The notes beneath the pieces are model-generated. The model searched no databases and was not told where the DNA came from. It saw only the letters and a list, made by a program, of their open reading frames with translations. The translations under genes and the position numbers were made by a program. Below, in pieces: positions 1 to 64,000 of a DNA stretch of 64,000 nucleotides; within the stretch, counting starts at the first letter, position 1; every line of letters starts with the position of its first letter. Source of the stretch: Desulforapulum autotrophicum (GTDB lineage Bacteria > Desulfobacterota > Desulfobacteria > Desulfobacterales > Desulfolunaceae); contig DYJE01000025.1 of the NCBI GenBank assembly GCA_020723285.1, forward strand, positions 1 to 64,000, in the 5' to 3' direction.

Positions 1-15
1 TAACGCCGCATATGG

Positions 16-49
16 GACTTTTTACGACGCCATCGATGTTGGACGTTCG
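16..49. repeat. Copy 1 of a short dispersed repeat
   Basis: Two blocks, GACTTTTTACGA-n2-CCATC (16-34) and GTTGGACGTTCG (38-49), recur at 41748-41795. The first block matches 17 of 19 bases and the second differs by one deleted base. Both copies lie a few tens of bases beyond the stop codon of a minus-strand gene. Function unknown. Confidence 0.45.
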
Positions 50-76
50 TTTTTTTTTACCTTCGTCTTTTGCCTT

Positions 77-2803
<2,727 letters not shown>

Positions 2804-3436
2804 ATGAAAAAGTCAGTGTTAATTTTCAGCGTATTTATAGCCATATTATGCGCTTCGGGCACAGCTTCGGCCGTTCCCACCACATGGACGGACTACATCG
2901 ATTTTCAGCCGGATATTCTGATTCCGCCCACCCATTATTATTCACACAACATCGCGGACGCCGCATCAGGTTCTTTTGCATCATGGCTGATGGGTGGCAA
3001 TGACACCATTGACTCATTCAGCCTTCAGGTCGCCATTTATGATGACAACCAGAGCACGGTTTCATCCCACTATGGCGTTACACATTGGGTCGATTTCTGG
3101 CTTTTCAGCTTCCCTGTTTATGGCTGGACAACAGTGGTCACACCTGACGGCACTGAAACGGCCATGGTTTCTTTCGGCCTTGAAGATCATTCATTTTCGT
3201 TTACTGACGGGTCGCAGACATACACCGGGAATCTGGGCGGAACCATTGATCTGTACCTTGATGGGCGATTGAATGTGAACGTCAGATCCACGGGTGGAGA
3301 TTTTTATCTTGCATCCTCCCTGCTCACAGTGAACGGAGACAATGGCACAGCACCGGTTCCCGAACCTGCCACCATGCTTCTTCTTGGTTCTGGGTTAGTC
3401 GGACTTGTCGGGGCTTCCAGAAAAAGAAAAAAATAA
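2804..3436 (+). CDS. PEP-CTERM sorting-domain protein
   Basis: A 210-residue exported protein. It has an N-terminal signal peptide (about residues 1-24, ending ASA) and the C-terminal sorting signal VPEPATMLLLGSGLVGLVG followed by the basic tail ASRKRKK. In this family an exosortase removes the tail and the protein goes to the surface or matrix; no exosortase is in this window. The middle is rich in aromatic and small polar residues, contains no cysteine and matches no domain I recognise. TAGGAG sits 7 bases before the ATG. A sigma-54 promoter lies upstream and a hairpin terminator follows. Confidence 0.9.
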   Translation: MKKSVLIFSVFIAILCASGTASAVPTTWTDYIDFQPDILIPPTHYYSHNIADAASGSFASWLMGGNDTIDSFSLQVAIYDDNQSTVSSHYGVTHWVDFWLFSFPVYGWTTVVTPDGTETAMVSFGLEDHSFSFTDGSQTYTGNLGGTIDLYLDGRLNVNVRSTGGDFYLASSLLTVNGDNGTAPVPEPATMLLLGSGLVGLVGASRKRKK

Positions 3437-3454
3437 TTTTTTTAGGTTTATCCG

Positions 3455-3486
3455 GGCGGGGTAGAAATACTCCGCCTATTTTTTAT
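3455..3486 (+). terminator. Rho-independent terminator
   Basis: GGCGG-GGTA / GAAA loop / TACT-CCGCC forms a 9-pair stem with one G-T pair, followed by TATTTTTTATT. It lies 18 bases after the PEP-CTERM stop codon. Confidence 0.8.
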
Positions 3487-3806
3487 TCCTTTCATTAAAA
3501 ATTAACTCGGTTGAAATTCCGTGAATTGCACCACATCGTTCTTCCCCATGCAGGGCCCGCCTATAACAAAAAAAGAGTGGAATCGTGACGTAATCCGATC
3601 AAATTTGCATTCGGCACAAAAAAAATCATCTTGACGCCATACCTTACGATCGGTAGTATTTTGAGAGTTAATGAAAGCCCCGAAAAAAATGACTCCGTGC
3701 AAGACTCACGAATCTTGCAGTTCCGGCGAACCCGCCTTGCTGTTTAGGATCCTGACGGGCCGTCTTTTTACATTCTGACAAACATCTGTAAGCAAAGGAG
3801 CCACGA
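3487..3806. other. Intergenic region before the solute-binding protein
   Basis: About 320 bases without a convincing gene. A 66-codon minus-strand frame at 3502-3702 has no ribosome-binding site or recognisable domain. A short inverted repeat GCAAGA/TCTTGC lies near 3699-3718. No clear promoter was identified. Confidence 0.5.
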
Positions 3807-5075
3807 GTGCCACATCCAGGGAAGATTTTTTTCACCGCGATCGTTTTCCTCTGCCTCGCCTTTTCAGCCTGTCGGCAGACACCTCAGGTCACGGTGGATG
3901 TAACCCTGGCCCACGACAAAGGTAACCTTCCTCTTTTTCAGGAAAACTTTGTCAAACAGGGAGACATGGCCCGGAAAGCCATGGGCGTCGGCATCCGCCC
4001 GGTTCCCTCGATCACCCCGGATCTTTACTGGCACCAGATGATGGCCGGTCTGCCCACAAACCAGGCCCCGGAGCTGTTTGTCTGGTGGTCCACCTTCAGG
4101 GCCCGGGAACTGGTCGAACATGGATTTGTCACTGATCTTACGGACCTTTGGGACAAATACGCCGCCGATTACGCGCCGGAAATCCGGGAGGCGTTCACCG
4201 TCAAGGGACGTGCTTACGGTTTCCCCTATGTGATCGAATACTGGCCTGTCTGGTACAACAAGCGGATATTCAAGCGACTGGGCCTGAAGACCCCGTCCAC
4301 ATGGACGGAGTTTATCGCCGTCTGCGAGGCCTTGAAAAAATCAGGCGTAAAACCGATTCTCTGTTCCCTCCAGAATAACTGGCCGGCCTTTATCTGGTTC
4401 GAGGAAATGGTCATCGGGGAAGACCCGGAACTTTACAAAGGTTTGTGCCTGGGCAAAGTGAAATACACGGACCCCAGAATCGTCAAAGCCTGCCGGGTCT
4501 GGAAGACGATGATCGCCAAGGGGTATTTCACCGATCCCTCGGTCAATATGCTGACCAATGCCGGACATCTGTGGAACAACGAAACCTGCGGCATGACCTT
4601 GTGCGGAAGCTGGTATTATTCGACGGTTCTTGTGGCTCAGGGGGTCAAGGAAAGCGATATCGGCTGGTTCATCCTGCCGTCCCACAACCCCGAGGCAGGC
4701 TTGAACATCGTGTTTGAAGTGGGGCCGATATTTACCGCGAAGAACGCCCCCAACGCCCGCGCAGCCCGGAATCTGGCCGACTGGTGGATGAGCCCTGAAG
4801 GCAACGCCAGTTTTGCCACCGTTCATCAGAGCTGCCCGGCCAACCGGAACGCCGACATCAGCCACCTTCCCGAAATCAAGCGGAACCTGCTCGAACAGAT
4901 CGAGACGGGCCACTACAGGCGTCTCAACCGCTACTGGGAAGCCACCCCCGCATCGATCAGCGGAGAGGCGGTGATCAAACTCGGTGAATTTATTTTAAAC
5001 CCCGAAAGCCTGGAACGGGTTCTTGCCGACATCGAAGGGATCGCAAAGGCGCATTGGGCCGGAGAGCGGCCATGA
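3807..5075 (+). CDS. Lipoprotein extracellular solute-binding protein, family 1
   Basis: A 422-residue periplasmic binding protein of the sugar or polyamine type. The start is GTG with AAGGAG 6 bases upstream. The signal peptide ends in the lipobox LAFSAC, so the mature protein should be lipid-anchored. Family features include the WNDPDG-like WYNKRIFKRLGL segment, the ETCGMTLCGSW ligand-pocket region and a C-terminal helical lobe. No ABC permease or ATPase gene is nearby. Instead the stop overlaps the start of a hybrid histidine kinase as ATGA. I infer that it feeds ligand information to the kinase rather than serving import; the ligand is unknown. Confidence 0.85.
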   Translation: MPHPGKIFFTAIVFLCLAFSACRQTPQVTVDVTLAHDKGNLPLFQENFVKQGDMARKAMGVGIRPVPSITPDLYWHQMMAGLPTNQAPELFVWWSTFRARELVEHGFVTDLTDLWDKYAADYAPEIREAFTVKGRAYGFPYVIEYWPVWYNKRIFKRLGLKTPSTWTEFIAVCEALKKSGVKPILCSLQNNWPAFIWFEEMVIGEDPELYKGLCLGKVKYTDPRIVKACRVWKTMIAKGYFTDPSVNMLTNAGHLWNNETCGMTLCGSWYYSTVLVAQGVKESDIGWFILPSHNPEAGLNIVFEVGPIFTAKNAPNARAARNLADWWMSPEGNASFATVHQSCPANRNADISHLPEIKRNLLEQIETGHYRRLNRYWEATPASISGEAVIKLGEFILNPESLERVLADIEGIAKAHWAGERP

Positions 5076-7387
5076 AACTCCGAACCCGGTTCATCATCGT
5101 CATCACTTCCGTGATCACGGGACTTATGGCCATATCGGGTTTGACGTTTTTTTTGATTGTAAGCATCAACCATCTGAATCAGGCCGACGCCATCTGCAAC
5201 AGCACGGTCATGACCCTCAAGCAGCTTCAGCTTTCCACGGCCCAGCTTCTGAACACCCAGGAGCTGGACAACGCCTTCAGGAAATGGAAGTATGTCTACA
5301 GCGCCTTTGAAAAAGAGCTGGAGCGTTTGAATACAAGCTCTCATATCCACCATTTCCTGGCTGACCGGGACAAGGAAGCCACCATCCATGCCATGAACAC
5401 GTTCTGGGCATTTACCCAGGAAAAAACGGTCCGTGTCGAACGGGATCTCCGGAAAATCCTGGACCGGCCCAATCCTTCAAGGGACGGCCTGATCTATCAG
5501 TACGCCGACACCCACGATCACGAACTTCTGGCAATCCGGAACACCATCGACAGCGCCCTGCTTTTTCTGGAAGCGGAATTTGAAGTCAGACTCACCCGTC
5601 TGATCACCATCGTCGAGGAGGAAAAAGCCAGGCGGATCGGTCGGCTGACACTCCAGGTTTCATGCATCGGCCTGGTGATCTCCGTGATCGTGTCCACGAT
5701 CCTTGTCACTTTCCTGAACCGGCTGAGGACCTATCTGGGTGAACTTCACCATGCCATGAATATCATCGGTCAGGGCAATTTTTCACGGAAGCTCCTGATT
5801 CCCGGCGACGACGAACTGAGCCTCATCGCCAGCGCCATCAACACCACCACCGATGCCCTTTCGGACATGCACGAACAGTTGAGGCAGCGTGTGGCCGAGA
5901 TCTCTCTGGCCAAGGAAAAAGCCGAAGCCGCCAGCCGGGCAAAAAGCGTGTTTCTGGCCAACATGAGCCATGAAATCCGGACCCCCCTGAACGCAGTCAT
6001 CGGGTTCAGTGAACTGTTGGCCGCCCAGGTCTCGGACAAAAAACAGAAAAGCTGGCTCACCGCGATCCGGACATCGGGAAAAAGCCTGCTGATCCTCATC
6101 AACGACATCCTTGATCTATCCAAAATCGAGGCGGACAAACTTCACATCCAGGTCGGACCGTGCAGTGTCAGGAGTATCGTTCATGACATGGAGAAAGTGT
6201 TTTCCATCCAGGCTGCCGGAAAAAAGGTCCGTTTTTTCATTCATATGGACGACAGCCTGCCTGAGGTCCTTCTGCTGGATGGGATCCGGCTCCGCCAGGT
6301 GCTGCTCAACATCGTGGGCAACGCCGTCAAGTTTACGGCGGAAGGGCATGTACTCGTTTCGGTGCACTGGGTGGAACGGCCCGGACTGTATGGAAAAGCT
6401 CTTCATCTGTCCGTCGAAGACACGGGAATCGGTATTCCCGAAAAGGATATTCACAGGATTTTCGAGGCCTTTGAACAGCGCACGGGCCAGGACAGCAGCG
6501 TTTACGGCGGAACCGGACTGGGCCTGGCCATCTCCCGGCGGCTGGTGGAGATGATGAACGGATCGATCTGGGTTGAGAGCCACGTGAACCAGGGAAGCAC
6601 CTTTCATATCCTGATCCGTGACGTTGAAATCTCATCCGGGGCAGTGCCACGCCCAGTGGAACCCTCTGCCCGCCACATACGGTTTGAGACCGGAACGGTG
6701 CTTGTGGTCGACGACATGGATTCCCAGAGAAGCCTGCTGGGTTCATGGCTCAGTCAGATCAACCTGACAGCTGTCATGGCCAGGGACGGGCGCGACGCTC
6801 TGGACCAGGCAAGGGCTCTTACACCGGACCTGATTTTGATGGACATACGCATGCCGGGAATGGACGGGCTCACTGCGGCGAAGCGTCTGAAAGAAGAACC
6901 TGTGACCCGCCATATCCCCATTGTGGCCGTCACCGCCTCATCCCCCGGTGAAAACGCCAGAACCATCACGGACAGCAGTTTTGACGACTATCTGTTCAAA
7001 CCCATTGATATTGACAGGTTTCTGGCCGTTCTGGCCCGGCACCTCAAAATAGGGCCGGAGACCTCCATGACCGGTGGATCGGCCGAAGACCTTACGCCCC
7101 AGGCCCGGATCATTCTTCCCGGCGTGAGCCGGATTCTGGAAAACGAATTTACGGAGCGCTGGGGCCGTTTTCGCCACCAGCCGCCCATGGACACGGTGAG
7201 GGCCTTTGGTGAAGAGATCCGGGACCTGGGTCTCGACCATGGCATCGGAATGCTGTCCACATACGGAGAGGATCTGATCACCCACGTGGACGCCTTTGAC
7301 GTCGCCCAGATGCAGGCGACCATCGACGCCTTTCCGGGACTTGTCCAAACCCTAAAAAATCTTGCAGGAGAACACCATGTCGACTGA
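5072..7387 (+). CDS. Membrane hybrid sensor histidine kinase/response regulator
   Basis: A 771-residue kinase. ATG 5072 is preferred over the in-frame TTG at 5054, since it has GGAGAG upstream and an ATGA overlap with the binding-protein stop. Order of parts: membrane helix about 6-32, a periplasmic helical sensor of about 160 residues, membrane helix about 193-215, HAMP, HisKA with FLANMSHEIRTPLNAVIG (His about 300), HATPase with DTGIGIP and GGTGLGLAIS, then a receiver with phospho-acceptor Asp in LILMDIRMPGMDG and Lys in LFKPID. A tail of about 110 residues follows without a recognisable HPt histidine motif. The sensor region probably reads the neighbouring lipoprotein. The downstream regulator gene overlaps it by 11 bases. 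Confidence 0.93.
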   Translation: MKLRTRFIIVITSVITGLMAISGLTFFLIVSINHLNQADAICNSTVMTLKQLQLSTAQLLNTQELDNAFRKWKYVYSAFEKELERLNTSSHIHHFLADRDKEATIHAMNTFWAFTQEKTVRVERDLRKILDRPNPSRDGLIYQYADTHDHELLAIRNTIDSALLFLEAEFEVRLTRLITIVEEEKARRIGRLTLQVSCIGLVISVIVSTILVTFLNRLRTYLGELHHAMNIIGQGNFSRKLLIPGDDELSLIASAINTTTDALSDMHEQLRQRVAEISLAKEKAEAASRAKSVFLANMSHEIRTPLNAVIGFSELLAAQVSDKKQKSWLTAIRTSGKSLLILINDILDLSKIEADKLHIQVGPCSVRSIVHDMEKVFSIQAAGKKVRFFIHMDDSLPEVLLLDGIRLRQVLLNIVGNAVKFTAEGHVLVSVHWVERPGLYGKALHLSVEDTGIGIPEKDIHRIFEAFEQRTGQDSSVYGGTGLGLAISRRLVEMMNGSIWVESHVNQGSTFHILIRDVEISSGAVPRPVEPSARHIRFETGTVLVVDDMDSQRSLLGSWLSQINLTAVMARDGRDALDQARALTPDLILMDIRMPGMDGLTAAKRLKEEPVTRHIPIVAVTASSPGENARTITDSSFDDYLFKPIDIDRFLAVLARHLKIGPETSMTGGSAEDLTPQARIILPGVSRILENEFTERWGRFRHQPPMDTVRAFGEEIRDLGLDHGIGMLSTYGEDLITHVDAFDVAQMQATIDAFPGLVQTLKNLAGEHHVD

Positions 7388-7955
7388 AAACGCCCCTTCA
7401 TCTTTTTCCATTCTCATCGTCGACGATGAACCCAAAAACATCCAGCTTCTGGGCAGTCTGCTCCGGGAAGAAGGATATCTGGTGGAATTCGCCCTGGACG
7501 GAACCAAGGCCTTGAACTGGCTCGATGCCAAGCCCTTCGACCTGGTGCTTCTGGACATCATGATGCCGGGCATGGACGGTTACGAAGTCTGCCGCCGCAT
7601 CAAGGAAAACCGGGGCACCAGCCATCTTCCGGTGATCTTTCTGACGGCGAAAACCGAAACCGATGATATCGTCCGGGGGTTCGAGGTGGGCGGGGCGGAT
7701 TACGTCACCAAGCCCTTCAAATCACCCGAACTTCTGGCCCGTGTCAAAGTCCGGGTGGAAATGAAGCTTCTGCGCGGACTGATTCCCATCTGCGCCAAAT
7801 GCAAGTCGGTCCGCGATGACGAAGGCAGCTGGGAACGGATCGAATCTTACATCCAGACCCGGTCCCAGGCCCTTTTCACCCACAGTCTGTGCCCCCGGTG
7901 CTCCGATGCCATGTACGGGCACGAACCCTGGTACAAACCGTTTAACGGGAAATGA
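7377..7955 (+). CDS. Response regulator with C-terminal Cys-rich zinc-finger-like tail
   Basis: A 192-residue single-receiver protein. ATG 7377 has GGAG 6 bases upstream and overlaps the kinase gene; a TTG at 7362 is less likely. Residues about 10-125 form a receiver with IVDDEP, the phospho-acceptor Asp in LVLLDIMMPGMDG and the KPF lysine motif. The tail has ICAKCKSVRDDEGSW and, further on, LCPRCSDAMYG, giving two Cys pairs that could bind zinc. This tail recurs in regulators of related bacteria and has no known DNA-binding function. The most likely input is the adjacent hybrid kinase. Confidence 0.88.
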   Translation: MSTENAPSSFSILIVDDEPKNIQLLGSLLREEGYLVEFALDGTKALNWLDAKPFDLVLLDIMMPGMDGYEVCRRIKENRGTSHLPVIFLTAKTETDDIVRGFEVGGADYVTKPFKSPELLARVKVRVEMKLLRGLIPICAKCKSVRDDEGSWERIESYIQTRSQALFTHSLCPRCSDAMYGHEPWYKPFNGK

Positions 7956-8016
7956 CGGACCCCGTGAGAAACCTCAAGTCACGATCTGTCACAATGCAAC
8001 ACTTAAGGATGACATC

Positions 8017-9102
8017 ATGAATCAAAGAACACGGAACATGCTGATCGTTTGGGCGCTGATCATCGCCACGGTCTATGTGGGAAATTCCCTTTACAGCCAT
8101 CTGTTCCTGACATCGGACAGCCCGCGGGCCGTTTCACCCAGAGGTGATCTGGCGGTGTACGAACGGTCGACCATGGAGATTTTCGACACGGCGGCCCCTT
8201 CGGTGGTGTACATCTTCACCGAAACCTCGGTGCGTGGCTTTTTCGGCACGGAAAGGACTCAACAGGGAACCGGATCGGGTTTCCTTTGGGACAAGGCCGG
8301 GCATGTGGTGACCAATTTCCATGTGATTGCCAACTCCCGGCGCATCCAGGTAAAACTGGATTCGGGCAGCGTGGTGGACGCCTCGTTCGTGGGGGCTTCG
8401 CCGGAGCATGATCTGGCGGTGATCCGGCTTCGAAACCTTCCGTCCAGAATCATGCCCATTCCCGTCGGCACATCGGCGGATCTCCGGGTGGGCCAGTCCG
8501 CCTTCGCCATCGGCAACCCGTTCGGTTTTGACCGGACGCTCACCTCGGGCATCATCAGTGCCGTGAACCGGCGTCTGCCCACCTCCACGGGCAGGGACAT
8601 GGTGGGCCTGATCCAGACCGACGCCGCCATCAATCCCGGCAATTCCGGCGGTCCCCTTCTGGACTCCGCGGGGCGGCTGATCGGCGTGAACACGGCCATC
8701 ATTTCCGAATCGGGCAGCAGCGCGGGCATCGGTTTCGCCGTTCCCGTGGACACGGTGAACACCATCGTCCCCGTCCTGATCCGGGATGGCAAGGTTCCCC
8801 GTCCCGGCATCGGCATTTCTGCCCTGCCTGACGAGGACGCCGCCCGGCTGGGGATTCCCGGCATCGTCATCGCCAAGGTCCTGCCCGGCTCCGAAGCAGA
8901 CAAGGCCGGACTTTCAGGCATCGACTACCGCAACCAGACCCTGGGCGATGTGATCGTCGAAGTGGAAGGCCGTTCCGTGGCCGACATGGCCGAGTTTCTC
9001 CGGCTCATCCAGGACAAGGCCGTCGGCGACAGCCTCACCCTCACCGTGGAACGCGACGGGGTCCGGCGTGAAGTGAAGGTTCTGGTGATGGATATTTCAT
9101 GA
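8017..9102 (+). CDS. DegS/DegP-like S1C serine protease with one PDZ domain
   Basis: A 361-residue envelope protease. ATG 8017 has AAGGA 7 bases upstream; an upstream in-frame extension overlaps the regulator gene and is rejected. One N-terminal membrane anchor (about 8-30) is followed by the trypsin-like domain with the triad His102 (TNFHVIAN), Asp132 (PEHDLAVI) and Ser210 (INPGNSGGP). A single PDZ domain covers about 265-355. One PDZ plus a membrane anchor is the DegS layout, where the PDZ senses misfolded outer-membrane proteins. No sigma-E or RseA partner is nearby, so the target is unknown. Confidence 0.92.
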   Translation: MNQRTRNMLIVWALIIATVYVGNSLYSHLFLTSDSPRAVSPRGDLAVYERSTMEIFDTAAPSVVYIFTETSVRGFFGTERTQQGTGSGFLWDKAGHVVTNFHVIANSRRIQVKLDSGSVVDASFVGASPEHDLAVIRLRNLPSRIMPIPVGTSADLRVGQSAFAIGNPFGFDRTLTSGIISAVNRRLPTSTGRDMVGLIQTDAAINPGNSGGPLLDSAGRLIGVNTAIISESGSSAGIGFAVPVDTVNTIVPVLIRDGKVPRPGIGISALPDEDAARLGIPGIVIAKVLPGSEADKAGLSGIDYRNQTLGDVIVEVEGRSVADMAEFLRLIQDKAVGDSLTLTVERDGVRREVKVLVMDIS

Positions 9103-9131
9103 TCGCAGGATGTTGAATCCATTCCTCCCCG

Positions 9132-9160
9132 TTGACAAAAGCAGAGGAAAGGACCATATT
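9132..9160 (+). promoter_or_regulatory. Possible sigma-70 promoter
   Basis: TTGACA at 9132-9137 and CATATT at 9155-9160 with a 17-base spacer, ahead of the 79-residue gene at 9197. The -10 box matches 4 of 6 positions. Confidence 0.4.
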
Positions 9161-9196
9161 TTCTAAAAATAATCGGGATGTTGACACGAGGTCGCT

Positions 9197-9436
9197 ATGC
9201 GAATCATCGGAAAAAGGAAGGAACCCGTTCCAACAGGTAAACCCACCGCAGAGAATCTTATCCGTGGTGCAAAGATGAATGAAGAAATGCAGAAACTGCC
9301 AACTGGCAATACAACCTTTATTCCACGGGGAAAGGTATACCGGTTCAAAACAATGGATGAAGCCAACCGGTTTCAGGAACAGTGCCTGGTTGAAGGTGTT
9401 GCACGACAAAGGGTATCAGCCCGGAAAGGGGAATAA
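9197..9436 (+). CDS. Small hypothetical protein next to a decayed nucleotidyltransferase
   Basis: A 79-residue basic, probably cytosolic protein with no membrane segment and no domain I recognise. It starts MRIIGKRKEPVPTGKPTAEN and ends in a helical segment FKTMDEANRFQEQCLVEG. The nucleotidyltransferase remnant begins 3 bases after its stop, so the two were probably co-transcribed. This arrangement, a small partner followed by an MNT-type nucleotidyltransferase, resembles small two-gene modules. A toxin-antitoxin or housekeeping link is a guess. Confidence 0.55.
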   Translation: MRIIGKRKEPVPTGKPTAENLIRGAKMNEEMQKLPTGNTTFIPRGKVYRFKTMDEANRFQEQCLVEGVARQRVSARKGE

Positions 9437-9439
9437 CTT

Positions 9440-9699
9440 TTGGATGAATCTTACAGCAGACCGGCGACGATAGCGGACCTGTTAAACCTGGTCAGGTCTT
9501 TGAACGCCAGCCATGCACAATACATACTCATTGGCGGATATGCCTTGTACGCGCATGGAATTCACAGAGCAACCGAAGATATTGACATCCTGGTTCCATA
9601 ATAGAAGGCCTGCTTCTCACGAAACAAAGTATGCGTGAAAAAGATGCCATGGACCGCAAATTGCTCGAAATGATCTTGAAACGGATAAACGGAAGTTGA
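9440..9699 (+). pseudogene. Internally deleted nucleotidyltransferase (MNT/DUF6036-like)
   Basis: Reading from TTG 9440, 53 codons give an intact family N-terminus with the substrate-binding YILIGGYALYAHGIHRATED and the catalytic IDIL, then TAA at 9599-9601. From 9604, in another frame, 31 codons encode GLLLTKQSMREKDAMDRKL, which looks like the C-terminal end of the same family, then TGA at 9697. About half of a normal protein is missing between them, so this is a deletion pseudogene. Codon use looks AT-richer than the flanking genes, which suggests acquisition followed by loss. Confidence 0.7.
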
Positions 9700-9793
9700 T
9701 GAAAATTTTCGCCGCCGCGAAAAGTCTCCTGTTTTTTATCGCCGTTCGTGATAAAATGCCTGTCTATATCGATATCCCATCATCAGGTGGCCC

Positions 9794-11467
9794 ATGGAAC
9801 GGATCGGTCCGTATAAAATATCCCATCTCATCGAGGAAGGCGGCGTGGCCGCGGTTTACCGGGGAGTCCAGGAATCCCTGGACCGCCCGGTGGCGGTCAA
9901 GGTGCTTCAGCACCGTTTTTCCGGCGACAGCCGCATCGTGGATTACTTCAACCGCGAATCCCTGATCATCGCACGACTCAACCATCCCAACATCATTCAC
10001 GTCATCGACCGTGGCCTCACCGAGGACGGCAGGCCCTATTTCGTCATGGAATACATCGACGGAACCCATGTGGCCCGTCTGATCATGGAAGGTGCCCTGA
10101 CCTTCGCGAAAAAACTGGATATCCTGATCCAGACCTGCAAGGCCCTGGCCTACGCCCACAAAAACGGCGTGATCCACCGGGACATCAAACCGGCCAACAT
10201 CCTGGTGGACCACGACGGCCATGTCCATGTGGCGGATTTCGGCATCGCCCGCTTTTACGAAAGTGACGGGGACGGAACATCGGAAAACCGGGCCGAACGT
10301 CTGGGAACCCCGTCCTACATGTCTCCGGAACAGCTGAAGGATTCCCGGTCTGTCTGTTTCGCCAGTGACATCTACAGTCTGGGCGTGGTGATGGCTGAAA
10401 TGGTCACGGGAAAGCGTTTCCCGAAGAATCACGACCTGCCTTCGCCCCTTTCCCCGGACGTGCCTGAAGAGCTTGAGCAGATGATCCTCCAGTGCGTGGC
10501 CCCGTTGCCTGAAAACAGGCCAGCCTCGGTGGAGCTCATCAAGACCCGCTTGTTCATGCTGTCCCAGGGAGCCCATATCGGAGCGGAACGTCGGCGGCAG
10601 GCCATGGGCGGGGTTCCGGCCATGAACGACATTTTTACCGTTCTCGATATCCTTCGCGAAACGGACAGCGGGGCCACCTACCTTGTGCGCCACAAGCAGA
10701 AAGACCAGCTCCTGGTGGCCCGAACGTTCAAGGCCATGGCCAGCGGCATCAAAGCCGCCGGGCTTCTCATGAATCTCAGGCACGATCATGTGGCGGCCAT
10801 TCAGGGCGTATCGGGCAATACGGCCAGCCATATCGTCGTGATGGAATATCTGCCCGGCGGAAACCTGGCAGACCGGATGGTCATGCCTCTCGCATTTCAG
10901 GAGGCGGTCCGGATCATGGAGGCGGTGTGCCAGGCCCTTCAGTTTGCCCACGCCCACCGTATCACCCACGGCAACCTGAAGCCGTCGAACGTTCTTTTCA
11001 CCCAGACCGATGATGTGAAAATCACGGATTTCCGGATGAACGACACCCGTGACGACACCGGTTCAGGTGATTTCAACGCAAGGGTCAGGAATGACATCCG
11101 GTCCTGCGGCAACCTGCTCTACGCCATGATCATGGGCGCGGATCCTGTTTTCGATGAAAACACCCCGTCCACGGAAAAAAACCTGAAAACACTTCCCCGG
11201 CCGGTCCGGAATCTGGTCCTTCGCCTTCTTTCCGGCAGCGACGACACGCGGTTCGTGTCCATGAAAGAAGCTGTTGCGGAGATCCTCCACATCCAGGGAG
11301 ACGAGATCCTTTCGGACAAAACGGTGATGGATCTTGAAAGACCCCGCTCAAAAAAATCCGGGACACACTGCGGCTGTGTGTTCGGCAGCCGGAAATTCTG
11401 GCAGATCGCCGGGATGGCCGTTTCAGCCATGGTTCTCATTGTGATGGTTCTGGTGTTTCTCGCCTGA
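9794..11467 (+). CDS. Membrane Ser/Thr protein kinase with a second, degenerate kinase domain
   Basis: A 557-residue protein with two kinase folds in tandem. Domain 1 (about 7-255) has Lys36 in VAVKVL, HRDIKPAN with catalytic Asp130 and DFG at 148-150, so it should be active. Domain 2 (about 280-500) keeps the fold, for example VVMEYLPGGNLAD, but has VARTF in place of the VAIK lysine motif, HGNLKPSN in place of HRDxKPxN, and DFR in place of DFG. It is therefore predicted to be a pseudokinase. A single C-terminal membrane helix (about 535-556) tail-anchors the protein with both domains in the cytoplasm. AGGTGG precedes the ATG. No phosphatase or obvious substrate is adjacent. Confidence 0.9.
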   Translation: MERIGPYKISHLIEEGGVAAVYRGVQESLDRPVAVKVLQHRFSGDSRIVDYFNRESLIIARLNHPNIIHVIDRGLTEDGRPYFVMEYIDGTHVARLIMEGALTFAKKLDILIQTCKALAYAHKNGVIHRDIKPANILVDHDGHVHVADFGIARFYESDGDGTSENRAERLGTPSYMSPEQLKDSRSVCFASDIYSLGVVMAEMVTGKRFPKNHDLPSPLSPDVPEELEQMILQCVAPLPENRPASVELIKTRLFMLSQGAHIGAERRRQAMGGVPAMNDIFTVLDILRETDSGATYLVRHKQKDQLLVARTFKAMASGIKAAGLLMNLRHDHVAAIQGVSGNTASHIVVMEYLPGGNLADRMVMPLAFQEAVRIMEAVCQALQFAHAHRITHGNLKPSNVLFTQTDDVKITDFRMNDTRDDTGSGDFNARVRNDIRSCGNLLYAMIMGADPVFDENTPSTEKNLKTLPRPVRNLVLRLLSGSDDTRFVSMKEAVAEILHIQGDEILSDKTVMDLERPRSKKSGTHCGCVFGSRKFWQIAGMAVSAMVLIVMVLVFLA

Positions 11468-11787
11468 TGTGGCTTCTTCGGGGCCGATTTACAAAAAACA
11501 CTGAAATAATGGGCTGTTACAAAAGTTTTACGATCATTGAAGCCGCCTTTCTCACCCATGCCCTTTTTGTTTTCACAGACGATAAAAATCAACGTTAACA
11601 GTGGATTCCGACGTTTCAATGCATGAACACGACGTGGGTGCGCTGCATCCGTGGTCAGCTCCCAGGCAACAACGTTTCCCGCGTGTTTTATAAAGCGTTG
11701 ACGCCTTACGGCATATCCTGTTTAGTGGCCTTTCGTCCGGCCATCCCGATCATGTAAAACAACACGAGAACAAAACGAGGACGTTTC
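11468..11787. other. Intergenic region with a possible promoter
   Basis: About 320 bases with no convincing gene. TTGACG (11698-11703) and TTTAGT (11721-11726) with a 17-base spacer form a weak sigma-70 candidate reading towards the radical SAM gene. I see no terminator for the kinase gene. Confidence 0.4.
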
Positions 11788-13599
11788 ATGGGAAAAAGAT
11801 ACTACATCGTTTACAATCCGGTGACCTATAACCTGATGGACAGCCTGGGGGCGTGCAAGACACCCCTTGAGCTTCTGGGGTATATCTCAGGCCGGGATCC
11901 CAGGGATCTATCCGCCGACAACTATCTGGATTACCTGGATTTCGACCCTCGCAAAGAAAAGATGGGCATGGTGGAAACCTTCGCCATCGAAAGTTACGCC
12001 ATCATCTACATCGGCAATCAGGTGGCCCGGCAGGACCCCGGCGGACGGGTGATCCTGTCCGACGGCCTCCGGAACAGAATCCGGGACCTGATCATGGAAA
12101 ACGGGCGACCGGAAGCTGTGTTCATCTCATCCATGAGTTCCAATTTCCCCACGGCCGTGTGCACGGCCATCGCCCTGAATGTCGCGAAAATCCCCGTCAT
12201 CATCGGCGGTATCCATGTATCCACCAGCGGACAGGACGTGGACCTTTTCATCCGTAAGTATGTGCCCCATCCCGAGCTGGTGAGTTATGTCCGGGGCGGC
12301 GGCGACGCGGACGTTCTGGGCCGGGTGATGCGGGACCTGAAAAAAGGGGCGTTCCAATCCTCGTACACCGGGTACAGCATGATCGAGGACGGGGTCTGGG
12401 GTCGTCCCAATGTGGAATACATGCCGCCCATGAAGCTGAACTTCCTTCGCCGTTTTCCCGTGGTGGGCAACCTGATGGCGGAGAAAATACGGATCAACCC
12501 GACGGCACCTTATCTGGGCTGCCCCCATTCCTGCAGTTTCTGCTCCATATCAAGTCTGCCCAAGGATATCCGTCGTTTCACGTTGAGAACCGCCGACGAT
12601 TTTGTGAACGAGATCGTGAACTTCCAGAAAGACGGGCTGAACCTCAAAAGCCGTTTGTTCTTCTTTCTCCCGGACAACATCATCCTGGGCGGCAAGCGCC
12701 TTGAGGAGATGCTGGACCGGATCATCGAGCGGAAACCCAGAATCAACTACACGGTCCAGATCTCCATCGAAGTGGCGGACAACGACCGGCTCTTGCGGAA
12801 ACTCCGGCTTTCCGGGGCCTCCCATTTCTTCATCGGTTTCGAATCCCTGGACATCCGGAACCTCCGGGCCGTGGGAAAAAGCGTGGTGAAAGACATCGAG
12901 CGGAGCGGAAAAACCGTCCGCGAGTATTATTCGGAACGGATCCGTAAAATCCAGCGCCACGGCATCGTCATCCACGGGGCCTTCATCCTCGGCCTGCCTT
13001 ACGATTACTTCAACTCCATATACGACAACACCGGCCACGAATATGGCTTGTTCTGCGTTGAACACCACATCGGCATCCAGGCCACACCCCTGTCCGATCT
13101 TCCCGGCTCCCGTGATTTCGTGGAAAGCCAGGACATCGGCCGATATCTGTTCGCGGCCAACGGCACCATGGACTACCTGATCAGCCTGGTGGTCTGCGAC
13201 CTCACCGAGGGGAACCGTATTCCCGGTGATCATCTGAAAAACAGCGCCCTCGTGGTCCTCCACATGGCCTACGAGGCCATCAACCATGTGGGACAGGCCC
13301 GGAGCGCCTTCCGAAGCGCCTTCTACATGATGTGGAAAAGTTTCCTTTACCCCACCTTGAACGGCCGGACCTCGTTCCTGGGCCGGATCAACGACACCTT
13401 CGTGGGATTCGCCGTGCCGCTCATTGTCAGCCAGTACAAGGACCATGCCGAAAAAGTGCTGTCATCCCACAGTGAAATCCGGGGCTCCATCGAGCGCCTG
13501 TACGATCTTGAAAAAGATCCCGGCATCAAACGGCAGTTCACGAACTATGTAAAAGGGTTTGTCAAACGGAGCGTGACCCCAAAAACAGATCGCCGGTGA
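11788..13599 (+). CDS. B12-binding-type radical SAM protein, function unknown
   Basis: A 603-residue enzyme. Residues about 75-190 resemble a cobalamin-binding Rossmann fold (VFISSMSSNFP, IIGGIHVSTS, VRGGGDADVLG) but I see no DxHxxG base-off motif. The radical SAM core begins with GCPHSCSFCSIS, giving the cluster ligands Cys245, Cys249 and Cys252. Later segments FIGFESLD and HGAFILGLPYD are typical of this superfamily. An extra C-terminal region of about 180 residues is helical and unrecognised. Members modify lipids, hopanoids, tetrapyrroles or peptides; the substrate here cannot be assigned. CGAGGA lies before the ATG. It is convergent with the hybrid kinase that follows. Confidence 0.85.
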   Translation: MGKRYYIVYNPVTYNLMDSLGACKTPLELLGYISGRDPRDLSADNYLDYLDFDPRKEKMGMVETFAIESYAIIYIGNQVARQDPGGRVILSDGLRNRIRDLIMENGRPEAVFISSMSSNFPTAVCTAIALNVAKIPVIIGGIHVSTSGQDVDLFIRKYVPHPELVSYVRGGGDADVLGRVMRDLKKGAFQSSYTGYSMIEDGVWGRPNVEYMPPMKLNFLRRFPVVGNLMAEKIRINPTAPYLGCPHSCSFCSISSLPKDIRRFTLRTADDFVNEIVNFQKDGLNLKSRLFFFLPDNIILGGKRLEEMLDRIIERKPRINYTVQISIEVADNDRLLRKLRLSGASHFFIGFESLDIRNLRAVGKSVVKDIERSGKTVREYYSERIRKIQRHGIVIHGAFILGLPYDYFNSIYDNTGHEYGLFCVEHHIGIQATPLSDLPGSRDFVESQDIGRYLFAANGTMDYLISLVVCDLTEGNRIPGDHLKNSALVVLHMAYEAINHVGQARSAFRSAFYMMWKSFLYPTLNGRTSFLGRINDTFVGFAVPLIVSQYKDHAEKVLSSHSEIRGSIERLYDLEKDPGIKRQFTNYVKGFVKRSVTPKTDRR

Positions 13600-13642
13600 C
13601 AATGAGTGTGTCGGGCATAAATCTGTTCCGATTCACGCGGTG

Positions 13643-15586
13643 TCATGCTGGAGGCGGGTTTTCATCGCCGGACTTATGCAGAATGTTTCTCAGGGTTGTG
13701 GCAATGGAATGGCGTGAGACAGGCTTCATCAGGAGAGCCCGGATTCCTTTGGACTCGATATGCTGCCGCGTGATGTTCCGCCCGTGACCGGTGCAGAGAA
13801 CGATGGGGATATCGGGCCGCATGGCCAGTATCTTCTCAGAAAGCTCGATCCCGTTCATTTTCGGCATGTTGTAATCGGTAACCACCGCATCGAATTCCCG
13901 GACATGATCAGAAAAATACCCCAGCGCTTCTGCGCTGTCCGCAAAGCTTTTTACTGAATATCCAAGAGCCTCCAAAGATTTGGCCATGATGTGGGCCAAG
14001 GCGCTTTCGTCGTCAACAACCAGAATGGACTCGGATCCGGGGGGAAGTTTTGCGGATTCAAACGGTTCTGCCGACAGGTCTCCACGGAAAACCGGAAGAA
14101 AAATCACAAAGGTGGTCCCTTTGCCGGGTGAACTGGTGACCTGTATAAAGCCATGGTACTGCTTCACGATGCCGTGCACCACGGAAAGGCCCATTCCCGT
14201 GCCGCCGTCCGGTGTCTTGGTGGTGAAAAAGGGGTCAAAAATCTTTTCCATGACATCCGGTGTCATGCCTGATCCGTTGTCGCTGACGGACAACGCCACA
14301 TATTTTCCGGGAACCGGGGGCTCTGAAGTCCGGTCCAGGTCCTGTCCGATCATTCTGTTCTCGACCCTTACCGCGATGATCCCTTTTTCTTCATCCATGG
14401 CCTGGTAGGCGTTGGTGCAGAGATTCATCACGATCCGGTGAAGCTGGCTTTCGTCGGCTTCGATCAGGGAATCGCTTTCGATAGTCTGTATGATTTCGAT
14501 ACCGGCGGGAAGGGTGGCGCGGATCAGTTTCAGGGCCTCGGTGACGACCTGGCTCAGTTTGACAGGCCCGACGTCCTGCTCTGTCTGGCTGCTGAACGTC
14601 AGGATCTGCCGGACAAGATCTGCGGCGCGCTTTCCGGCTTTCAGAATGGCTGACACATGGGCGTGTGCTCCGGATCCGCTTTCCAGCGATTGCAGGATCA
14701 GTTCGGAATACCCGATCACGGCTGAAAGAATGTTGTTGAAGTCGTGGGCAATTCCTCCGGCAAGGATTCCGATGGCTTCCAGCTTCTGCTTTCTGTTCAG
14801 CTCCTTTTCCATCATGATCCGGGTTTTTTCCGAAACGATTTTTTCCTGAATTTCCTTGTTCAGGGCGGCGTTGGTTTCCAAGAGTTCCCGGGTTCTTTCC
14901 CTGACACGCCGATCCAGATCCCGGTTGACTGCCGCAAGTTCGTTCCTGGCCTGTTCCAGCCGGTAATTCGAAAGAAAACGGTTCCGGCTGTTGATTTCAA
15001 TGGAGTACCCGGCCAGCATGCAAAGAATGTTGGCCGAAACAAAAAAGAAATTGTTGCTGACCAGGATGGTGACGGGAGTCTTGACAAACCCCACCGCCCC
15101 GATTTCATAGCATAAAAAAATCAGCCAGGAGCAGGCCACCGCCCACAGAAACCGCATGCGTATGAATGTGTAAATGGTGATGAACACGAGAATGATACCC
15201 GCGTAATAGGAGTATGTCGCCGGAGGATCGGCGAGAACCACCATGAGCACGATTCCCAGTCCGCCCACAAGGCACATGAAAAACAGGCAGTGCTGGTTGT
15301 ACCTGATGAAGCCCGGACGGAAGGAGAACCAGTAAACCCCTAATACCACCGGGCAGATCACACCGAAACGTATCAGCCAGAAAACAGCTTTGTGGTTGGG
15401 AACGACGATGGCGTCGAGAACCGAAAACAACAGGTAAAAACTTAAACCCACGAGCATGGCGATCCGCACACGCGTCAGAGAGCTTCTGGCGTGGTGTTCG
15501 ATGTACAGGGGTTCCAGGTGCTTCCATTCCCCTGTATAGGCCAGCGAGAAAAGATTGTACGGGATGTGTGCTTTTTGATCGCTCAA
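13643..15586 (-). CDS. Hybrid histidine kinase with six-helix membrane input domain
   Basis: A 647-residue protein. Residues about 40-195 hold roughly six membrane helices with short loops, so the signal is probably sensed in or near the membrane. A coiled coil (about 205-270) leads to HisKA with GGIAHDFNNILSAVIG (His281), HATPase with DNGSGM and GGTGMGLSVVHGIV, and a C-terminal receiver with phospho-acceptor Asp in VVTDYNMPKMNG and the MKPVS lysine. There is no output domain and no adjacent regulator on this strand, so the partner is unknown. It starts at ATG 15586, divergent from the thioesterase gene. Confidence 0.9.
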   Translation of the reverse strand: MSDQKAHIPYNLFSLAYTGEWKHLEPLYIEHHARSSLTRVRIAMLVGLSFYLLFSVLDAIVVPNHKAVFWLIRFGVICPVVLGVYWFSFRPGFIRYNQHCLFFMCLVGGLGIVLMVVLADPPATYSYYAGIILVFITIYTFIRMRFLWAVACSWLIFLCYEIGAVGFVKTPVTILVSNNFFFVSANILCMLAGYSIEINSRNRFLSNYRLEQARNELAAVNRDLDRRVRERTRELLETNAALNKEIQEKIVSEKTRIMMEKELNRKQKLEAIGILAGGIAHDFNNILSAVIGYSELILQSLESGSGAHAHVSAILKAGKRAADLVRQILTFSSQTEQDVGPVKLSQVVTEALKLIRATLPAGIEIIQTIESDSLIEADESQLHRIVMNLCTNAYQAMDEEKGIIAVRVENRMIGQDLDRTSEPPVPGKYVALSVSDNGSGMTPDVMEKIFDPFFTTKTPDGGTGMGLSVVHGIVKQYHGFIQVTSSPGKGTTFVIFLPVFRGDLSAEPFESAKLPPGSESILVVDDESALAHIMAKSLEALGYSVKSFADSAEALGYFSDHVREFDAVVTDYNMPKMNGIELSEKILAMRPDIPIVLCTGHGRNITRQHIESKGIRALLMKPVSRHSIATTLRNILHKSGDENPPPA

Positions 15587-15741
15587 TCGATACCCCTGGG
15601 TAAGACAGCTTAGGATAACCTGTCATCGGACAGACGGTGAAAACGTATGCATTTTGAATCATCAGAATAGGTTGAGAGCCGTTGTTTTGTCAACACAACA
15701 ATGATATTGGACTTAAGGTTAAAGTGCATGCAGATAAAATG

Positions 15742-15761
15742 GATTGCAAAACATTGCAATC
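15742..15761. promoter_or_regulatory. Perfect palindrome, possible operator
   Basis: GATTGCAA-AACA-TTGCAATC has perfect 8-base arms. It lies in the divergent spacer between the hybrid kinase (start 15586) and the thioesterase (start 15829), a position suited to a regulator-binding site. The regulator is not identifiable here. Confidence 0.4.
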
Positions 15762-15828
15762 ATGGTTTGACGTGGATCTGACCAATGACAGAACCCAGAA
15801 AATTGATTTAAAACACTAGGGAGGCAGC

Positions 15829-16236
15829 GTGTCCACACCGGAGCATTTCAATACGATATTTGCTGACAAATTACCCGGTTATCTCGGAATTGTCGTCACA
15901 TTCATGGGGAGTTACGAAGTCAGGGCGGAAATGGAAGTCAATCCGGCAAACATAGCGCCCAATGGTTTTCTGTTTGCCGGAAGCGTGGTCACCCTTGCGG
16001 ATACCCTTTGCGGTGACGGCTGCATTTCCAGTCTGCCGGAGGGTGCTTCGGGCTTTACCACCATCGAGCTCAAGTCCAATCACCTGGGAACGGCCCGTGA
16101 AGGGACCATCGACTGTGTCGCCAAAGCGGTTCATGTGGGAAGAACCACCCAGGTCTGGGACGCCGTGGTCTCCCACCGGCAAACCGGTAAAACCATTGCA
16201 TTGTTCCGGTGCACTCAGATGATTCTTTATCCGTAG
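15829..16236 (+). CDS. PaaI-family hotdog thioesterase
   Basis: A 135-residue cytosolic hotdog-fold protein of normal family length. The start is GTG with AGGGAGG 5 bases upstream. NPANIAPNGFLFAGSVVTLADT is the characteristic segment containing the active-site region (Asn-Gly in place of the more usual His-Gly, and the Asp of LADT). TIELKSNHLGTAREGTI follows as the central strand. The family hydrolyses acyl-CoA thioesters, often of aromatic or medium-chain acids. The natural substrate is unknown. Confidence 0.85.
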   Translation: MSTPEHFNTIFADKLPGYLGIVVTFMGSYEVRAEMEVNPANIAPNGFLFAGSVVTLADTLCGDGCISSLPEGASGFTTIELKSNHLGTAREGTIDCVAKAVHVGRTTQVWDAVVSHRQTGKTIALFRCTQMILYP

Positions 16237-16331
16237 ACATGTGATATTTGGAAGGGGTTGCCATGGGTAACGGGTTCCCGGCTTAATGGCGATCATTGAT
16301 TGCAGGTAAACCTTATGCCGGAGTCTCAACC

Positions 16332-16916
16332 ATGAAAATTGTCCACATCTTTGGAATGATCCTCGTCATCGCAACCACAGGTCTTCTGTCGCTTTTATTC
16401 CTGAGCGGTTTCTTCCATACCGTAGAGATTGCGGAAAAAGAGGCCGGGCCCTATCTTCTTGTCTATGCCACCCATACCGGCGATTACAAGGAAACGGGAA
16501 AAATCATGGACGACGTCTACCAGACCCTCAAGGACAAGCACCATGTGGAAACAACACGGGGATTCGGCCTTTTTTTCGACAACCCCACCGAGGTTCCCGT
16601 GGAAAAACTGCGGAGCATCGCCGGTTGCATCGTCGACGGGAAGACTGAAAAAGAGGTGACGGATCTCAAATCCGGATACAGGGTCCGTGAATTTCCGGCG
16701 TCATCAGCGGTGGTGGCCGAGTTCCCGTATAAAAACAGATTCTCCATTATCCTGGGCATCATGAAAGTTTACCCCAGGCTCGCTTTATACATCAAAGATC
16801 ACAGCCATCCCCAGACCCCGATCATGGAGCTGTACGATCAGCCCGCTGAAACCATCCGCTACATCGCCCCTGTCAGCATGCGGAAAGATGAGTTTGAATC
16901 GTTTCTGAGGCCCTGA
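16332..16916 (+). CDS. Membrane-anchored GyrI-like small-molecule-binding protein
   Basis: A 194-residue protein with one N-terminal signal anchor (about 3-25) and a GyrI-like/SRPBCC-type effector-binding domain. Features include GPYLLVYATHTGDYKETGKIM and the paired strands FGLFFDNPTEVPVEKLRSIAG. A start upstream at 16296 would bury the anchor, so ATG 16332 is chosen. GyrI-like domains usually bind hydrophobic ligands or inhibit enzymes. The anchored, probably periplasmic form suggests ligand capture in the envelope. Specific role unknown. Confidence 0.75.
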   Translation: MKIVHIFGMILVIATTGLLSLLFLSGFFHTVEIAEKEAGPYLLVYATHTGDYKETGKIMDDVYQTLKDKHHVETTRGFGLFFDNPTEVPVEKLRSIAGCIVDGKTEKEVTDLKSGYRVREFPASSAVVAEFPYKNRFSIILGIMKVYPRLALYIKDHSHPQTPIMELYDQPAETIRYIAPVSMRKDEFESFLRP

Positions 16917-16969
16917 CTTGTGATAAATTTCGCTGTTTCAAGAGATTATGTTTCAGTGAACAAAGGCAT

Positions 16970-17626
16970 TCAATCCGGTTTCCGGCCCGTGGCCAGAAAC
17001 ATAGGATAAGGTTTGATACCGCCGTTTTTCCCTGGTTTTTCAACCACATGGGCATCTTCGACGGTGCAGTGGACAAATCCCGCCTTTTCAAAGGCCGACA
17101 CCACATCGCCACGTTTGAAACCCGTATGGTACACACCGGGCATGTCGCCGTGAAATGATCCGTCTTCAAGATCCAGGTCGGTGATGGCCAGGATTCCTCC
17201 AGGCTTCAGGGCGTCCTGAATTTTCTTCAGAAGAGCGTCACTGTTTTCCACATGATGGAGTGTCATGTTGCTGAAGATGAGATGATAAGGGCCGCCGGGG
17301 ATGTCCGCCTTGTCCACATCGGCGTTGATGAATGAAAGGTTGGACAAACCCAGGTCCGCGCTTTTCCTCTGAAGCTCCGTCAGCATATTGGCCGAACTGT
17401 CAAGTGCCGTGAGACGACCCAGGGAGGGAGCCATCAAAATGGTGACAAGACCGGTTCCACAGCCGAATTCCAGGGCGTCCATGGAGGCTTCCGGATTGAT
17501 CCGTTCGGCCATTTTTTGCGCCACGGCCCTGGCCATCCGGACCCGCACCGGATTTTCATCCCAGGTCGCGGCAAGGCGATCAAAACGGTTGTCTGGTTGT
17601 TCAGGGGATTGGGAGCTGTCTGTCAT
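16970..17626 (-). CDS. Class I SAM-dependent methyltransferase
   Basis: A 218-residue Rossmann-fold methyltransferase. SAM-binding motif I is ALEFGCGTGLVT, the acidic end of strand 2 is LTALDSSANML, motif post-II is INADVDKADIPG, and LIFSNMTLHHV is motif IV. Layout and length match the UbiE/ArsM-like small-molecule methyltransferases; the substrate is not determined. It follows dctM by 43 bases on the same strand and may be transcribed with the TRAP genes. Confidence 0.87.
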   Translation of the reverse strand: MTDSSQSPEQPDNRFDRLAATWDENPVRVRMARAVAQKMAERINPEASMDALEFGCGTGLVTILMAPSLGRLTALDSSANMLTELQRKSADLGLSNLSFINADVDKADIPGGPYHLIFSNMTLHHVENSDALLKKIQDALKPGGILAITDLDLEDGSFHGDMPGVYHTGFKRGDVVSAFEKAGFVHCTVEDAHVVEKPGKNGGIKPYPMFLATGRKPD

Positions 17627-17669
17627 GAAAAGGTAGCCTCCGTTGAATCGAAAGGGTGAATGCCAAAGC

Positions 17670-18947
17670 CTACCGGATGCCGAACAACCGGATGATGCCC
17701 ACGCTCAGGTCCGGGATATAGGTGATCAGGCCGAGACAGACCAGAAGCACAAGGATGAACGGGACAGACACCCTGAATAGATGGGCGATGGACCGCTCAA
17801 ACCGGAGGGATGCGATAAAAAGGTTCAGCCCCACTGGCGGTGTGAGATACCCGATTTCCATGTTGGTAAGAAAAATGATGCCCAGGTGCACCGGGTCCAC
17901 GCCGTAGTGGGTGGCAAGGGGCATGATGAGAGGCACCACGACGAACATGGCGGAGTAGATGTCCAGAAGGCATCCCACAATAAGAAGAAAAATGTTGAGA
18001 AGGACAAGAAAGGCCCATCGGGTCGTGATGAACTGCTGGATGAACGACAGGATCGTCATGGGGATTTCCGCATCGATCATGTAGTTGGACAGGCTGTAGG
18101 CCGAACCCATGATGATCAGCATGCCGCCGGTGAGGGTGATGCTCCGGTTCATCACCGACGCCATCTGCCGAAGTGGAATGTCCTTGTAGACAAACACTTC
18201 GATGATAAATGCGTAGGTAACGGTGAGGGTGGCCACTTCTCCCAGGGTCACGAAACCTGTAAATAGTCCTCCGACGATGATGACCGGGATGGCGATCTCC
18301 CATTTGGCGACCCAGGCCGCCTCAAGGATAGCGGCCAACGATGTCCGTGAAGGTTTGATGCCTTCCTTCAGAGCCACGGTCCCGCTGAACACCGCAAGGA
18401 CCCCAATGAGAAGGATGCCGGGAACGAGGCCTGCTGCGAAAACCTGTTTGACGCTGGCCTGGGACACCACGGCGTACATGATAAGCGGCAGGCTGGGAAC
18501 GAACAGGAGACCCAGGCTGCCGGAGGTGGTCAGAAGCCCCAGTGAAAAGTTTTCAGGGTAGTTTTCCTTTAAAAGCGCCGGGAGTAGAAGGCCTCCCAGG
18601 GCCACGATGGTGACGCCCGAAGCTCCCGTGAACGCCGTGAAGAACGTGCAGCAGACCAGGGCCACGATGGCGAGTCCACCGGGAACGAAGCCCAGGATGG
18701 CCCGCGACAGGTTCACCAGACGGGTCGAGGCGTTGCTTTCCGCCAGAATGTAACCGGCCAGGGTGAAAAGGGGAATGGTGTATAAAAGGGGGTTGTTGGC
18801 GAAATTGTTGTAAACGTCCACCGTGATGGCCGAAAGGCTGATGTCCGTGGCCAGAAATCCCGCAATGGCGAAGGCGGAAAGAAAAACGAAAATCGGAGCT
18901 CCGAGAAAGGCCATGACGGTGATGAGAATGACGAAGAACAGAATCAT
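17670..18947 (-). CDS. dctM: TRAP transporter large permease DctM
   Basis: A 425-residue integral membrane protein with about 12 hydrophobic segments, the length usual for DctM. It carries the family's conserved glycine-rich segments, for example FFTAFTGASGVTIVALGGLLLPAL and the C-terminal TPPVGLNLFIAS. DctM forms the sodium-driven translocation channel with DctQ. It starts 2 bases after the dctQ stop. Substrate unknown; this family often carries organic acids. Confidence 0.93.
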   Translation of the reverse strand: MILFFVILITVMAFLGAPIFVFLSAFAIAGFLATDISLSAITVDVYNNFANNPLLYTIPLFTLAGYILAESNASTRLVNLSRAILGFVPGGLAIVALVCCTFFTAFTGASGVTIVALGGLLLPALLKENYPENFSLGLLTTSGSLGLLFVPSLPLIMYAVVSQASVKQVFAAGLVPGILLIGVLAVFSGTVALKEGIKPSRTSLAAILEAAWVAKWEIAIPVIIVGGLFTGFVTLGEVATLTVTYAFIIEVFVYKDIPLRQMASVMNRSITLTGGMLIIMGSAYSLSNYMIDAEIPMTILSFIQQFITTRWAFLVLLNIFLLIVGCLLDIYSAMFVVVPLIMPLATHYGVDPVHLGIIFLTNMEIGYLTPPVGLNLFIASLRFERSIAHLFRVSVPFILVLLVCLGLITYIPDLSVGIIRLFGIR

Positions 18948-18949
18948 GG

Positions 18950-19513
18950 TCAGGGCTTCTCCTTGTTACGGAACGCGGCGATGCCCGACAGGGCCAGATG
19001 GATGCTGATGATCAGGTAGCCCAAAGGGATGATGGACTGGGCGATCCACACCGGCATGTCGAACATGGACAGGGTGATGCCGCCGGTGTACTCTTCCCTG
19101 ACGAAGATGAAGGCCCCGTAACTGAGGATGAGGCATATGGCGGTCGAAAAAACCGCCACCACGAAATCCACGATCCGGTTGATACGGGGAGAAAAAAACC
19201 GGGCCATGACATCGATCCGGATGTGCCTGTTTTCGCGTGCCGCGATGCCTGCGCCGAAAAAAACCACCCAGAGCACCAGATGCCGGACCAGATCGTCTCC
19301 AAAGGCAAGGCCGCTCTGGAAAAAATTCCGGAGGATGATCTGGGCCAGGACCACGCCAATCATCGTGGTCAGGCAGATCGCCGCCAGGATGATATCCATT
19401 TTTTTGAGGATCTGGAACCCTGTGACCGGCTTTTCCGCAAGACTGTTCTTGCATACCGGGCAAATCCTGTCGTCTTTACCGACCGGGGTGGAGCATGATG
19501 GGCAGGTGGTCAC
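18950..19513 (-). CDS. dctQ: TRAP small permease DctQ with an N-terminal zinc ribbon
   Basis: A 187-residue protein. Residues 36-185 are a normal four-helix DctQ subunit with the typical RNFFQSGLAFGDDLVRHLVLW and AARENRHIRIDV segments. The unusual part is residues 1-30: MTTCPSCSTPVGKDDRICPVC has two CxxC pairs spaced as in a zinc ribbon. Ordinary DctQ proteins start directly with the first membrane helix. The frame is continuous and the next gene upstream ends 16 bases away, so this is a real fusion. It may be a stability or sensing element on the cytoplasmic face; this is inference. Confidence 0.9.
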   Translation of the reverse strand: MTTCPSCSTPVGKDDRICPVCKNSLAEKPVTGFQILKKMDIILAAICLTTMIGVVLAQIILRNFFQSGLAFGDDLVRHLVLWVVFFGAGIAARENRHIRIDVMARFFSPRINRIVDFVVAVFSTAICLILSYGAFIFVREEYTGGITLSMFDMPVWIAQSIIPLGYLIISIHLALSGIAAFRNKEKP

Positions 19514-19529
19514 GTCGCCTAAATCCTCG

Positions 19530-20603
19530 TTAGCGTTTGTTTGCGGAGGTTTTGGATTTCCCCCCGGGATTTTTCTTTCTGTATTCCTCGACCAGGGCGA
19601 GGGTTTTGTTCATCAGCTCCCGTGAGTATAGCACACCGATCTGGTCTTCACGGGCCTTGAATCCAGCATCCACAAGGAATTTGAATTTTTCAGGATCTTT
19701 TTTGGGGTCCATGTGGACGATTTTGATGCCTTCCTTCTGAAGCAGCTTCATGCTCTCGTGATTGGCTTCCGTCAGGTCGTCTTTCTGCCTGTCACAGTAT
19801 TTATTGGCGATTTTCAGAATTTTGTCCTGGCTCTGGGGCGTGATCTGCTCCCAGGCTTTTTTGGACACGATGTTCGCGCCCACAATGTTGACCAGGGGAT
19901 AGTCGGACATGTATTTGAACTTGGTGTACCAGCGGAAGGCGATGGCTCCGAACGGGGTCATGGCCGCGGAATCGATGAGGTTGGTGGACACCGAGGTCAT
20001 CACGTCGTTGACGGACAGCGGCACGGGCTGAATTCCCATGCCTTTGAAAAACGACTGGGCCAGACTGTCCTCGCCGGGAACCCAGCAGCGGAACTTCTTC
20101 ATGGTGGCGAGGGACGTGGCCGGTTCCTTGGAAAACAGGTACGTGAAGCCGATGTCGATGAAACTGCCCAGAATCACGTAGCCCCGTTTGTCGAAATACT
20201 CGAACATGGTGGCTTCCATCTTGTCCCGGACGTAACGGACTTCATCGTCGTTGGCAAAGATGTAGGGCATTTCCGTGACGCGGACTTCCGGAACGATGTG
20301 GCCCAGGCTGTAGCCCGAGAAAAAACCGCCGTGCAGCTGGCCCAGGCGGATTTTCCGGAAGATGTTGTTGTCATCGCCCTGAACACCGCCCCAGTAGATT
20401 TTAAACATCACCTCGTTGTTGGTCGCTTCCCGGACATCGTGGTTGAGATCCTCCATGCGCCGGGTGATGGCGTGTCCCTTGGGGGCCACCGTGGCCATCT
20501 TGAGGATGAATTTGGGCGTTCCTTCGGCGGAGGCCGAACCTGACGTAAAGGCAAGAATGGCCGTTAAAAAAGCGGCCGTTAAGGTTTTCTTCAATGACAT
20601 CAT
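19530..20603 (-). CDS. dctP: TRAP transporter substrate-binding protein DctP
   Basis: A 357-residue periplasmic protein with a Sec signal peptide (about 1-26, ending ASA). It has the DctP fold features, including the LLQ-like VILGSFIDIGFTYLFS segment, KKFRCWVPGEDSLAQSFFKGMGIQPVPLS around the ligand-binding Arg, and the long C-terminal helix. It hands substrate to the DctQM permease. The ligand cannot be named. It lies 34 bases downstream of tatT and is followed by dctQ and dctM. Confidence 0.93.
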   Translation of the reverse strand: MMSLKKTLTAAFLTAILAFTSGSASAEGTPKFILKMATVAPKGHAITRRMEDLNHDVREATNNEVMFKIYWGGVQGDDNNIFRKIRLGQLHGGFFSGYSLGHIVPEVRVTEMPYIFANDDEVRYVRDKMEATMFEYFDKRGYVILGSFIDIGFTYLFSKEPATSLATMKKFRCWVPGEDSLAQSFFKGMGIQPVPLSVNDVMTSVSTNLIDSAAMTPFGAIAFRWYTKFKYMSDYPLVNIVGANIVSKKAWEQITPQSQDKILKIANKYCDRQKDDLTEANHESMKLLQKEGIKIVHMDPKKDPEKFKFLVDAGFKAREDQIGVLYSRELMNKTLALVEEYRKKNPGGKSKTSANKR

Positions 20604-20637
20604 CGTCTCATTTCAGCTGGTTGGGTGTTTGTGGGTA

Positions 20638-21522
20638 TCAGAACTGACTGTCCACATCCTTGAGATACTTCCAGGCCCTCATTTTGCACAGATTCGTCAC
20701 GGCGCAATGGCTGGGGAGGATGTCTTCCGGCGTTTCACGGATGTGGGTGAGCAGTTTCACGTATAGATCCTTGTCCTGCTGTCTCACCGCGTAGAACTGG
20801 GCGTAAAGCAGGTAGTGCATCATAAATTTGCTTTCAGAAATTTCAATGGCCTTTTCAAAATGGGCTTTGGCTTTGACGGGGTCTCCACCCGAGGCGTCGG
20901 GCTGGGCCGCGTAGTAGCAGCCCATGATGGTGTGGGGTGTTCCGAAAAAGTAGGTTTCATCCAGTTCCAGAAGGCGCCTGGCCAGGGCTTCGGCTCTGGG
21001 AATTTCCACATAGGTCCTCAAGTCGCCCAGATTGACACGGATATAGTTCAGCCAAGAGAGGGTGGTCCAGAACAGGGGGGCAATATCCCCTTTCTTGATT
21101 TTTTTGACCTTGGCCTCAAATTCCTCGATGGGCAGTTCGAGGTATTCTGCGTATTTTTTCCCGAACAGCGCCCTTAAACCGTAATCACGGCCTTTGAGGT
21201 ACATGCCCCTGGCGCGGACCAGGTCTCCCAGTTCCACAAAAGCGAAGGCATAGGCAAAATAGGCGTTGGCGGCGTGGGTCAGGTATCGTGTGTTGTTGGG
21301 AGACGAATCGATGAGCCCGCTCAATCCCGCCAGGGTGAAGGGCATACTGTCCTTGATGATGGCGATGTCGCAGTTGGCATTGAACGAATCTTTCATCTGG
21401 TCCACGATGGGCGACCCGAGATCGACGGCGAGCCGCCTGTACAGTGAACAGCCCGAAAACGACGCAGTGATAAGGACGGCGGCTAACAGGGGTACGATGG
21501 GAAGACGGAAAAACCGGTTCAT
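20638..21522 (-). CDS. TRAP-associated TatT-type lipoprotein
   Basis: A 294-residue all-helical lipoprotein. ATG 21522 has GGGAG 6 bases upstream and is preferred to TTG 21537. The signal peptide ends in the lipobox SFSGC. Helical repeats follow (THAANAYFAYAFAFVELGDLVRARGMYLKG, AEALARRLLELDETYF, KAKAHFEKAIEIS) as in the TatT family, which in Treponema forms a trimeric TPR-like partner of DctP. The operon position ahead of dctP supports a role in delivering ligand to the TRAP system. Confidence 0.83.
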   Translation of the reverse strand: MNRFFRLPIVPLLAAVLITASFSGCSLYRRLAVDLGSPIVDQMKDSFNANCDIAIIKDSMPFTLAGLSGLIDSSPNNTRYLTHAANAYFAYAFAFVELGDLVRARGMYLKGRDYGLRALFGKKYAEYLELPIEEFEAKVKKIKKGDIAPLFWTTLSWLNYIRVNLGDLRTYVEIPRAEALARRLLELDETYFFGTPHTIMGCYYAAQPDASGGDPVKAKAHFEKAIEISESKFMMHYLLYAQFYAVRQQDKDLYVKLLTHIRETPEDILPSHCAVTNLCKMRAWKYLKDVDSQF

Positions 21523-21559
21523 GTTCAACTCCCGCAACGGAAAAATCAGCAGGTCAACG

Positions 21560-21583
21560 GTCGTCCCCCCGACGGGGGACGAC
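21560..21583. terminator. Strong hairpin between asd and tatT
   Basis: GTCGTCCCCC-CGAC-GGGGGACGAC has perfect 10-base GC-rich arms. It sits between the asd stop (21727) and the tatT start (21522) but has no adjacent T-run on the minus strand. It could act as an attenuator, an mRNA-stabilising structure or a weak terminator. Confidence 0.5.
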
Positions 21584-21726
21584 TTTGTGGATACAGGTGT
21601 AAAGAACGCCCGTTAAACGATTCTGTCGGGCAGATAGTGTTTTTTGATCAGTATTTTGAACACATTGCCCTGTTGCGCCATGTGTGTCAAGGCTTTATCG
21701 TATCACTTTTGTAAAAGGCACCGACT

Positions 21727-22842
21727 TTATCCCAGATGTTCCAGAATGATCCTGAGAATCCGCTTGATGGGCTCGGCGGCACCCCAGAGCAGCTGATCGC
21801 CTACGGTGAACACATTCAGAAATTCAGGCCCCATGTTCATTTTACGGATGCGGCCCACGGGAACGGTGAGTGTTCCGGTCACCGCCGCCGGGGTCAGATG
21901 TTTCACCGATTCTTCACGGGTGTTGGGAACCACTTTCACCCATTCGTTGGCCTCCTGGATCATGCCGAGAATGTCGTCAAGGGGAACGTCGCGTTTCAGT
22001 TTCAGGGTGATGGCCTGGCTGTGGCAGCGCATGGTGCCGATCCGGACACAGGTTCCGTCCACGGGAATAGGTTCTTTCTTCATCAGGATTTTGTTGGTTT
22101 CGGCATACCCTTTCCATTCTTCCTTGGACTGGCCGTTTTCAAGAGGAACATCGATCCAGGGAATCAGGCTGCCTGCAAGGGGCGCTCCGAAAAACTCTTT
22201 GGGAAAACCGTCGTCCCGAAGGGTTCCCGTGATGGTGCGGTCAAGCTCTGCAATGGAGGCGGCGGGATTGTCCAGAATCAGTTTCGACGCACCGTACAAC
22301 GTGCCCATCTGTTTGACCAGTTCCCGCATGTTGTTTGCTCCGGCACCCGAGGCGGCCTGGTAAGTCATGGAACTCATCCATTCCACAAGATCTGCGGCGA
22401 ACAGGCCGCCAAGGCCCATAAGCATCAGACTTACGGTGCAGTTCCCCCCGATATAATCCCTGATGCCGTCCTTGAGGCCCTGGTCGATCACGGCTCGGTT
22501 CACCGGGTCGAGGACGATGATGCTGTCCTTTTCCATGCGGAGTGCGGATGCGGCGTCGACCCAGTACCCTTTCCATCCGGCTTTGCGGATTTCGGGATAG
22601 ACTTTTTTGGTGTAGTCGCCGCCCTGGCAGGTCACCACCACGTCCATCTGCCTGAGTGCCTCGATGTCCATGGCATCTTTGAGCGACGGTGTTTCCCGGC
22701 CGATGTCCGGACCTTTCTGACCCACCTGGGATGTGGTGAAAAAAAACGCTTCGATGCCGTTGAAATCCTGATCCGCCATCATTCTGTCCATGAGGACAGA
22801 GCCCACCATGCCCCGCCATCCCACAAAACCCACTTTCTTCAT
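21727..22842 (-). CDS. asd: Aspartate-semialdehyde dehydrogenase
   Basis: Reduces aspartyl phosphate to aspartate semialdehyde with NADPH, feeding lysine/diaminopimelate, threonine and methionine synthesis. The 371-residue protein is of the E. coli type: [18 protein letters not shown] is the NADP-binding loop, [17 protein letters not shown] holds the catalytic Cys, and IRIG-like [18 protein letters not shown] carries the catalytic His. Length matches the family. It is the last gene of a minus-strand group with a TPR protein 44 bases upstream. Confidence 0.96.
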
Positions 22843-22886
22843 GACCTGCTCCTTGATGTTGTTTCCGACCTTTCCGGGGGAAAGGC

Positions 22887-23396
22887 TTATTTGTTGTTGG
22901 TCTGGATGTACTCCAGCAAATCGTTGGCCAGTTTTTCGTCCCTTTTTTTGAGGAACCTGTACTCCTCATATGCATCGCTCAAGTCCATGCAAAGGGCGTA
23001 ACTCATGCCGAGCCGGTGCCTCGCCTTCAGATTTTCAGGCTGGGCAGCCAGAACCTGTTTGTAAGCCTCAACGGCGTTGGCGTGATATTCGGCATTGTTG
23101 TACACGATACCGAGCCTGAAAACCAGTTCCATATTGTCCGGGTATTTTTTTATCAGGTCTTTGTAGACTGAAATGGCCTTCATGTATTTGCGGGACTCGT
23201 TGTGGCATTCGGCGAGAATCATGCCGGCATTGATGTTATCGGGCTGGTTTTTTAGAATTTTTTCCGAGATCCTGGCGGCTTTCGAAAACTCTCCTTTTGA
23301 AAACAGGTCCGCCGCTTCCTCAATGGTGTCCGCAGCCAGGGCATATGACGTGACAAAGAGCAGAAACACAAAAAAAACAAATATGTTACGATTCAT
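22887..23396 (-). CDS. Exported TPR-repeat protein
   Basis: A 169-residue protein. ATG 23396 begins a signal peptide ([21 protein letters not shown]); the longer upstream frame overlaps the STAS-like gene and is rejected. At least three tetratricopeptide repeats follow, for example [32 protein letters not shown] and [32 protein letters not shown]. TPRs mediate protein contacts, here in the periplasm. The start overlaps the preceding gene by 11 bases. Partner unknown. Confidence 0.82.
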
Positions 23397-23778
23397 GGTC
23401 AGCTCTTCGTAGCTCCTCCTCATCCAGGATATTTTCCGCCTCTTCAAGGGTATGGGCAGGTCTGGCCCGGTAGCCCAGGGCTCGGCTTCCCTGTTCCATT
23501 TTCATCTGGGATATCTTGTTTTTCTTGGAAACCACCCGGACGACTTTGGACATCCCCGCGTCGATCAGCCCCCCCATGATCAGTTCCATGGTAAACATCT
23601 GTTTTTCCGAATACGTGATGTCCATGTTCCGGATATCCACAAGGCAGGTAAATCCGGGTTTCAGGCTTCCGGCGCAATGGGTGATTTCCTTGACAAGCCC
23701 TCGGATGTCGGTATCCGCCATCTTTCCCAGCGTAATATACAATCTGTTTTTTGCGATATTTGCTTTAATCATATACAT
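23386..23778 (-). CDS. STAS-like small regulatory-type protein
   Basis: A 130-residue cytosolic alpha/beta protein. The N-terminal half resembles STAS/SpoIIAA-like folds: RLYITLGKMADTDIRGLVKEI, a central strand FTCLVDIRNMDITYS and a following helix. I see no conserved phosphorylatable Ser at the usual anti-sigma-antagonist position, so a partner-switching role is uncertain. GAGGA precedes the ATG. It overlaps the TPR gene and heads the group that ends with asd. Confidence 0.6.
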   Translation of the reverse strand: MYMIKANIAKNRLYITLGKMADTDIRGLVKEITHCAGSLKPGFTCLVDIRNMDITYSEKQMFTMELIMGGLIDAGMSKVVRVVSKKNKISQMKMEQGSRALGYRARPAHTLEEAENILDEEELRRADHES

Positions 23779-24076
23779 AATTCATGCAATCCTCACCATA
23801 ACCTCATTCGCAGCAGAGAATACAATGAGATAAAAACGTCATTGGACAAAATCACGGCGCACTCAACAACGGCCGCTATGTCACGCGAATCAAAAAAAAG
23901 GAAATACTCTAATTATATGAAGGATGCCACATTAGTATACTTTTCCTGCATCTGTCAATCATCAATCACGGTTCGGCAGTGAAATCAACGGCAACGTTCC
24001 GCCGACGACCCGGTTCAGCGGCATGGGCGGCTCTTTTCCAGGTTTACTTTTTATCAGGAATTGGATAGACACGGTC

Positions 24077-24700
24077 ATGGCCGCACGACTTAAATCATTC
24101 CTTCTTTTCTTCTCTCTCGCTTACCTGACGGTTTACGCTCCGGTCATGACCGTGGCTTATTCCCCGTTCTGGTATCGCTTCGGGTGTGTATTGCACGGGC
24201 GCTGTGACTGGGTTGGAGAAGAAAATGCCCGAGCAGGGATAAGGGAGCTTGCAGACTTCATGCGTCATGAAGAAGAGTATTTACCGTCCCCGTTCTGGAC
24301 CGGCAAGGAAAAAAACCATCTGGCGGAAGTCCGTCGCATGCTCGACGTCTTGACGATGCTCACAGTCCCGTCGCTTGTGATTCTGGGTGTTTTATTCGAC
24401 CGGCGGCGACTTCGACGCCTGTGCCTCGCCAACATGATTCTGGTGATGTCACCGCTGCTCGTGCTTCCGTTTTTCAAATATTTCTGGCGTCATGTGTTTC
24501 ATCCCCTTCTTTTTTCCAACAAACACTGGCTGAACACCCCCGCGGATTTTTCGTATTACATCCTTCCGAGGGTTTTCTTTATGTACACACTGATATATAT
24601 CGTCGTTTCGGCGCTTGTGATCAATATCACGGTTTACGTTCTGTTGACGCCCAGATGCCGGGGCTTTTCCCGGCCCATGACCGGAGCCCCCGGGTCATGA
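24077..24700 (+). CDS. DUF1461/TIGR01906-like integral membrane protein
   Basis: A 207-residue membrane protein with about four helices (around 5-28, 95-120, 125-145 and 175-200). It resembles the DUF1461 family, with a pre-helix segment KEKNHLAEVRRMLDVLTML and the pattern FFKYFWRHVFHPLLFSNKHW followed by an acidic-aromatic PADF and LPRVFF. Function of the family is unknown. The start is uncertain: an upstream ATG at 24023 lacks a ribosome-binding site, and ATG 24077 places the first helix at the N-terminus. Confidence 0.65.
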   Translation: MAARLKSFLLFFSLAYLTVYAPVMTVAYSPFWYRFGCVLHGRCDWVGEENARAGIRELADFMRHEEEYLPSPFWTGKEKNHLAEVRRMLDVLTMLTVPSLVILGVLFDRRRLRRLCLANMILVMSPLLVLPFFKYFWRHVFHPLLFSNKHWLNTPADFSYYILPRVFFMYTLIYIVVSALVINITVYVLLTPRCRGFSRPMTGAPGS

Positions 24701-24876
24701 TCGTTTTTTTACGTTGCAGCCTTTATTTTTTTACATTATATGTCAATGAGTTCCATGACGGGTTACCATGAGCGGTGTCCGCCGTATCAGCCAGCATCCG
24801 TTTGAATGTTCATATGACACGTCCCAGAAAGGCACCACCGGAATAAACAGTCAACCATCATATTCGGAGAATAAAC

Positions 24877-25986
24877 GTGGAATTGTTTGCCACAACACGG
24901 AAAACCCTGGAAGAAGACGGATGGCTTCCCGGTTCGTTCGATGTTCAGGAAGGCCACGGTGAAGCGGAAAAAATAAAGATTTCGGCCGTTCATTTTGTGG
25001 AAAACGTGCTTGATTTCAACCCTGACGCCACGGAACAGATCGACCTGAGGGACAAGCATCTGTCATCGGTTGAGCATCTGGGCGGCAAAGCAAGAAACGC
25101 CAGTCTCAAACTGATCCGCCAGATCCGGGATCATTTCCCCGTGATCGAAAAACAGCTGGACGGGAGATCCTGGCTGTCGTCCAATGTCAACGCGGTCGAG
25201 GCTCTCGCCCAGGAACTCGATCCGTATCTCAATCAATTCAGGGATGATGGCCTACCCGGTTTTCTCGACCGCTTCCGTTTTATACGCACCCCGGCAAGAC
25301 GGTTTTACTCCCGCTTCGACGCACGGAAAAACGCCGCGGTCGAACTGGTGGTGTCCCTTGAAAAAATCTCCGATGTTTTTGAAAAAGACATCGAACTGTT
25401 CAAAGCTCAGATCAGGAATCTTTCCGAGGTGTGCCACGGAATCGGGAAGAATGTCTTTCTCGGCCGCCTGATCCGGAAGGGGCTGCAAAAGACCCTTGAA
25501 AAAGATCTTTTTAACGAAGACCCCCGCCGTGAATTCATTGAAAAAGAGCAGATCCCCCGTTTGAAAAACAGGCTGGCCAACCTTCGACTTCAGCTGGACC
25601 TCAACAGGGCCTACCTGACATCCCTGACCGTCATTCTGGTCAACACGGAAATCCTGTATAAAGCTTTGTCAACCCTTGGAGAAAACCTGGTTTCCGCTTT
25701 CAATCTGGGCGCTGGAATGGCCGGCGATAGAATCGGAGGTGCTGTTCAGCTTATTGACGGCCCGTGTGAACATGACATGCCCAGGACCCTCGAAAGTCTG
25801 TCGGCGTCGTTCAAGCGGGTAAGCGGAGGGGCGCTGGCCATCAGAGGTTTCATGAAAGATTCCCTTGAAGCTTTCAGGGAGTCCACCGACGGACTTTGCC
25901 AGCTTCAGCAGGATGTGGATGAATCGTTTCAGGCGGCCAAGGTGGCGGACCTGAGCACAACATCCAAAGATGGAGAAGGGCTCTAA
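24877..25986 (+). CDS. Large all-helical cytosolic protein, unknown function
   Basis: A 369-residue protein with no signal peptide or membrane helix and predicted to be mostly alpha-helical, with many charged heptad-like stretches. The segment IPRLKNRLANLRLQLDLNRAYLTSLTVILVNTEILYKALSTLGENL faintly recalls TelA (toxic-anion resistance) proteins, but the match is too weak for a call. The ATG follows GGAG by 7 bases. The 3' end overlaps the convergent small membrane-protein gene by 4 bases. Confidence 0.6.
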   Translation: MELFATTRKTLEEDGWLPGSFDVQEGHGEAEKIKISAVHFVENVLDFNPDATEQIDLRDKHLSSVEHLGGKARNASLKLIRQIRDHFPVIEKQLDGRSWLSSNVNAVEALAQELDPYLNQFRDDGLPGFLDRFRFIRTPARRFYSRFDARKNAAVELVVSLEKISDVFEKDIELFKAQIRNLSEVCHGIGKNVFLGRLIRKGLQKTLEKDLFNEDPRREFIEKEQIPRLKNRLANLRLQLDLNRAYLTSLTVILVNTEILYKALSTLGENLVSAFNLGAGMAGDRIGGAVQLIDGPCEHDMPRTLESLSASFKRVSGGALAIRGFMKDSLEAFRESTDGLCQLQQDVDESFQAAKVADLSTTSKDGEGL

Positions 25987-26228
25987 TCCATATAGAAGCT
26001 CAGAATCTGCCGTGCGGAAGAAAAAATAACGAGCGCTGACAAAACGCCGAGAAGCAGGGGAACCCAGACGAAACGGTTGTAAGCCGGGTTCACCAGAGCC
26101 ACGGAAACACCCACCCCGCTGAAAAGAAGGGTGAGGGTGGTGAACACGATCAGCGTGTAACACACCCCTTTTGTTTCATACCAGGGCACGATCACTTTTC
26201 TGAAAACCGGATTAGGGTCTAAGCTCAT
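25983..26228 (-). CDS. Small two-helix membrane protein, unknown function
   Basis: An 81-residue protein with ATG 26228 preceded by GAGGA at a spacing of 8 bases. The longer open frame to 26492 is rejected because it lacks a start signal and overlaps the nrdD control region. Two hydrophobic helices (about 18-42 and 50-72) are separated by a short loop, and the N-terminus VFRKVIVPWYETK is basic. No family recognised. Confidence 0.6.
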   Translation of the reverse strand: MSLDPNPVFRKVIVPWYETKGVCYTLIVFTTLTLLFSGVGVSVALVNPAYNRFVWVPLLLGVLSALVIFSSARQILSFYMD

Positions 26229-26653
26229 GTCGAAATCCTCATCATGTTTTAACGGTGCAGACCGATACATTCCGGCAACGATCATGCGGGACAGCGGAAA
26301 AAAAAGCAACGGTTTTGGCGTTCCTGCCCCCTGTTTTTCATATAAGGCATCCGCCCCCCGAACAGCCTTGGACCCAGTCGCGGCAGATAGCGAAGGGCCG
26401 GGTTCAGCCCCCCACATATTGAAATTCCTTCTTGACACATGACAATATCTTGTGCAATTGTATCTCAACTTCTGGATATACGTATCACACAATCAAGCCC
26501 GTGTCCGTGAGACGGACAGATCAGCGCGCCATACCCTTTCAGCCTTTTTTCATGAGGCCGTGAAACAAGGGTATGATGTTTTTTAAGGTTAGGGTTTCAA
26601 AAAAACAGGTTCGGGTCAGGCGGCTCAAACCATTAAAAAAAAGGGGATGACCA
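26229..26653. other. nrdD control region
   Basis: About 425 bases between the small membrane-protein gene and nrdD. It holds two NrdR-like boxes (26440-26486), a short hairpin GTCCGT-GAG-ACGGAC at 26503-26517 and a leader ending in AAGGGGA before the TTG start. No gene is supported here. Confidence 0.55.
26440..26486 (+). promoter_or_regulatory. Tandem NrdR-like boxes
   Basis: Box 1 (26440-26455) reads TGACAATATCTTGTGC, 12 or so of 16 positions matching the NrdR consensus acaCwAtATaTwgtgt. A weaker second match, TCTGGATATACGTATC (26471-26486), begins exactly 31 bases further on. Tandem boxes about three helical turns apart are how NrdR recognises ribonucleotide reductase promoters. The spacing makes the degenerate second box more credible. 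Confidence 0.55.
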
Positions 26654-28732
26654 TTGTTTGACACCATCATCAAACGCAACGGACATGTGGCCGAATTCGA
26701 TTCGTCCAAAATCACCAACGCCATCAGCACCGCCGGTAAAGCCACCGGTGAGTTTGGAGAACGTGAAGCCAAAAAGCTGACATTGCGGGTTCTCACCCTG
26801 GCCCACGAGCTCAGGATCGGTCCACAGCCCGAAGTTGAGGAAATCCAGGACATCGTGGAGCGCGTGCTGCTTGACTCCCCCTACCACAAGACCGCCAAAG
26901 CCTACATCCTGTACCGTGAGCAGAGGACCCAGATCCGAAACATCACCATCAAGGCCAACACGGACCTGATGGACAACTACATCAAGAAGCTCGACTGGAA
27001 AATCAAGGAAAACAGTAATATGAGCTACTCACTCCAGGGGCTCAACAACTACATCTCCTCGGACATCACCTCGGAATACTGGCTGAACCGGATCTATCCC
27101 GGCGATGTCCGTGACGCCCACAACAACGGAGACATCCACATCCACGACCTCAGCCTCCTGTCGGTGTACTGCGTGGGCTGGGACCTCCAGGATCTTTTGA
27201 TGGTGGGTTTCAAGGGTGTATCCGGCAAGGTGGAAAGCGCGCCGCCCGTGCATCTCCGCGCCGCCCTGGGGCAGATCGTGAATTTCTTCTACACCCTTCA
27301 GGGAGAAGCCGCCGGAGCCCAGGCCATTTCCAATTTCGACACCCTCCTTGCGCCCTTTGTCCGTTTTGACAACCTGTCGTTCAAACAGGTGAAACAGGCC
27401 ATGCAGGAATTCGTGTTCAACATCAACATCCCCACACGTGTGGGTTTCCAGACGCCGTTCACCAACATCACCATGGATCTCTGTCCCCCGTCGATCCTCA
27501 AAGACCAGCCGGTGATGCATGGAGGATCGTTCAGAGAGGAAACCTACGGGGAATTCCAGGCTGAAATGGACGTCATCAACCGGGCCTTCGCCGAAGTGAT
27601 GATGGAAGGCGACGCCAAAGGCCGTGTGTTCACCTTCCCCATCCCCACGTACAACGTCACCAAGGATTTCGACTGGGACAACCCCAATCTGGACATGATC
27701 TGGAAAATGACCGGAAAATACGGCATCCCCTATTTTTCAAATTTCGTGAATTCCGACATGAACCCCGATGACGCGAGATCCATGTGCTGCCGGCTCCGGC
27801 TGGACAACCGGGAGCTGAAAAAACGCGGGGGCGGTCTTTTCGGTGCCAACCCCCTCACAGGCTCCATTGGCGTGGTGACCCTGAACCTTCCGAGAATAGG
27901 CCATCTTGCCGTGACGGAAGAGGATTTTTTCAAACGTCTGAACCGGGTGATCAAAATTGCCGCCGAAAGCCTTTCCATCAAACGGAAAGTGCTGGAAGAA
28001 TTCACGGAGAAAAACCTCTACCCCTATTCCAAATTTTACTTGAGGAACATCAAGGAACGGACGGGCATCTACTGGAAAAACCATTTTTCCACCATCGGCA
28101 TCATCGGCATGCACGAGGCCTGTCAGAATTTCCTGGGTGAAGGTATCGCCACGGAAAACGGCTATGCCTTTGCCGTGAAAGTGATGGATTACATCAGGGG
28201 CCGCATGGAGGAAATCCAGCAAGACACCGGCGACATCTTCAACCTGGAAGCCACCCCGGCCGAAGGCACGGGATACCGCCTGGCCATGATGGACAGGCGG
28301 CGCCATCCCGGATCATGCTTTGCCAACGGCGACAGCGAAAACCCCTTCTACACCAACTCCACCCATCTGCCGGTGAACTATTCCGACGATGTGTTCGAGG
28401 TGCTCAGCCTTCAGGACGAACTCCAGACCAAATACACCGGCGGAACGGTTCTCCACCTGTTCTTGGGGGAAGAGGTCAGCGATGTGGAATCGGTGAAATC
28501 TTTCGTGAAAAAGGTGTCCGGAAATTACCGGCTGCCCTATTTCACGCTGAGCCCCACCTTCAGCGTCTGTCCGGACCACGGATACATCAGGGGTGAAATT
28601 TCCGCCTGCCCGGATTGCGGAGAGGAAACGGAAGTCTATTCCAGGGTCGTGGGCTACCTGCGCCCCGTTCAGCAGTGGAACGACGGGAAACGCTGCGAAT
28701 TTGACATGAGGAAGACGTTCAAGGTGGCGTAG
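26654..28732 (+). CDS. nrdD: Anaerobic ribonucleoside-triphosphate reductase (class III)
   Basis: Makes deoxyribonucleotides without oxygen using a glycyl radical. The 692-residue protein has an ATP-cone allosteric domain (about 1-90, IIKRNGHVAEFDSSKI), the ten-stranded barrel, a zinc site made by CPDHG and CPDCG near the C-terminus, and the glycyl-radical motif RVVGYL. The start is a TTG with AAGGGGA 7 bases upstream; I see no better in-frame start. Its activase gene nrdG lies about 800 bases downstream, separated by a toxin-antitoxin pair. NrdR-like boxes lie upstream and a terminator downstream. Confidence 0.96.
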   Translation: MFDTIIKRNGHVAEFDSSKITNAISTAGKATGEFGEREAKKLTLRVLTLAHELRIGPQPEVEEIQDIVERVLLDSPYHKTAKAYILYREQRTQIRNITIKANTDLMDNYIKKLDWKIKENSNMSYSLQGLNNYISSDITSEYWLNRIYPGDVRDAHNNGDIHIHDLSLLSVYCVGWDLQDLLMVGFKGVSGKVESAPPVHLRAALGQIVNFFYTLQGEAAGAQAISNFDTLLAPFVRFDNLSFKQVKQAMQEFVFNINIPTRVGFQTPFTNITMDLCPPSILKDQPVMHGGSFREETYGEFQAEMDVINRAFAEVMMEGDAKGRVFTFPIPTYNVTKDFDWDNPNLDMIWKMTGKYGIPYFSNFVNSDMNPDDARSMCCRLRLDNRELKKRGGGLFGANPLTGSIGVVTLNLPRIGHLAVTEEDFFKRLNRVIKIAAESLSIKRKVLEEFTEKNLYPYSKFYLRNIKERTGIYWKNHFSTIGIIGMHEACQNFLGEGIATENGYAFAVKVMDYIRGRMEEIQQDTGDIFNLEATPAEGTGYRLAMMDRRRHPGSCFANGDSENPFYTNSTHLPVNYSDDVFEVLSLQDELQTKYTGGTVLHLFLGEEVSDVESVKSFVKKVSGNYRLPYFTLSPTFSVCPDHGYIRGEISACPDCGEETEVYSRVVGYLRPVQQWNDGKRCEFDMRKTFKVA

Positions 28733-28770
28733 ACGTCGAAAAACGAACAATCCAATGAAAAGGTGGGAAG

Positions 28771-28806
28771 ACCCGGGGTTGTCCCATGTGTGTCAACCGG
28801 GTTTTT
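28771..28806 (+). terminator. Terminator after nrdD
   Basis: ACCCGG(GG)TTG pairs with CAACCGGGT across a 12-base loop, followed by TTTTT. It lies about 40 bases after the nrdD stop, so nrdG probably depends on a separate promoter or readthrough. Confidence 0.6.
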
Positions 28807-28836
28807 CAGCTTGCCATGTCCTTGTCGCTCGTTTTA

Positions 28837-28856
28837 TAATCTTACCTGTAAGATTA
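28837..28856. promoter_or_regulatory. Palindromic operator of the toxin-antitoxin pair
   Basis: TAATCTTAC-CT-GTAAGATTA is a perfect palindrome with 9-base arms. It ends 24 bases before the antitoxin ATG, overlapping the expected promoter. AbrB-type antitoxins usually autorepress through such sites, alone or with the toxin. Confidence 0.65.
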
Positions 28857-28880
28857 AAAACAGAGATAAGGGAGGTCCTT

Positions 28881-29147
28881 ATGGAAAGTGTATCGACAAC
28901 GCGAATGTCTTCGAAGGGTCAGGTGGTTATCCCCGAAAACATTCGCAAACAACTCAATTTAAAAACAGGCGCACAATTTGTCGTGCTCGGTGAAAATGAT
29001 GTGATCATCCTGAAAAGCATCGCGGTTCCGTCCATGGATGAGTTTGATGAACTTATTGCGTCAGCAAGGCGACAAGGGAAAGAGGCCCAAATAAAGAATA
29101 CGGATATCCGTGAAGCCGTTTCAGCCGTTCGTGGCATGAAAAAATGA
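28881..29147 (+). CDS. AbrB/SpoVT-type antitoxin (VapB-like)
   Basis: An 88-residue DNA-binding antitoxin. ATG 28881 has GGGAGG 5 bases upstream; the longer frame from 28755 runs through the nrdD terminator and is rejected. Residues 6-50 are a swapped-hairpin AbrB domain (TTRMSSKGQVVIPENIRKQL, then GAQFVVLGENDVIILK). The charged C-terminal part should wrap the toxin. The stop overlaps the toxin start as ATGA, so the two are translationally coupled. Confidence 0.9.
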   Translation: MESVSTTRMSSKGQVVIPENIRKQLNLKTGAQFVVLGENDVIILKSIAVPSMDEFDELIASARRQGKEAQIKNTDIREAVSAVRGMKK

Positions 29148-29572
29148 ACATTGTCCTCGATACCAATGTTTTTGTATCAGGTATTTTTTTCAACGGCCCT
29201 CCTTCAGTTATTCTCAAAGCCTGGAGAAAAGGGGCCATAGAGATCCTTCTTTCACAAGACATCCTTGATGAATATCAGCGTGTCTCCCATGAATTGTCAG
29301 TAAAATTTCCTCCTGTCGATATTGACGCAGTTGTTGATTTTGTAAAAATTCATGGGGTTACCGTTGACACAAGCCATATTGACATTTCAGTATGCGAAGA
29401 TCCGGATGATGACAAATTCATCGAATACACCGTTGCAGGAGATTGTAGAGTTATCGTCAGCGGTGATAAGCATCTGTTAAAACTGACCGGCTATAGGGGT
29501 ATTGAAGTCTTAACCCCCAGAAACTTTAAAGAAAAATACATTACCAACCATGATCCTCGGCGGCCTGATTAA
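29144..29572 (+). CDS. PIN-domain toxin (COG1569-like)
   Basis: A 142-residue predicted ribonuclease. The acidic metal-binding residues are visible: Asp6 in IVLDTNVFVSG, Glu in ILDEYQRV, Asp residues in CEDPDDDKFIE and Asp in IVSGDKHLL. Length matches this PIN subgroup. It cleaves RNA unless held by the AbrB-type antitoxin encoded just upstream. Its 3' end overlaps the nrdG start by 23 bases, so toxin translation runs into nrdG. The base composition is AT-richer than nrdD and nrdG, which suggests insertion between them. Confidence 0.88.
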   Translation: MNIVLDTNVFVSGIFFNGPPSVILKAWRKGAIEILLSQDILDEYQRVSHELSVKFPPVDIDAVVDFVKIHGVTVDTSHIDISVCEDPDDDKFIEYTVAGDCRVIVSGDKHLLKLTGYRGIEVLTPRNFKEKYITNHDPRRPD

Positions 29573-30251
29573 AAACTCCCTCATCGACTATCCCGGTACG
29601 GTGAGCTGTGTGGTGTTCACAAAGGGCTGTAATTTCCATTGCCCGTACTGCCACAACCCCGACCTCGTTCCCATGGGAACAAAAGGAGAGGCAGGTATCA
29701 GCGCTGACAGCGTGTTCGAATTTCTTGAAAAACGGAAAGGACTGCTGGACGGCGTGGTGGTGACGGGCGGTGAACCCACCCTGCAAAAGGGGCTGGTGGA
29801 TTTCATCCGCAGGGTGAAATCCCTGGGTTTCCGCGTGAAACTGGACACCAACGGAAGCCGGCCCCAGGTGTTGAGGGGGCTTTTGGGTGAACGGCTTCTC
29901 GATGACGTGGCCATGGACATCAAAACCCGGCCCGACTCTTACGCCCCTCTGATCTGGGACAGAATCAACGCGGCGGACATCATCATGGAATGCATCGACG
30001 TGATCAGAGGTTCCGGTATCGGTTACGAATTCAGAACCACCTGTGTCCGGCCATTTGTCGATGAAATGACATTTCCGGGCATCCTTTCGGCCATCCATGG
30101 TGCAGGACGCTACGTGCTTCAGAGATTCAAACCTTCCAGAACCCTCTCACCGGAGTTCGGCCGTCATGAAAGTCCGGGGCTTAGCGAAATAGCCCTTCAG
30201 AAAATGAAAGAAATGGCCGATGCCTGTGTTCGGGAATGTGTCATCCGTTAA
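29550..30251 (+). CDS. nrdG: Anaerobic ribonucleotide reductase activating protein
   Basis: A 233-residue radical SAM activase that generates the glycyl radical on NrdD. GLIKNSLIDYPGTVSCVVF is the typical N-terminus, and CNFHCPYC supplies the three Fe-S cluster Cys residues. VVVTGGEPTLQ is the SAM-binding GGE motif. The ATG at 29550 lies inside the end of the PIN toxin gene and has no strong ribosome-binding site, so its translation may depend on the upstream frame. Confidence 0.94.
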   Translation: MILGGLIKNSLIDYPGTVSCVVFTKGCNFHCPYCHNPDLVPMGTKGEAGISADSVFEFLEKRKGLLDGVVVTGGEPTLQKGLVDFIRRVKSLGFRVKLDTNGSRPQVLRGLLGERLLDDVAMDIKTRPDSYAPLIWDRINAADIIMECIDVIRGSGIGYEFRTTCVRPFVDEMTFPGILSAIHGAGRYVLQRFKPSRTLSPEFGRHESPGLSEIALQKMKEMADACVRECVIR

Positions 30252-30324
30252 TAGGCGACGAGCCGCGATGGATTTATGGATTTGAGGTTTCTTAAGAGAA
30301 ACGGCAAGATGGGAAAACCTTGTT

Positions 30325-30353
30325 TTGACTCTTCCTATTGTTTCAGCTATAGA
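30325..30353 (+). promoter_or_regulatory. Sigma-70 promoter of the GAF-PAS hybrid kinase
   Basis: TTGACT (30325-30330) and TATAGA (30348-30353) with a 17-base spacer. The kinase ATG lies about 80 bases downstream. Confidence 0.6.
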
Positions 30354-30369
30354 ATGATCATAATCATTC
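30352..30369. promoter_or_regulatory. Palindrome at the start site, Fur-like
   Basis: GAATGAT-CATA-ATCATTC has perfect 7-base arms and overlaps the -10 box and start site of the promoter at 30325. It resembles a Fur box (about 10 of 14 half-site positions in a 7-1-7 alignment) but is not a full match. Any repressor bound here would block initiation. Confidence 0.45.
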
Positions 30370-30432
30370 AAATTATAAGGTGCAGTTCTGATTGATCCCT
30401 TGCGGAGTGAATGCCTTCAGGGAAGAAGATCC

Positions 30433-32532
30433 ATGTCGAACGAAACGTCAATCCGTGATTTGAACCGGCAGCTCAGGCAGCTTGAAGACGAGTGCGCCCA
30501 TCTACGTAAATACGCGGATATTTCATCGGTGCTCCTGAGCATCGCAAGGGCCGTGAGTACCGCCACAAGCCTCAGCGAATTTTACAGAACCATCCACCAC
30601 GCGCTCCAGCCTGTGGTTCATGTCAAAAATTTCGCCATCGGTCTGATCGATGAGAAAAAAGACCACCTGTACTTTCCTTACATCCACGATGAGCAGGACC
30701 ACTACTATCTGGTCCGAAACATCAGCAACCCGAAATCCAAGGGCCTTGCGCTGACCGTGCTCAGGTCCGGACGCCCCCTTTTCATCACCCGTGACGAGAT
30801 TCTTTCACTTAATATCGAATCCAAAGGCGAGCCGGCGTCGGTCTGGATCGGGACCCCGCTTTTCGTCAAGGAGAAGGTCATCGGCCTCATGGTGATCCAG
30901 GATTATTCGGAGGAGCCCCAGCTGACTCTGGACGACGTGGCCATCATGGTGACGGTTTCCGATCATGTGGCCCTGGCCATCGAACGGAAGATGAACGAAG
31001 AGGCGCTCCATGAAAGCGAGGCCAAACACCGGGACATTCTGGACAACATCATCGAGGGATACTATGAGGTGGATCTCCGGGGCAACATGACTTTTTTCAA
31101 CAGCGCCCTGTGCCGTATTCTCGGATATACGGAAGACGAACTGCTCAACCTGAACAACCGGGCTTACATGGGCAAAGAAAGCCATCGTGTAGTGTTCAGA
31201 GCATTCAACCAGGTGTACCAGACCGGCGAACGGGTCAAGGCCTTTGAATGCCCGATGCTCAGGAAAAACGGCGAGGAGTTTTTCGCAGAACTGTCCGTGT
31301 CCCTGATCCGCAGCCGGAAATCCCGGCGCGTGGGTTTCCGGGGCATTGTCCGGGACATCTCGGAGAGGAAAAAGGCCGAAGAGGAAAAAAAGCGGATGGA
31401 AGCCCAGCTCCAGTACGCCATGAAAATGGAGTCCATCGGAACGCTTGCAGGCGGCATTGCCCACAATTTCAACAACCTTCTCATGGCCATCCGGGGCTAC
31501 ACCGAGCTGATGATGTTTGATCTTTCGCCGGATCATCCCCATTTTAAAATGCTCCGGAACATCGACAAACAGGTGACCAGCGGCTCGCGGCTCACCAGCC
31601 AGCTCATCGGCTACGCCCGTGAGGGTAAATACGAGGTCCGCCCGGTGGATCTCAATCACCTGGTCCATGAAACGGTGGACACCTTTGCCATGACCCGCAA
31701 AGAAATCCGCATCCATTACGGCCTGATGGACGGTCTTCCCGGCATCATCGCCGATCAGGGGCAGATCGAACAGGTGCTGATGAACCTTTGCGTCAATGCC
31801 GCCGACGCCATGCCCCATGGCGGCGATCTTTTTTTCCGGACAGAGGTGACCGGCCACGAAAGCATTGGCGGTGAAAGTTACGAACCCAAAGCCGGAAGAT
31901 ACGTCTGCCTGACGGTGGAAGATACGGGAACGGGCATGGACAGCACGATCCTGACCCACATTTTTGAACCGTTTTTCACCACCAAGGATGTGAGCCGCGG
32001 AACGGGACTGGGCCTTGCGTCAACCTACGGCATTGTCAAAGCCCACGGGGGATATATCAATGTCTCGTCCGAGCCTTGCAAAGGCACTGTTTTCACGTTG
32101 TATTTCCCGCTTGCACGGGAGCCTGTGCCTGTAAAGGAAAAGAAGGCCCCCCAGTTGATCGTCGGTCAGGAAACGGTTCTTTTTGTGGATGACGATCCTT
32201 CTCTGATGAGCCTTGGATCGGATATTCTCGCCCTCATGGGGTACCATCCCCTGGTGGCGGGAAACGGGTATGACGCCCTGAAAATCTATGAAGAAAACAT
32301 GGACGACATCGGCCTGGTGATCCTCGACATGATCATGCCGGAAATGGGTGGCGGCGAGGTGTACGACCGCCTGAAACTCATCAACCCCCGTGTCAAAGTC
32401 CTCCTTTCAAGCGGGTACAGCATCGACGGCCAGGCCAAGGACATCATGGACCGGGGCTGCAACGGTTTCATCCAGAAACCTTTCGATATCACGGCGATTT
32501 CCCACAAAATCCGCGAAATCCTGGATGAATGA
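30433..32532 (+). CDS. Cytosolic GAF-PAS hybrid histidine kinase
   Basis: A 699-residue soluble kinase. ATG 30433 with GGAAG upstream is preferred to TTG 30400. Order: coiled coil (1-30), GAF domain (about 35-190), PAS domain (about 205-315, YYEVDLRGNMTFFNSALCRILG), HisKA with GGIAHNFNNLLMAIRG (Asn follows the phospho-accepting His, where Asp is usual), HATPase with [13 protein letters not shown], and a receiver with Asp in LVILDMIMPEMGG and the QKPFD lysine. There is no membrane segment, so it senses a cytosolic cue. The next gene overlaps its stop by 8 bases. Confidence 0.92.
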   Translation: MSNETSIRDLNRQLRQLEDECAHLRKYADISSVLLSIARAVSTATSLSEFYRTIHHALQPVVHVKNFAIGLIDEKKDHLYFPYIHDEQDHYYLVRNISNPKSKGLALTVLRSGRPLFITRDEILSLNIESKGEPASVWIGTPLFVKEKVIGLMVIQDYSEEPQLTLDDVAIMVTVSDHVALAIERKMNEEALHESEAKHRDILDNIIEGYYEVDLRGNMTFFNSALCRILGYTEDELLNLNNRAYMGKESHRVVFRAFNQVYQTGERVKAFECPMLRKNGEEFFAELSVSLIRSRKSRRVGFRGIVRDISERKKAEEEKKRMEAQLQYAMKMESIGTLAGGIAHNFNNLLMAIRGYTELMMFDLSPDHPHFKMLRNIDKQVTSGSRLTSQLIGYAREGKYEVRPVDLNHLVHETVDTFAMTRKEIRIHYGLMDGLPGIIADQGQIEQVLMNLCVNAADAMPHGGDLFFRTEVTGHESIGGESYEPKAGRYVCLTVEDTGTGMDSTILTHIFEPFFTTKDVSRGTGLGLASTYGIVKAHGGYINVSSEPCKGTVFTLYFPLAREPVPVKEKKAPQLIVGQETVLFVDDDPSLMSLGSDILALMGYHPLVAGNGYDALKIYEENMDDIGLVILDMIMPEMGGGEVYDRLKLINPRVKVLLSSGYSIDGQAKDIMDRGCNGFIQKPFDITAISHKIREILDE

Positions 32533-33274
32533 CGCGGACGCCATGACCCCATCCGCCGGTTTTTATTCCATCGAACAGATTCAGACCCATGTGGTCCTTT
32601 GTTTCATCCATATCCCTTCATTTGTGGCTTTTTTTCTTCCCGATGTCGACGTGGCTGCGTTCCGGCGCCAGCGGCAGGCGTTGATAGACCATCGAGGCCC
32701 TTTGTCACGGTTTTTCACGGAAGGGGATATGAAGCGGGTCAACGGGTTCAAGGTTTTGAAAAAACAGGTGGAATGGATGGCCGGAAAAGCCGCGGTAAAA
32801 ATTCTGGCCCACAGCCTCGGTCTTGGAACCGAATCGGATTCCCGCATCGTTGCCGAACCGGGCGGAGCGCCTTATCTGGCGGATCATCCCGCCGTGTCCG
32901 TGAGTATTTCCCACAGCGGCGATTATGCCGCGGCCGCCATCGGCAGTGCCGGACACCGTGTGGCTCTGGACATCGAACGCATCGAACAGGGACGGATGCA
33001 GAACATCGTCCGGGTGGCGTTTTCCGATCGCGAGATCGCCAATCTTGAGGGCCGAAGCGACGAAGACCACTACCTGGCCTGGACCGCCAAGGAAGCCTTT
33101 CTGAAATACATCCGCCGGGGATTTGCCGAAGGCCTGAAAAAAGTGGAGATCCTGAACGGCACGATCATCCACCATGGACGCGTTGTTTCAGACATCTGCA
33201 CCCATTCCCGGATTTTTGATTCGAACTACGCCCTGACGCTGATGCATGGAAAAAGCGGCGAGTCCTTCCCATGA
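32525..33274 (+). CDS. 4'-phosphopantetheinyl transferase (Sfp type)
   Basis: Transfers phosphopantetheine from CoA to carrier proteins of fatty-acid, polyketide or peptide synthesis. The roughly 249-residue protein has the family motifs GAPYL, SISHSGDYAAAAIG, VALDIERIE with the Mg-binding Asp and Glu, and WTAKEAFLKYIRRG. ATG 32525 overlaps the kinase stop; ATG 32543 is an alternative, as both lack a strong ribosome-binding site. No carrier protein or synthetase is nearby, so it may serve genes elsewhere. Confidence 0.9.
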   Translation: MNDADAMTPSAGFYSIEQIQTHVVLCFIHIPSFVAFFLPDVDVAAFRRQRQALIDHRGPLSRFFTEGDMKRVNGFKVLKKQVEWMAGKAAVKILAHSLGLGTESDSRIVAEPGGAPYLADHPAVSVSISHSGDYAAAAIGSAGHRVALDIERIEQGRMQNIVRVAFSDREIANLEGRSDEDHYLAWTAKEAFLKYIRRGFAEGLKKVEILNGTIIHHGRVVSDICTHSRIFDSNYALTLMHGKSGESFP

Positions 33275-33345
33275 AATCCCTTGCCCCCGGTTCATGGATA
33301 CGATACAAGGCCATGAACCTATAATAACAAGGGGGATGAAACAGC

Positions 33346-34161
33346 GTGGATGGATTGAACATACTCAAAGCGGTTGTGATGGGCATCGTGGAAGGCCTGA
33401 CGGAGTTCATTCCCGTGTCCTCCACCGGACATCTGATCATCACTCAGAACCTTCTGAACTTCACCGGCCATGTGGCCAATGTGTTTTCCATTTTCATCCA
33501 GCTGGGTGCCATTCTCGCAGTGATCTGGCTCTACCGGAAAAAATTCCTGGATGTGACCCTGACCCTCACGTCAAAACCCCGGTCCCGCCAGCTGGTCTAT
33601 AACCTGATCATCGCAACACTTCCGGCGGTGGTCATCGGCCTGCCTACGGAAGGCTGGATCGAGGCGCATTTTTTCAAGCCCTTTCCCGTGGCCCTGGCCC
33701 TGGCCCTGGGGGGCGTCCTTATCCTGATCATCGAGAAAAAATACCGATACAAAGGCATCGGGGACGTGGACCGGATTCCCTGGACCCAGGCCCTGGCCGT
33801 GGGGATGTTCCAGGTTCTGGCCATTCTTTTCCCCGGCATATCCAGATCCGGAGCCACCATCATGGGCGGCATGACCCTGGGCCTTTCACGGATGGCGGCC
33901 ACGGAGTTCTCCTTTTTTCTGGCCATTCCCGCCATGCTGGGGGCCACGGCCATCAAGCTTGCCGGAGCCCGTGACGCCCTGAGCGTTGCCGACCTTCCGG
34001 TGTTCGCCACCGGCTTCATCGTATCCTTCGTTGTGGCCCTTGCGGTGATCAAAGGTCTTCTCCGGTTTGTGGCGCACCGCTCGTTCGTCCCCTTTGCCTG
34101 GTACCGCATCGCCTTCGGAGCCGTCATTCTGGTTTACGGATGTTTCAGCGGATCGTTCTGA
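33346..34161 (+). CDS. uppP: Undecaprenyl-diphosphatase
   Basis: A 271-residue membrane phosphatase that recycles undecaprenyl pyrophosphate, the lipid carrier of cell-wall synthesis; overexpression gives bacitracin resistance. The start is GTG preceded by GGGGGATGA. About eight membrane helices are visible. The two signature motifs are EGLTEFIPVSSTGHL (about 14-28) with the catalytic Glu and Ser, and PGISRSGATIMGG with the catalytic Arg. Confidence 0.95.
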   Translation: MDGLNILKAVVMGIVEGLTEFIPVSSTGHLIITQNLLNFTGHVANVFSIFIQLGAILAVIWLYRKKFLDVTLTLTSKPRSRQLVYNLIIATLPAVVIGLPTEGWIEAHFFKPFPVALALALGGVLILIIEKKYRYKGIGDVDRIPWTQALAVGMFQVLAILFPGISRSGATIMGGMTLGLSRMAATEFSFFLAIPAMLGATAIKLAGARDALSVADLPVFATGFIVSFVVALAVIKGLLRFVAHRSFVPFAWYRIAFGAVILVYGCFSGSF

Positions 34162-34204
34162 CGGGTCTGCCTTCGTCTTTTGACGGTGAGGGGTTAAAAA
34201 TCGT

Positions 34205-34234
34205 TTGACAAATCAGGCTGCGGTCGACTTATAT
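34205..34234 (+). promoter_or_regulatory. Sigma-70-like promoter of the NtrC-type pair
   Basis: TTGACA (34205-34210) and TTATAT (34229-34234) with an 18-base spacer, about 80 bases before the kinase ATG at 34316. Confidence 0.5.
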
Positions 34235-34315
34235 CGTGAATACGAAAACGCGCCGTTTCCAAGGACACGGCGGTGACACAGCCTTGGATGCATAAAAAAA
34301 CCGGGGGGTCGCATC

Positions 34316-35776
34316 ATGAAAGAACGAATCAGTTTACGGACCAGGGTGGGACTGATCATCTGCCTGCTGCTTGCCGTGTCCTTTGTCGGGGCCGGAACCA
34401 TGATCTGGTACACGTACCGGGTGGAGAACATGATCGGCCTGATCGTCAATGACAAGATCAAGGCCTATCAGACGGCAGAAGCCCTTGAAATCGCCCTGAT
34501 CAACCAGAAGGGCTACGTGTCTTACTATTTCATGGACCAGAATCCGTCCTGGCTCCGGCAACTTGGGGAATGGCGTCAGATCTTCACGGAACGCCTCCGT
34601 GACGCCAAGGACATTCCCCATCAGGACGGACGGGTGATCCGGATGCTTTACGATATCGAAGTCAAATACGATCACTATGTCAAAACCAAGGACAAGGTTA
34701 TCGACCATTACAACAAGGGCGAGCGGAATTCCGGCTCAGCCCTTCACAACCAGGCCCGGGGAGAATTCTTCAATATCCTCTCCATCTGCGATGAATACAA
34801 ACGCATCCAGGAAGACGAAATCCGCCACATCCGGGACAACAGCCGGAAAAACACCCGGCGTCTCCGGGAAATCGCCGCCATGGGCCTGACATTCCAGCTG
34901 GTGATGGGTGTGTTTCTCACCTTCCTTCTGATCGTCCAGATTCTGAATCCCTTAAAAGCACTGGCGGAAAAAACCGAAGGCACGAAAAACCCTGAACAGC
35001 CCACCAATCTGGTCAAAGCGCTTTCCAACAACGTGGACGATCTTCTGAAAAACGCGGGAGAAACGCGCAACGAACTTGAACGGAGCCGGGAAAGTCTGGC
35101 CACTGCGGAAAAAATGGCCATGGTGGGCAAGCTGGCCGCCGGCATGGCCCACAGCGTCCGGAATCCCCTGACGTCCGTGAAGATGCGGCTGTTTTCCCTG
35201 AACCGCACCGCCAGCCTCAACGAGGATCAGACCGACGACCTGATGGTCATTTCCGAAGAGATCGAACACATCGACACCATCGTCCAGAATTTCCTTGAAT
35301 TTTCAAGGCCGCCCAAACTTCAGATGCAGATGGTGAGCTTGTCCACGGTGGTGGACACCATGCTCCAGCTGCTCACCCACCGGCTGAAATCCTACGATGT
35401 CACTGTGACACGCGACCGGAAAGCCAACCTTCCCGATGTCAAATGCGATCCTGAACAGATGAAGGAAGTGTTCGTGAATCTGGTTGAAAACGCCTGTCAG
35501 GCCATGGGCCGGGGGGGCCAGATCACCATCTCGGAGGTGGTGATTGACGATGGCGGCGGGAAATCCTGCGAGATCCGGGTGAAAGACAACGGACCGGGCA
35601 TGTCGGAAAAAATCATTGAAAAGATCTTCAACCCCTTCTTCACCACCAAGGAGGAAGGCACAGGCCTGGGCTTGAGCATCGCCGAGAGGATCATCGAGAA
35701 CCACGGCGGGAAAATCCGGGTGGAAAGCCGTGAAGGGGAAGGGACGTGTTTTATCATCACGTTTCCCGCAGGATAA
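34316..35776 (+). CDS. Membrane sensor histidine kinase, partner of the NtrC-type regulator
   Basis: A 486-residue kinase. One membrane helix at about 12-36, a periplasmic helical domain of about 150 residues, and a second helix at about 187-212. A coiled coil leads to HisKA with KLAAGMAHSVRNPLTSVKM (phospho-His) and HATPase with DNGPGMS and GTGLGLSIAERI. There is no receiver. It is separated by 58 bases from the sigma-54 response regulator on the same strand, the standard arrangement for a two-component pair. Signal unknown. Confidence 0.93.
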   Translation: MKERISLRTRVGLIICLLLAVSFVGAGTMIWYTYRVENMIGLIVNDKIKAYQTAEALEIALINQKGYVSYYFMDQNPSWLRQLGEWRQIFTERLRDAKDIPHQDGRVIRMLYDIEVKYDHYVKTKDKVIDHYNKGERNSGSALHNQARGEFFNILSICDEYKRIQEDEIRHIRDNSRKNTRRLREIAAMGLTFQLVMGVFLTFLLIVQILNPLKALAEKTEGTKNPEQPTNLVKALSNNVDDLLKNAGETRNELERSRESLATAEKMAMVGKLAAGMAHSVRNPLTSVKMRLFSLNRTASLNEDQTDDLMVISEEIEHIDTIVQNFLEFSRPPKLQMQMVSLSTVVDTMLQLLTHRLKSYDVTVTRDRKANLPDVKCDPEQMKEVFVNLVENACQAMGRGGQITISEVVIDDGGGKSCEIRVKDNGPGMSEKIIEKIFNPFFTTKEEGTGLGLSIAERIIENHGGKIRVESREGEGTCFIITFPAG

Positions 35777-35834
35777 ATCATGAAGAAAGCCGGTGCGGTC
35801 ACACGTCCGGAGAATATGGGAGACAAGGCACAGA

Positions 35835-37277
35835 ATGGCAAAAGTTCTGATCATCGACGATGATGACAATCTGAGGGTGAGTTTTCAAAAGCTGCTGATT
35901 GACGAAGGCTACCATGTGATGAGCGCCCCGTCGGCGGAGGCGGGGATCCAGATCATCCGCAAAGACATGCCGGATCTGGTGATCCTCGACATGCAGATGC
36001 CCGGCATGTGCGGTATCGAAGCCTTTTCCGTGATCCACGGCCTGGACACCAAGCTGCCGGTGATCATCATGACCGCCTTCGGCACCACCGAATCCGCCAT
36101 CGAGGCCATCAAACTCGGGGCTTTCGACTACATCCTGAAACCCTTTGACATCCCCTCCCTTCTCCACGTCATCGGACAGGCCGTGGAGGCCGGACGTTTC
36201 ATGCGCTCACCGGTTAAAGTGAACGCCGGAGGCATGGACGGCGGCGGTCTCGACAGTCCCGACGGGGAGTCCATCGTGGGGAAAAGCCCGGCCATGCAGG
36301 ATGTTTACAAAGCCATCGGCCGGGTATCCGCCAGCGACGCCACGGTGCTCATCCGGGGCGAATCGGGAACGGGCAAAGAACTGGTGGCACGGGCCCTATA
36401 CCATCATTCCGCAAGGTCTCAGAAGCCCTTTACCGTGATCAACTGCGTGGCCATTCCAGAAACGCTGCTCGAAAGTGAGCTGTTCGGCTATGAGAAAGGG
36501 GCGTTCACCGGAGCCAACAACCGGAAGATCGGAAAAATCGAGCAGGCCAACGGCGGCACGGTGTTTCTCGATGAAATCGGTGACATGCCCGCAGGCCTTC
36601 AGAGCAAGATCCTCCGGCTTCTCCAGGAAAAGAGCATCGAACGCATCGGGGGCCGAGAAACCATCCCCGTGGATGTGCGGATCATCGCAGCCACCAACCG
36701 GGATCTCGAAGCCGCCATGGAGCAGGGGCATTTCCGGGAAGACATCTATTACCGCCTCAAGGTGGTAACCATCCATCTGCCGCCCTTGCGGGACCGAAAG
36801 GGCGACATCCCCCTTCTTGCCCGGTATTTCATGAACACATACGCACGGGAAGCGGGCGGCACAAGCCCCGGCATCACCGACGACGCACTTGCGACCCTCA
36901 ATATGTACGGCTGGCCCGGCAATGTCCGGGAACTGTCCAACGTGATCCGCAAAATCCTGATTTTCAACCGGGGCAATCCGGTCACCCGGGAGGACGTGCT
37001 CAAAAACACGACCACGGAAAAGAAAGAGCGGAAGGCGAGCACACCGGAAAACGCGATATCCGAATGGATCCAGGAACGCCTGGCCCAGGGCCCCGAAGAC
37101 AACCTGTTCGACCGTTGCGTGGACGAGTTCTCCGCCCTTCTGGTCACCGAAGCCCTGAAGCAGGCCGACGGAAACCGCTCCAAAGCCGCCCGTATCTTAG
37201 GCATTTCCCGACCCACCCTCCACGCCAAAATCAGCCGCTACGAGATCGAAATCGGCGCGTCGGTGGTGAAAGGGTAG
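35835..37277 (+). CDS. Sigma-54-dependent NtrC-family response regulator
   Basis: A 480-residue transcription activator. ATG 35835 is chosen over an upstream in-frame start that would extend into unrelated sequence. The receiver (about 1-120) has the phospho-acceptor Asp in [10 protein letters not shown]. The AAA+ domain (about 150-380) has Walker A GESGTGKE, the sigma-54-contacting GAFTGA loop and Walker [11 protein letters not shown] Fis-type helix-turn-helix ([23 protein letters not shown]) closes it. It drives sigma-54 promoters; whether it acts on the two PEP-CTERM promoters in this window is untested. Confidence 0.95.
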
Positions 37278-37356
37278 CGATGAACTCCAACGTCGAATGA
37301 AAGATCAGCCTCTATGAGAATAAAAAACAAATCCGATATCGGAGGAGGTTATCATC

Positions 37357-37656
37357 TTATTTGACAGCGATGGGCTTGGCTCCCGGAAGGCTTTTGCCTT
37401 CGTAGATGGTCTGGGTCAAGTCCACCCGTGGGCTGTTTACCTGGGTGACACCCTCGAATATCGCACCTTCAAGCCGTGTGTCGGTTAAACGAACAGCATT
37501 GACGAATGTCGTTTTGCTGAAATCCGCGTTTGAAAGATCCGCGTGGCCAAAATTTACATTTTTTAAATACGAGTTTGTAAACTTGGCGTTAGGTTGTAAC
37601 GGTTCAAAGTAACAAATTCCTATGCCTCGAATTAATGAAAACCTTGTGAATTTCAA
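37357..37656 (-). CDS. Short pentapeptide-repeat protein, probably a remnant
   Basis: A 99-residue frame with about ten pentapeptide repeats of the A(D/N)LXX type, for example FGHADLSNADFSKTTF and LEGAIFEGV. Such repeats form a right-handed beta helix. It has no signal peptide or second domain and no clear ribosome-binding site, and it is short for the family, so it may be a fragment. It sits at the left edge of the AT-rich island. The 230 bases between it and the first attC-like site hold no gene I can support. Confidence 0.5.
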   Translation of the reverse strand: MKFTRFSLIRGIGICYFEPLQPNAKFTNSYLKNVNFGHADLSNADFSKTTFVNAVRLTDTRLEGAIFEGVTQVNSPRVDLTQTIYEGKSLPGAKPIAVK

Positions 37657-37885
37657 AATATATCTGTATGTTTTCCTTGCGATGTGAAACTCCAGATTTT
37701 AAATTATATCTGTAATCGGGATCAATGGATTATCAATGGGTATTTGAAGTTTCCTTAGACGCTTACGGGATTCAAATTCTAATGGACATATAATTCAATA
37801 TGATGCCCACGGATTTCCACTGGATTTTTGAATTTATGGCCATACAAAAAAATACAACGGGTATATTATTTGCATTTATAGCTAT

Positions 37886-37940
37886 TAACTCAAACGTGGT
37901 ATTGGCGGGACGGTTTCGTCCAGCTAATAAATTGTTATCC
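37886..37940 (+). other. attC-like site 0, left end of the cassette cluster
   Basis: TAAC (37886) and GTTA (37934) bracket an imperfect hairpin TATTGGCGGGAC-GGTTTC-GTCCAGCTAATA. The outer boxes match integron R-type core sites only in part. It precedes cassette 1 by 15 bases. Weaker than the three sites that follow. Confidence 0.45.
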
Positions 37941-37954
37941 ATAAAAGGATGTTT

Positions 37955-39055
37955 ATGAAACAGGCAATACTTATTATAGTTTTATTGGTACTGTGCCCAA
38001 TATCCAGCACACATGCGAATGTCGGCGTATTTACAGGTTATGGACATTCTATTGAGCTTATTTCTACAAAAAGCATTCAGATGGTAAGTGAAGATGTTAC
38101 TATAATACCTGGGCGAGGTCGATTTTTGTTTGATGGTGGAGTGCCTGGCATGGATAGAGTTGAATACGACTGTACTTTTGTTTTAAAAAATCTTAAAGAT
38201 GAAAAGATAATCATCAATGCGGGTTTTCCGCTTAATTCCCAGTTTTTGAGTCCACCATATGACAATATAGAGAAGACAAGTGATTTGATTGCAAGATACA
38301 ATTTCATAGCCCAAGAAGAAGAGTTACAATATTCGGTGAAGTATTCACCTGGGGACAAAAAAAAGAATTTAAAGAATATCTTCTTATGGGAAATGTCATT
38401 CGCTCCTCATGAGACTAAGACTCTGCGTGTCACATATTCAATGCCGATTTCTATGACATTGGCATCGACCGAGATTAACCGAAAGCCGAAGGGTTATGAG
38501 AAACAATGGTATTCTTCGCTTGAAGGGTGCATGCTCGAATTGTTCGGATATGTAACAGAGACTGGCAATAGTTGGTCCGGCTCTATAGGCAAAGCTACTT
38601 TTAAGGTCTATATAAGAGGATTCGAGGAGTACATAGCTCAACGCCCAATGAATGAAGGAATGGATGAAAAAACGCTACAGAAGGCTCAGAAAAAGTTTCC
38701 TGTCTGGAATCCTACCGTTTTAAAAATTACCAAACCAAACAAATGGAAAATAGATGATGATGGCTTTCTTAAGCTTGAATATAAAAATTATGAGCCTGAA
38801 GACAATATTCTTTTTAAGTATTACATATTATCATTTCCTCAAACTGTAGACGATACAAAAAGATTGATATCAAGGCTTTCAAAGAATGGTTTTTCTGTTG
38901 AGGATTATCAAGACCTGAAAGATATACTTACTGAGTTCAATGGTACAAAAACTAACAATAAGAGGATTGTGGCATTTCTTGAAAACCAAGTATGGTATGG
39001 AAAAAAACCTCTAAAAAAGATACCCGAAAAATTGATAGAAACGATAAAAAAATAG
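37955..39055 (+). CDS. Cassette 1: secreted protein, DUF4424-like
   Basis: A 366-residue exported protein with signal peptide (about 1-22, ending THA). ATG 37955 has AAGG 6 bases upstream and is preferred to 37949. The mature part begins with alternating strands (SIQMVSEDVTIIPGRGRF, VEYDCTFVLKNLKDEKIIINAGFP) that resemble DUF4424-type envelope proteins, and ends in a lysine-rich helix. Function unknown. Base composition is markedly AT-richer than the flanking chromosome. The stop lies directly against attC site 1, as in integron cassettes. Confidence 0.75.
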   Translation: MKQAILIIVLLVLCPISSTHANVGVFTGYGHSIELISTKSIQMVSEDVTIIPGRGRFLFDGGVPGMDRVEYDCTFVLKNLKDEKIIINAGFPLNSQFLSPPYDNIEKTSDLIARYNFIAQEEELQYSVKYSPGDKKKNLKNIFLWEMSFAPHETKTLRVTYSMPISMTLASTEINRKPKGYEKQWYSSLEGCMLELFGYVTETGNSWSGSIGKATFKVYIRGFEEYIAQRPMNEGMDEKTLQKAQKKFPVWNPTVLKITKPNKWKIDDDGFLKLEYKNYEPEDNILFKYYILSFPQTVDDTKRLISRLSKNGFSVEDYQDLKDILTEFNGTKTNNKRIVAFLENQVWYGKKPLKKIPEKLIETIKK

Positions 39056-39116
39056 GGATAACAAGGCTTTTGCAGCGGAGCGCAAAAAGCGCGCCCGCTG
39101 AAAAGCGACGTTAGCC
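39056..39116 (+). other. attC site 1
   Basis: R'' GGATAAC (39056-39062) and R' GTTAGCC (39110-39116) bracket a long hairpin. The arms GCTTTTGCAGCGGAGCGC (39066-39083) and GCGCGCCCGCTGAAAAGC (39089-39106) pair almost fully around an AAAAA loop with one extra GC. This is the folded-recombination-site architecture of integron attC sites, and at 61 bases it is a normal length. Confidence 0.75.
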
Positions 39117-39149
39117 TATCATCAAAAAGTATTTTAAGGACCATATAAC

Positions 39150-39596
39150 ATGAAACAAATTCAATATTTAATATTGCTTTTACTGTTTTCAGGAATAGTT
39201 TCAGCTTCACAAGCAAATCAGGTAATCGATCAGATTGCCGAATCTCATATTGATGGAAACGTGCCAGACAAATCGGATTTTGATTCTTTCATGCACCGTG
39301 ATTTAGAAGTCTATTTCAAACGTGTAACAGGTAAGTTGGTTGATATTCAATACGAATTCCTTAGAAACGGGCCTACCCAAACAGGTATCGCATATCCGAA
39401 GTTTTATTTATGGGTAAAGATATTTGAAAACAAAAGCCTCCTTGACCAAGGGGCGGTAAGGGTTGCAGCTATAGAAAAAAAGCGTTTTGAAATAACGGAT
39501 TTTATAGGTAAAGGTAAAATCGAACAAAATCCGGATTCCATATTTATGGTATTCCCAAGACCTGTTTGTGAAAAGATTAATGAAAAGATAAGATAA
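39150..39596 (+). CDS. Cassette 2: small secreted protein, unknown function
   Basis: A 148-residue exported protein with signal peptide (about 1-21, ending SQA) and AAGGA upstream of the ATG. The mature domain is a mix of strands and helices, for example YFKRVTGKLVDIQYEFLRNG and KFYLWVKIFENKS, with one Cys near the C-terminus. I recognise no family. The gene begins 33 bases after attC site 1 and ends 9 bases before the R'' box of attC site 2, so it fills one gene cassette. Base composition is AT-rich. Confidence 0.72.
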   Translation: MKQIQYLILLLLFSGIVSASQANQVIDQIAESHIDGNVPDKSDFDSFMHRDLEVYFKRVTGKLVDIQYEFLRNGPTQTGIAYPKFYLWVKIFENKSLLDQGAVRVAAIEKKRFEITDFIGKGKIEQNPDSIFMVFPRPVCEKINEKIR

Positions 39597-39647
39597 AAAA
39601 TTATTGGCTAATCGGGTAACCGGGGGTTTTTCTCCCCCAGTCCCCAC

Positions 39648-39679
39648 ACCACCCGGCATGCGGGTCCGCACCGGGCGGT
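39648..39679 (-). ncRNA. Group II intron domain V
   Basis: The minus strand reads ACCGCCCGGTGCGG, then ACC, then CGCATGCCGGGTGGT. The outer ACC-CCCGG pairs with CCGGG-GGT and the inner TGCG with CGCA around a short loop, as in catalytic domain V. It lies directly downstream of the reverse transcriptase remnant and upstream of a domain VI-like stem. Confidence 0.65.
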
Positions 39680-40569
39680 TCACGAAGTCACCTTGGCCGT
39701 AGCCGGGTAGTGAATGCCAACCCACAGTTGTTTGATGGATATCAGACCCTGTTCCTCAAGCCATTTGTCGTTCAACGCAAGTTGTGTGGCGTAGGTTCTC
39801 GATAAATCCCACGGTCCTTTGCGACTCATTCCGACGGCAATCGCCATGTCGAGGGGGCAACCCAGTTGGGTGAGATTTTTCACCTTGGTCCGGGTTTTGC
39901 GCCACCTTTTCCAGTAACACATCCTTACGGGCCGTCTCAGCCATTGATCCAGTTTCGGTATCGGTTCGTAATACTCCGATATGCCGTAATAGGCCATCCA
40001 GCCCCGGACGTATTCGGCGATTTTCTGCATCCGGTACTCCATGGATACAGACCAGCTCCGTCCGGTGAGCCGTTTCAGGGTATGCTTGAACTCGGCAAAC
40101 GATTTCTCCGTCCACCGGATTTTCTTTTTGATAAAAGTAAATCCGAGGAATGAGCACCGCTCCACACGATCAACACGGCTTTTCTTCTCGTTCACGATCA
40201 GCTTCAGCCTGCTTGTGAGGAACCGTTTGATGCTTTCCATCACACGTTCCCCGGCCCGCATGCTCCTGACCAGAATCGTGAAGTCGTCGGCGTATCGACG
40301 GCGATCCGGTAGCCCTTTTCGATCTGCTCCTTCACCGATTTCACGGCCTGGTGTGCCGACCGTCCCGGCCTGAACCCATAGCTGTTCTCCGAAAACCCGG
40401 GATCGAATATCCCGGTAAGGATCTGGGCGATGGATTGCTGTATCAGCCGGTCCAGCACGGTGGGGATGCCGAGCGGACGCTTGCTGCCGTCCGGCTTGGG
40501 GATTTCCACCCGCAGGACGGGTGACGGGGTGTAACGTCCTTCCATTAACGCGTGTTTGATCTTCTGCCA
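39680..40569 (-). pseudogene. Group II intron reverse transcriptase/maturase, internally deleted
   Basis: Two frames give parts of one IIC-type enzyme. Near 40569-40294: WQKIKHALMEGRYTPSPVLR, VEIPKPDG, GIPTVLDRLIQQ and SYGFRPGRSAHQAV (reverse transcriptase motifs 1-2). From 40297 in another frame: RYADDFTILVRS with the catalytic Asp pair, SFLGFTF, and the maturase segment RGWMAYYGISEYYEP. About 90 residues that should lie between, including the first catalytic Asp and the PQGGPLSP motif, are missing at the junction near 40295. The N-terminus before WQKIK is also lost. It cannot encode an active enzyme. Confidence 0.85.
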
Positions 40570-41084
40570 TCATACCGTTAAATATGAGTCATTTAACGTT
40601 TTATGTGTATCCAATGTCAGTACGGCTGAAAGGTATGCCCATGAGAAAGATTCGTTCCGCTATTCGAAGTTGAGCGTTGGACGTTGGGTGTTGGACGTTA
40701 TCACGTTCATTCATGATTAAACACGTCAGAGTATAAACGGTTTTACATGCGATTGCCCTGCCGCCTCGCGGCGACGCCCTTGCCTTAGGCTATTTAAGTC
40801 TTTGGGACTTAACAAGATTCACGTAAAGAGGACTTCCAATCACAACGATTGGGCACCTCATTAGATCACGCCCGTGCCGGGCGTACACAAAAAAATGCAC
40901 GTGACCGGGCGGGAGCGTGCAGTGTTTTAAGGACTTCTTTTTTCAACCATTTTCGTTTACTGACCGTTTTCGTAATTCGCCGCCCGGCCCGTGATTTTAG
41001 CGTTAGCACACAATAAAATCCTTGCGCCACACATCATATACGCATACAATATAGCATCAAATAAAATGCGACAGGAGGTGCCCA
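40570..41084. other. Gene-free stretch: intron 5' half, attC arm and cassette 3 leader
   Basis: About 515 bases without a gene. It holds the remaining 5' structured part of the group II intron (to 40888), including the direct repeat at 40676-40699, then the right part of attC site 2 (to 41008), then a 76-base leader ending in AGGAGG before the antitoxin gene of cassette 3. Confidence 0.6.
40676..40699. repeat. Direct repeat of GTTGGACGTT
   Basis: GTTGGACGTT occurs at 40676-40685 and 40690-40699, separated by GGGT. The same 10-mer is part of the dispersed repeat at window position 38-47. It lies where the reverse transcriptase N-terminus should be, so it may mark the sequence that replaced it. 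Confidence 0.4.
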
Positions 41085-41363
41085 ATGGCAATTAGCATAA
41101 CTGAAGATATTCGCTCAATCACAGACCTTAAACGAAACACCAATGCGGTTCTTGATCAAATTCACAAAACAAAGCGCCCAGTTGTATTGACCGTCAATGG
41201 CAAAGCAGAGGCGGTGCTTGTTGATGCGAAAGAATATGAGAAGATTACAAATGCCTTTAACCTGCTGAAGCTGTTAGCCCCGGCGGAGGAAGACATAAAG
41301 GAGGGCCGTTACACCGAGGCACTTGATTTTTTTAAGGAATTTAAGCGTGCCAAAGAAATTTAA
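41085..41363 (+). CDS. Cassette 3: Phd/YefM-family antitoxin
   Basis: A 92-residue antitoxin with AGGAGG upstream of the ATG. The N-terminal DNA-binding domain is typical: TEDIRSITDLKRNTNAVLDQ, RPVVLTVNGKAEAVLVDAKEYEKI. The C-terminal tail (about 60-92) is helical and should cover the toxin. The toxin start lies inside its 3' end, an overlap of 17 bases, so the pair is coupled. Toxin-antitoxin pairs are frequent in integron arrays, where they help keep the array. Confidence 0.9.
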   Translation: MAISITEDIRSITDLKRNTNAVLDQIHKTKRPVVLTVNGKAEAVLVDAKEYEKITNAFNLLKLLAPAEEDIKEGRYTEALDFFKEFKRAKEI

Positions 41364-41649
41364 AATTCACCTAACCCGTAACGCTCAAAATGATATAGAG
41401 CATATTTTTTTCTATATTGCCTCCGACAACATCAATAATGCCAAAAAGTTCATACTGCAACTGGAAGAGAAAATATACAGCCTGGACACATCTCCTGAGC
41501 GCTGCCCTCTTATTCCAGAAAACTTTTTTTGGAACACAAACTATAGGCATCTCATCCATAAAAAATATCGTGCCATATATAAAATCGAAAATGACTCCGT
41601 GTACATATTAAGGGTCGTACACGGGTCAAAGTTGCTCGAATTGCGCTAA
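41347..41649 (+). CDS. Cassette 3: RelE/ParE-family toxin
   Basis: A 100-residue toxin. GTG 41347 with AAGGA 8 bases upstream is preferred to an ATG at 41323. The fold signature is clear: FKIHLTRNAQNDIEHIFFYIA, a helix-rich middle, then YRHLIHKKYRAIYKIENDSVYILRVVHGSK, where the Arg and His match the RelE/ParE core. The C-terminus LLELR is typical of ParE-like members, so the target may be gyrase rather than mRNA; this is not resolved. Its stop TAA forms part of the R'' box of attC site 3. Confidence 0.88.
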   Translation: MPKKFKIHLTRNAQNDIEHIFFYIASDNINNAKKFILQLEEKIYSLDTSPERCPLIPENFFWNTNYRHLIHKKYRAIYKIENDSVYILRVVHGSKLLELR

Positions 41650-41703
41650 CCTTTCGCTCCACCCGACCTATCTCCGCTCGGCCGGTGAGCGTTTACGTTA
41701 GCA
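41645..41703 (+). other. attC site 3, right end of the cassette cluster
   Basis: R'' GCTAAC (41645-41650) overlaps the toxin stop codon, and R' GTTAGCA (41697-41703) closes the site. CGCTCCACCCGACC pairs imperfectly with GGCCGGTGAGCG. The total is 59 bases, the classical length of a 59-base element. Confidence 0.72.
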
Positions 41704-41747
41704 GACACTATGCCTTGCCTCTGGGCCTTTTTCCATAGCCATCGGGC

Positions 41748-41795
41748 GACTTTTTACGAGTCCATCACTGGAAGAACGTTTCAGGTTGGCGTTCG
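41748..41795. repeat. Copy 2 of a short dispersed repeat
   Basis: GACTTTTTACGAGTCCATC (41748-41766) and GTTGGCGTTCG (41785-41795) correspond to the two blocks at 16-49. Spacing between blocks differs. The copy lies about 40 bases beyond the stop codon of recD2, just outside the cassette cluster. Confidence 0.45.
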
Positions 41796-41806
41796 AAACG
41801 CAACGT

Positions 41807-43993
41807 TCATCCATTCGGATCAGATGGCGGCCTCACAGCCCCGAGCCGCAGCTTCAGCCCCGTGTACCTCAGACTGGTCCGGTTGTTTTTCACGGCCATG
41901 GCCACGGCTTTTTTCGTGCCGACGATCACCACCAGTTCCTTGCCGCGGGTGATGCCGGTGTAGAGCAGATTGCGTTGGAGAAGGACGTAGTGCTGGGTGG
42001 TGACGGGCATGACCACGGCGGGGTATTCGGAACCCTGGGATTTGTGAACGGAGATGGCGTAGGCCAGACTGATTTCATCCAGATCCATGGCGTCGTAGAC
42101 CACGTCCCGCCCGTCAAAATTCACGCTCACCGTCTGGCTGTCCCGGTCGATGGCGGTGATCCGGCCGATATCGCCGTTGTACACATCCTTGTCGTAGTTG
42201 TTTTTAAGCTGCATGACCTTGTCGTTCACCCGGAATCTTCTGCCGTAACGTTCAAAGGTTTCGCCGCCGCCGTTCAGGGCATCCTGAAGAAGGATATTGA
42301 GGGCTTCGCTGCCCAGAGTCCCTTTGTGCATGGGGGTGAGCACCTGGATGTCGGTGAAGGGGTCCAGGTTGAAACGCCGGGGAATGCGGTGGCGCACCAG
42401 TTCCACCACAATGTCCGACAGTTTTTTCGGGTCCTCCTGTTCGATGAAGCAGTAGTCGTCACCGGCAGCAAAGGTTCCGGTGTGGGGCAGAAAACCGTTG
42501 TTGATTTTATGGGCGTTCACGATGATCCGGCTCATCCCGGCCTGGCGGAAAATATCCGTGAGGCGCACCACGGGAACGGCTCCGGAATCGATGATGTCGT
42601 TCAGCACATGGCCCGGCCCCACCGAGGGAAGCTGGTTCACATCGCCCACCAGAATCAGGGCCGAGTCGGGCGGCACGGCCCGTATCAGCTGATACATCAG
42701 CACCACGTCGATCATCGACGCTTCGTCCACCACCAGGATGTCGCAGGACAGAGGTTTTTTTTCGTTACGCTGAAAGCCGCCCGCCTTGAAGCTGAACTCC
42801 AGAAGCCGGTGGATGGTCCGGGCCGGGCGTCCGGTGGCCTCGCCCATGCGTTTGGCCGCGCGCCCCGTGGGGGCTGAAAGAAGAATCCGGCGGTTGTGGC
42901 GGCCGAAAATGGTGAGAATGGCGTTGATGAGGGTGGTTTTTCCTGTTCCCGGACCGCCGGTGATCACCAGAACCTTGTGCTCAAGAGCCGCAGAAACCGC
43001 GTCCCGCTGGCGCTCCGCCAGACGGATGGCAAGGCGCTGTTCAAGCCAGACCAGCTCGGTCCGGGGGGGGAGCTGGCCTTTGCCGGGCGGCGTGGCCACA
43101 AGATCGGAAAGACGCCGGGCCAGACCGTATTCCGAAAAAAACAGATAGGCGAGGTAAACCGGCGGCCCTTCCTCTTCGGAAAAAACCAGGGTTTCATCCA
43201 CGATGATTTTCCGGTCCATGGAAAGGTCCCGGATGCCCTGGGCCACGAGGTTTCCGTCCACGCCAAGCAGTTCGGCGCACAGAGAAATCAGAGGATTCAT
43301 GGGGTAAAACACATGACCGTCTTCGGCCAGACGGTTCAGACAGAAAAGGATACCCGCACTGACCCGGAACGGCGAGGTTCGTTCAAAGCCCAGACTGGCG
43401 GCGATGGTGTCCGCGGTTTTAAATCCGATGCCCTGAACGTCCGTGGCCAGAACAAAGGGATTGGCAGTTACGACGGCGATGGTTTTTTCTTCGTACCGTT
43501 TGTAGATTCGGGCGGCAAACCCCGTGCCCACCGCGTGGGACCTGAGGAAAATCATCACGTCCCTGATGTGCTTCTGGGCATTCCAGGCCTGTTGGATGCG
43601 GCCCAGCCTTTTTTCTCCGATGCCATCCACCTCGGACAGGCGTTCGATGCTGTGTTCAAGGACGGAAAGGGTGTCGTCGCCAAACTGGCGGACAATGCGT
43701 TCGGCCATCCGTTCGCCCAGGCCGGGAATCATGCCGGACCCCAGGTATTTCATGAGTCCCTTCAGCGTGGTGGGGGCCCTTGTTTCAAACCGGGTCACCC
43801 TGAACTGACGGCCGAACGAGGGATGCTGCTCCCATGTGCCAGTCATGGTCAGTTCCGAACCCACCGGCGGGCTCAACAGGTTGCCCACCACGGTGACCAG
43901 ATTCCTGCCGCAGCGCACTTTGGCCACGGTGTAGCCTGTTTCGTCGCTTTCAAAGCTGATTTTTTCAACCTGGCCGTTAAGCTCGTCCATCAT
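41807..43993 (-). CDS. recD2: RecD2-type ATP-dependent DNA helicase
   Basis: A 728-residue superfamily 1B 5'-3' helicase, the form found without RecBC. The N-terminal half has the OB-like and helix-hairpin-helix regions (LGSGMIPGLGERMAERIV, LSEVDGIGEKRLGRI, VQGIGFKTADTIA). Walker A is ITGGPGTGKTTLI, Walker B region is CDILVVDEASMID, and later motifs include LTDIFRQA and the C-terminal AYAISVHKSQGSEYPAVVMPV and LLYTGITRGKELVVIVG. It starts 9 bases after the sbcC stop and is the third gene of a repair operon. Confidence 0.95.
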   Translation of the reverse strand: MMDELNGQVEKISFESDETGYTVAKVRCGRNLVTVVGNLLSPPVGSELTMTGTWEQHPSFGRQFRVTRFETRAPTTLKGLMKYLGSGMIPGLGERMAERIVRQFGDDTLSVLEHSIERLSEVDGIGEKRLGRIQQAWNAQKHIRDVMIFLRSHAVGTGFAARIYKRYEEKTIAVVTANPFVLATDVQGIGFKTADTIAASLGFERTSPFRVSAGILFCLNRLAEDGHVFYPMNPLISLCAELLGVDGNLVAQGIRDLSMDRKIIVDETLVFSEEEGPPVYLAYLFFSEYGLARRLSDLVATPPGKGQLPPRTELVWLEQRLAIRLAERQRDAVSAALEHKVLVITGGPGTGKTTLINAILTIFGRHNRRILLSAPTGRAAKRMGEATGRPARTIHRLLEFSFKAGGFQRNEKKPLSCDILVVDEASMIDVVLMYQLIRAVPPDSALILVGDVNQLPSVGPGHVLNDIIDSGAVPVVRLTDIFRQAGMSRIIVNAHKINNGFLPHTGTFAAGDDYCFIEQEDPKKLSDIVVELVRHRIPRRFNLDPFTDIQVLTPMHKGTLGSEALNILLQDALNGGGETFERYGRRFRVNDKVMQLKNNYDKDVYNGDIGRITAIDRDSQTVSVNFDGRDVVYDAMDLDEISLAYAISVHKSQGSEYPAVVMPVTTQHYVLLQRNLLYTGITRGKELVVIVGTKKAVAMAVKNNRTSLRYTGLKLRLGAVRPPSDPNG

Positions 43994-44002
43994 CCCCCCC
44001 GG

Positions 44003-47000
44003 TCACACCACAAACCGCGCCCGGCTTCCGCGCCTGCCCGGTGTCACTTCCAGACGGGCGGCCATCCGTTCCTTCAGCTCCGGAACATGGGAGATGATGC
44101 CCACCAGACGGCCGTTGACCTGAAGGTCGGCGAAGGTTCTCATGGCGAGGTCCAGACTCTCGGGGTCCAGGCTCCCGAAACCTTCATCCACGAACAGCGT
44201 GTCCAGCCGGATACCTCCGGCGTAGGACTGAACCACGTCGGCAAGGCCCAGGGCCAGAGACAATGACGCCAGGAAACTTTCCCCGCCGGACAGGGTGGCC
44301 ACAGGCCGGGTGGTGCCGGTGTGGTCGTCGGACACCAGAAGATCCAGGCCTCCGGCGCTCCGCATGTCGCTCCTGTCCCTGGCCCTTAAGAGATCGAATC
44401 TGTTCCGGCTCATGGACTTGAGGTGTCGCCCCGCCGAAAAAAGCACGTCGTCGAGAAGGGCTGAAAGGACATACCTCTGAAACGTCATGCCCGCCGGGTT
44501 TTTCCCGGAGGCCATGTCGGCCATGGCCCCGGTCACGGCGTATTCTTTTTCCACGTCGGCCATCCTTAAGCGGCACTGCGCCACGGAAGCGGCTGTGTTG
44601 GTTTTTCTCTGAACCAGGGTTTCAAACCGGCTTTTTTCACCGGCGGCCGCTTCAAGCCGAATTTTGATTCCGTCAAGGCGCGTTTCAAGGCTGTCCACAT
44701 CGGGCGGAGAGAGGTCTGTACATGCGGCTTCGGCCCGGGCGAGGCGGTCTTCGGCAGCGGTAAGGGCTTCATCGAAACGTTTCACCGATGCGGTGAGTTC
44801 GTCGATATGGCCGGCATCTGTCATGGCCGCGAGAACGTCGGCGAGGCACGTGAATCCTTCGGCCTGAATCCGGTGATCCAGATCGGCGGCGGCAGACTGG
44901 GCCCTGTCACGGCACAATGTCACGATGTCCCCGGCGGCCTTCAGACTTTCCCGAAGGGCCGCAAGATTTGACGCCCCGTCGTTTCGTCTGATTTCCGCCG
45001 TTTCCAGGGCCGTCTGTCGTTCTGCCAGCTTTTTTTCCAGATTTGCGATGCCGGACACAACCGACGCCGCATCCCGATGTTCCGGCGGGATGGCCGAAAG
45101 CCTTAAGTCGGCCACGGCTTTCAGGGCCGCGCCGTTCTGTTCCACGTCCGTCCGCTTTTTTTCAAGATCGGCCAGTTCATTTTTGCCTGCTTCGGTTTCA
45201 GCGGCGGTGGATTCCACGTCACGGGCCAGTAAATCCAGAGCCTTTTTGTCGGCCAGAGCGGCGTTCAGCTCGATCTGCGTTCCGGCCAGCTGATCCGCGG
45301 CCTGAAGGCCGGTGTGATCCGGGTGCGTGTCCAGTTCCGCGGCGAGCACCGACACATGACGGGCCAGTCCGGTGTACCGCTCTCCAAGAATCCTCACCGT
45401 TTCAGACTGCTCGCGGATTTTCACCTCCAGACTGTCCAGATCGGACTTGGTTTTTTTCAAAGTTTTTTCGTCAGGCACACTCTGGCCTGTGCTGTGTGGG
45501 GACGGATGTTCGGTGGAACCGCAGACCGGGCAGGGCTTTCCGGCTTCGAGGGTTCGGGCCAGCACGGCGGCCTGTCCCGCATGAAACAGATTAAGGGTGT
45601 TTTCGTATATGGATCGGGCGCTGTCCCGGCGTGATTCAAAGTCCTTCAGGACGGATTTCTGGTGTTCAAGGGCGTCTGCATCCTTGTTTTTCCGGGCGAT
45701 CAGATCCTTGTGTTCCTTTTGCTTTGAAACGAGCCGGGAAAGATAATCCGCACGCTGGAGCAGCATGTCGCAGCGGGAGGCACCTTCCTTTTTTTTCTGA
45801 AGTTGGGTGTTCAGGTTTTCAAGAGATCCGGTCAGATGCTTAACCCTGTCACGCAGAATCTTTGCCTGCCCGTCCAGATCCTTAAAAACCCTGACCGCTG
45901 CGTCGTGATTTTTCACGGCTTCGTCACAGGCTGTGATCTGTCCCACAAGGCTTTTAAGGACATCCAGCCGGGACCGGTCGGCCAGGGTTTCCGTTTCCCG
46001 TTTTTTTTCAAGGGCATAGGCTTTTTCCGCCTCGTCCTGCTGGGCCTCCGCCTGGGCGAGCCGGGTTTTCAGGCGGTCATGCTTTGTTTGCGCGTCGCTG
46101 AGTTCTCCCTTTCGGGCGTCGCTGTTTTTCAGGGAATCCCTGAGCGAGAGCGCCTTGGCGGCGAGGTCCGCCCGGTGTTTCATGGCCGCCATGTCCGGTT
46201 TTCGGGAGAGGAGTCCGTTCAGGCCCTGCCTTGCCGCATCGCGTTCCGTGAACCGGGTCTGAAGCTCCCGGGCTTTGAGCAATCCGGCCTGGGCCTGGGC
46301 TTCTTCCTCCTTCAGGATTTGAAGAGACAGGGTCCGGGCTTTGACATCGGCTTCAAGGGCGTCGATCTCATGGCGGAGGGCATTCTCGTCAGCGGCGTTT
46401 TCCGATTCCAGAAACACGGTCCTCTTCTGGCGCTGCTCGTCGTAAGCGGTTTTCAGGCTCCTTGCTTCCTCTTTCAGGGCTTCTTCGATGTCCCGGTAAA
46501 GACGGGTCCGGAACAGGGTCTCCAGGATTTTCTGGCGTTCGGCGGACCCTGAAAGAAGAAACTTCCGGAACTGGCCCTGGGGAAGGACCACCACCTGACG
46601 GAACTGGAGCACATCAAAGCCCATGATCCGCGACACTTCGTCGGTAACGGCGCTCCATCGGTCGGCGAGCACCGTTTCATGGCCGTTCTCCACACGGGAC
46701 AACACAGCCTGGGCCAGCTGCCGGGTGGTGCCTTCCCCGCGTCTTTTCGGGCGGTCCTGCTCAGGACTTCTGAACACCCGGTAGTGACGAGCGCCCAGAA
46801 GAAAATCAAACGTGGCTTCCGTGGGTTCACCGGCCAGGGCAAAATCGCTCCTGACGCCTTTCACGTCTTTTTCCCCTCCCGACGTTTCACCGTAAAGAGC
46901 AAAGCACATGGCATCGAGGAGGCTGCTTTTGCCCGCACCGGTGGGGCCATGGATGAGAAAGAGGCTTTTGTTCTCAAGCACCGAAAAATCCAGGAACGTT

Positions 47001-47050
47001 TTTTCCGCGTAAGGCCCGAAGGCGGACAGGGAAAGGGAAAGGGGTCTCAC
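44003..47050 (-). CDS. sbcC: Exonuclease SbcCD, ATPase subunit
   Basis: A 1015-residue SMC/Rad50-like ATPase that works with SbcD to cut DNA hairpins and protein-blocked ends. Walker A is GPTGAGKSSLLDAMCFALYG near residue 35. Two very long coiled coils enclose a zinc-hook motif CPVC near residue 500. The C-terminal lobe has the ABC signature LSGGESFLASLSLALGLADV, Walker B LDTLFVDEGFGSLD and a terminal basic region. The ATG overlaps the sbcD stop by 4 bases. Confidence 0.96.
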   Translation of the reverse strand: MRPLSLSLSAFGPYAEKTFLDFSVLENKSLFLIHGPTGAGKSSLLDAMCFALYGETSGGEKDVKGVRSDFALAGEPTEATFDFLLGARHYRVFRSPEQDRPKRRGEGTTRQLAQAVLSRVENGHETVLADRWSAVTDEVSRIMGFDVLQFRQVVVLPQGQFRKFLLSGSAERQKILETLFRTRLYRDIEEALKEEARSLKTAYDEQRQKRTVFLESENAADENALRHEIDALEADVKARTLSLQILKEEEAQAQAGLLKARELQTRFTERDAARQGLNGLLSRKPDMAAMKHRADLAAKALSLRDSLKNSDARKGELSDAQTKHDRLKTRLAQAEAQQDEAEKAYALEKKRETETLADRSRLDVLKSLVGQITACDEAVKNHDAAVRVFKDLDGQAKILRDRVKHLTGSLENLNTQLQKKKEGASRCDMLLQRADYLSRLVSKQKEHKDLIARKNKDADALEHQKSVLKDFESRRDSARSIYENTLNLFHAGQAAVLARTLEAGKPCPVCGSTEHPSPHSTGQSVPDEKTLKKTKSDLDSLEVKIREQSETVRILGERYTGLARHVSVLAAELDTHPDHTGLQAADQLAGTQIELNAALADKKALDLLARDVESTAAETEAGKNELADLEKKRTDVEQNGAALKAVADLRLSAIPPEHRDAASVVSGIANLEKKLAERQTALETAEIRRNDGASNLAALRESLKAAGDIVTLCRDRAQSAAADLDHRIQAEGFTCLADVLAAMTDAGHIDELTASVKRFDEALTAAEDRLARAEAACTDLSPPDVDSLETRLDGIKIRLEAAAGEKSRFETLVQRKTNTAASVAQCRLRMADVEKEYAVTGAMADMASGKNPAGMTFQRYVLSALLDDVLFSAGRHLKSMSRNRFDLLRARDRSDMRSAGGLDLLVSDDHTGTTRPVATLSGGESFLASLSLALGLADVVQSYAGGIRLDTLFVDEGFGSLDPESLDLAMRTFADLQVNGRLVGIISHVPELKERMAARLEVTPGRRGSRARFVV

Positions 47051-48186
47051 GGCAGGGCCTCCCTTCGCTCTCTCAGATACCGCTCGGTGATTTTCCGGTA
47101 GGCACCGGCCATGTCCGGACCGATGTCGTCTCCGGTCATGTCCTTGTAGAAACTTCGGAAAAGATCGTCGTGGCTTGTTTTCCGGTGATCGGCCCTTGCG
47201 TTTTCCCTGCTGCCGTCCCAGGCCAGATGGGGCCGTTCGATGTGAAGAAGGTTGGGGAACACGACCCTCAGCCGTCCCAGGGCGTCGAGAACAGGATTAG
47301 CGTCGAGAAGATTCACCTGGATGTAATCATCGCTTGACGGAAGGCAAAGCACCTCGTCCATAAGCCCCCTGACGATTCGGAGCCGCCGTTTGCCGGGCAG
47401 GGTCACCGGTGTCACGCGGCAGAGGCCGTTTTGATCCATCTCAACCAGGTTCACGGATTTATCCTGATCCGCCTCGGAAAAAGAATAGGGAAAAAGGCTT
47501 CCGGAATAGCGGATATGGTCGGCACCCGCGGTCTGGGGCCGGTGAAGGTGGCCCAGGGCCACGTAATCGTATCCATCGAACACGCCGTGGGGCACGGCGG
47601 CGCTTCCACCCACCGAAAGGGGGCGTTCCGATTCGCTTTCATCGCCGCCGGCTACAAAGGCGTGGGCCGAAAGAACGGTCCTCCGGTTTTTTGTGGCGCT
47701 TACGCCGTTTCGTTTCACAAGGACCTGCATGGCCGTTTCGTGGTCTTTCACCGAATCGTCGAGCATGATGTCCCGCACGGTGGGCGGTTCGGCGTAAGGG
47801 ATGGAAAAAAAATCAACCGGCCCGTGCTCGTCTTCAAGAACGGCGGGCGATGTATTGCCGACGGAACCGCGCATGAAAAGCCCCCGGCTTTCCAGGATCT
47901 TCGAGGCGAACCCCACGCGGTCGGGGCTGTCGTGGTTTCCAGCGATCATCAGGACCTTGATGTTGAGCCCCGCGACCACCCGCCCCAAAAAATCGTCCAG
48001 CAGCCGCACCGCTTCGGGCGGCGGCACGGCCCGGTCGTAAACATCGCCGGACACCAGCAGCATCTGTGCTCCGCTGTCTTTCAGGATGTCCACCAGCAGG
48101 TCCAGAACCGCCGCCTGGTCTTCGGTGAGATGCACCCCGAACAGAATCCGCCCCAGGTGCCAGTCCGCTGTATGAATGAAACGCAT
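47047..48186 (-). CDS. sbcD: Exonuclease SbcCD, nuclease subunit
   Basis: A 379-residue Mre11-like calcineurin-type nuclease. Metal-binding motifs are in order: FIHTADWHLGR near the N-terminus, VSGDVYDRAVP, IAGNHDSPDRVGF, then LSAHAFVAGG and YVALGHLHRPQ. It forms the SbcCD complex with the following gene and is the first gene of the sbcD-sbcC-recD2 operon. A bidirectional terminator lies upstream. Confidence 0.96.
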   Translation of the reverse strand: MRFIHTADWHLGRILFGVHLTEDQAAVLDLLVDILKDSGAQMLLVSGDVYDRAVPPPEAVRLLDDFLGRVVAGLNIKVLMIAGNHDSPDRVGFASKILESRGLFMRGSVGNTSPAVLEDEHGPVDFFSIPYAEPPTVRDIMLDDSVKDHETAMQVLVKRNGVSATKNRRTVLSAHAFVAGGDESESERPLSVGGSAAVPHGVFDGYDYVALGHLHRPQTAGADHIRYSGSLFPYSFSEADQDKSVNLVEMDQNGLCRVTPVTLPGKRRLRIVRGLMDEVLCLPSSDDYIQVNLLDANPVLDALGRLRVVFPNLLHIERPHLAWDGSRENARADHRKTSHDDLFRSFYKDMTGDDIGPDMAGAYRKITERYLRERREALP

Positions 48187-48281
48187 GGTGATTCCTCTGT
48201 GTTGATGGATGGATTGAACAGATCATGAGTTATCCGGTTTGGCGGCGTATGTCAAACCGAACCCTTTGGGCCCGTAAAGAC

Positions 48282-48325
48282 AAAAAGCCGGGAGCACGGT
48301 CCTTGACGGAGTGCCCCCGGCTTTT
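48282..48325. terminator. Bidirectional terminator hairpin
   Basis: AAAAGCCGGGAGCAC pairs with GTGCCCCCGGCTTTT with one mismatch, giving a 14-15 pair stem with T/A tracts on both sides. It lies between the second PEP-CTERM gene (3' end 48405) and sbcD (start 48186), so it should end the PEP-CTERM transcript. A second A/T-rich inverted repeat (ATGTGTTTT/AAAACACACAT) is nearby at about 48333-48355. Confidence 0.8.
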
Positions 48326-48404
48326 ACCGGATGTGTTTTTTATAAAACACACATGTGGGGATGGGTTGCCCGGACTGAAACGGCGAACCGTTCAGGCCCC
48401 GGCT

Positions 48405-48986
48405 TTATTTTTTTCTGCGGCGGGCTCCCACAAGGCCCAGAAGTCCCGATCCCATGAGGAACAGGGTGGCGGGTTCAGGTACCGGAGCGGATTCGCCCAC
48501 CAGCTGGCTCTGGTTGTCCACGCCGTTTTTCGAGATGTTCACGGCGACCACGGTCCAGCCTGAATCATCAAAATTGAACGCACTGAGTTCCGCCCAGAAG
48601 TCGCCAATTCCGCCCACCTCGTCTTCAAGATACCAGATGGCTTTCTGGACTTTTTCACCAGCGTTGTGCACATTGACAAAAACATTGGACATATAGGCGG
48701 CGTAGAGCCACTTCGCTTCATCGGACACTTCGTCCATGCCGTTGACTGCACCGGTTCCCCCGCCTGTGGCATAGTCGCCCACGGAAGTCACGCGATAGGA
48801 CGTTCCGGGTGTGAAATACTTCTGGCTTTCCAGGCAGAACGTCGAGTAAATGGTGCCGTCCGCCGCTTGCATGGTGTAGGGCGACGAGCTGTCATTGAGC
48901 ATCCGGATGGTGTCTCCGGCCATGGGCAGCGCCCAGGCACTGGTGGATACAAGTAAAACAAAACAAACCACTAAAAATCTTTTCAC
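48405..48986 (-). CDS. PEP-CTERM sorting-domain protein
   Basis: A 193-residue exported protein. The start is GTG 48986 with a GGGGG tract 5 bases upstream; the longer frame upstream is rejected because it runs through the promoter. The signal peptide (VKRFLVVCFVLLVSTSAWA) precedes a mature domain containing one Cys (STFCLESQKYF) that resembles a short adhesin-like repeat of unknown function. The C-terminus is VPEPATLFLMGSGLLGLVG plus ARRRKK, an exosortase sorting signal. A sigma-54-like promoter lies upstream and a terminator downstream. Confidence 0.88.
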   Translation of the reverse strand: MKRFLVVCFVLLVSTSAWALPMAGDTIRMLNDSSSPYTMQAADGTIYSTFCLESQKYFTPGTSYRVTSVGDYATGGGTGAVNGMDEVSDEAKWLYAAYMSNVFVNVHNAGEKVQKAIWYLEDEVGGIGDFWAELSAFNFDDSGWTVVAVNISKNGVDNQSQLVGESAPVPEPATLFLMGSGLLGLVGARRRKK

Positions 48987-49268
48987 AATTCCCCCTAAAT
49001 TTCCTTTCCTGATTAAAACAAAAAAAACAATTCCCCCAAAACAGGCCTGTAAGACCCGCGCATTATACAGCAGTTTCCATGCCAATTTTTTTGGTTTGAA
49101 ATTACAGGAAGATACGGATATACATACGTACAAAATGTTGATATTACTTCATATCTTGAGTGGTAAACCAGCGGCCAAAACAGAGGGATTGGGGAATTCA
49201 TGCCATAGGGCCCGGCCGGCGATTCTATCCTTTCACCTGCCGGGAAAACAAACCTGACCGGATGGAAC
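48987..49268. other. Promoter region of the second PEP-CTERM gene
   Basis: About 280 bases with no gene. It holds a sigma-54-like promoter at 49069-49084 on the minus strand. A TATAAT lies at minus-strand 49067-49062 but lacks a -35 box at the right distance. Confidence 0.5.
49069..49084 (-). promoter_or_regulatory. Sigma-54 (RpoN) -24/-12 promoter
   Basis: The minus strand reads TGGCATGGAAACTGCT, matching TGGCACG-N4-TTGCW except at two positions, with the invariant GG and GC 10 bases apart. It points at the PEP-CTERM start about 83 bases downstream. Confidence 0.6.
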
Positions 49269-50528
49269 TCAATCACCGGAATGGGGTGACGGTGCGGCAA
49301 AAATGGTCAGTTTCAGTTCGCTGTCATCGATCAGGGAGTATTCCGGTTTTATCCCCGACAGCGCTTCGCTTTCAGTGATGATGATCGGCACCCCCTCGCC
49401 GCGTTTGTCCATGATAAAGTTTCTCTGGCTGCCTCTGGCATCCACGTTCATCGGACAACGGGCCAGAAGGGAGCTGATCAGCTCGTTCCTGGACGATTGC
49501 CGTTCAGAGAGGCTTTCAAGGGTCATGGTGTTGGGGATCGTGCCGGGAGAATAGATTTCCAGCCGGTCGGAGAAGACGTGAAGGCGGATCTTGGATCCGT
49601 AAATGGAATAATCCCGATGGGCTACGGCGTTGACCACCGCCTCGAACACCGCGTTCATGGAAAACTGGGGCGTTTCGATACGATAGGGTGCTTTGATGGC
49701 ATAGACCCGCGAGTTCCGCCTCACAAACTTGCAGGCGTCACGGATCTGGATATCCAAAGGGCCGGAGATATCCATGGTGTCCAGCTGAAAGGCTCCGTTT
49801 CGTTCCACACCTTGATAACAGACCGCCTGGATAAAGGCACTGGACATGAAGGATTCGGGGGCGTCACAGGCCATCAGAATTCCGCTGACCGTTGCCTTGA
49901 TGACGCCGTCCTCGTCCCGTGCCACCAGTTTCATCTTTTCAAGAAATTCATGGTCTTCCCTGGGGGAAATGACTGTCCTGAACCTTTTCCACAACGTCGG
50001 ATTCAGGTCGGCAAGGGATGTGCCGGGAACGGCCTGTTCATCGAAGCGTATAAGCCTTGCCTGACTGCGTTGTTGAAACAAGCGGGCCAGGACGTCGGGT
50101 TTCATCTCCCGCCTGGAACTCCCGATGCGCCTGAAATAACCGTTGGGGCTTTTGTGGACGAACAGACTTCTGGGCACGTCAATCCGGAGAATGGCCCGTT
50201 CTCGTCCCTGGTGATCGGGCACAGCGAGTTTTCGTATCACGCAATCCAGGGGAGGCTCTATCGCGTCGTTGCACAAGGAACGAAGCCAACCTTCGAGCAG
50301 GTCCAGCTTCTCATGGGGAATCCCGCAAATCTCCCTGGTTTTGTCGTCAACCCCCAGAACAATGATCCCGGACGCCGTGTTCGCCATGGCTGCCAGTTCG
50401 TCCGCCATGCTGTCCCTGTGTGGGCCGACAATTTTATCGCCTTTGAATTCCACGTTCTTAAGCTCAAGAACAGAGTCTTCACCCAGAGAGATCTGTTTGA
50501 GCAGATCGGACATGTTTTCGACCATCAC
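49269..50528 (-). CDS. AlbA_2/Schlafen-type protein with a C-terminal HATPase-like domain
   Basis: A 419-residue protein. Residues about 10-150 form an AlbA_2 (Schlafen AAA_4) domain: ELKNVEFKGDK, DELAAMANTASGIIVLGVDD and ILRIDVPRSLFVHKSPNGYFRRIGSS. Residues about 280-380 resemble the HATPase_c_4 domain, with FEAVVNAVAHRDYSIYGSKIRLHVFSDRLEIYSPG. This pairing is common and is often mislabelled RecG-like. Roles proposed for members include transcription regulation and phage defence. No defence neighbours are present here, so function is open. Confidence 0.85.
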   Translation of the reverse strand: MMVENMSDLLKQISLGEDSVLELKNVEFKGDKIVGPHRDSMADELAAMANTASGIIVLGVDDKTREICGIPHEKLDLLEGWLRSLCNDAIEPPLDCVIRKLAVPDHQGRERAILRIDVPRSLFVHKSPNGYFRRIGSSRREMKPDVLARLFQQRSQARLIRFDEQAVPGTSLADLNPTLWKRFRTVISPREDHEFLEKMKLVARDEDGVIKATVSGILMACDAPESFMSSAFIQAVCYQGVERNGAFQLDTMDISGPLDIQIRDACKFVRRNSRVYAIKAPYRIETPQFSMNAVFEAVVNAVAHRDYSIYGSKIRLHVFSDRLEIYSPGTIPNTMTLESLSERQSSRNELISSLLARCPMNVDARGSQRNFIMDKRGEGVPIIITESEALSGIKPEYSLIDDSELKLTIFAAPSPHSGD

Positions 50529-50553
50529 GAATCTCCGTCAAAACCCGTTTTGT

Positions 50554-50597
50554 CAAACTTTTTCAAAAAGTTTGGCCTCCGGCAGGACCGCCGGAGG
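50554..50597. repeat. Twin hairpins in the intergenic spacer
   Basis: Two perfect inverted repeats are adjacent: CAAACTTTTT-C-AAAAAGTTTG (50554-50574) and CCTCCGGC-AGGACC-GCCGGAGG (50576-50597). They lie after the efflux operon stop (50656) and before the AlbA_2 gene start. They may act as a terminator or as a dispersed intergenic element. Confidence 0.55.
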
Positions 50598-50655
50598 ACC
50601 GTCACCCTTTTTAAATACCCTTTGGATCATGCCCAAAAGGCCTCACTCAGGCAAC

Positions 50656-52098
50656 CTATTTTTTTTCAGATTCCTTTACGGCGGTGCCGCCCCCAAGGGC
50701 CTTGTACAGTGTCACCCGGTTGGTGAGTTTCAAAAGACGCAGGTCGATGCGGGCCTGCTCGGCGCTGTAGAGGCTGCGCTGGGCGTCGAGGACGCTTAAG
50801 TAGCTGTCGATGCCGCCTTTGTAGCGCAGATCCGAAAGGCGGAAGGTCTCGGCGGTGGCGTCGATAAGGGCTTTCTGGGCGATGAGCTGCTCGTCGATCC
50901 GGGATTTTTGGGTGAGGACGTCCGATACGTCCCGGAACGCGGTCTGAATCGTTTTTTCGTAAGTTGCCAGGGCGATGTCCCGGTCGATTTTCGCCACATC
51001 GAGGTTGGCCCGGTTGTTCCCGGCGTCGAAAATCGGGACGGTGATCTGGGGAATGAAGCTCCAGGCCGGTCCCCCTTTGAAAAGCTCACCCAGTTCACTG
51101 CTGGCCGTACCGAAGGTGCCGGTGAGGGTGATCCGGGGAAAAAAAGCGGCCCGTGCCGCGCCGATGTTGGCGTAAGCGGCCCTTAACTGGCTTTCCGCCG
51201 CAAGGACATCGGGACGGGTCAGGAGCACCGAACTGTCAAGCGCAGATGAAACCTGTTTCAGGGTTTCCCCCGCCTTTTCGACCTCACTGAGTTCCGCCGG
51301 TTTCAGATCCGCCGGAACAGCCGCGCCCACGATGAGATCCAGGGCGTTTTCATCCTGAACCACCTTGGCCGTGTAGCTCACCACATCCAGACGGGCGGCT
51401 TCCACCCGGGTCTGGGACTGGCGAAGGTCCAGTTCGGAGGAGGCCCCGGCGGCGGTCCGCCGGATCATCATGGCGTAGGTTTCCTTCTGGGTGTCGAGGG
51501 TGTCTTTGGCCAGTTTAAGCCGTTCCTTGTCTGCGGCAAGGGTCAGCCAGACTCCGGCCGTTTCGGCGGCAATGGCGAGACGGGCGCTGACCTGGGCCTG
51601 TTCCGTGGCCAGATACTGTTCCAGGGCCTTGGCTTTGAGGCTTCGGACACGGCCGAAGAAATCCAGTTCATAGGCGCTCACGCCGACATTGAGGTCGTAT
51701 CTTCGGGACACCATGGCGTCGCCGGTGGAACTCAGGCTGTCCGGCAGACCCTGGACCGTCTGGGAGGCGTTGGCGTTCACATGGGGAACAAGGGCCGAAC
51801 GCTGAATCCGGTAAAGGGCCTGGGCCCGCTCCAGGTTCAGGGCCGCGACCCGGAAGTCCTTGTTGTTTTTGATGGCCAGCTCCACCACCGCCTGAAGTTT
51901 GGGGTCCGTGAAGAACTCCTTGATGGGGATGTCGGCTGCGGCCGAGCTTTTTTCTTCCGCCGGGGCCTCTTTTTCCCCCACGGCCCAGGGTTTCACCGGG
52001 CTTTCGGGGCGGGTGTATTTCGGGGCGAGTGTGCACCCCGAGATCAGGATCAGCAGGGCTGCAAGCCCTGCGATCCGTTTGATTCCGATTGTGTTCAT
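50656..52098 (-). CDS. Outer-membrane efflux channel (OprM/NodT family lipoprotein)
   Basis: A 480-residue TolC-like trimeric channel. ATG 52098 is chosen because it starts the signal peptide MNTIGIKRIAGLAALLILISGC with lipobox ISGC. The two helical-barrel repeats are visible (DFRVAALNLERAQALYRIQRSALVPHVNA and TRPDVLAAESQLRAAYANIGAARAAFFPRITL), each ending in the proline-rich turn of this family. It begins 31 bases after the pump gene and is the last gene of the efflux operon. Confidence 0.94.
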   Translation of the reverse strand: MNTIGIKRIAGLAALLILISGCTLAPKYTRPESPVKPWAVGEKEAPAEEKSSAAADIPIKEFFTDPKLQAVVELAIKNNKDFRVAALNLERAQALYRIQRSALVPHVNANASQTVQGLPDSLSSTGDAMVSRRYDLNVGVSAYELDFFGRVRSLKAKALEQYLATEQAQVSARLAIAAETAGVWLTLAADKERLKLAKDTLDTQKETYAMMIRRTAAGASSELDLRQSQTRVEAARLDVVSYTAKVVQDENALDLIVGAAVPADLKPAELSEVEKAGETLKQVSSALDSSVLLTRPDVLAAESQLRAAYANIGAARAAFFPRITLTGTFGTASSELGELFKGGPAWSFIPQITVPIFDAGNNRANLDVAKIDRDIALATYEKTIQTAFRDVSDVLTQKSRIDEQLIAQKALIDATAETFRLSDLRYKGGIDSYLSVLDAQRSLYSAEQARIDLRLLKLTNRVTLYKALGGGTAVKESEKK

Positions 52099-52129
52099 AT
52101 CCGGCAATCCTTTGAATGGACGGTGGAAG

Positions 52130-55100
52130 TTAGTCATGGTGCACCTCTTTCACTTTGAAAATCCTTCGGATCACCACGAAGAACAATGGCACGAAGAAAA
52201 TGGCGAGAACGGTGGCGGAAATCATGCCGCCCATAACGCCGGTGCCGATGGCGTTCTGGCTGCCCGAACCCGCGCCGGTGGTGGTGACGAGGGGCAGAAC
52301 ACCGAGGATGAAGGCCAAAGACGTCATGATGATGGGCCTAAGCCTGATCCGCACCGCTTCAAGGGTGGCTTCCATGAGACCCACGCCGTATTCCATCCGT
52401 TCCTTGGCGAACTCCACGATCAGGATGGCGTTTTTCGCGGAAAGGCCCATGGTGGTGAGAAGCCCGACCTGGAAGTACACGTCGTTGGACATGCCCCGCA
52501 TAGTTGCGGCGATGAGGGCACCGATAATCCCCAGGGGAACCACCAGCATCACCGAAAAGGGAATGGCCCAGCTTTCATAAAGAGCCGCGAGGCACAGAAA
52601 CACCACCAGAAGGGAGATGGCGTAAAGGGCCGGAGCCTGGGAGCCGGACATCCGTTCCTGATAGGACAGGCCGGTCCATTCGTAACCGATACCCGCAGGC
52701 AGTCTGGCCGCGATCTCTTCCATGGCGGCCATGGCGTCGCCGGAGCTTTTGCCCGGAGCGGCCTGACCCATGATCTGCCGGGAAGGCATGCCGTTGAACC
52801 GTTCAAGCCTCGGTGATCCGTAGCCCCAGCTGGCCGTTGAAAAGGCCGAAAAGGGTACCATCTCACCTTTGCTGTTCCGCACATGCCAGTTCTTGATGTC
52901 TTCGGTGCCCATGCGGAACGGGGCGTCGGCCAGCATGTACACTTTTTTCACACGGCCCTTGTCGATGAAGTCGTTGACGTAGGATCCGCCCCAGGCCGTG
53001 GACAGGGTGTCGTTGATGTCGGCAAGGGACAGCCCCAAAGCACCGGCTTTTTCGTAGTCGATGGCAATCTTGTACTCCGGCGTGTCTTCCTGGCCATTGG
53101 GCCGGACCGCCATGAGCACGGGGTTCTGGGCCGCCATGCCGAGAAGCATGTTCCGGGCTTCCATGAGTTTTTCATGGCCGAGGCCTGCGCGGTCCTGAAG
53201 CTGGAAGTCGAAGCCTGTGGCGTTCCCCAGCTCCATCACCGCAGGCGGCGGAAAGGCGAAGACCATGGCTTCCTTGATTTGAGACAAGGCTCCCATGGCT
53301 TTTCCGGCCACGGCGTTCACCTTGAGGTCCGGGCGGTTCCGCTCTTTCCAGTCTCTTAACTGTACAAAGGCCATGCCCATGTTCTGGCCGCGACCGGCGA
53401 AACTGAAGCCCGCCACGGTAAACAGGGATTTCACCGCCTCTTTCTGTTCCACCAGGTAATGCTGCTCCACTTTTTTCATGACTTCGGCGGTGCGTTCCTG
53501 AGTGGCTCCGGCAGGAAGCTGGACAATGGTGAACAGCATGCCCTGGTCTTCATCGGGCAGAAAGGCCGTGGGCATCCTGAGGATCATGAACGCCATGACA
53601 CCCACGATGAGGAAGTAGATCACCATGTAACGGCCGGACCGGGCCAGGATGTGTTTCACCGAACCCTGGTACAGCGTGTTGCTGCGGTTGAACAAGCGGT
53701 TGAACCCAAGGAAGAAGCCGGAGAAAAGGCCGCCTTCCGCCGCGTCATGGCCTTTGGCCACGGGTTTCAGCATGGTGGCGCAGAGGGCCGGGGTGAGGAC
53801 AAGGGCCACCAGCACGGAAAGAAGCATAGACGATACGATGGTGATGGAAAACTGACGGTAGATCACGCCGGTGGAGCCGCCGAAAAAGGCCATGGGCACG
53901 AACACGGCTGAAAGCACCAGGGCGATGCCCACCAGGGCTCCGGTGATCTGGGTCATGGACCTGCGGGTGGCTTCCTTGGGGGAAAGACCGTCCTCGCTCA
54001 TCACGCGCTCCACGTTTTCAACCACGACAATGGCGTCGTCCACCAGAAGACCGATGGCCAGAACCATGGCGAACATGGTGAGGGTGTTGATGGAGTAGCC
54101 GAAGGCTTTCAAAACGGCGAAGGTTCCCAGAAGAACCACGGGCACGGCGATGGTGGGAATCAGGGTCGCCCGGAAATTCTGGAGAAACAGGAACATGACG
54201 AGGAATACCAGGATGATGGCCTCGATGAGGGTTTTCACCACCTCCTCGATGGAGATCTTCACAAAGGGGCTGGTGTCGTAGGGGTACACCGCCTTCATGC
54301 CGGTGGGGAAAAACGGTTCAAGTTCGGCTATCTTTTTCTTGATGATGCTGGCGGTTTCAAGGGCGTTGGAGTTGGCCGCCAGACGGATGGCGATACCTGC
54401 CGCAGGTTTCCCGCTGAACCTGGCCACCGAATCGTAGCTTTCGCTGCCCAGCTCGATGCGGGCCACGTCTTTCAGGCGGACCGATGAACCGCCGGATGTG
54501 GTTTTCAAAAGGATATCGCCGAATTCTTCCGGTGTCTTCAAAAGGGTCTGGGCTGAAATGGTGGCGCTGAACTGCTGCCCCTCAATGGACGGCGTTCCCG
54601 AAAGCTGGCCCGCTGAAATCTGGACGTTTCGTGCCTTGATGGCGGCTTTCACGTCAGAGGGGTTCAGGCTGTAGCTTTTCAGTTTGCCGGGGTCCAGCCA
54701 GACGCGCATGGCGTACTGGGAACCGAACAGTGTCACTTCACCCACGCCGTCCAGACGGCTCAGGATATCCTGGAGGTTGGCGGCCACATAATCCGAAAGA
54801 TCGTAACGGCTCATTTTTCCGTCTTCGGACACGAAGCCGATAACCATCAAAAAGTTACGGGTGGACTTGGTCACCTGGACGCCCTGCTGCTGAACCACCT
54901 GGGGCAGGAGGGGCGTGGCCAGCTGGAGCTTGTTCTGCACCTGGACCTGGGCCATGTTGGGGTCCATCTCCGCGTCGAAAGTGAGGGTGATGGTGGCCAT
55001 GCCTGCGGAATCACTGTTGGAGGTGATGTACCGCAGTTTGTCGATGCCGTTCATTTTCTGTTCGATGACCTGGGTCACCGTGTTTTCAAGGGTTTTGGCC

Positions 55101-55258
55101 GAAGCGCCGGGATAGATCGCCGTGATGCTGATCTCCGGGGGCGCGATGGCCGGATACTGGGCGATGGGCAGCTTGACAATGGACAAAGCCCCTGCCAGCA
55201 TGATGATGATGGCGATAACCCAGGCGAAAATCGGCCTGTTGATGAAAAAATGGGACAT
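52130..55258 (-). CDS. RND-family multidrug efflux pump, inner-membrane subunit (HAE1/AcrB type)
   Basis: A 1042-residue proton-driven pump, the usual length. Twelve membrane helices enclose two large periplasmic loops. Helix 4 carries the proton-relay Asp pair in [17 protein letters not shown]-terminal [24 protein letters not shown] and the later [11 protein letters not shown] and [15 protein letters not shown] are typical. It exports drugs, detergents or other amphiphiles through the adaptor and channel encoded on either side. Substrate range unknown. Confidence 0.96.
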
Positions 55259-55270
55259 GGTGTTTCTCCT

Positions 55271-56530
55271 CTATTTCGTTCCGGCGTTATCCGCTTGTTC
55301 AGGTTTTTCGGCAGGTGCGGGTTCTGAGGCTCCTTTGGGCGGCCCAGCCGGGGCTCCGAAGGGAACGGCCTTGACCGGATCTCCGGGTTTCACTTTCTGA
55401 AGTCCTTCGGCAATGACCCGGTCACCGGGTTTCAGTCCGGCGGACACCAGCCAGGCGCTGCCCACGGCTCTTTCGATGGTCAGAATCCGGGGTTCCACCT
55501 TGTCACCTGCTCCCACCACCATGGCGGTGGCTTCGCCTTTGGCTGTCCGGGCCACGCACTGCTGGGGCACGAGAATGGCGTTGTCGATGCGGCCTTCTTC
55601 CACAAACGCCCGGACGAACATGCCGGGAAGGAGGGTCTGGCCGGAGTTCGGGAAGACGGAACGCAGGATCACCGAACCGGTGCCCACGTCCACGGTAACG
55701 TCGGAAAATTTAAGAGAGCCGGTGGCGGAATATTCCGAACCGTCTTCCAGGATCAGCCGGACACTGGCCCCGCCATCTTTGGATCGGGTGAGGTGTCCTG
55801 CGGCCATGCTTTTTTTCATGCGGAGAAGCTCGGCGCTGCTCTGGGTGACGTCCACATAAACCCGGTCGAGTTTCTGAATGGTGGAAAGGGCCGTGGCCTG
55901 AAAGGCTGTGACAAGGGCTCCCACCGTGACGGCGGATTTACCGATACGTCCGGAGATGGGGGCTTTGATGTCCGTGTAATCCAGATTGACCCTGGCTTTC
56001 TGAAGTTCGGCTTTGGCGGCCAGCACATCGGCCTGGGCTTTTTTGTACGCGGACTGGGCTTCGTCGTCATCCTGCTGGCTGATGGCTTTGGATTTCACCA
56101 GATCCCTGTAACGGTCGGCCTTAGTTTTTGCAGGCGGAAGAGCGGCTTCGGCACGGACCAGAACCGCTTTGGCGCTGTCGTAAGTGGCTTTGTAAAGCGC
56201 GGGATCGATGCGGTAAAGAATGTCTCCCGCTTTCACTTCCGCACCTTCGGTAAACTGGACTTTCTGAATGATGCCGCCCACCTGGGGCCTGACGTCCGCC
56301 ACCAGATAGGCTGAAACGCGCCCGGATAGTTCGGTCGAAACAGAGGTTGTTTCAGGCGTGATGGTCACCACCGAGACTTCCGCCGGTCCTGCGGGTCCTG
56401 CGGGGCCGCGGCCTGTGGTGGATTTGCCGTCGCCTTTGCCGCAGGACGCCGCGACGGCGATGAGGATGGCCATCGCGAACAGCGAGGCGATGAATGAGCG
56501 AAAACCTTTGTTTCTTTGTTCGTTGTCCAT
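55271..56530 (-). CDS. RND efflux membrane-fusion (adaptor) protein
   Basis: A 419-residue AcrA/MexA-like adaptor. ATG 56530 begins MDNEQRNKGFRSF; the longer frame upstream crosses the operator and is rejected. A signal sequence ends in AASC, so it is probably lipidated. A GPAGPAGPAEV linker leads to the beta-barrel and lipoyl parts (SGRVSAYLVADVRPQVGGIIQKV, VNLDYTDIKAPISGRIGKS) around the hairpin helices. It is 12 bases ahead of the pump gene. Confidence 0.93.
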   Translation of the reverse strand: MDNEQRNKGFRSFIASLFAMAILIAVAASCGKGDGKSTTGRGPAGPAGPAEVSVVTITPETTSVSTELSGRVSAYLVADVRPQVGGIIQKVQFTEGAEVKAGDILYRIDPALYKATYDSAKAVLVRAEAALPPAKTKADRYRDLVKSKAISQQDDDEAQSAYKKAQADVLAAKAELQKARVNLDYTDIKAPISGRIGKSAVTVGALVTAFQATALSTIQKLDRVYVDVTQSSAELLRMKKSMAAGHLTRSKDGGASVRLILEDGSEYSATGSLKFSDVTVDVGTGSVILRSVFPNSGQTLLPGMFVRAFVEEGRIDNAILVPQQCVARTAKGEATAMVVGAGDKVEPRILTIERAVGSAWLVSAGLKPGDRVIAEGLQKVKPGDPVKAVPFGAPAGPPKGASEPAPAEKPEQADNAGTK

Positions 56531-56567
56531 GTGACACCTGTCTTTCGTTGGGTTGGGTTTGGTTATG

Positions 56568-56583
56568 GAATGAATGTTCATTC
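56568..56583. promoter_or_regulatory. TetR-type operator ahead of the efflux genes
   Basis: GAATGAA-TG-TTCATTC has perfect 7-base arms and differs from the operator at 57192 by one base in 16. It lies 38 bases upstream of the adaptor start and just after the tetR stop, so the pump genes can be repressed separately. Confidence 0.72.
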
Positions 56584-56591
56584 TTGAATCC

Positions 56592-57167
56592 TTATATTTT
56601 GAGGCTGTCCCAGCAGGAACGGACCACGACCTCCGCCAGCTCGTCGTCCAGGTCAAGAAAGCCCGTGTGATGATCCCGGATGGACCAGATTATGGGGGCG
56701 AAGGCCAGGTTGAAAACCATGGCGATGGGCAGATCCTTGATCACCTGCTGTTTTTTGCCCTCTTCGAACAGGTTGTGAATGAAATCGTAGTCGCCGGTGA
56801 CGTTCAGGAGTTTTTCCTTGCGGTGCTGGAGTCCGTAGGGAGAATTGTGAAACTGTTCGATGTATCGGTATTCCAGCGGATGATCCTTGTAGTGGGCGAT
56901 AAATCCTTTCATGATATGAAAAAACCGCTCCCGAATCGGACGATCCGCCGGATGGGCGGAAACGATAACCCGGTGGACCCGTTCGTAGATTTCGCTGTAC
57001 AGTTCGGTGATCAGAACGTCCCGGTTTTCGAAATACCGGTAGATGGTTCCCGCCCCCACGCCGGCCCGTTCGGCGATCTGCGCCATGGGTGCCCCGTGGA
57101 AACCCTGCTCGGCCAGAAGCTCCATGGCGGCCTGCATAATGTCTGTTCGTTTGTCTTTTTTACACAT
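56592..57167 (-). CDS. TetR-family repressor of the efflux operon
   Basis: A 191-residue repressor. The N-terminal helix-turn-helix is clear: IMQAAMELLAEQGFHGAPMAQIAERAGVGAGTIYRYFENRDVLI. The remaining helical domain (about 60-190) should bind the inducer, likely a pump substrate. It is co-oriented with the adaptor, pump and channel genes and ends 62 bases before the adaptor. Two near-identical palindromes, upstream of tetR and of the adaptor gene, are its probable operators. Confidence 0.92.
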   Translation of the reverse strand: MCKKDKRTDIMQAAMELLAEQGFHGAPMAQIAERAGVGAGTIYRYFENRDVLITELYSEIYERVHRVIVSAHPADRPIRERFFHIMKGFIAHYKDHPLEYRYIEQFHNSPYGLQHRKEKLLNVTGDYDFIHNLFEEGKKQQVIKDLPIAMVFNLAFAPIIWSIRDHHTGFLDLDDELAEVVVRSCWDSLKI

Positions 57168-57191
57168 ATTCCAGCCCTTTCATCGATAACG

Positions 57192-57207
57192 GAATGAACG
57201 TTCATTC
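57192..57207. promoter_or_regulatory. TetR-type operator ahead of tetR
   Basis: GAATGAACGTTCATTC is a perfect 16-base palindrome located 25 bases upstream of the tetR start. It supports autoregulation, with a matching second site at 56568. Confidence 0.78.
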
Positions 57208-57337
57208 TATTTAAAGAAAATCCGAAAGGCTGTCAACGAAAAAAATGGCGAAACTCCTCGGCCAGGGTGACGACAGAGCTTGCCTGACAGCACCGAGCGC
57301 CGCAAATCCATGGCCTTTGGGGAACCGGGATAAATGA
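57208..57337. other. Divergent spacer between tetR and the Cache gene
   Basis: Spacer between the tetR operator and the promoter at 57338. No gene or other site is supported in it. Confidence 0.4.
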
Positions 57338-57366
57338 TTGACAGCCCCCCGTGATGGGTGTAAATT
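57338..57366 (+). promoter_or_regulatory. Sigma-70 promoter of the Cache-MCP cluster
   Basis: TTGACA (57338-57343) and TAAATT (57361-57366) with a 17-base spacer, about 114 bases upstream of the Cache gene at 57480. Confidence 0.62.
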
Positions 57367-57479
57367 TAAAACCTATTCTTAATTAGACAATTGCTGTCAA
57401 CACCATCTTTCTAAATAGTCTCACGCCGTTTCAAGCAACGCATTGCATCACGTCAAGACCATTCAAAAAGGAGGCTTTC

Positions 57480-57962
57480 ATGATCACATCCAAAAAAACC
57501 CTGTTATCCCTGTTTCTCATTCTGACCTGCCTTGTTTCTGTTTCATCGGCGGTTGCCGGTGGATCGGCGGCGGAAGCGGAAGCCCTCGTCAAAAAAGCCC
57601 TGGCCTATGTCAAGGCCAACGGGGTGGACAAATCCGTCACCCTGTTCAACGCCAAGGAAAGTGAATACGTCAAAGGCGATCTTTACGTGTTCATGTTCCG
57701 GGTGAGCAGCAAAGCCGGAGCCCGTGTGGTGACCCTGGCCCACCCGGCGAATCCGGGGCTTGTGGGCAAGGATCTCTATGATCTCAAAGACCCGGACGGA
57801 AGGCAGTTCATGGCTGAAATGGCAAAAAAAGCCATGGAGGAAAAGGGGGGCTGGGTGAATTACAAATGGAGCCATCCCCAGACCAAGAAAATCGGCGAAA
57901 AAAGCTCCTATGTTCTGCCGGCCGGTCCGGATATTTTCGTGGGATGCGGCATATACAAATAG
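57480..57962 (+). CDS. Secreted single-Cache-domain protein
   Basis: A 160-residue periplasmic protein with signal peptide (about 1-26, ending AVA) and AAGGAGG 6 bases before the ATG. The rest is one Cache_2-type sensor domain, with the typical NAKESEYVKGDLYVFMF, AHPANPGLVGKDLYDLKDPDG, GWVNYKWSHPQTKKIGEKSSYV and FVGCGIYK segments. Cache domains normally form the extracellular part of receptors; here the domain is free. It lies 18 bases before a chemoreceptor gene, which suggests it presents a ligand to that receptor or to the kinase that follows. Confidence 0.85.
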   Translation: MITSKKTLLSLFLILTCLVSVSSAVAGGSAAEAEALVKKALAYVKANGVDKSVTLFNAKESEYVKGDLYVFMFRVSSKAGARVVTLAHPANPGLVGKDLYDLKDPDGRQFMAEMAKKAMEEKGGWVNYKWSHPQTKKIGEKSSYVLPAGPDIFVGCGIYK

Positions 57963-57980
57963 ACAAGCAAGGATTTTCCC

Positions 57981-59396
57981 ATGCATGCGAAAAAAAACAT
58001 GAGCCTGAAAAAGAAAATTGCACTTCTGCCCCTTTCGGCCATGGTGGTTCTTGCCTGCCTTGTGGGCAGCTCGCACCTCGGTTTTTCAAGGATCCTGCAT
58101 CGCGTGGACGACGTGGTGACGTCGTTCAGGATGCGCCAGGAAATCGCCGTGCTCATGGAAAAGCTCTCCAACGTGAACGGAGAGACCCATCAGCTCATTG
58201 TCTGGACAAGTGCCGGCTATCCCGAGGAAAAAAAGAAAAAAATGGAACTTTCCATCCGGGGTACTCTGAAAGAGATGGAGAAAATACTGGTTTCCAACGG
58301 GCGCTACGAAGGGCTGCTCCCTCCGTTTAAAAAATATTCCGAATGGATTCTGAAAACCATCGACATGGCTGTGATCGACGCTTCGGCGGCGTCCATGTTT
58401 GCGGGGTCCGTGGACGAGGCGTTTCATTTGATCCATTCGGAAATGCGGAGCCGTGATGAACAGGCCGAGGGCAGGATCAAGGCGGATTATCAAGCGGTTT
58501 TGATGAATCATACCCTGATCGTCAGAAGTTCACAGATCATCGGCCTGGGCGGGATGATTCTTTTTGTCGGCTTGTCGTTCATGGTGATCCGTGGCATTGT
58601 CGGAACCATCGGCGGTGTGGCCCAGGGGCTTGGGGAGGGCGCAAAAAAAGTGAGCCGGGCCTCCAGCGAGGTGTCGTCCCGGAGCCAGCAGCTTGCGGAA
58701 GTGGCGTCACAGCAGGCCTCCGCCATCGATGAAACCACGGGTTCCCTGGAACAGACCCTGGCCATGATCGAAAAAAACGGGATGAGCACTGTCAAGGCCG
58801 ACGCCCTCATGAAGGAGACAGGATCGGTGCTGCGCAAAGCCGTTGAGTCCCTGGAATCCCTCACCGCGTCCATGGACGACATGAGCGGTGCCAGCCGCGA
58901 AACCCAGAAAATCGTCAAGACCATCGATGAAATCGCCTTTCAGACCAACCTTCTGGCTCTGAACGCCGCTGTGGAAGCGGCACGGGCCGGAGAACAAGGC
59001 GCGGGCTTCGCCGTGGTGGCCGGAGAAGTGCGGAAACTCTCCATGCGTGCCGCCGAAGCAGCCCGTAACACCGCAACCCTTATCGAAAGTACCGTCCGGA
59101 AAATCAAGGACAGTTCGGACATGGTCGAGCTCACCGGCGTTTCTTTCGCCGACGTTTCATGCCGGGTGGAAACAGCCGTTGAACTTCTGGACGAAATCGC
59201 AAGGAGCACCAGAGCCCAGGACGAAGGTATCGCCGTAATCAAGTCAGCCCTGTCGGAACTGGACAAGGCCACCCAGCAGAACGCCGCCCACGCCGAACAG
59301 ACCGCCAGCGCTGCGGAAGACCTGAACCTTCAGGCTGAAACCATGGACGTGTATGCGGCGGAACTGCGGAACTTTGTGGGCAACGCGACGGTATAG
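57981..59396 (+). CDS. Methyl-accepting chemotaxis protein
   Basis: A 471-residue receptor. Membrane helix 1 is about 11-33 and helix 2 about 184-207, and the roughly 150-residue periplasmic part is helical, as in four-helix-bundle sensors. The cytoplasmic part has the conserved tip DEIAFQTNLLALNAAVEAARAGEQGAGFAVVAGEVRKL that contacts CheA and CheW. I see no C-terminal CheR-tethering pentapeptide. The adjacent Cache protein may supply its ligand. No che genes are in the window, so its signalling partners are elsewhere. Confidence 0.92.
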   Translation: MHAKKNMSLKKKIALLPLSAMVVLACLVGSSHLGFSRILHRVDDVVTSFRMRQEIAVLMEKLSNVNGETHQLIVWTSAGYPEEKKKKMELSIRGTLKEMEKILVSNGRYEGLLPPFKKYSEWILKTIDMAVIDASAASMFAGSVDEAFHLIHSEMRSRDEQAEGRIKADYQAVLMNHTLIVRSSQIIGLGGMILFVGLSFMVIRGIVGTIGGVAQGLGEGAKKVSRASSEVSSRSQQLAEVASQQASAIDETTGSLEQTLAMIEKNGMSTVKADALMKETGSVLRKAVESLESLTASMDDMSGASRETQKIVKTIDEIAFQTNLLALNAAVEAARAGEQGAGFAVVAGEVRKLSMRAAEAARNTATLIESTVRKIKDSSDMVELTGVSFADVSCRVETAVELLDEIARSTRAQDEGIAVIKSALSELDKATQQNAAHAEQTASAAEDLNLQAETMDVYAAELRNFVGNATV

Positions 59397-59445
59397 GGGG
59401 TGTATCGAATGCATAAACGGCCGGTGCCTGCGGGGATGACGCCTG

Positions 59446-61905
59446 ATGAATAAAAAAATATCCGATTTAATCGACTTTGAGCGTGTGAATGTCCTGCTCG
59501 AAGGGTTCAATCAGTCCACGGACTTTGTCACGGCCATTCTGGACCTTCAAGGCAATGTCCTGTCCAAGTCGGGCTGGCGGCGGATCTGCACGGATTTTCA
59601 TCGCATCCATCCTGAAACCGCACGGAAATGCAGGATCAGCGATACAGAACTGGCCAATAAAATGGCAAGGGGCGAGATATACAACGCCTATCGGTGTTTA
59701 AACGGACTGGTGGATGTTGCGGTTCCCATTGTCATCAACGGCGAGCACATCGCCAACCTGTTTTCCGGCCAGTTCTTTTTCGAAGAACCCGATCGGAATT
59801 TTTTTATCCATCAGGCCGAAGCCTGCGGGTTCAACGTGCAGGAATACCTGGAGGCCCTCGAAAAAGTCCCTGTTGTTTCAAAGGAAAAGGTTGAAAAGGT
59901 CATGTTTTTTCTGCAAAACATGACCCTGCTCATCAGCGAGACATCCTTTCAGAAAATAGAACAGACGGAGCTGAACAAGGCTCTCTGGGAGAGCGAGGAA
60001 AAATACCGCGTCCTTTTCAATACATTTCCCATCGGCATCACCCTGTCGGATGCCACAGGAAACATTGTAACGAGTAACGCCAGGGCCGCCGAGCTGCTGG
60101 GACTCTCCAAAGACGAACACGAAAAACGCAGAATTGACGGTGAAGAGTGGCGGATCATCCGCACAGACGGGACCCCCATGCCGTCCGGAGAATATGCCAG
60201 CACCCGGGCTCTGAAGGAAAACCGTCTGGTTGAGAACATTGAAATGGGGGTTGAAAAACCTGATGGATCGGTCTCCTGGATCAATGTGACGGCCGCACCC
60301 CTTCAGTTCGGGAATTCCGGCGTGGTCATCACGTATAACGACATCACGGCCCATCGAAAGGCTGAGAGGGACTACCAGACGCTGTTCCGGGAGATGATGG
60401 ACGGCTTCGCCCTTCACGAGATCCTGTGTAACGAGGAGGGAGAACCGGTGGACTATCGTTTTCTCGCGTTTAATCCCGCGTTTGAGCGCATGACCGGGCT
60501 TAAAGCCGGGGAGGCGATCGGTAAAACCGTGCTTGAAGTCATGCCCGGCATCGAGAGACACTGGATCGAAACATACGGCAACGTGGCCCGCACCGGAGAG
60601 CCGGCTTTTTTTGAAAACTACACGGTTGAACTGAACAAACACTTCGAGGTCAAAGCGTTCAGGCCCGCTCCCAATCAGTTCGCATGCATCATCGCAGACA
60701 TCACCGAGCGAAAACTATCGGAGTGGGAAAAGGAAAAACTCCAGACACAGCTTGTCCAGGCCCAAAAAATGGAGTCGGTGGGCCGATTGGCCGGAGGTGT
60801 GGCCCACGACTTCAATAACATGCTGAGCGTTATCCTCGGTCATACCGAAATGGCCCTTGACGTTGTGGAACCGGGCCAGCTCCTATACGAGGATCTTATG
60901 GAAATCCGCAAAGCCGCCGAACGTTCCGCCTCCCTGACACGGCAACTGCTGACCTTTGCCCGCAAGCAGACCGTGGAGCCCAAAGTCATCGATCTGAATG
61001 AAACCGTTGAAGGCATGCTCAAAATGCTTCGCAGACTCATCGGAGAAGACATCGATCTTTTCTGGAAACCCGGAAGAAACCTTCGGCCGATCAAGGTGGA
61101 TCCCAATCAGATCGACCAGCTTCTGGCCAATCTGTGCGTCAACGCCAGGGATGCCATCACCGGTGTGGGTAAAATCACCATCAGGACCGAAGTGGCCTCC
61201 TTTGATGCGGCCTATTGCTCTGAACACCCAGGATTCGAAGCCGGTTCATATGTGAAGCTATCGGTTGGAGACACCGGTTGCGGCATGGACTCTGAGACCA
61301 TCGATCACCTGTTTGAGCCGTTCTTCACAACCAAGGAAATGGGCAAAGGCACCGGACTCGGTCTGGCGTCGGTTTACGGAATGGTCAAGCAGAACAAAGG
61401 CTTCATCCATGTAAACAGCGAACCGGGCCAGGGGACGACATTCAACGTCTTTCTTCCCAGTCTGGCCGTAAAAACCTTTGGATCGGGAGAGACAACTCTC
61501 GCACCCATGACTGAACATGGCCACGAGACGGTCATGGTGGTTGAAGACGAACCGGCGATTCTGAAAATGACATCACTGATGCTTGAAAAGCTGGGCTACC
61601 AAGTATTGCCAGTCGGAAAACCCGAAGAGGCGATTCGTCTGGCTCAGACTCATACCGGACGCATCGACCTCCTGATGACGGATGTGATCATGCCCCAAAT
61701 GAACGGGAGAGCCCTGGCCAACACCCTGATAGCATTACATCCCGATCTGAAGCTTCTTTTCATGTCCGGCTACACAGCCAACGTCATCGCACATCACAGC
61801 GTTCTTGACGAAGGGGTTCATTTCATTCAAAAACCTTTTTCACGCAAAGAACTGGCCGCCAAAGTTCGGCAGATCCTTGGACCTCAAGACGATCCTTGTC
61901 TATGA
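59446..61905 (+). CDS. PocR-PAS-PAS hybrid histidine kinase
   Basis: An 819-residue soluble protein. Residues about 1-170 form a PocR-type ligand-binding domain: [37 protein letters not shown] and [20 protein letters not shown]. Two PAS domains follow (about 185-305 and 310-425), then HisKA with [17 protein letters not shown], HATPase with DTGCGM and [13 protein letters not shown], and a receiver with phospho-acceptor Asp in [13 protein letters not shown] and the QKPFS lysine. PocR domains often bind small organic ligands or metals. It starts 49 bases after the chemoreceptor stop. Confidence 0.92.
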
Positions 61906-62041
61906 TGCGGGGCATTTTTAAGACGATATGAGTTTATCGTATTCGGCGTGGGTTCACATATACAGTGCCTGGAATTTGTTCCATGGTCGCCGGTTTTCGT
62001 GTTATCATGGCATCCATTGAATCCATGAACCGGAGATTGCC

Positions 62042-63064
62042 GTGTATATCGCCAGAAGAACCGTAAAGGGCCAGTCGTTTTTTACAATCCGCAAATCACT
62101 TCAGGAAAACGGGGTGTACGTCAGCCGTGAACTCATGGATCTGGGCAACGATCCCCGCATGTTCATCCGCTATCCCATGGGGAGGAGCTTCTATGTGGAC
62201 AGTGTGGTGGAAGACACGCTGAGGGCTCTGGGTGAAACCGTGGACTACGACAACCTTGAGCGGATATTCTGGCCGTTTGTGCGGGAGGAGGTCCGGCGGA
62301 AATACCAGGGGCCTTTTTCACGAAAAGCCGCTCATGAAAAAAACCCGGATGTTTCCGGCGTTCATCTGTTCGATAAACGGCGGCTGTCCTACCTTCGAAC
62401 CGGCAGCATGAACCAGCGGCATATCGGCCGTGTGCCGGACAGCATGTTCACACCGCTCACTGAAAAATCACGGGACGAGCTGGAGCAGCGGTTCATGGCC
62501 GATGAAAGCCATCTGAACTCACGGGAAATCAAAGGCTATGTTTTCGTGATTTTCGATCTTCACCGCCATTTCAACGCCCTGTTTGCCAGGGAAATGCCCC
62601 AGGCCCTGGACCAGGACAAGGTGGCCGATCATCTGGTGGACGATCTCTGCGCCCTGAACCGGGACAGCGTGTTCTGGGCGGGTATGGGTATGGAGCGGAC
62701 ACTTCACCCTTATCTCATCAGGTACCTGATCATGTTTTTCGACACGGAGTACCAGAGGCCGAGATTTCTCGAAGACATGGAATTCGCGAGGATGAACAGC
62801 CGAAGATACCACCGTCAGACTGGATGGCGGAGTGAACGGCCTGCAGAGGGACTCTATGCCGAGGCCGCCGAAGTGTTCGGCGTGGACCAGGCCGAGCTGA
62901 AAACCATGGACCGGCGCCAGCTCCAGAAACTCTACAGGAAAAAAGCCAGGGAGCACCATCCTGACCATGGCGGCTCCCACGAATCATTTATCCGGCTGGC
63001 CCGGCTGTACGAGGAGCTGCTGTCCATGGCTGCGTCAAAAAAAGCGGGGGCGCGGTCACGATAA
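62042..63064 (+). CDS. J-domain protein with an unrecognised N-terminal region
   Basis: A 340-residue cytosolic protein starting at GTG 62042. Only the C-terminal part is recognised: AAEVFGVDQAELKTMDRRQLQKLYRKKAREHHPDHGGSHESFI carries a J domain, with the HPD motif that stimulates DnaK followed by His where Lys is usual. The first 265 residues, starting MYIARRTVKGQSFFTIRKSL and containing REIKGYVFVIFDLHRHFNALFAREM, match no family I know and could be a client- or partner-binding module. It overlaps the convergent membrane-protein gene by 9 bases. Confidence 0.82.
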   Translation: MYIARRTVKGQSFFTIRKSLQENGVYVSRELMDLGNDPRMFIRYPMGRSFYVDSVVEDTLRALGETVDYDNLERIFWPFVREEVRRKYQGPFSRKAAHEKNPDVSGVHLFDKRRLSYLRTGSMNQRHIGRVPDSMFTPLTEKSRDELEQRFMADESHLNSREIKGYVFVIFDLHRHFNALFAREMPQALDQDKVADHLVDDLCALNRDSVFWAGMGMERTLHPYLIRYLIMFFDTEYQRPRFLEDMEFARMNSRRYHRQTGWRSERPAEGLYAEAAEVFGVDQAELKTMDRRQLQKLYRKKAREHHPDHGGSHESFIRLARLYEELLSMAASKKAGARSR

Positions 63065-63478
63065 AAACTGGGTTTTCACAAAACCCCAGACCAGAGCCGT
63101 CACGCACCCTATTTCACCGATGATCAGTAGGGCCATACCCCAGGTGGTTGCAAACGTCCGCTCGCTGAACTGACTCTGGGCCCGTTTCCGGATCCCCAGC
63201 ATGAAATACCTGAAAACGGTGACGGTGAAGAAAAACAGGGGGACTCCGGCGATGATCCACTGGGTTCTGACTGAATAAGGGCTGTAACGGAGCAGTTCCG
63301 CCATGACCAGGGCGCCGGCGCTGTAAAGGAACGCGCTTCTGTGGAGCATGTCGATGTACATCGGCGCTTTGTTCTGGGCGTTGTTCATGATGAACAGGTA
63401 TTTCAGAACGCCTCCGGCCATGCCGGCGAGAAGAAAAAGACCCGATGCGGCAAGGGTCGTCTGGATCACAGGGTTCAT
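63056..63478 (-). CDS. Small four-helix membrane protein, unknown function
   Basis: A 140-residue integral membrane protein with helices at about 8-30, 46-62, 73-95 and 110-135. The loops are short and slightly basic (GIRKRAQSQFSERTF). I recognise no family; length and layout recall small uncharacterised inner-membrane proteins. The ATG at 63478 is the first start. It is convergent with the J-domain gene, overlapping its 3' end by 9 bases. Confidence 0.65.
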   Translation of the reverse strand: MNPVIQTTLAASGLFLLAGMAGGVLKYLFIMNNAQNKAPMYIDMLHRSAFLYSAGALVMAELLRYSPYSVRTQWIIAGVPLFFFTVTVFRYFMLGIRKRAQSQFSERTFATTWGMALLIIGEIGCVTALVWGFVKTQFLS

Positions 63479-63576
63479 ATCGGCCTCGTGACAACAATAA
63501 GGGTGAGTGAGAGGGTATCGGCCATAGTCTTACATGACATTCCTTCTCACATCAACGGCTTTTATGATGAGCCGGT

Positions 63577-64000
63577 TTACACGGCTTTTTCGTACAACTT
63601 GCCCTGGAACGTCCTCCGGGTCTCAAGAATGGTGTTGATGAGGTTGGTGGTGTCGGTTTTCTTCAGGGGCCAAAGGGGGGCCACCAGTTCGTCGGGATGG
63701 GGATCGCCGGTGATGCGGTGAATGACCATGGCCGGGGACAGGCGCTCCAGATAGTCGCAGACCAGTTCGGCGTATTCCCCAAGCTCCAGGCAGCGGAACT
63801 CTCCGTTGGCATAAAGGGTTTCAAGGGCGGTTCCCCTGATCACGTACAGAAGATGGATCTTGACGCCGTCCACACCCAGGTCCGAAAGCACATCGGCGCT
63901 TTCAAGCATCATGTCCCTGGTTTCGCCGGGAAGGCCCAGAATGATGTGGGCGCAGACCTTTAAGCCCCGGTCCTGTGCGGGTTTCACGGCGTTTTTGAAA
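63577..64000 (-). CDS. Radical SAM protein, TIGR01212/YhcC-like (3' part; 5' end beyond window)
   Basis: The reading frame runs off the right edge, so only the last 141 or so codons are present. Visible segments are AQDRGLKVCAHIILGLPGETRDMM, VDGVKIHLLYVIRGTALETLY and PAMVIHRITGDPHPDELVAPLWPLKKTDTTNLINTILETR, which match the C-terminal half of the YhcC/TIGR01212 family. The Fe-S cluster Cys motif should lie outside the window. Function of the family is not established. Confidence 0.85.
   Translation of the reverse strand, partial: FKNAVKPAQDRGLKVCAHIILGLPGETRDMMLESADVLSDLGVDGVKIHLLYVIRGTALETLYANGEFRCLELGEYAELVCDYLERLSPAMVIHRITGDPHPDELVAPLWPLKKTDTTNLINTILETRRTFQGKLYEKAV

Follow-up and report, generated by a model that had tools for sequence, protein, structure and literature searches.

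A group IIC-attC intron remnant, interrupted by a MITE-like element, in a cassette attC site of Desulforapulum autotrophicum

A 64,000-nt stretch of Desulforapulum autotrophicum DNA (the window) carries on its minus strand, from 40886 to 39611, a group IIC-attC intron remnant of 1276 nt that interrupts the R'' box of an attC site in a gene cassette. It is very probably a decayed retrointron that was inserted into the attC bottom strand, later suffered a MITE-like insertion and deletions, and now neither splices nor moves. The group IIC intron in an attC site proposed by the sequence-only reading is borne out by domains V and VI, the RT/maturase, both ends, and a TTGT/T target in R''. Both ends were aligned with full-length relatives, and the junctions read TTGT/GTACGCCC ... 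CCCGAT/TAGCC.

The 3' end (GGTTACCCGAT) is placed at 39611, and together with domains V and VI it occupies 39611 to 39680 (minus strand), as expected of an IIC-attC intron. RF00029 matches at 39680 to 39611 with 43.9 bits (gathering score 40; E 5.9e-7 for the smaller stretch searched). Despite this above-threshold score in the region search, RF00029 is listed nowhere in the whole 64-kb window at the gathering threshold with fast filters. The domain V-VI fold has an energy of -44.5 kcal/mol against a shuffle mean of -31.0 kcal/mol (z -3.82), and 0 of 200 shuffles folded as well. The sequence-only reading had recognized the 3' end and the two domains correctly.

The 5' end, 126 nt from the first part of domain I, lies at 40761 to 40886 (minus strand). 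It was placed by alignment with 12 relatives and by a second 5'-end remnant in the same genome (L060 1885-2174; C4:18384-18673), which interrupts a comparable attC at the corresponding position, with TTGT. The sequence-only reading was right that a 5' end is present, but its coordinate of 40888 (GTGTACGCCC) has to be moved 2 nt inward, to a GT/GTACGCCC junction at 40886. The comparison set consists of 13 full-length copies with placed ends (1888-2062 nt long): ten from a search of 389 genomes, one from a Methylocalor plasmid, and two from clinical integron plasmids; two of the copies share one genome. L119, the second copy in the genome of L101, stands outside the end alignments (12 relatives) and inside the 13-copy junction count. 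The intron start can be read as GTACGCCC in the 13 copies (one with GTACGTCC, another with GTACACCC), TTGT forms the four bases 5' of the intron in 10 of 13, and T directly follows CCCGAT in every one. The boundary at 40886 is right because the flanks of L094 (behind aadA2 on a Klebsiella plasmid) give an attC R'' box on joining only with GTAC as the first bases of the intron, as judged against the sequence of the uninterrupted aadA2 attC. With this boundary the window exon reads TTGT/T, which equals the published IIC-attC intron target within R'' as given in PMC7923331.

The attC in question belongs to a cassette whose gene (39150 to 39596, plus strand, 148 aa) has no family match. On the plus strand, GGCTA at 39606 to 39610 makes up the first five bases of R'' and AC at 40887-40888 the last two; the remainder of the site extends over 40887 to 41008 and ends in R' GTTAGCA (41002-41008). 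When the flanks are joined at 40886, R'' GGCTAAC is regained and faces R' GTTAGCA; in the folded bottom strand of the joined sequence the R boxes pair (-20.3 kcal/mol, DNA parameters). The bottom strand of 40887 to 41008 is the 5' exon of the intron, and the T-run there is TTTTTTTGT. The fold of the joined flanks thus confirms the earlier description of the upstream exon as an attC hairpin plus a T-run, and the attC bottom-strand preference invoked with it agrees with the TTGT/T target in PMC7923331. The intron occupies R'' of the bottom strand and is oriented against the cassette genes, the position and orientation of an IIC-attC intron. The array comprises at least three attC sites and, downstream of the intron, a Phd/ParE-type toxin-antitoxin cassette (Pfam). 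The attC of the upstream neighbouring cassette is at 39056 to 39116 (plus strand; bottom-strand hairpin -20.8 kcal/mol) and that of the toxin-antitoxin cassette at 41644 to 41703 (plus strand; bottom-strand hairpin -16.3 kcal/mol, R boxes paired). These neighbouring sites were recognized by eye and by folding; a stricter automatic scan gave two pairs, at 21523 and 43871, neither of them convincing, and passed over all three attC sites discussed. The array may be a CALIN, a cluster of attC sites with no integrase beside it: a single integron integrase scored over the cut-off (contig C5, 458.5 bits), and none is listed on C28 in this assembly, which is in pieces. The protein of the upstream cassette was found in 1 of the 389 genomes of the order searched, namely the window's own, and no sister strain turned up in which the site is empty. 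The split R'' should stop the integrase from using this attC.

After 126 nt the intron gives way to a repeat. Positions 40572 to 40760 (minus strand) are a repeated element and not intron: a 189-nt part of a MITE-like element, carrying one of the terminal inverted repeats and 95-97% identical to three other places in the genome. The earlier reading had missed this piece, as it had missed the frame-shifting size of the RT deletion described below. Complete copies of the family, 367 and 368 bp long, are found at C12:87720-88086 and C57:25798-26165, and there are partial copies, including one from C80:153968 onward. The inverted ends begin CAGGGCAATC, with two pattern mismatches at one C57 end, and 10-bp direct repeats flank the complete copies (10 of 10 bases equal at C57, 9 of 10 at C12). 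The family has the properties of a MITE, being a short repeat with terminal inverted repeats and flanking direct repeats, and 367 or 368 bp leaves no room for a long ORF. It also contains a AACGTCCAACG-type motif that is scattered through the genome.

Past the MITE-like piece the intron resumes inside the RT. About 650 nt have been lost in between (counted from alignments, about 660 nt relative to L098 and somewhat less relative to L100); they comprise the remainder of domain I, domains II and III, and the start of the RT. Given how group IIC introns are laid out, the exon-binding sites would be located in the lost stretch. When nine full-length relatives were scanned at E<=0.1, RF02001 matched in all nine and RF01998 in eight, and RF00029 was listed for six. 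In the window, RF02001 and RF01998 have no match at E<=1 or at E<=10 (L098 served as the positive control at E<=10), and the truncated C4 copy, scanned alongside the nine relatives, matches none of the three models. Complete domains I-III are absent, and the element is therefore a remnant and not a working member of its group. No Rfam model covers the whole span (70 of the 1276 nt match), which the sequence-only reading would have counted against an intron; the missing match is due to decay, not misidentification, and the identity is not overturned.

The RT is split into two pieces, which match the TIGR04416 profile at positions 45-127 and 211-353, so that 83 internal positions are absent. The first piece, at 40295 to 40571 (minus strand; also PF00078 1-70), covers about RT1-RT2 and lacks the RT start. 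The second, at 39683 to 40297 (minus strand), runs from YADD to the maturase (GIIM) domain in a different frame. Neither fragment reaches the TIGR04416 cut-off (300 bits), which is normal for partial sequences, and the GIIM domain scores above its cut-off (65.8 bits). These fragments, together with the tree described below, identify the class C group II RT/maturase of an IIC-attC intron. The N-terminal loss amounts to as many as 44 profile positions, since the scan of the first piece began at MEGRY and homologous DNA starts about 25 nt before it. Between the pieces, at 40294 to 40295 (minus strand, exact to within a few nt from alignment with relatives), 253 nt have been deleted relative to five of the six relatives compared, and about 255 relative to the sixth. 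The 253-nt deletion is not a multiple of three; it shifts the frame and removes RT3-RT4. The DxDLxxFFD motif, which we take to hold the first catalytic Asp, is present in the longest ORFs of 12 of 13 relatives and absent from the window RT, which retains YADD and the maturase domain. No intact RT with all catalytic motifs is present, since 83 positions are missing and the frame is shifted. The RT is dead, as claimed earlier, on the evidence of the missing internal and N-terminal positions, the absent motif and the frame-shifting deletion.

The final structure is observed, and from it we infer the order of decay events. A group IIC-attC retrointron would have inserted into the bottom strand of the cassette attC, as the junction suggests. 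Later a MITE-like element probably entered domain I. Its far half would then have been lost along with the remainder of domain I, domains II and III, and the start of the RT, and a separate 253-nt deletion would have taken out RT3-RT4. Judged from the sequence, neither the ribozyme core nor the RT could form, and the remnant should therefore neither splice nor move. Its remaining effect would be the splitting of R'' in one attC, and otherwise nothing.

The RT fragment has matches at E<=1e-40 in 22 of 389 genomes drawn from the class, the window's own included. The tree has 44 rows, built from loci with one tblastn piece of at least 166 residues, with one row per identical sequence; it contains neither copies of the window locus nor L045 (frameshifted RT over two pieces). 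The window RT fragment pairs with L098 of the same family (97/99) within a 20-row clade (99/99), and three plasmid integron introns adjoin this clade at 90/64 inside a 24-row group (99/97). L045 (2231-4166) is a full-length intron on a Methylocalor plasmid, with its frameshifted RT annotated as two proteins. On a 3.5-kb Geobacteraceae contig, L011 shows the 3' end of a IIC intron and, about 740 bp away, a 5' end motif of another (1254 and 1996); adjacent cassettes may each contain an intron there. A crude R'-like motif (C/T-TAAC) occurs within 130 nt upstream in 6 of the 13 full-length copies, and the upstream hairpins with T-runs of certain relatives resemble terminators; the attC setting is not common to all relatives. 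One could read the window copy as a terminator-inserting IIC intron whose arrival in an attC hairpin was accidental, as opposed to an intron dedicated to attC sites, given these terminator-like hairpins in the clade, the R'-like motif in only 6 of 13 copies, and a link to the clinical IIC-attC introns supported at just 90/64. We consider this unlikely, as the insertion is at the exact R'' position with the TTGT/T target, and the second copy in the same genome is at the same point of another attC.

The sequence-only reading had suggested looking for full-length relatives elsewhere in the genome. In the assembly (5.44 Mb, 92 contigs, 97.16% complete), searches with RVT_1, GIIM, RF00029, intron DNA and a domain V-VI model (R1) found fragments and no full-length copy, and an intact copy could hide in a gap of the assembly. 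In the genome search with RF00029 (150 of 392 first-look candidates scored) the window copy was the only one among the matches listed. Model R1 gave at least five 3' ends (150 of 2337 first-look candidates scored): one each in the window and on C66, two on C23, and on C1 a weak one scoring 26 bits; weaker 3' ends may be hidden in both searches. At least five intron fragments thus exist besides the window copy, four 3' ends and the C4 5' end. The four further 3'-end remnants, L058 1474-1717 and 2384-2632 (C23), L059 1075-1149 (C66) and L061 1397-1494 (C1), range from 249 nt down to a 75-nt domain V-VI unit, and all are outside recognized attC sites. The two C23 remnants are 910 bp apart with a similar 5' truncation, and T follows all five 3' ends, the window's included. 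These four may be 5'-truncated retro-insertions. About 140 nt into the C4 copy, the intron is broken by a sequence that recurs at the ends of contigs C12 and C10 and whose reading frame looks like the start of a small transposase. A broader proposal, that the IIC lineage survives here as short 3' units made by 5'-truncated retro-insertion or trans mobilisation, with the window copy as one such substrate, strikes us as very unlikely. Among viral contigs eight stretches matched a pattern, none encoding a relative; phages gave no match; and 471 plasmid records had a match, with 0 covering 80% of the query.

The chance that the remnant has kept a regulatory use, for example as an outward-facing promoter, or as a terminator, serving the adjacent cassettes, is slim indeed. 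Outward promoters are a known topic for IIC-attC introns and were reportedly treated by Leon et al. in 2010 (cited in PMC4424553), but in 39590-41090 a sigma-70 type scan found one promoter-like site, outside the intron, against 1.3 expected, and one terminator-like site was found against 2.1 expected. A leftover promoter or terminator was accordingly rejected, the site counts being not above chance. The earlier suggestion of a ribozyme still capable of splicing, or of moving in trans, with an intact relative supplying the missing domains and the RT, is very unlikely: domains V-VI and both ends are preserved and PMC3410883 deals with functional tripartite group II introns, but the region of the domain I-IV Rfam matches is absent, most of domain I and domains II-III having given way to MITE sequence, and profile, RNA-model and DNA searches of the 92-contig assembly, within the candidate limits given above, found no intact helper.

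We conclude that the remnant is real and is an ordinary genomic fossil of a known kind. Its contribution is one more decayed copy of an IIC-attC intron, from an environmental cassette array, and the 2-nt junction correction fits this copy exactly to the known target. It also illustrates one route of IIC-attC intron death, by MITE-like insertion and deletions. According to PMC4424553, the majority of group II intron copies in bacteria are truncated or inactivated, and nothing known therefore needs revising.

The nearest relative, L098 (genome G004, full-length, 2014 nt), has 73-74% RT identity and shares the TTGT/T target, and it differs in having a complete leader that matches RF02001 and RF01998 and a longest ORF of 426 residues. 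S.ma.I2 is a named example of integron group IIC-attC introns. Those compared here, L092 on pIMP-FS1505 and L094 behind aadA2, share with the window copy the class C RT, domains V-VI, the R'' TTGT/T site and the orientation opposite to the cassettes; in contrast to them, the window copy has lost the greater part of domain I together with domains II and III, and from its RT both the start and RT3-RT4, and its RT fragment is just 44-50% identical to theirs. Likewise decayed are UHB.F1 (IIC-attC) and H.ha.F1/F2 (IIB), reported in PMC7923331 as introns in cassette arrays or CALINs; according to that source one of them, which seems to be H.ha.F1, has also lost RT3-RT4 by deletion. UHB.F1 and H.ha.F1/F2 are described there as 5'-truncated, whereas the window copy retains both ends and is broken mid-way by the MITE-like element.
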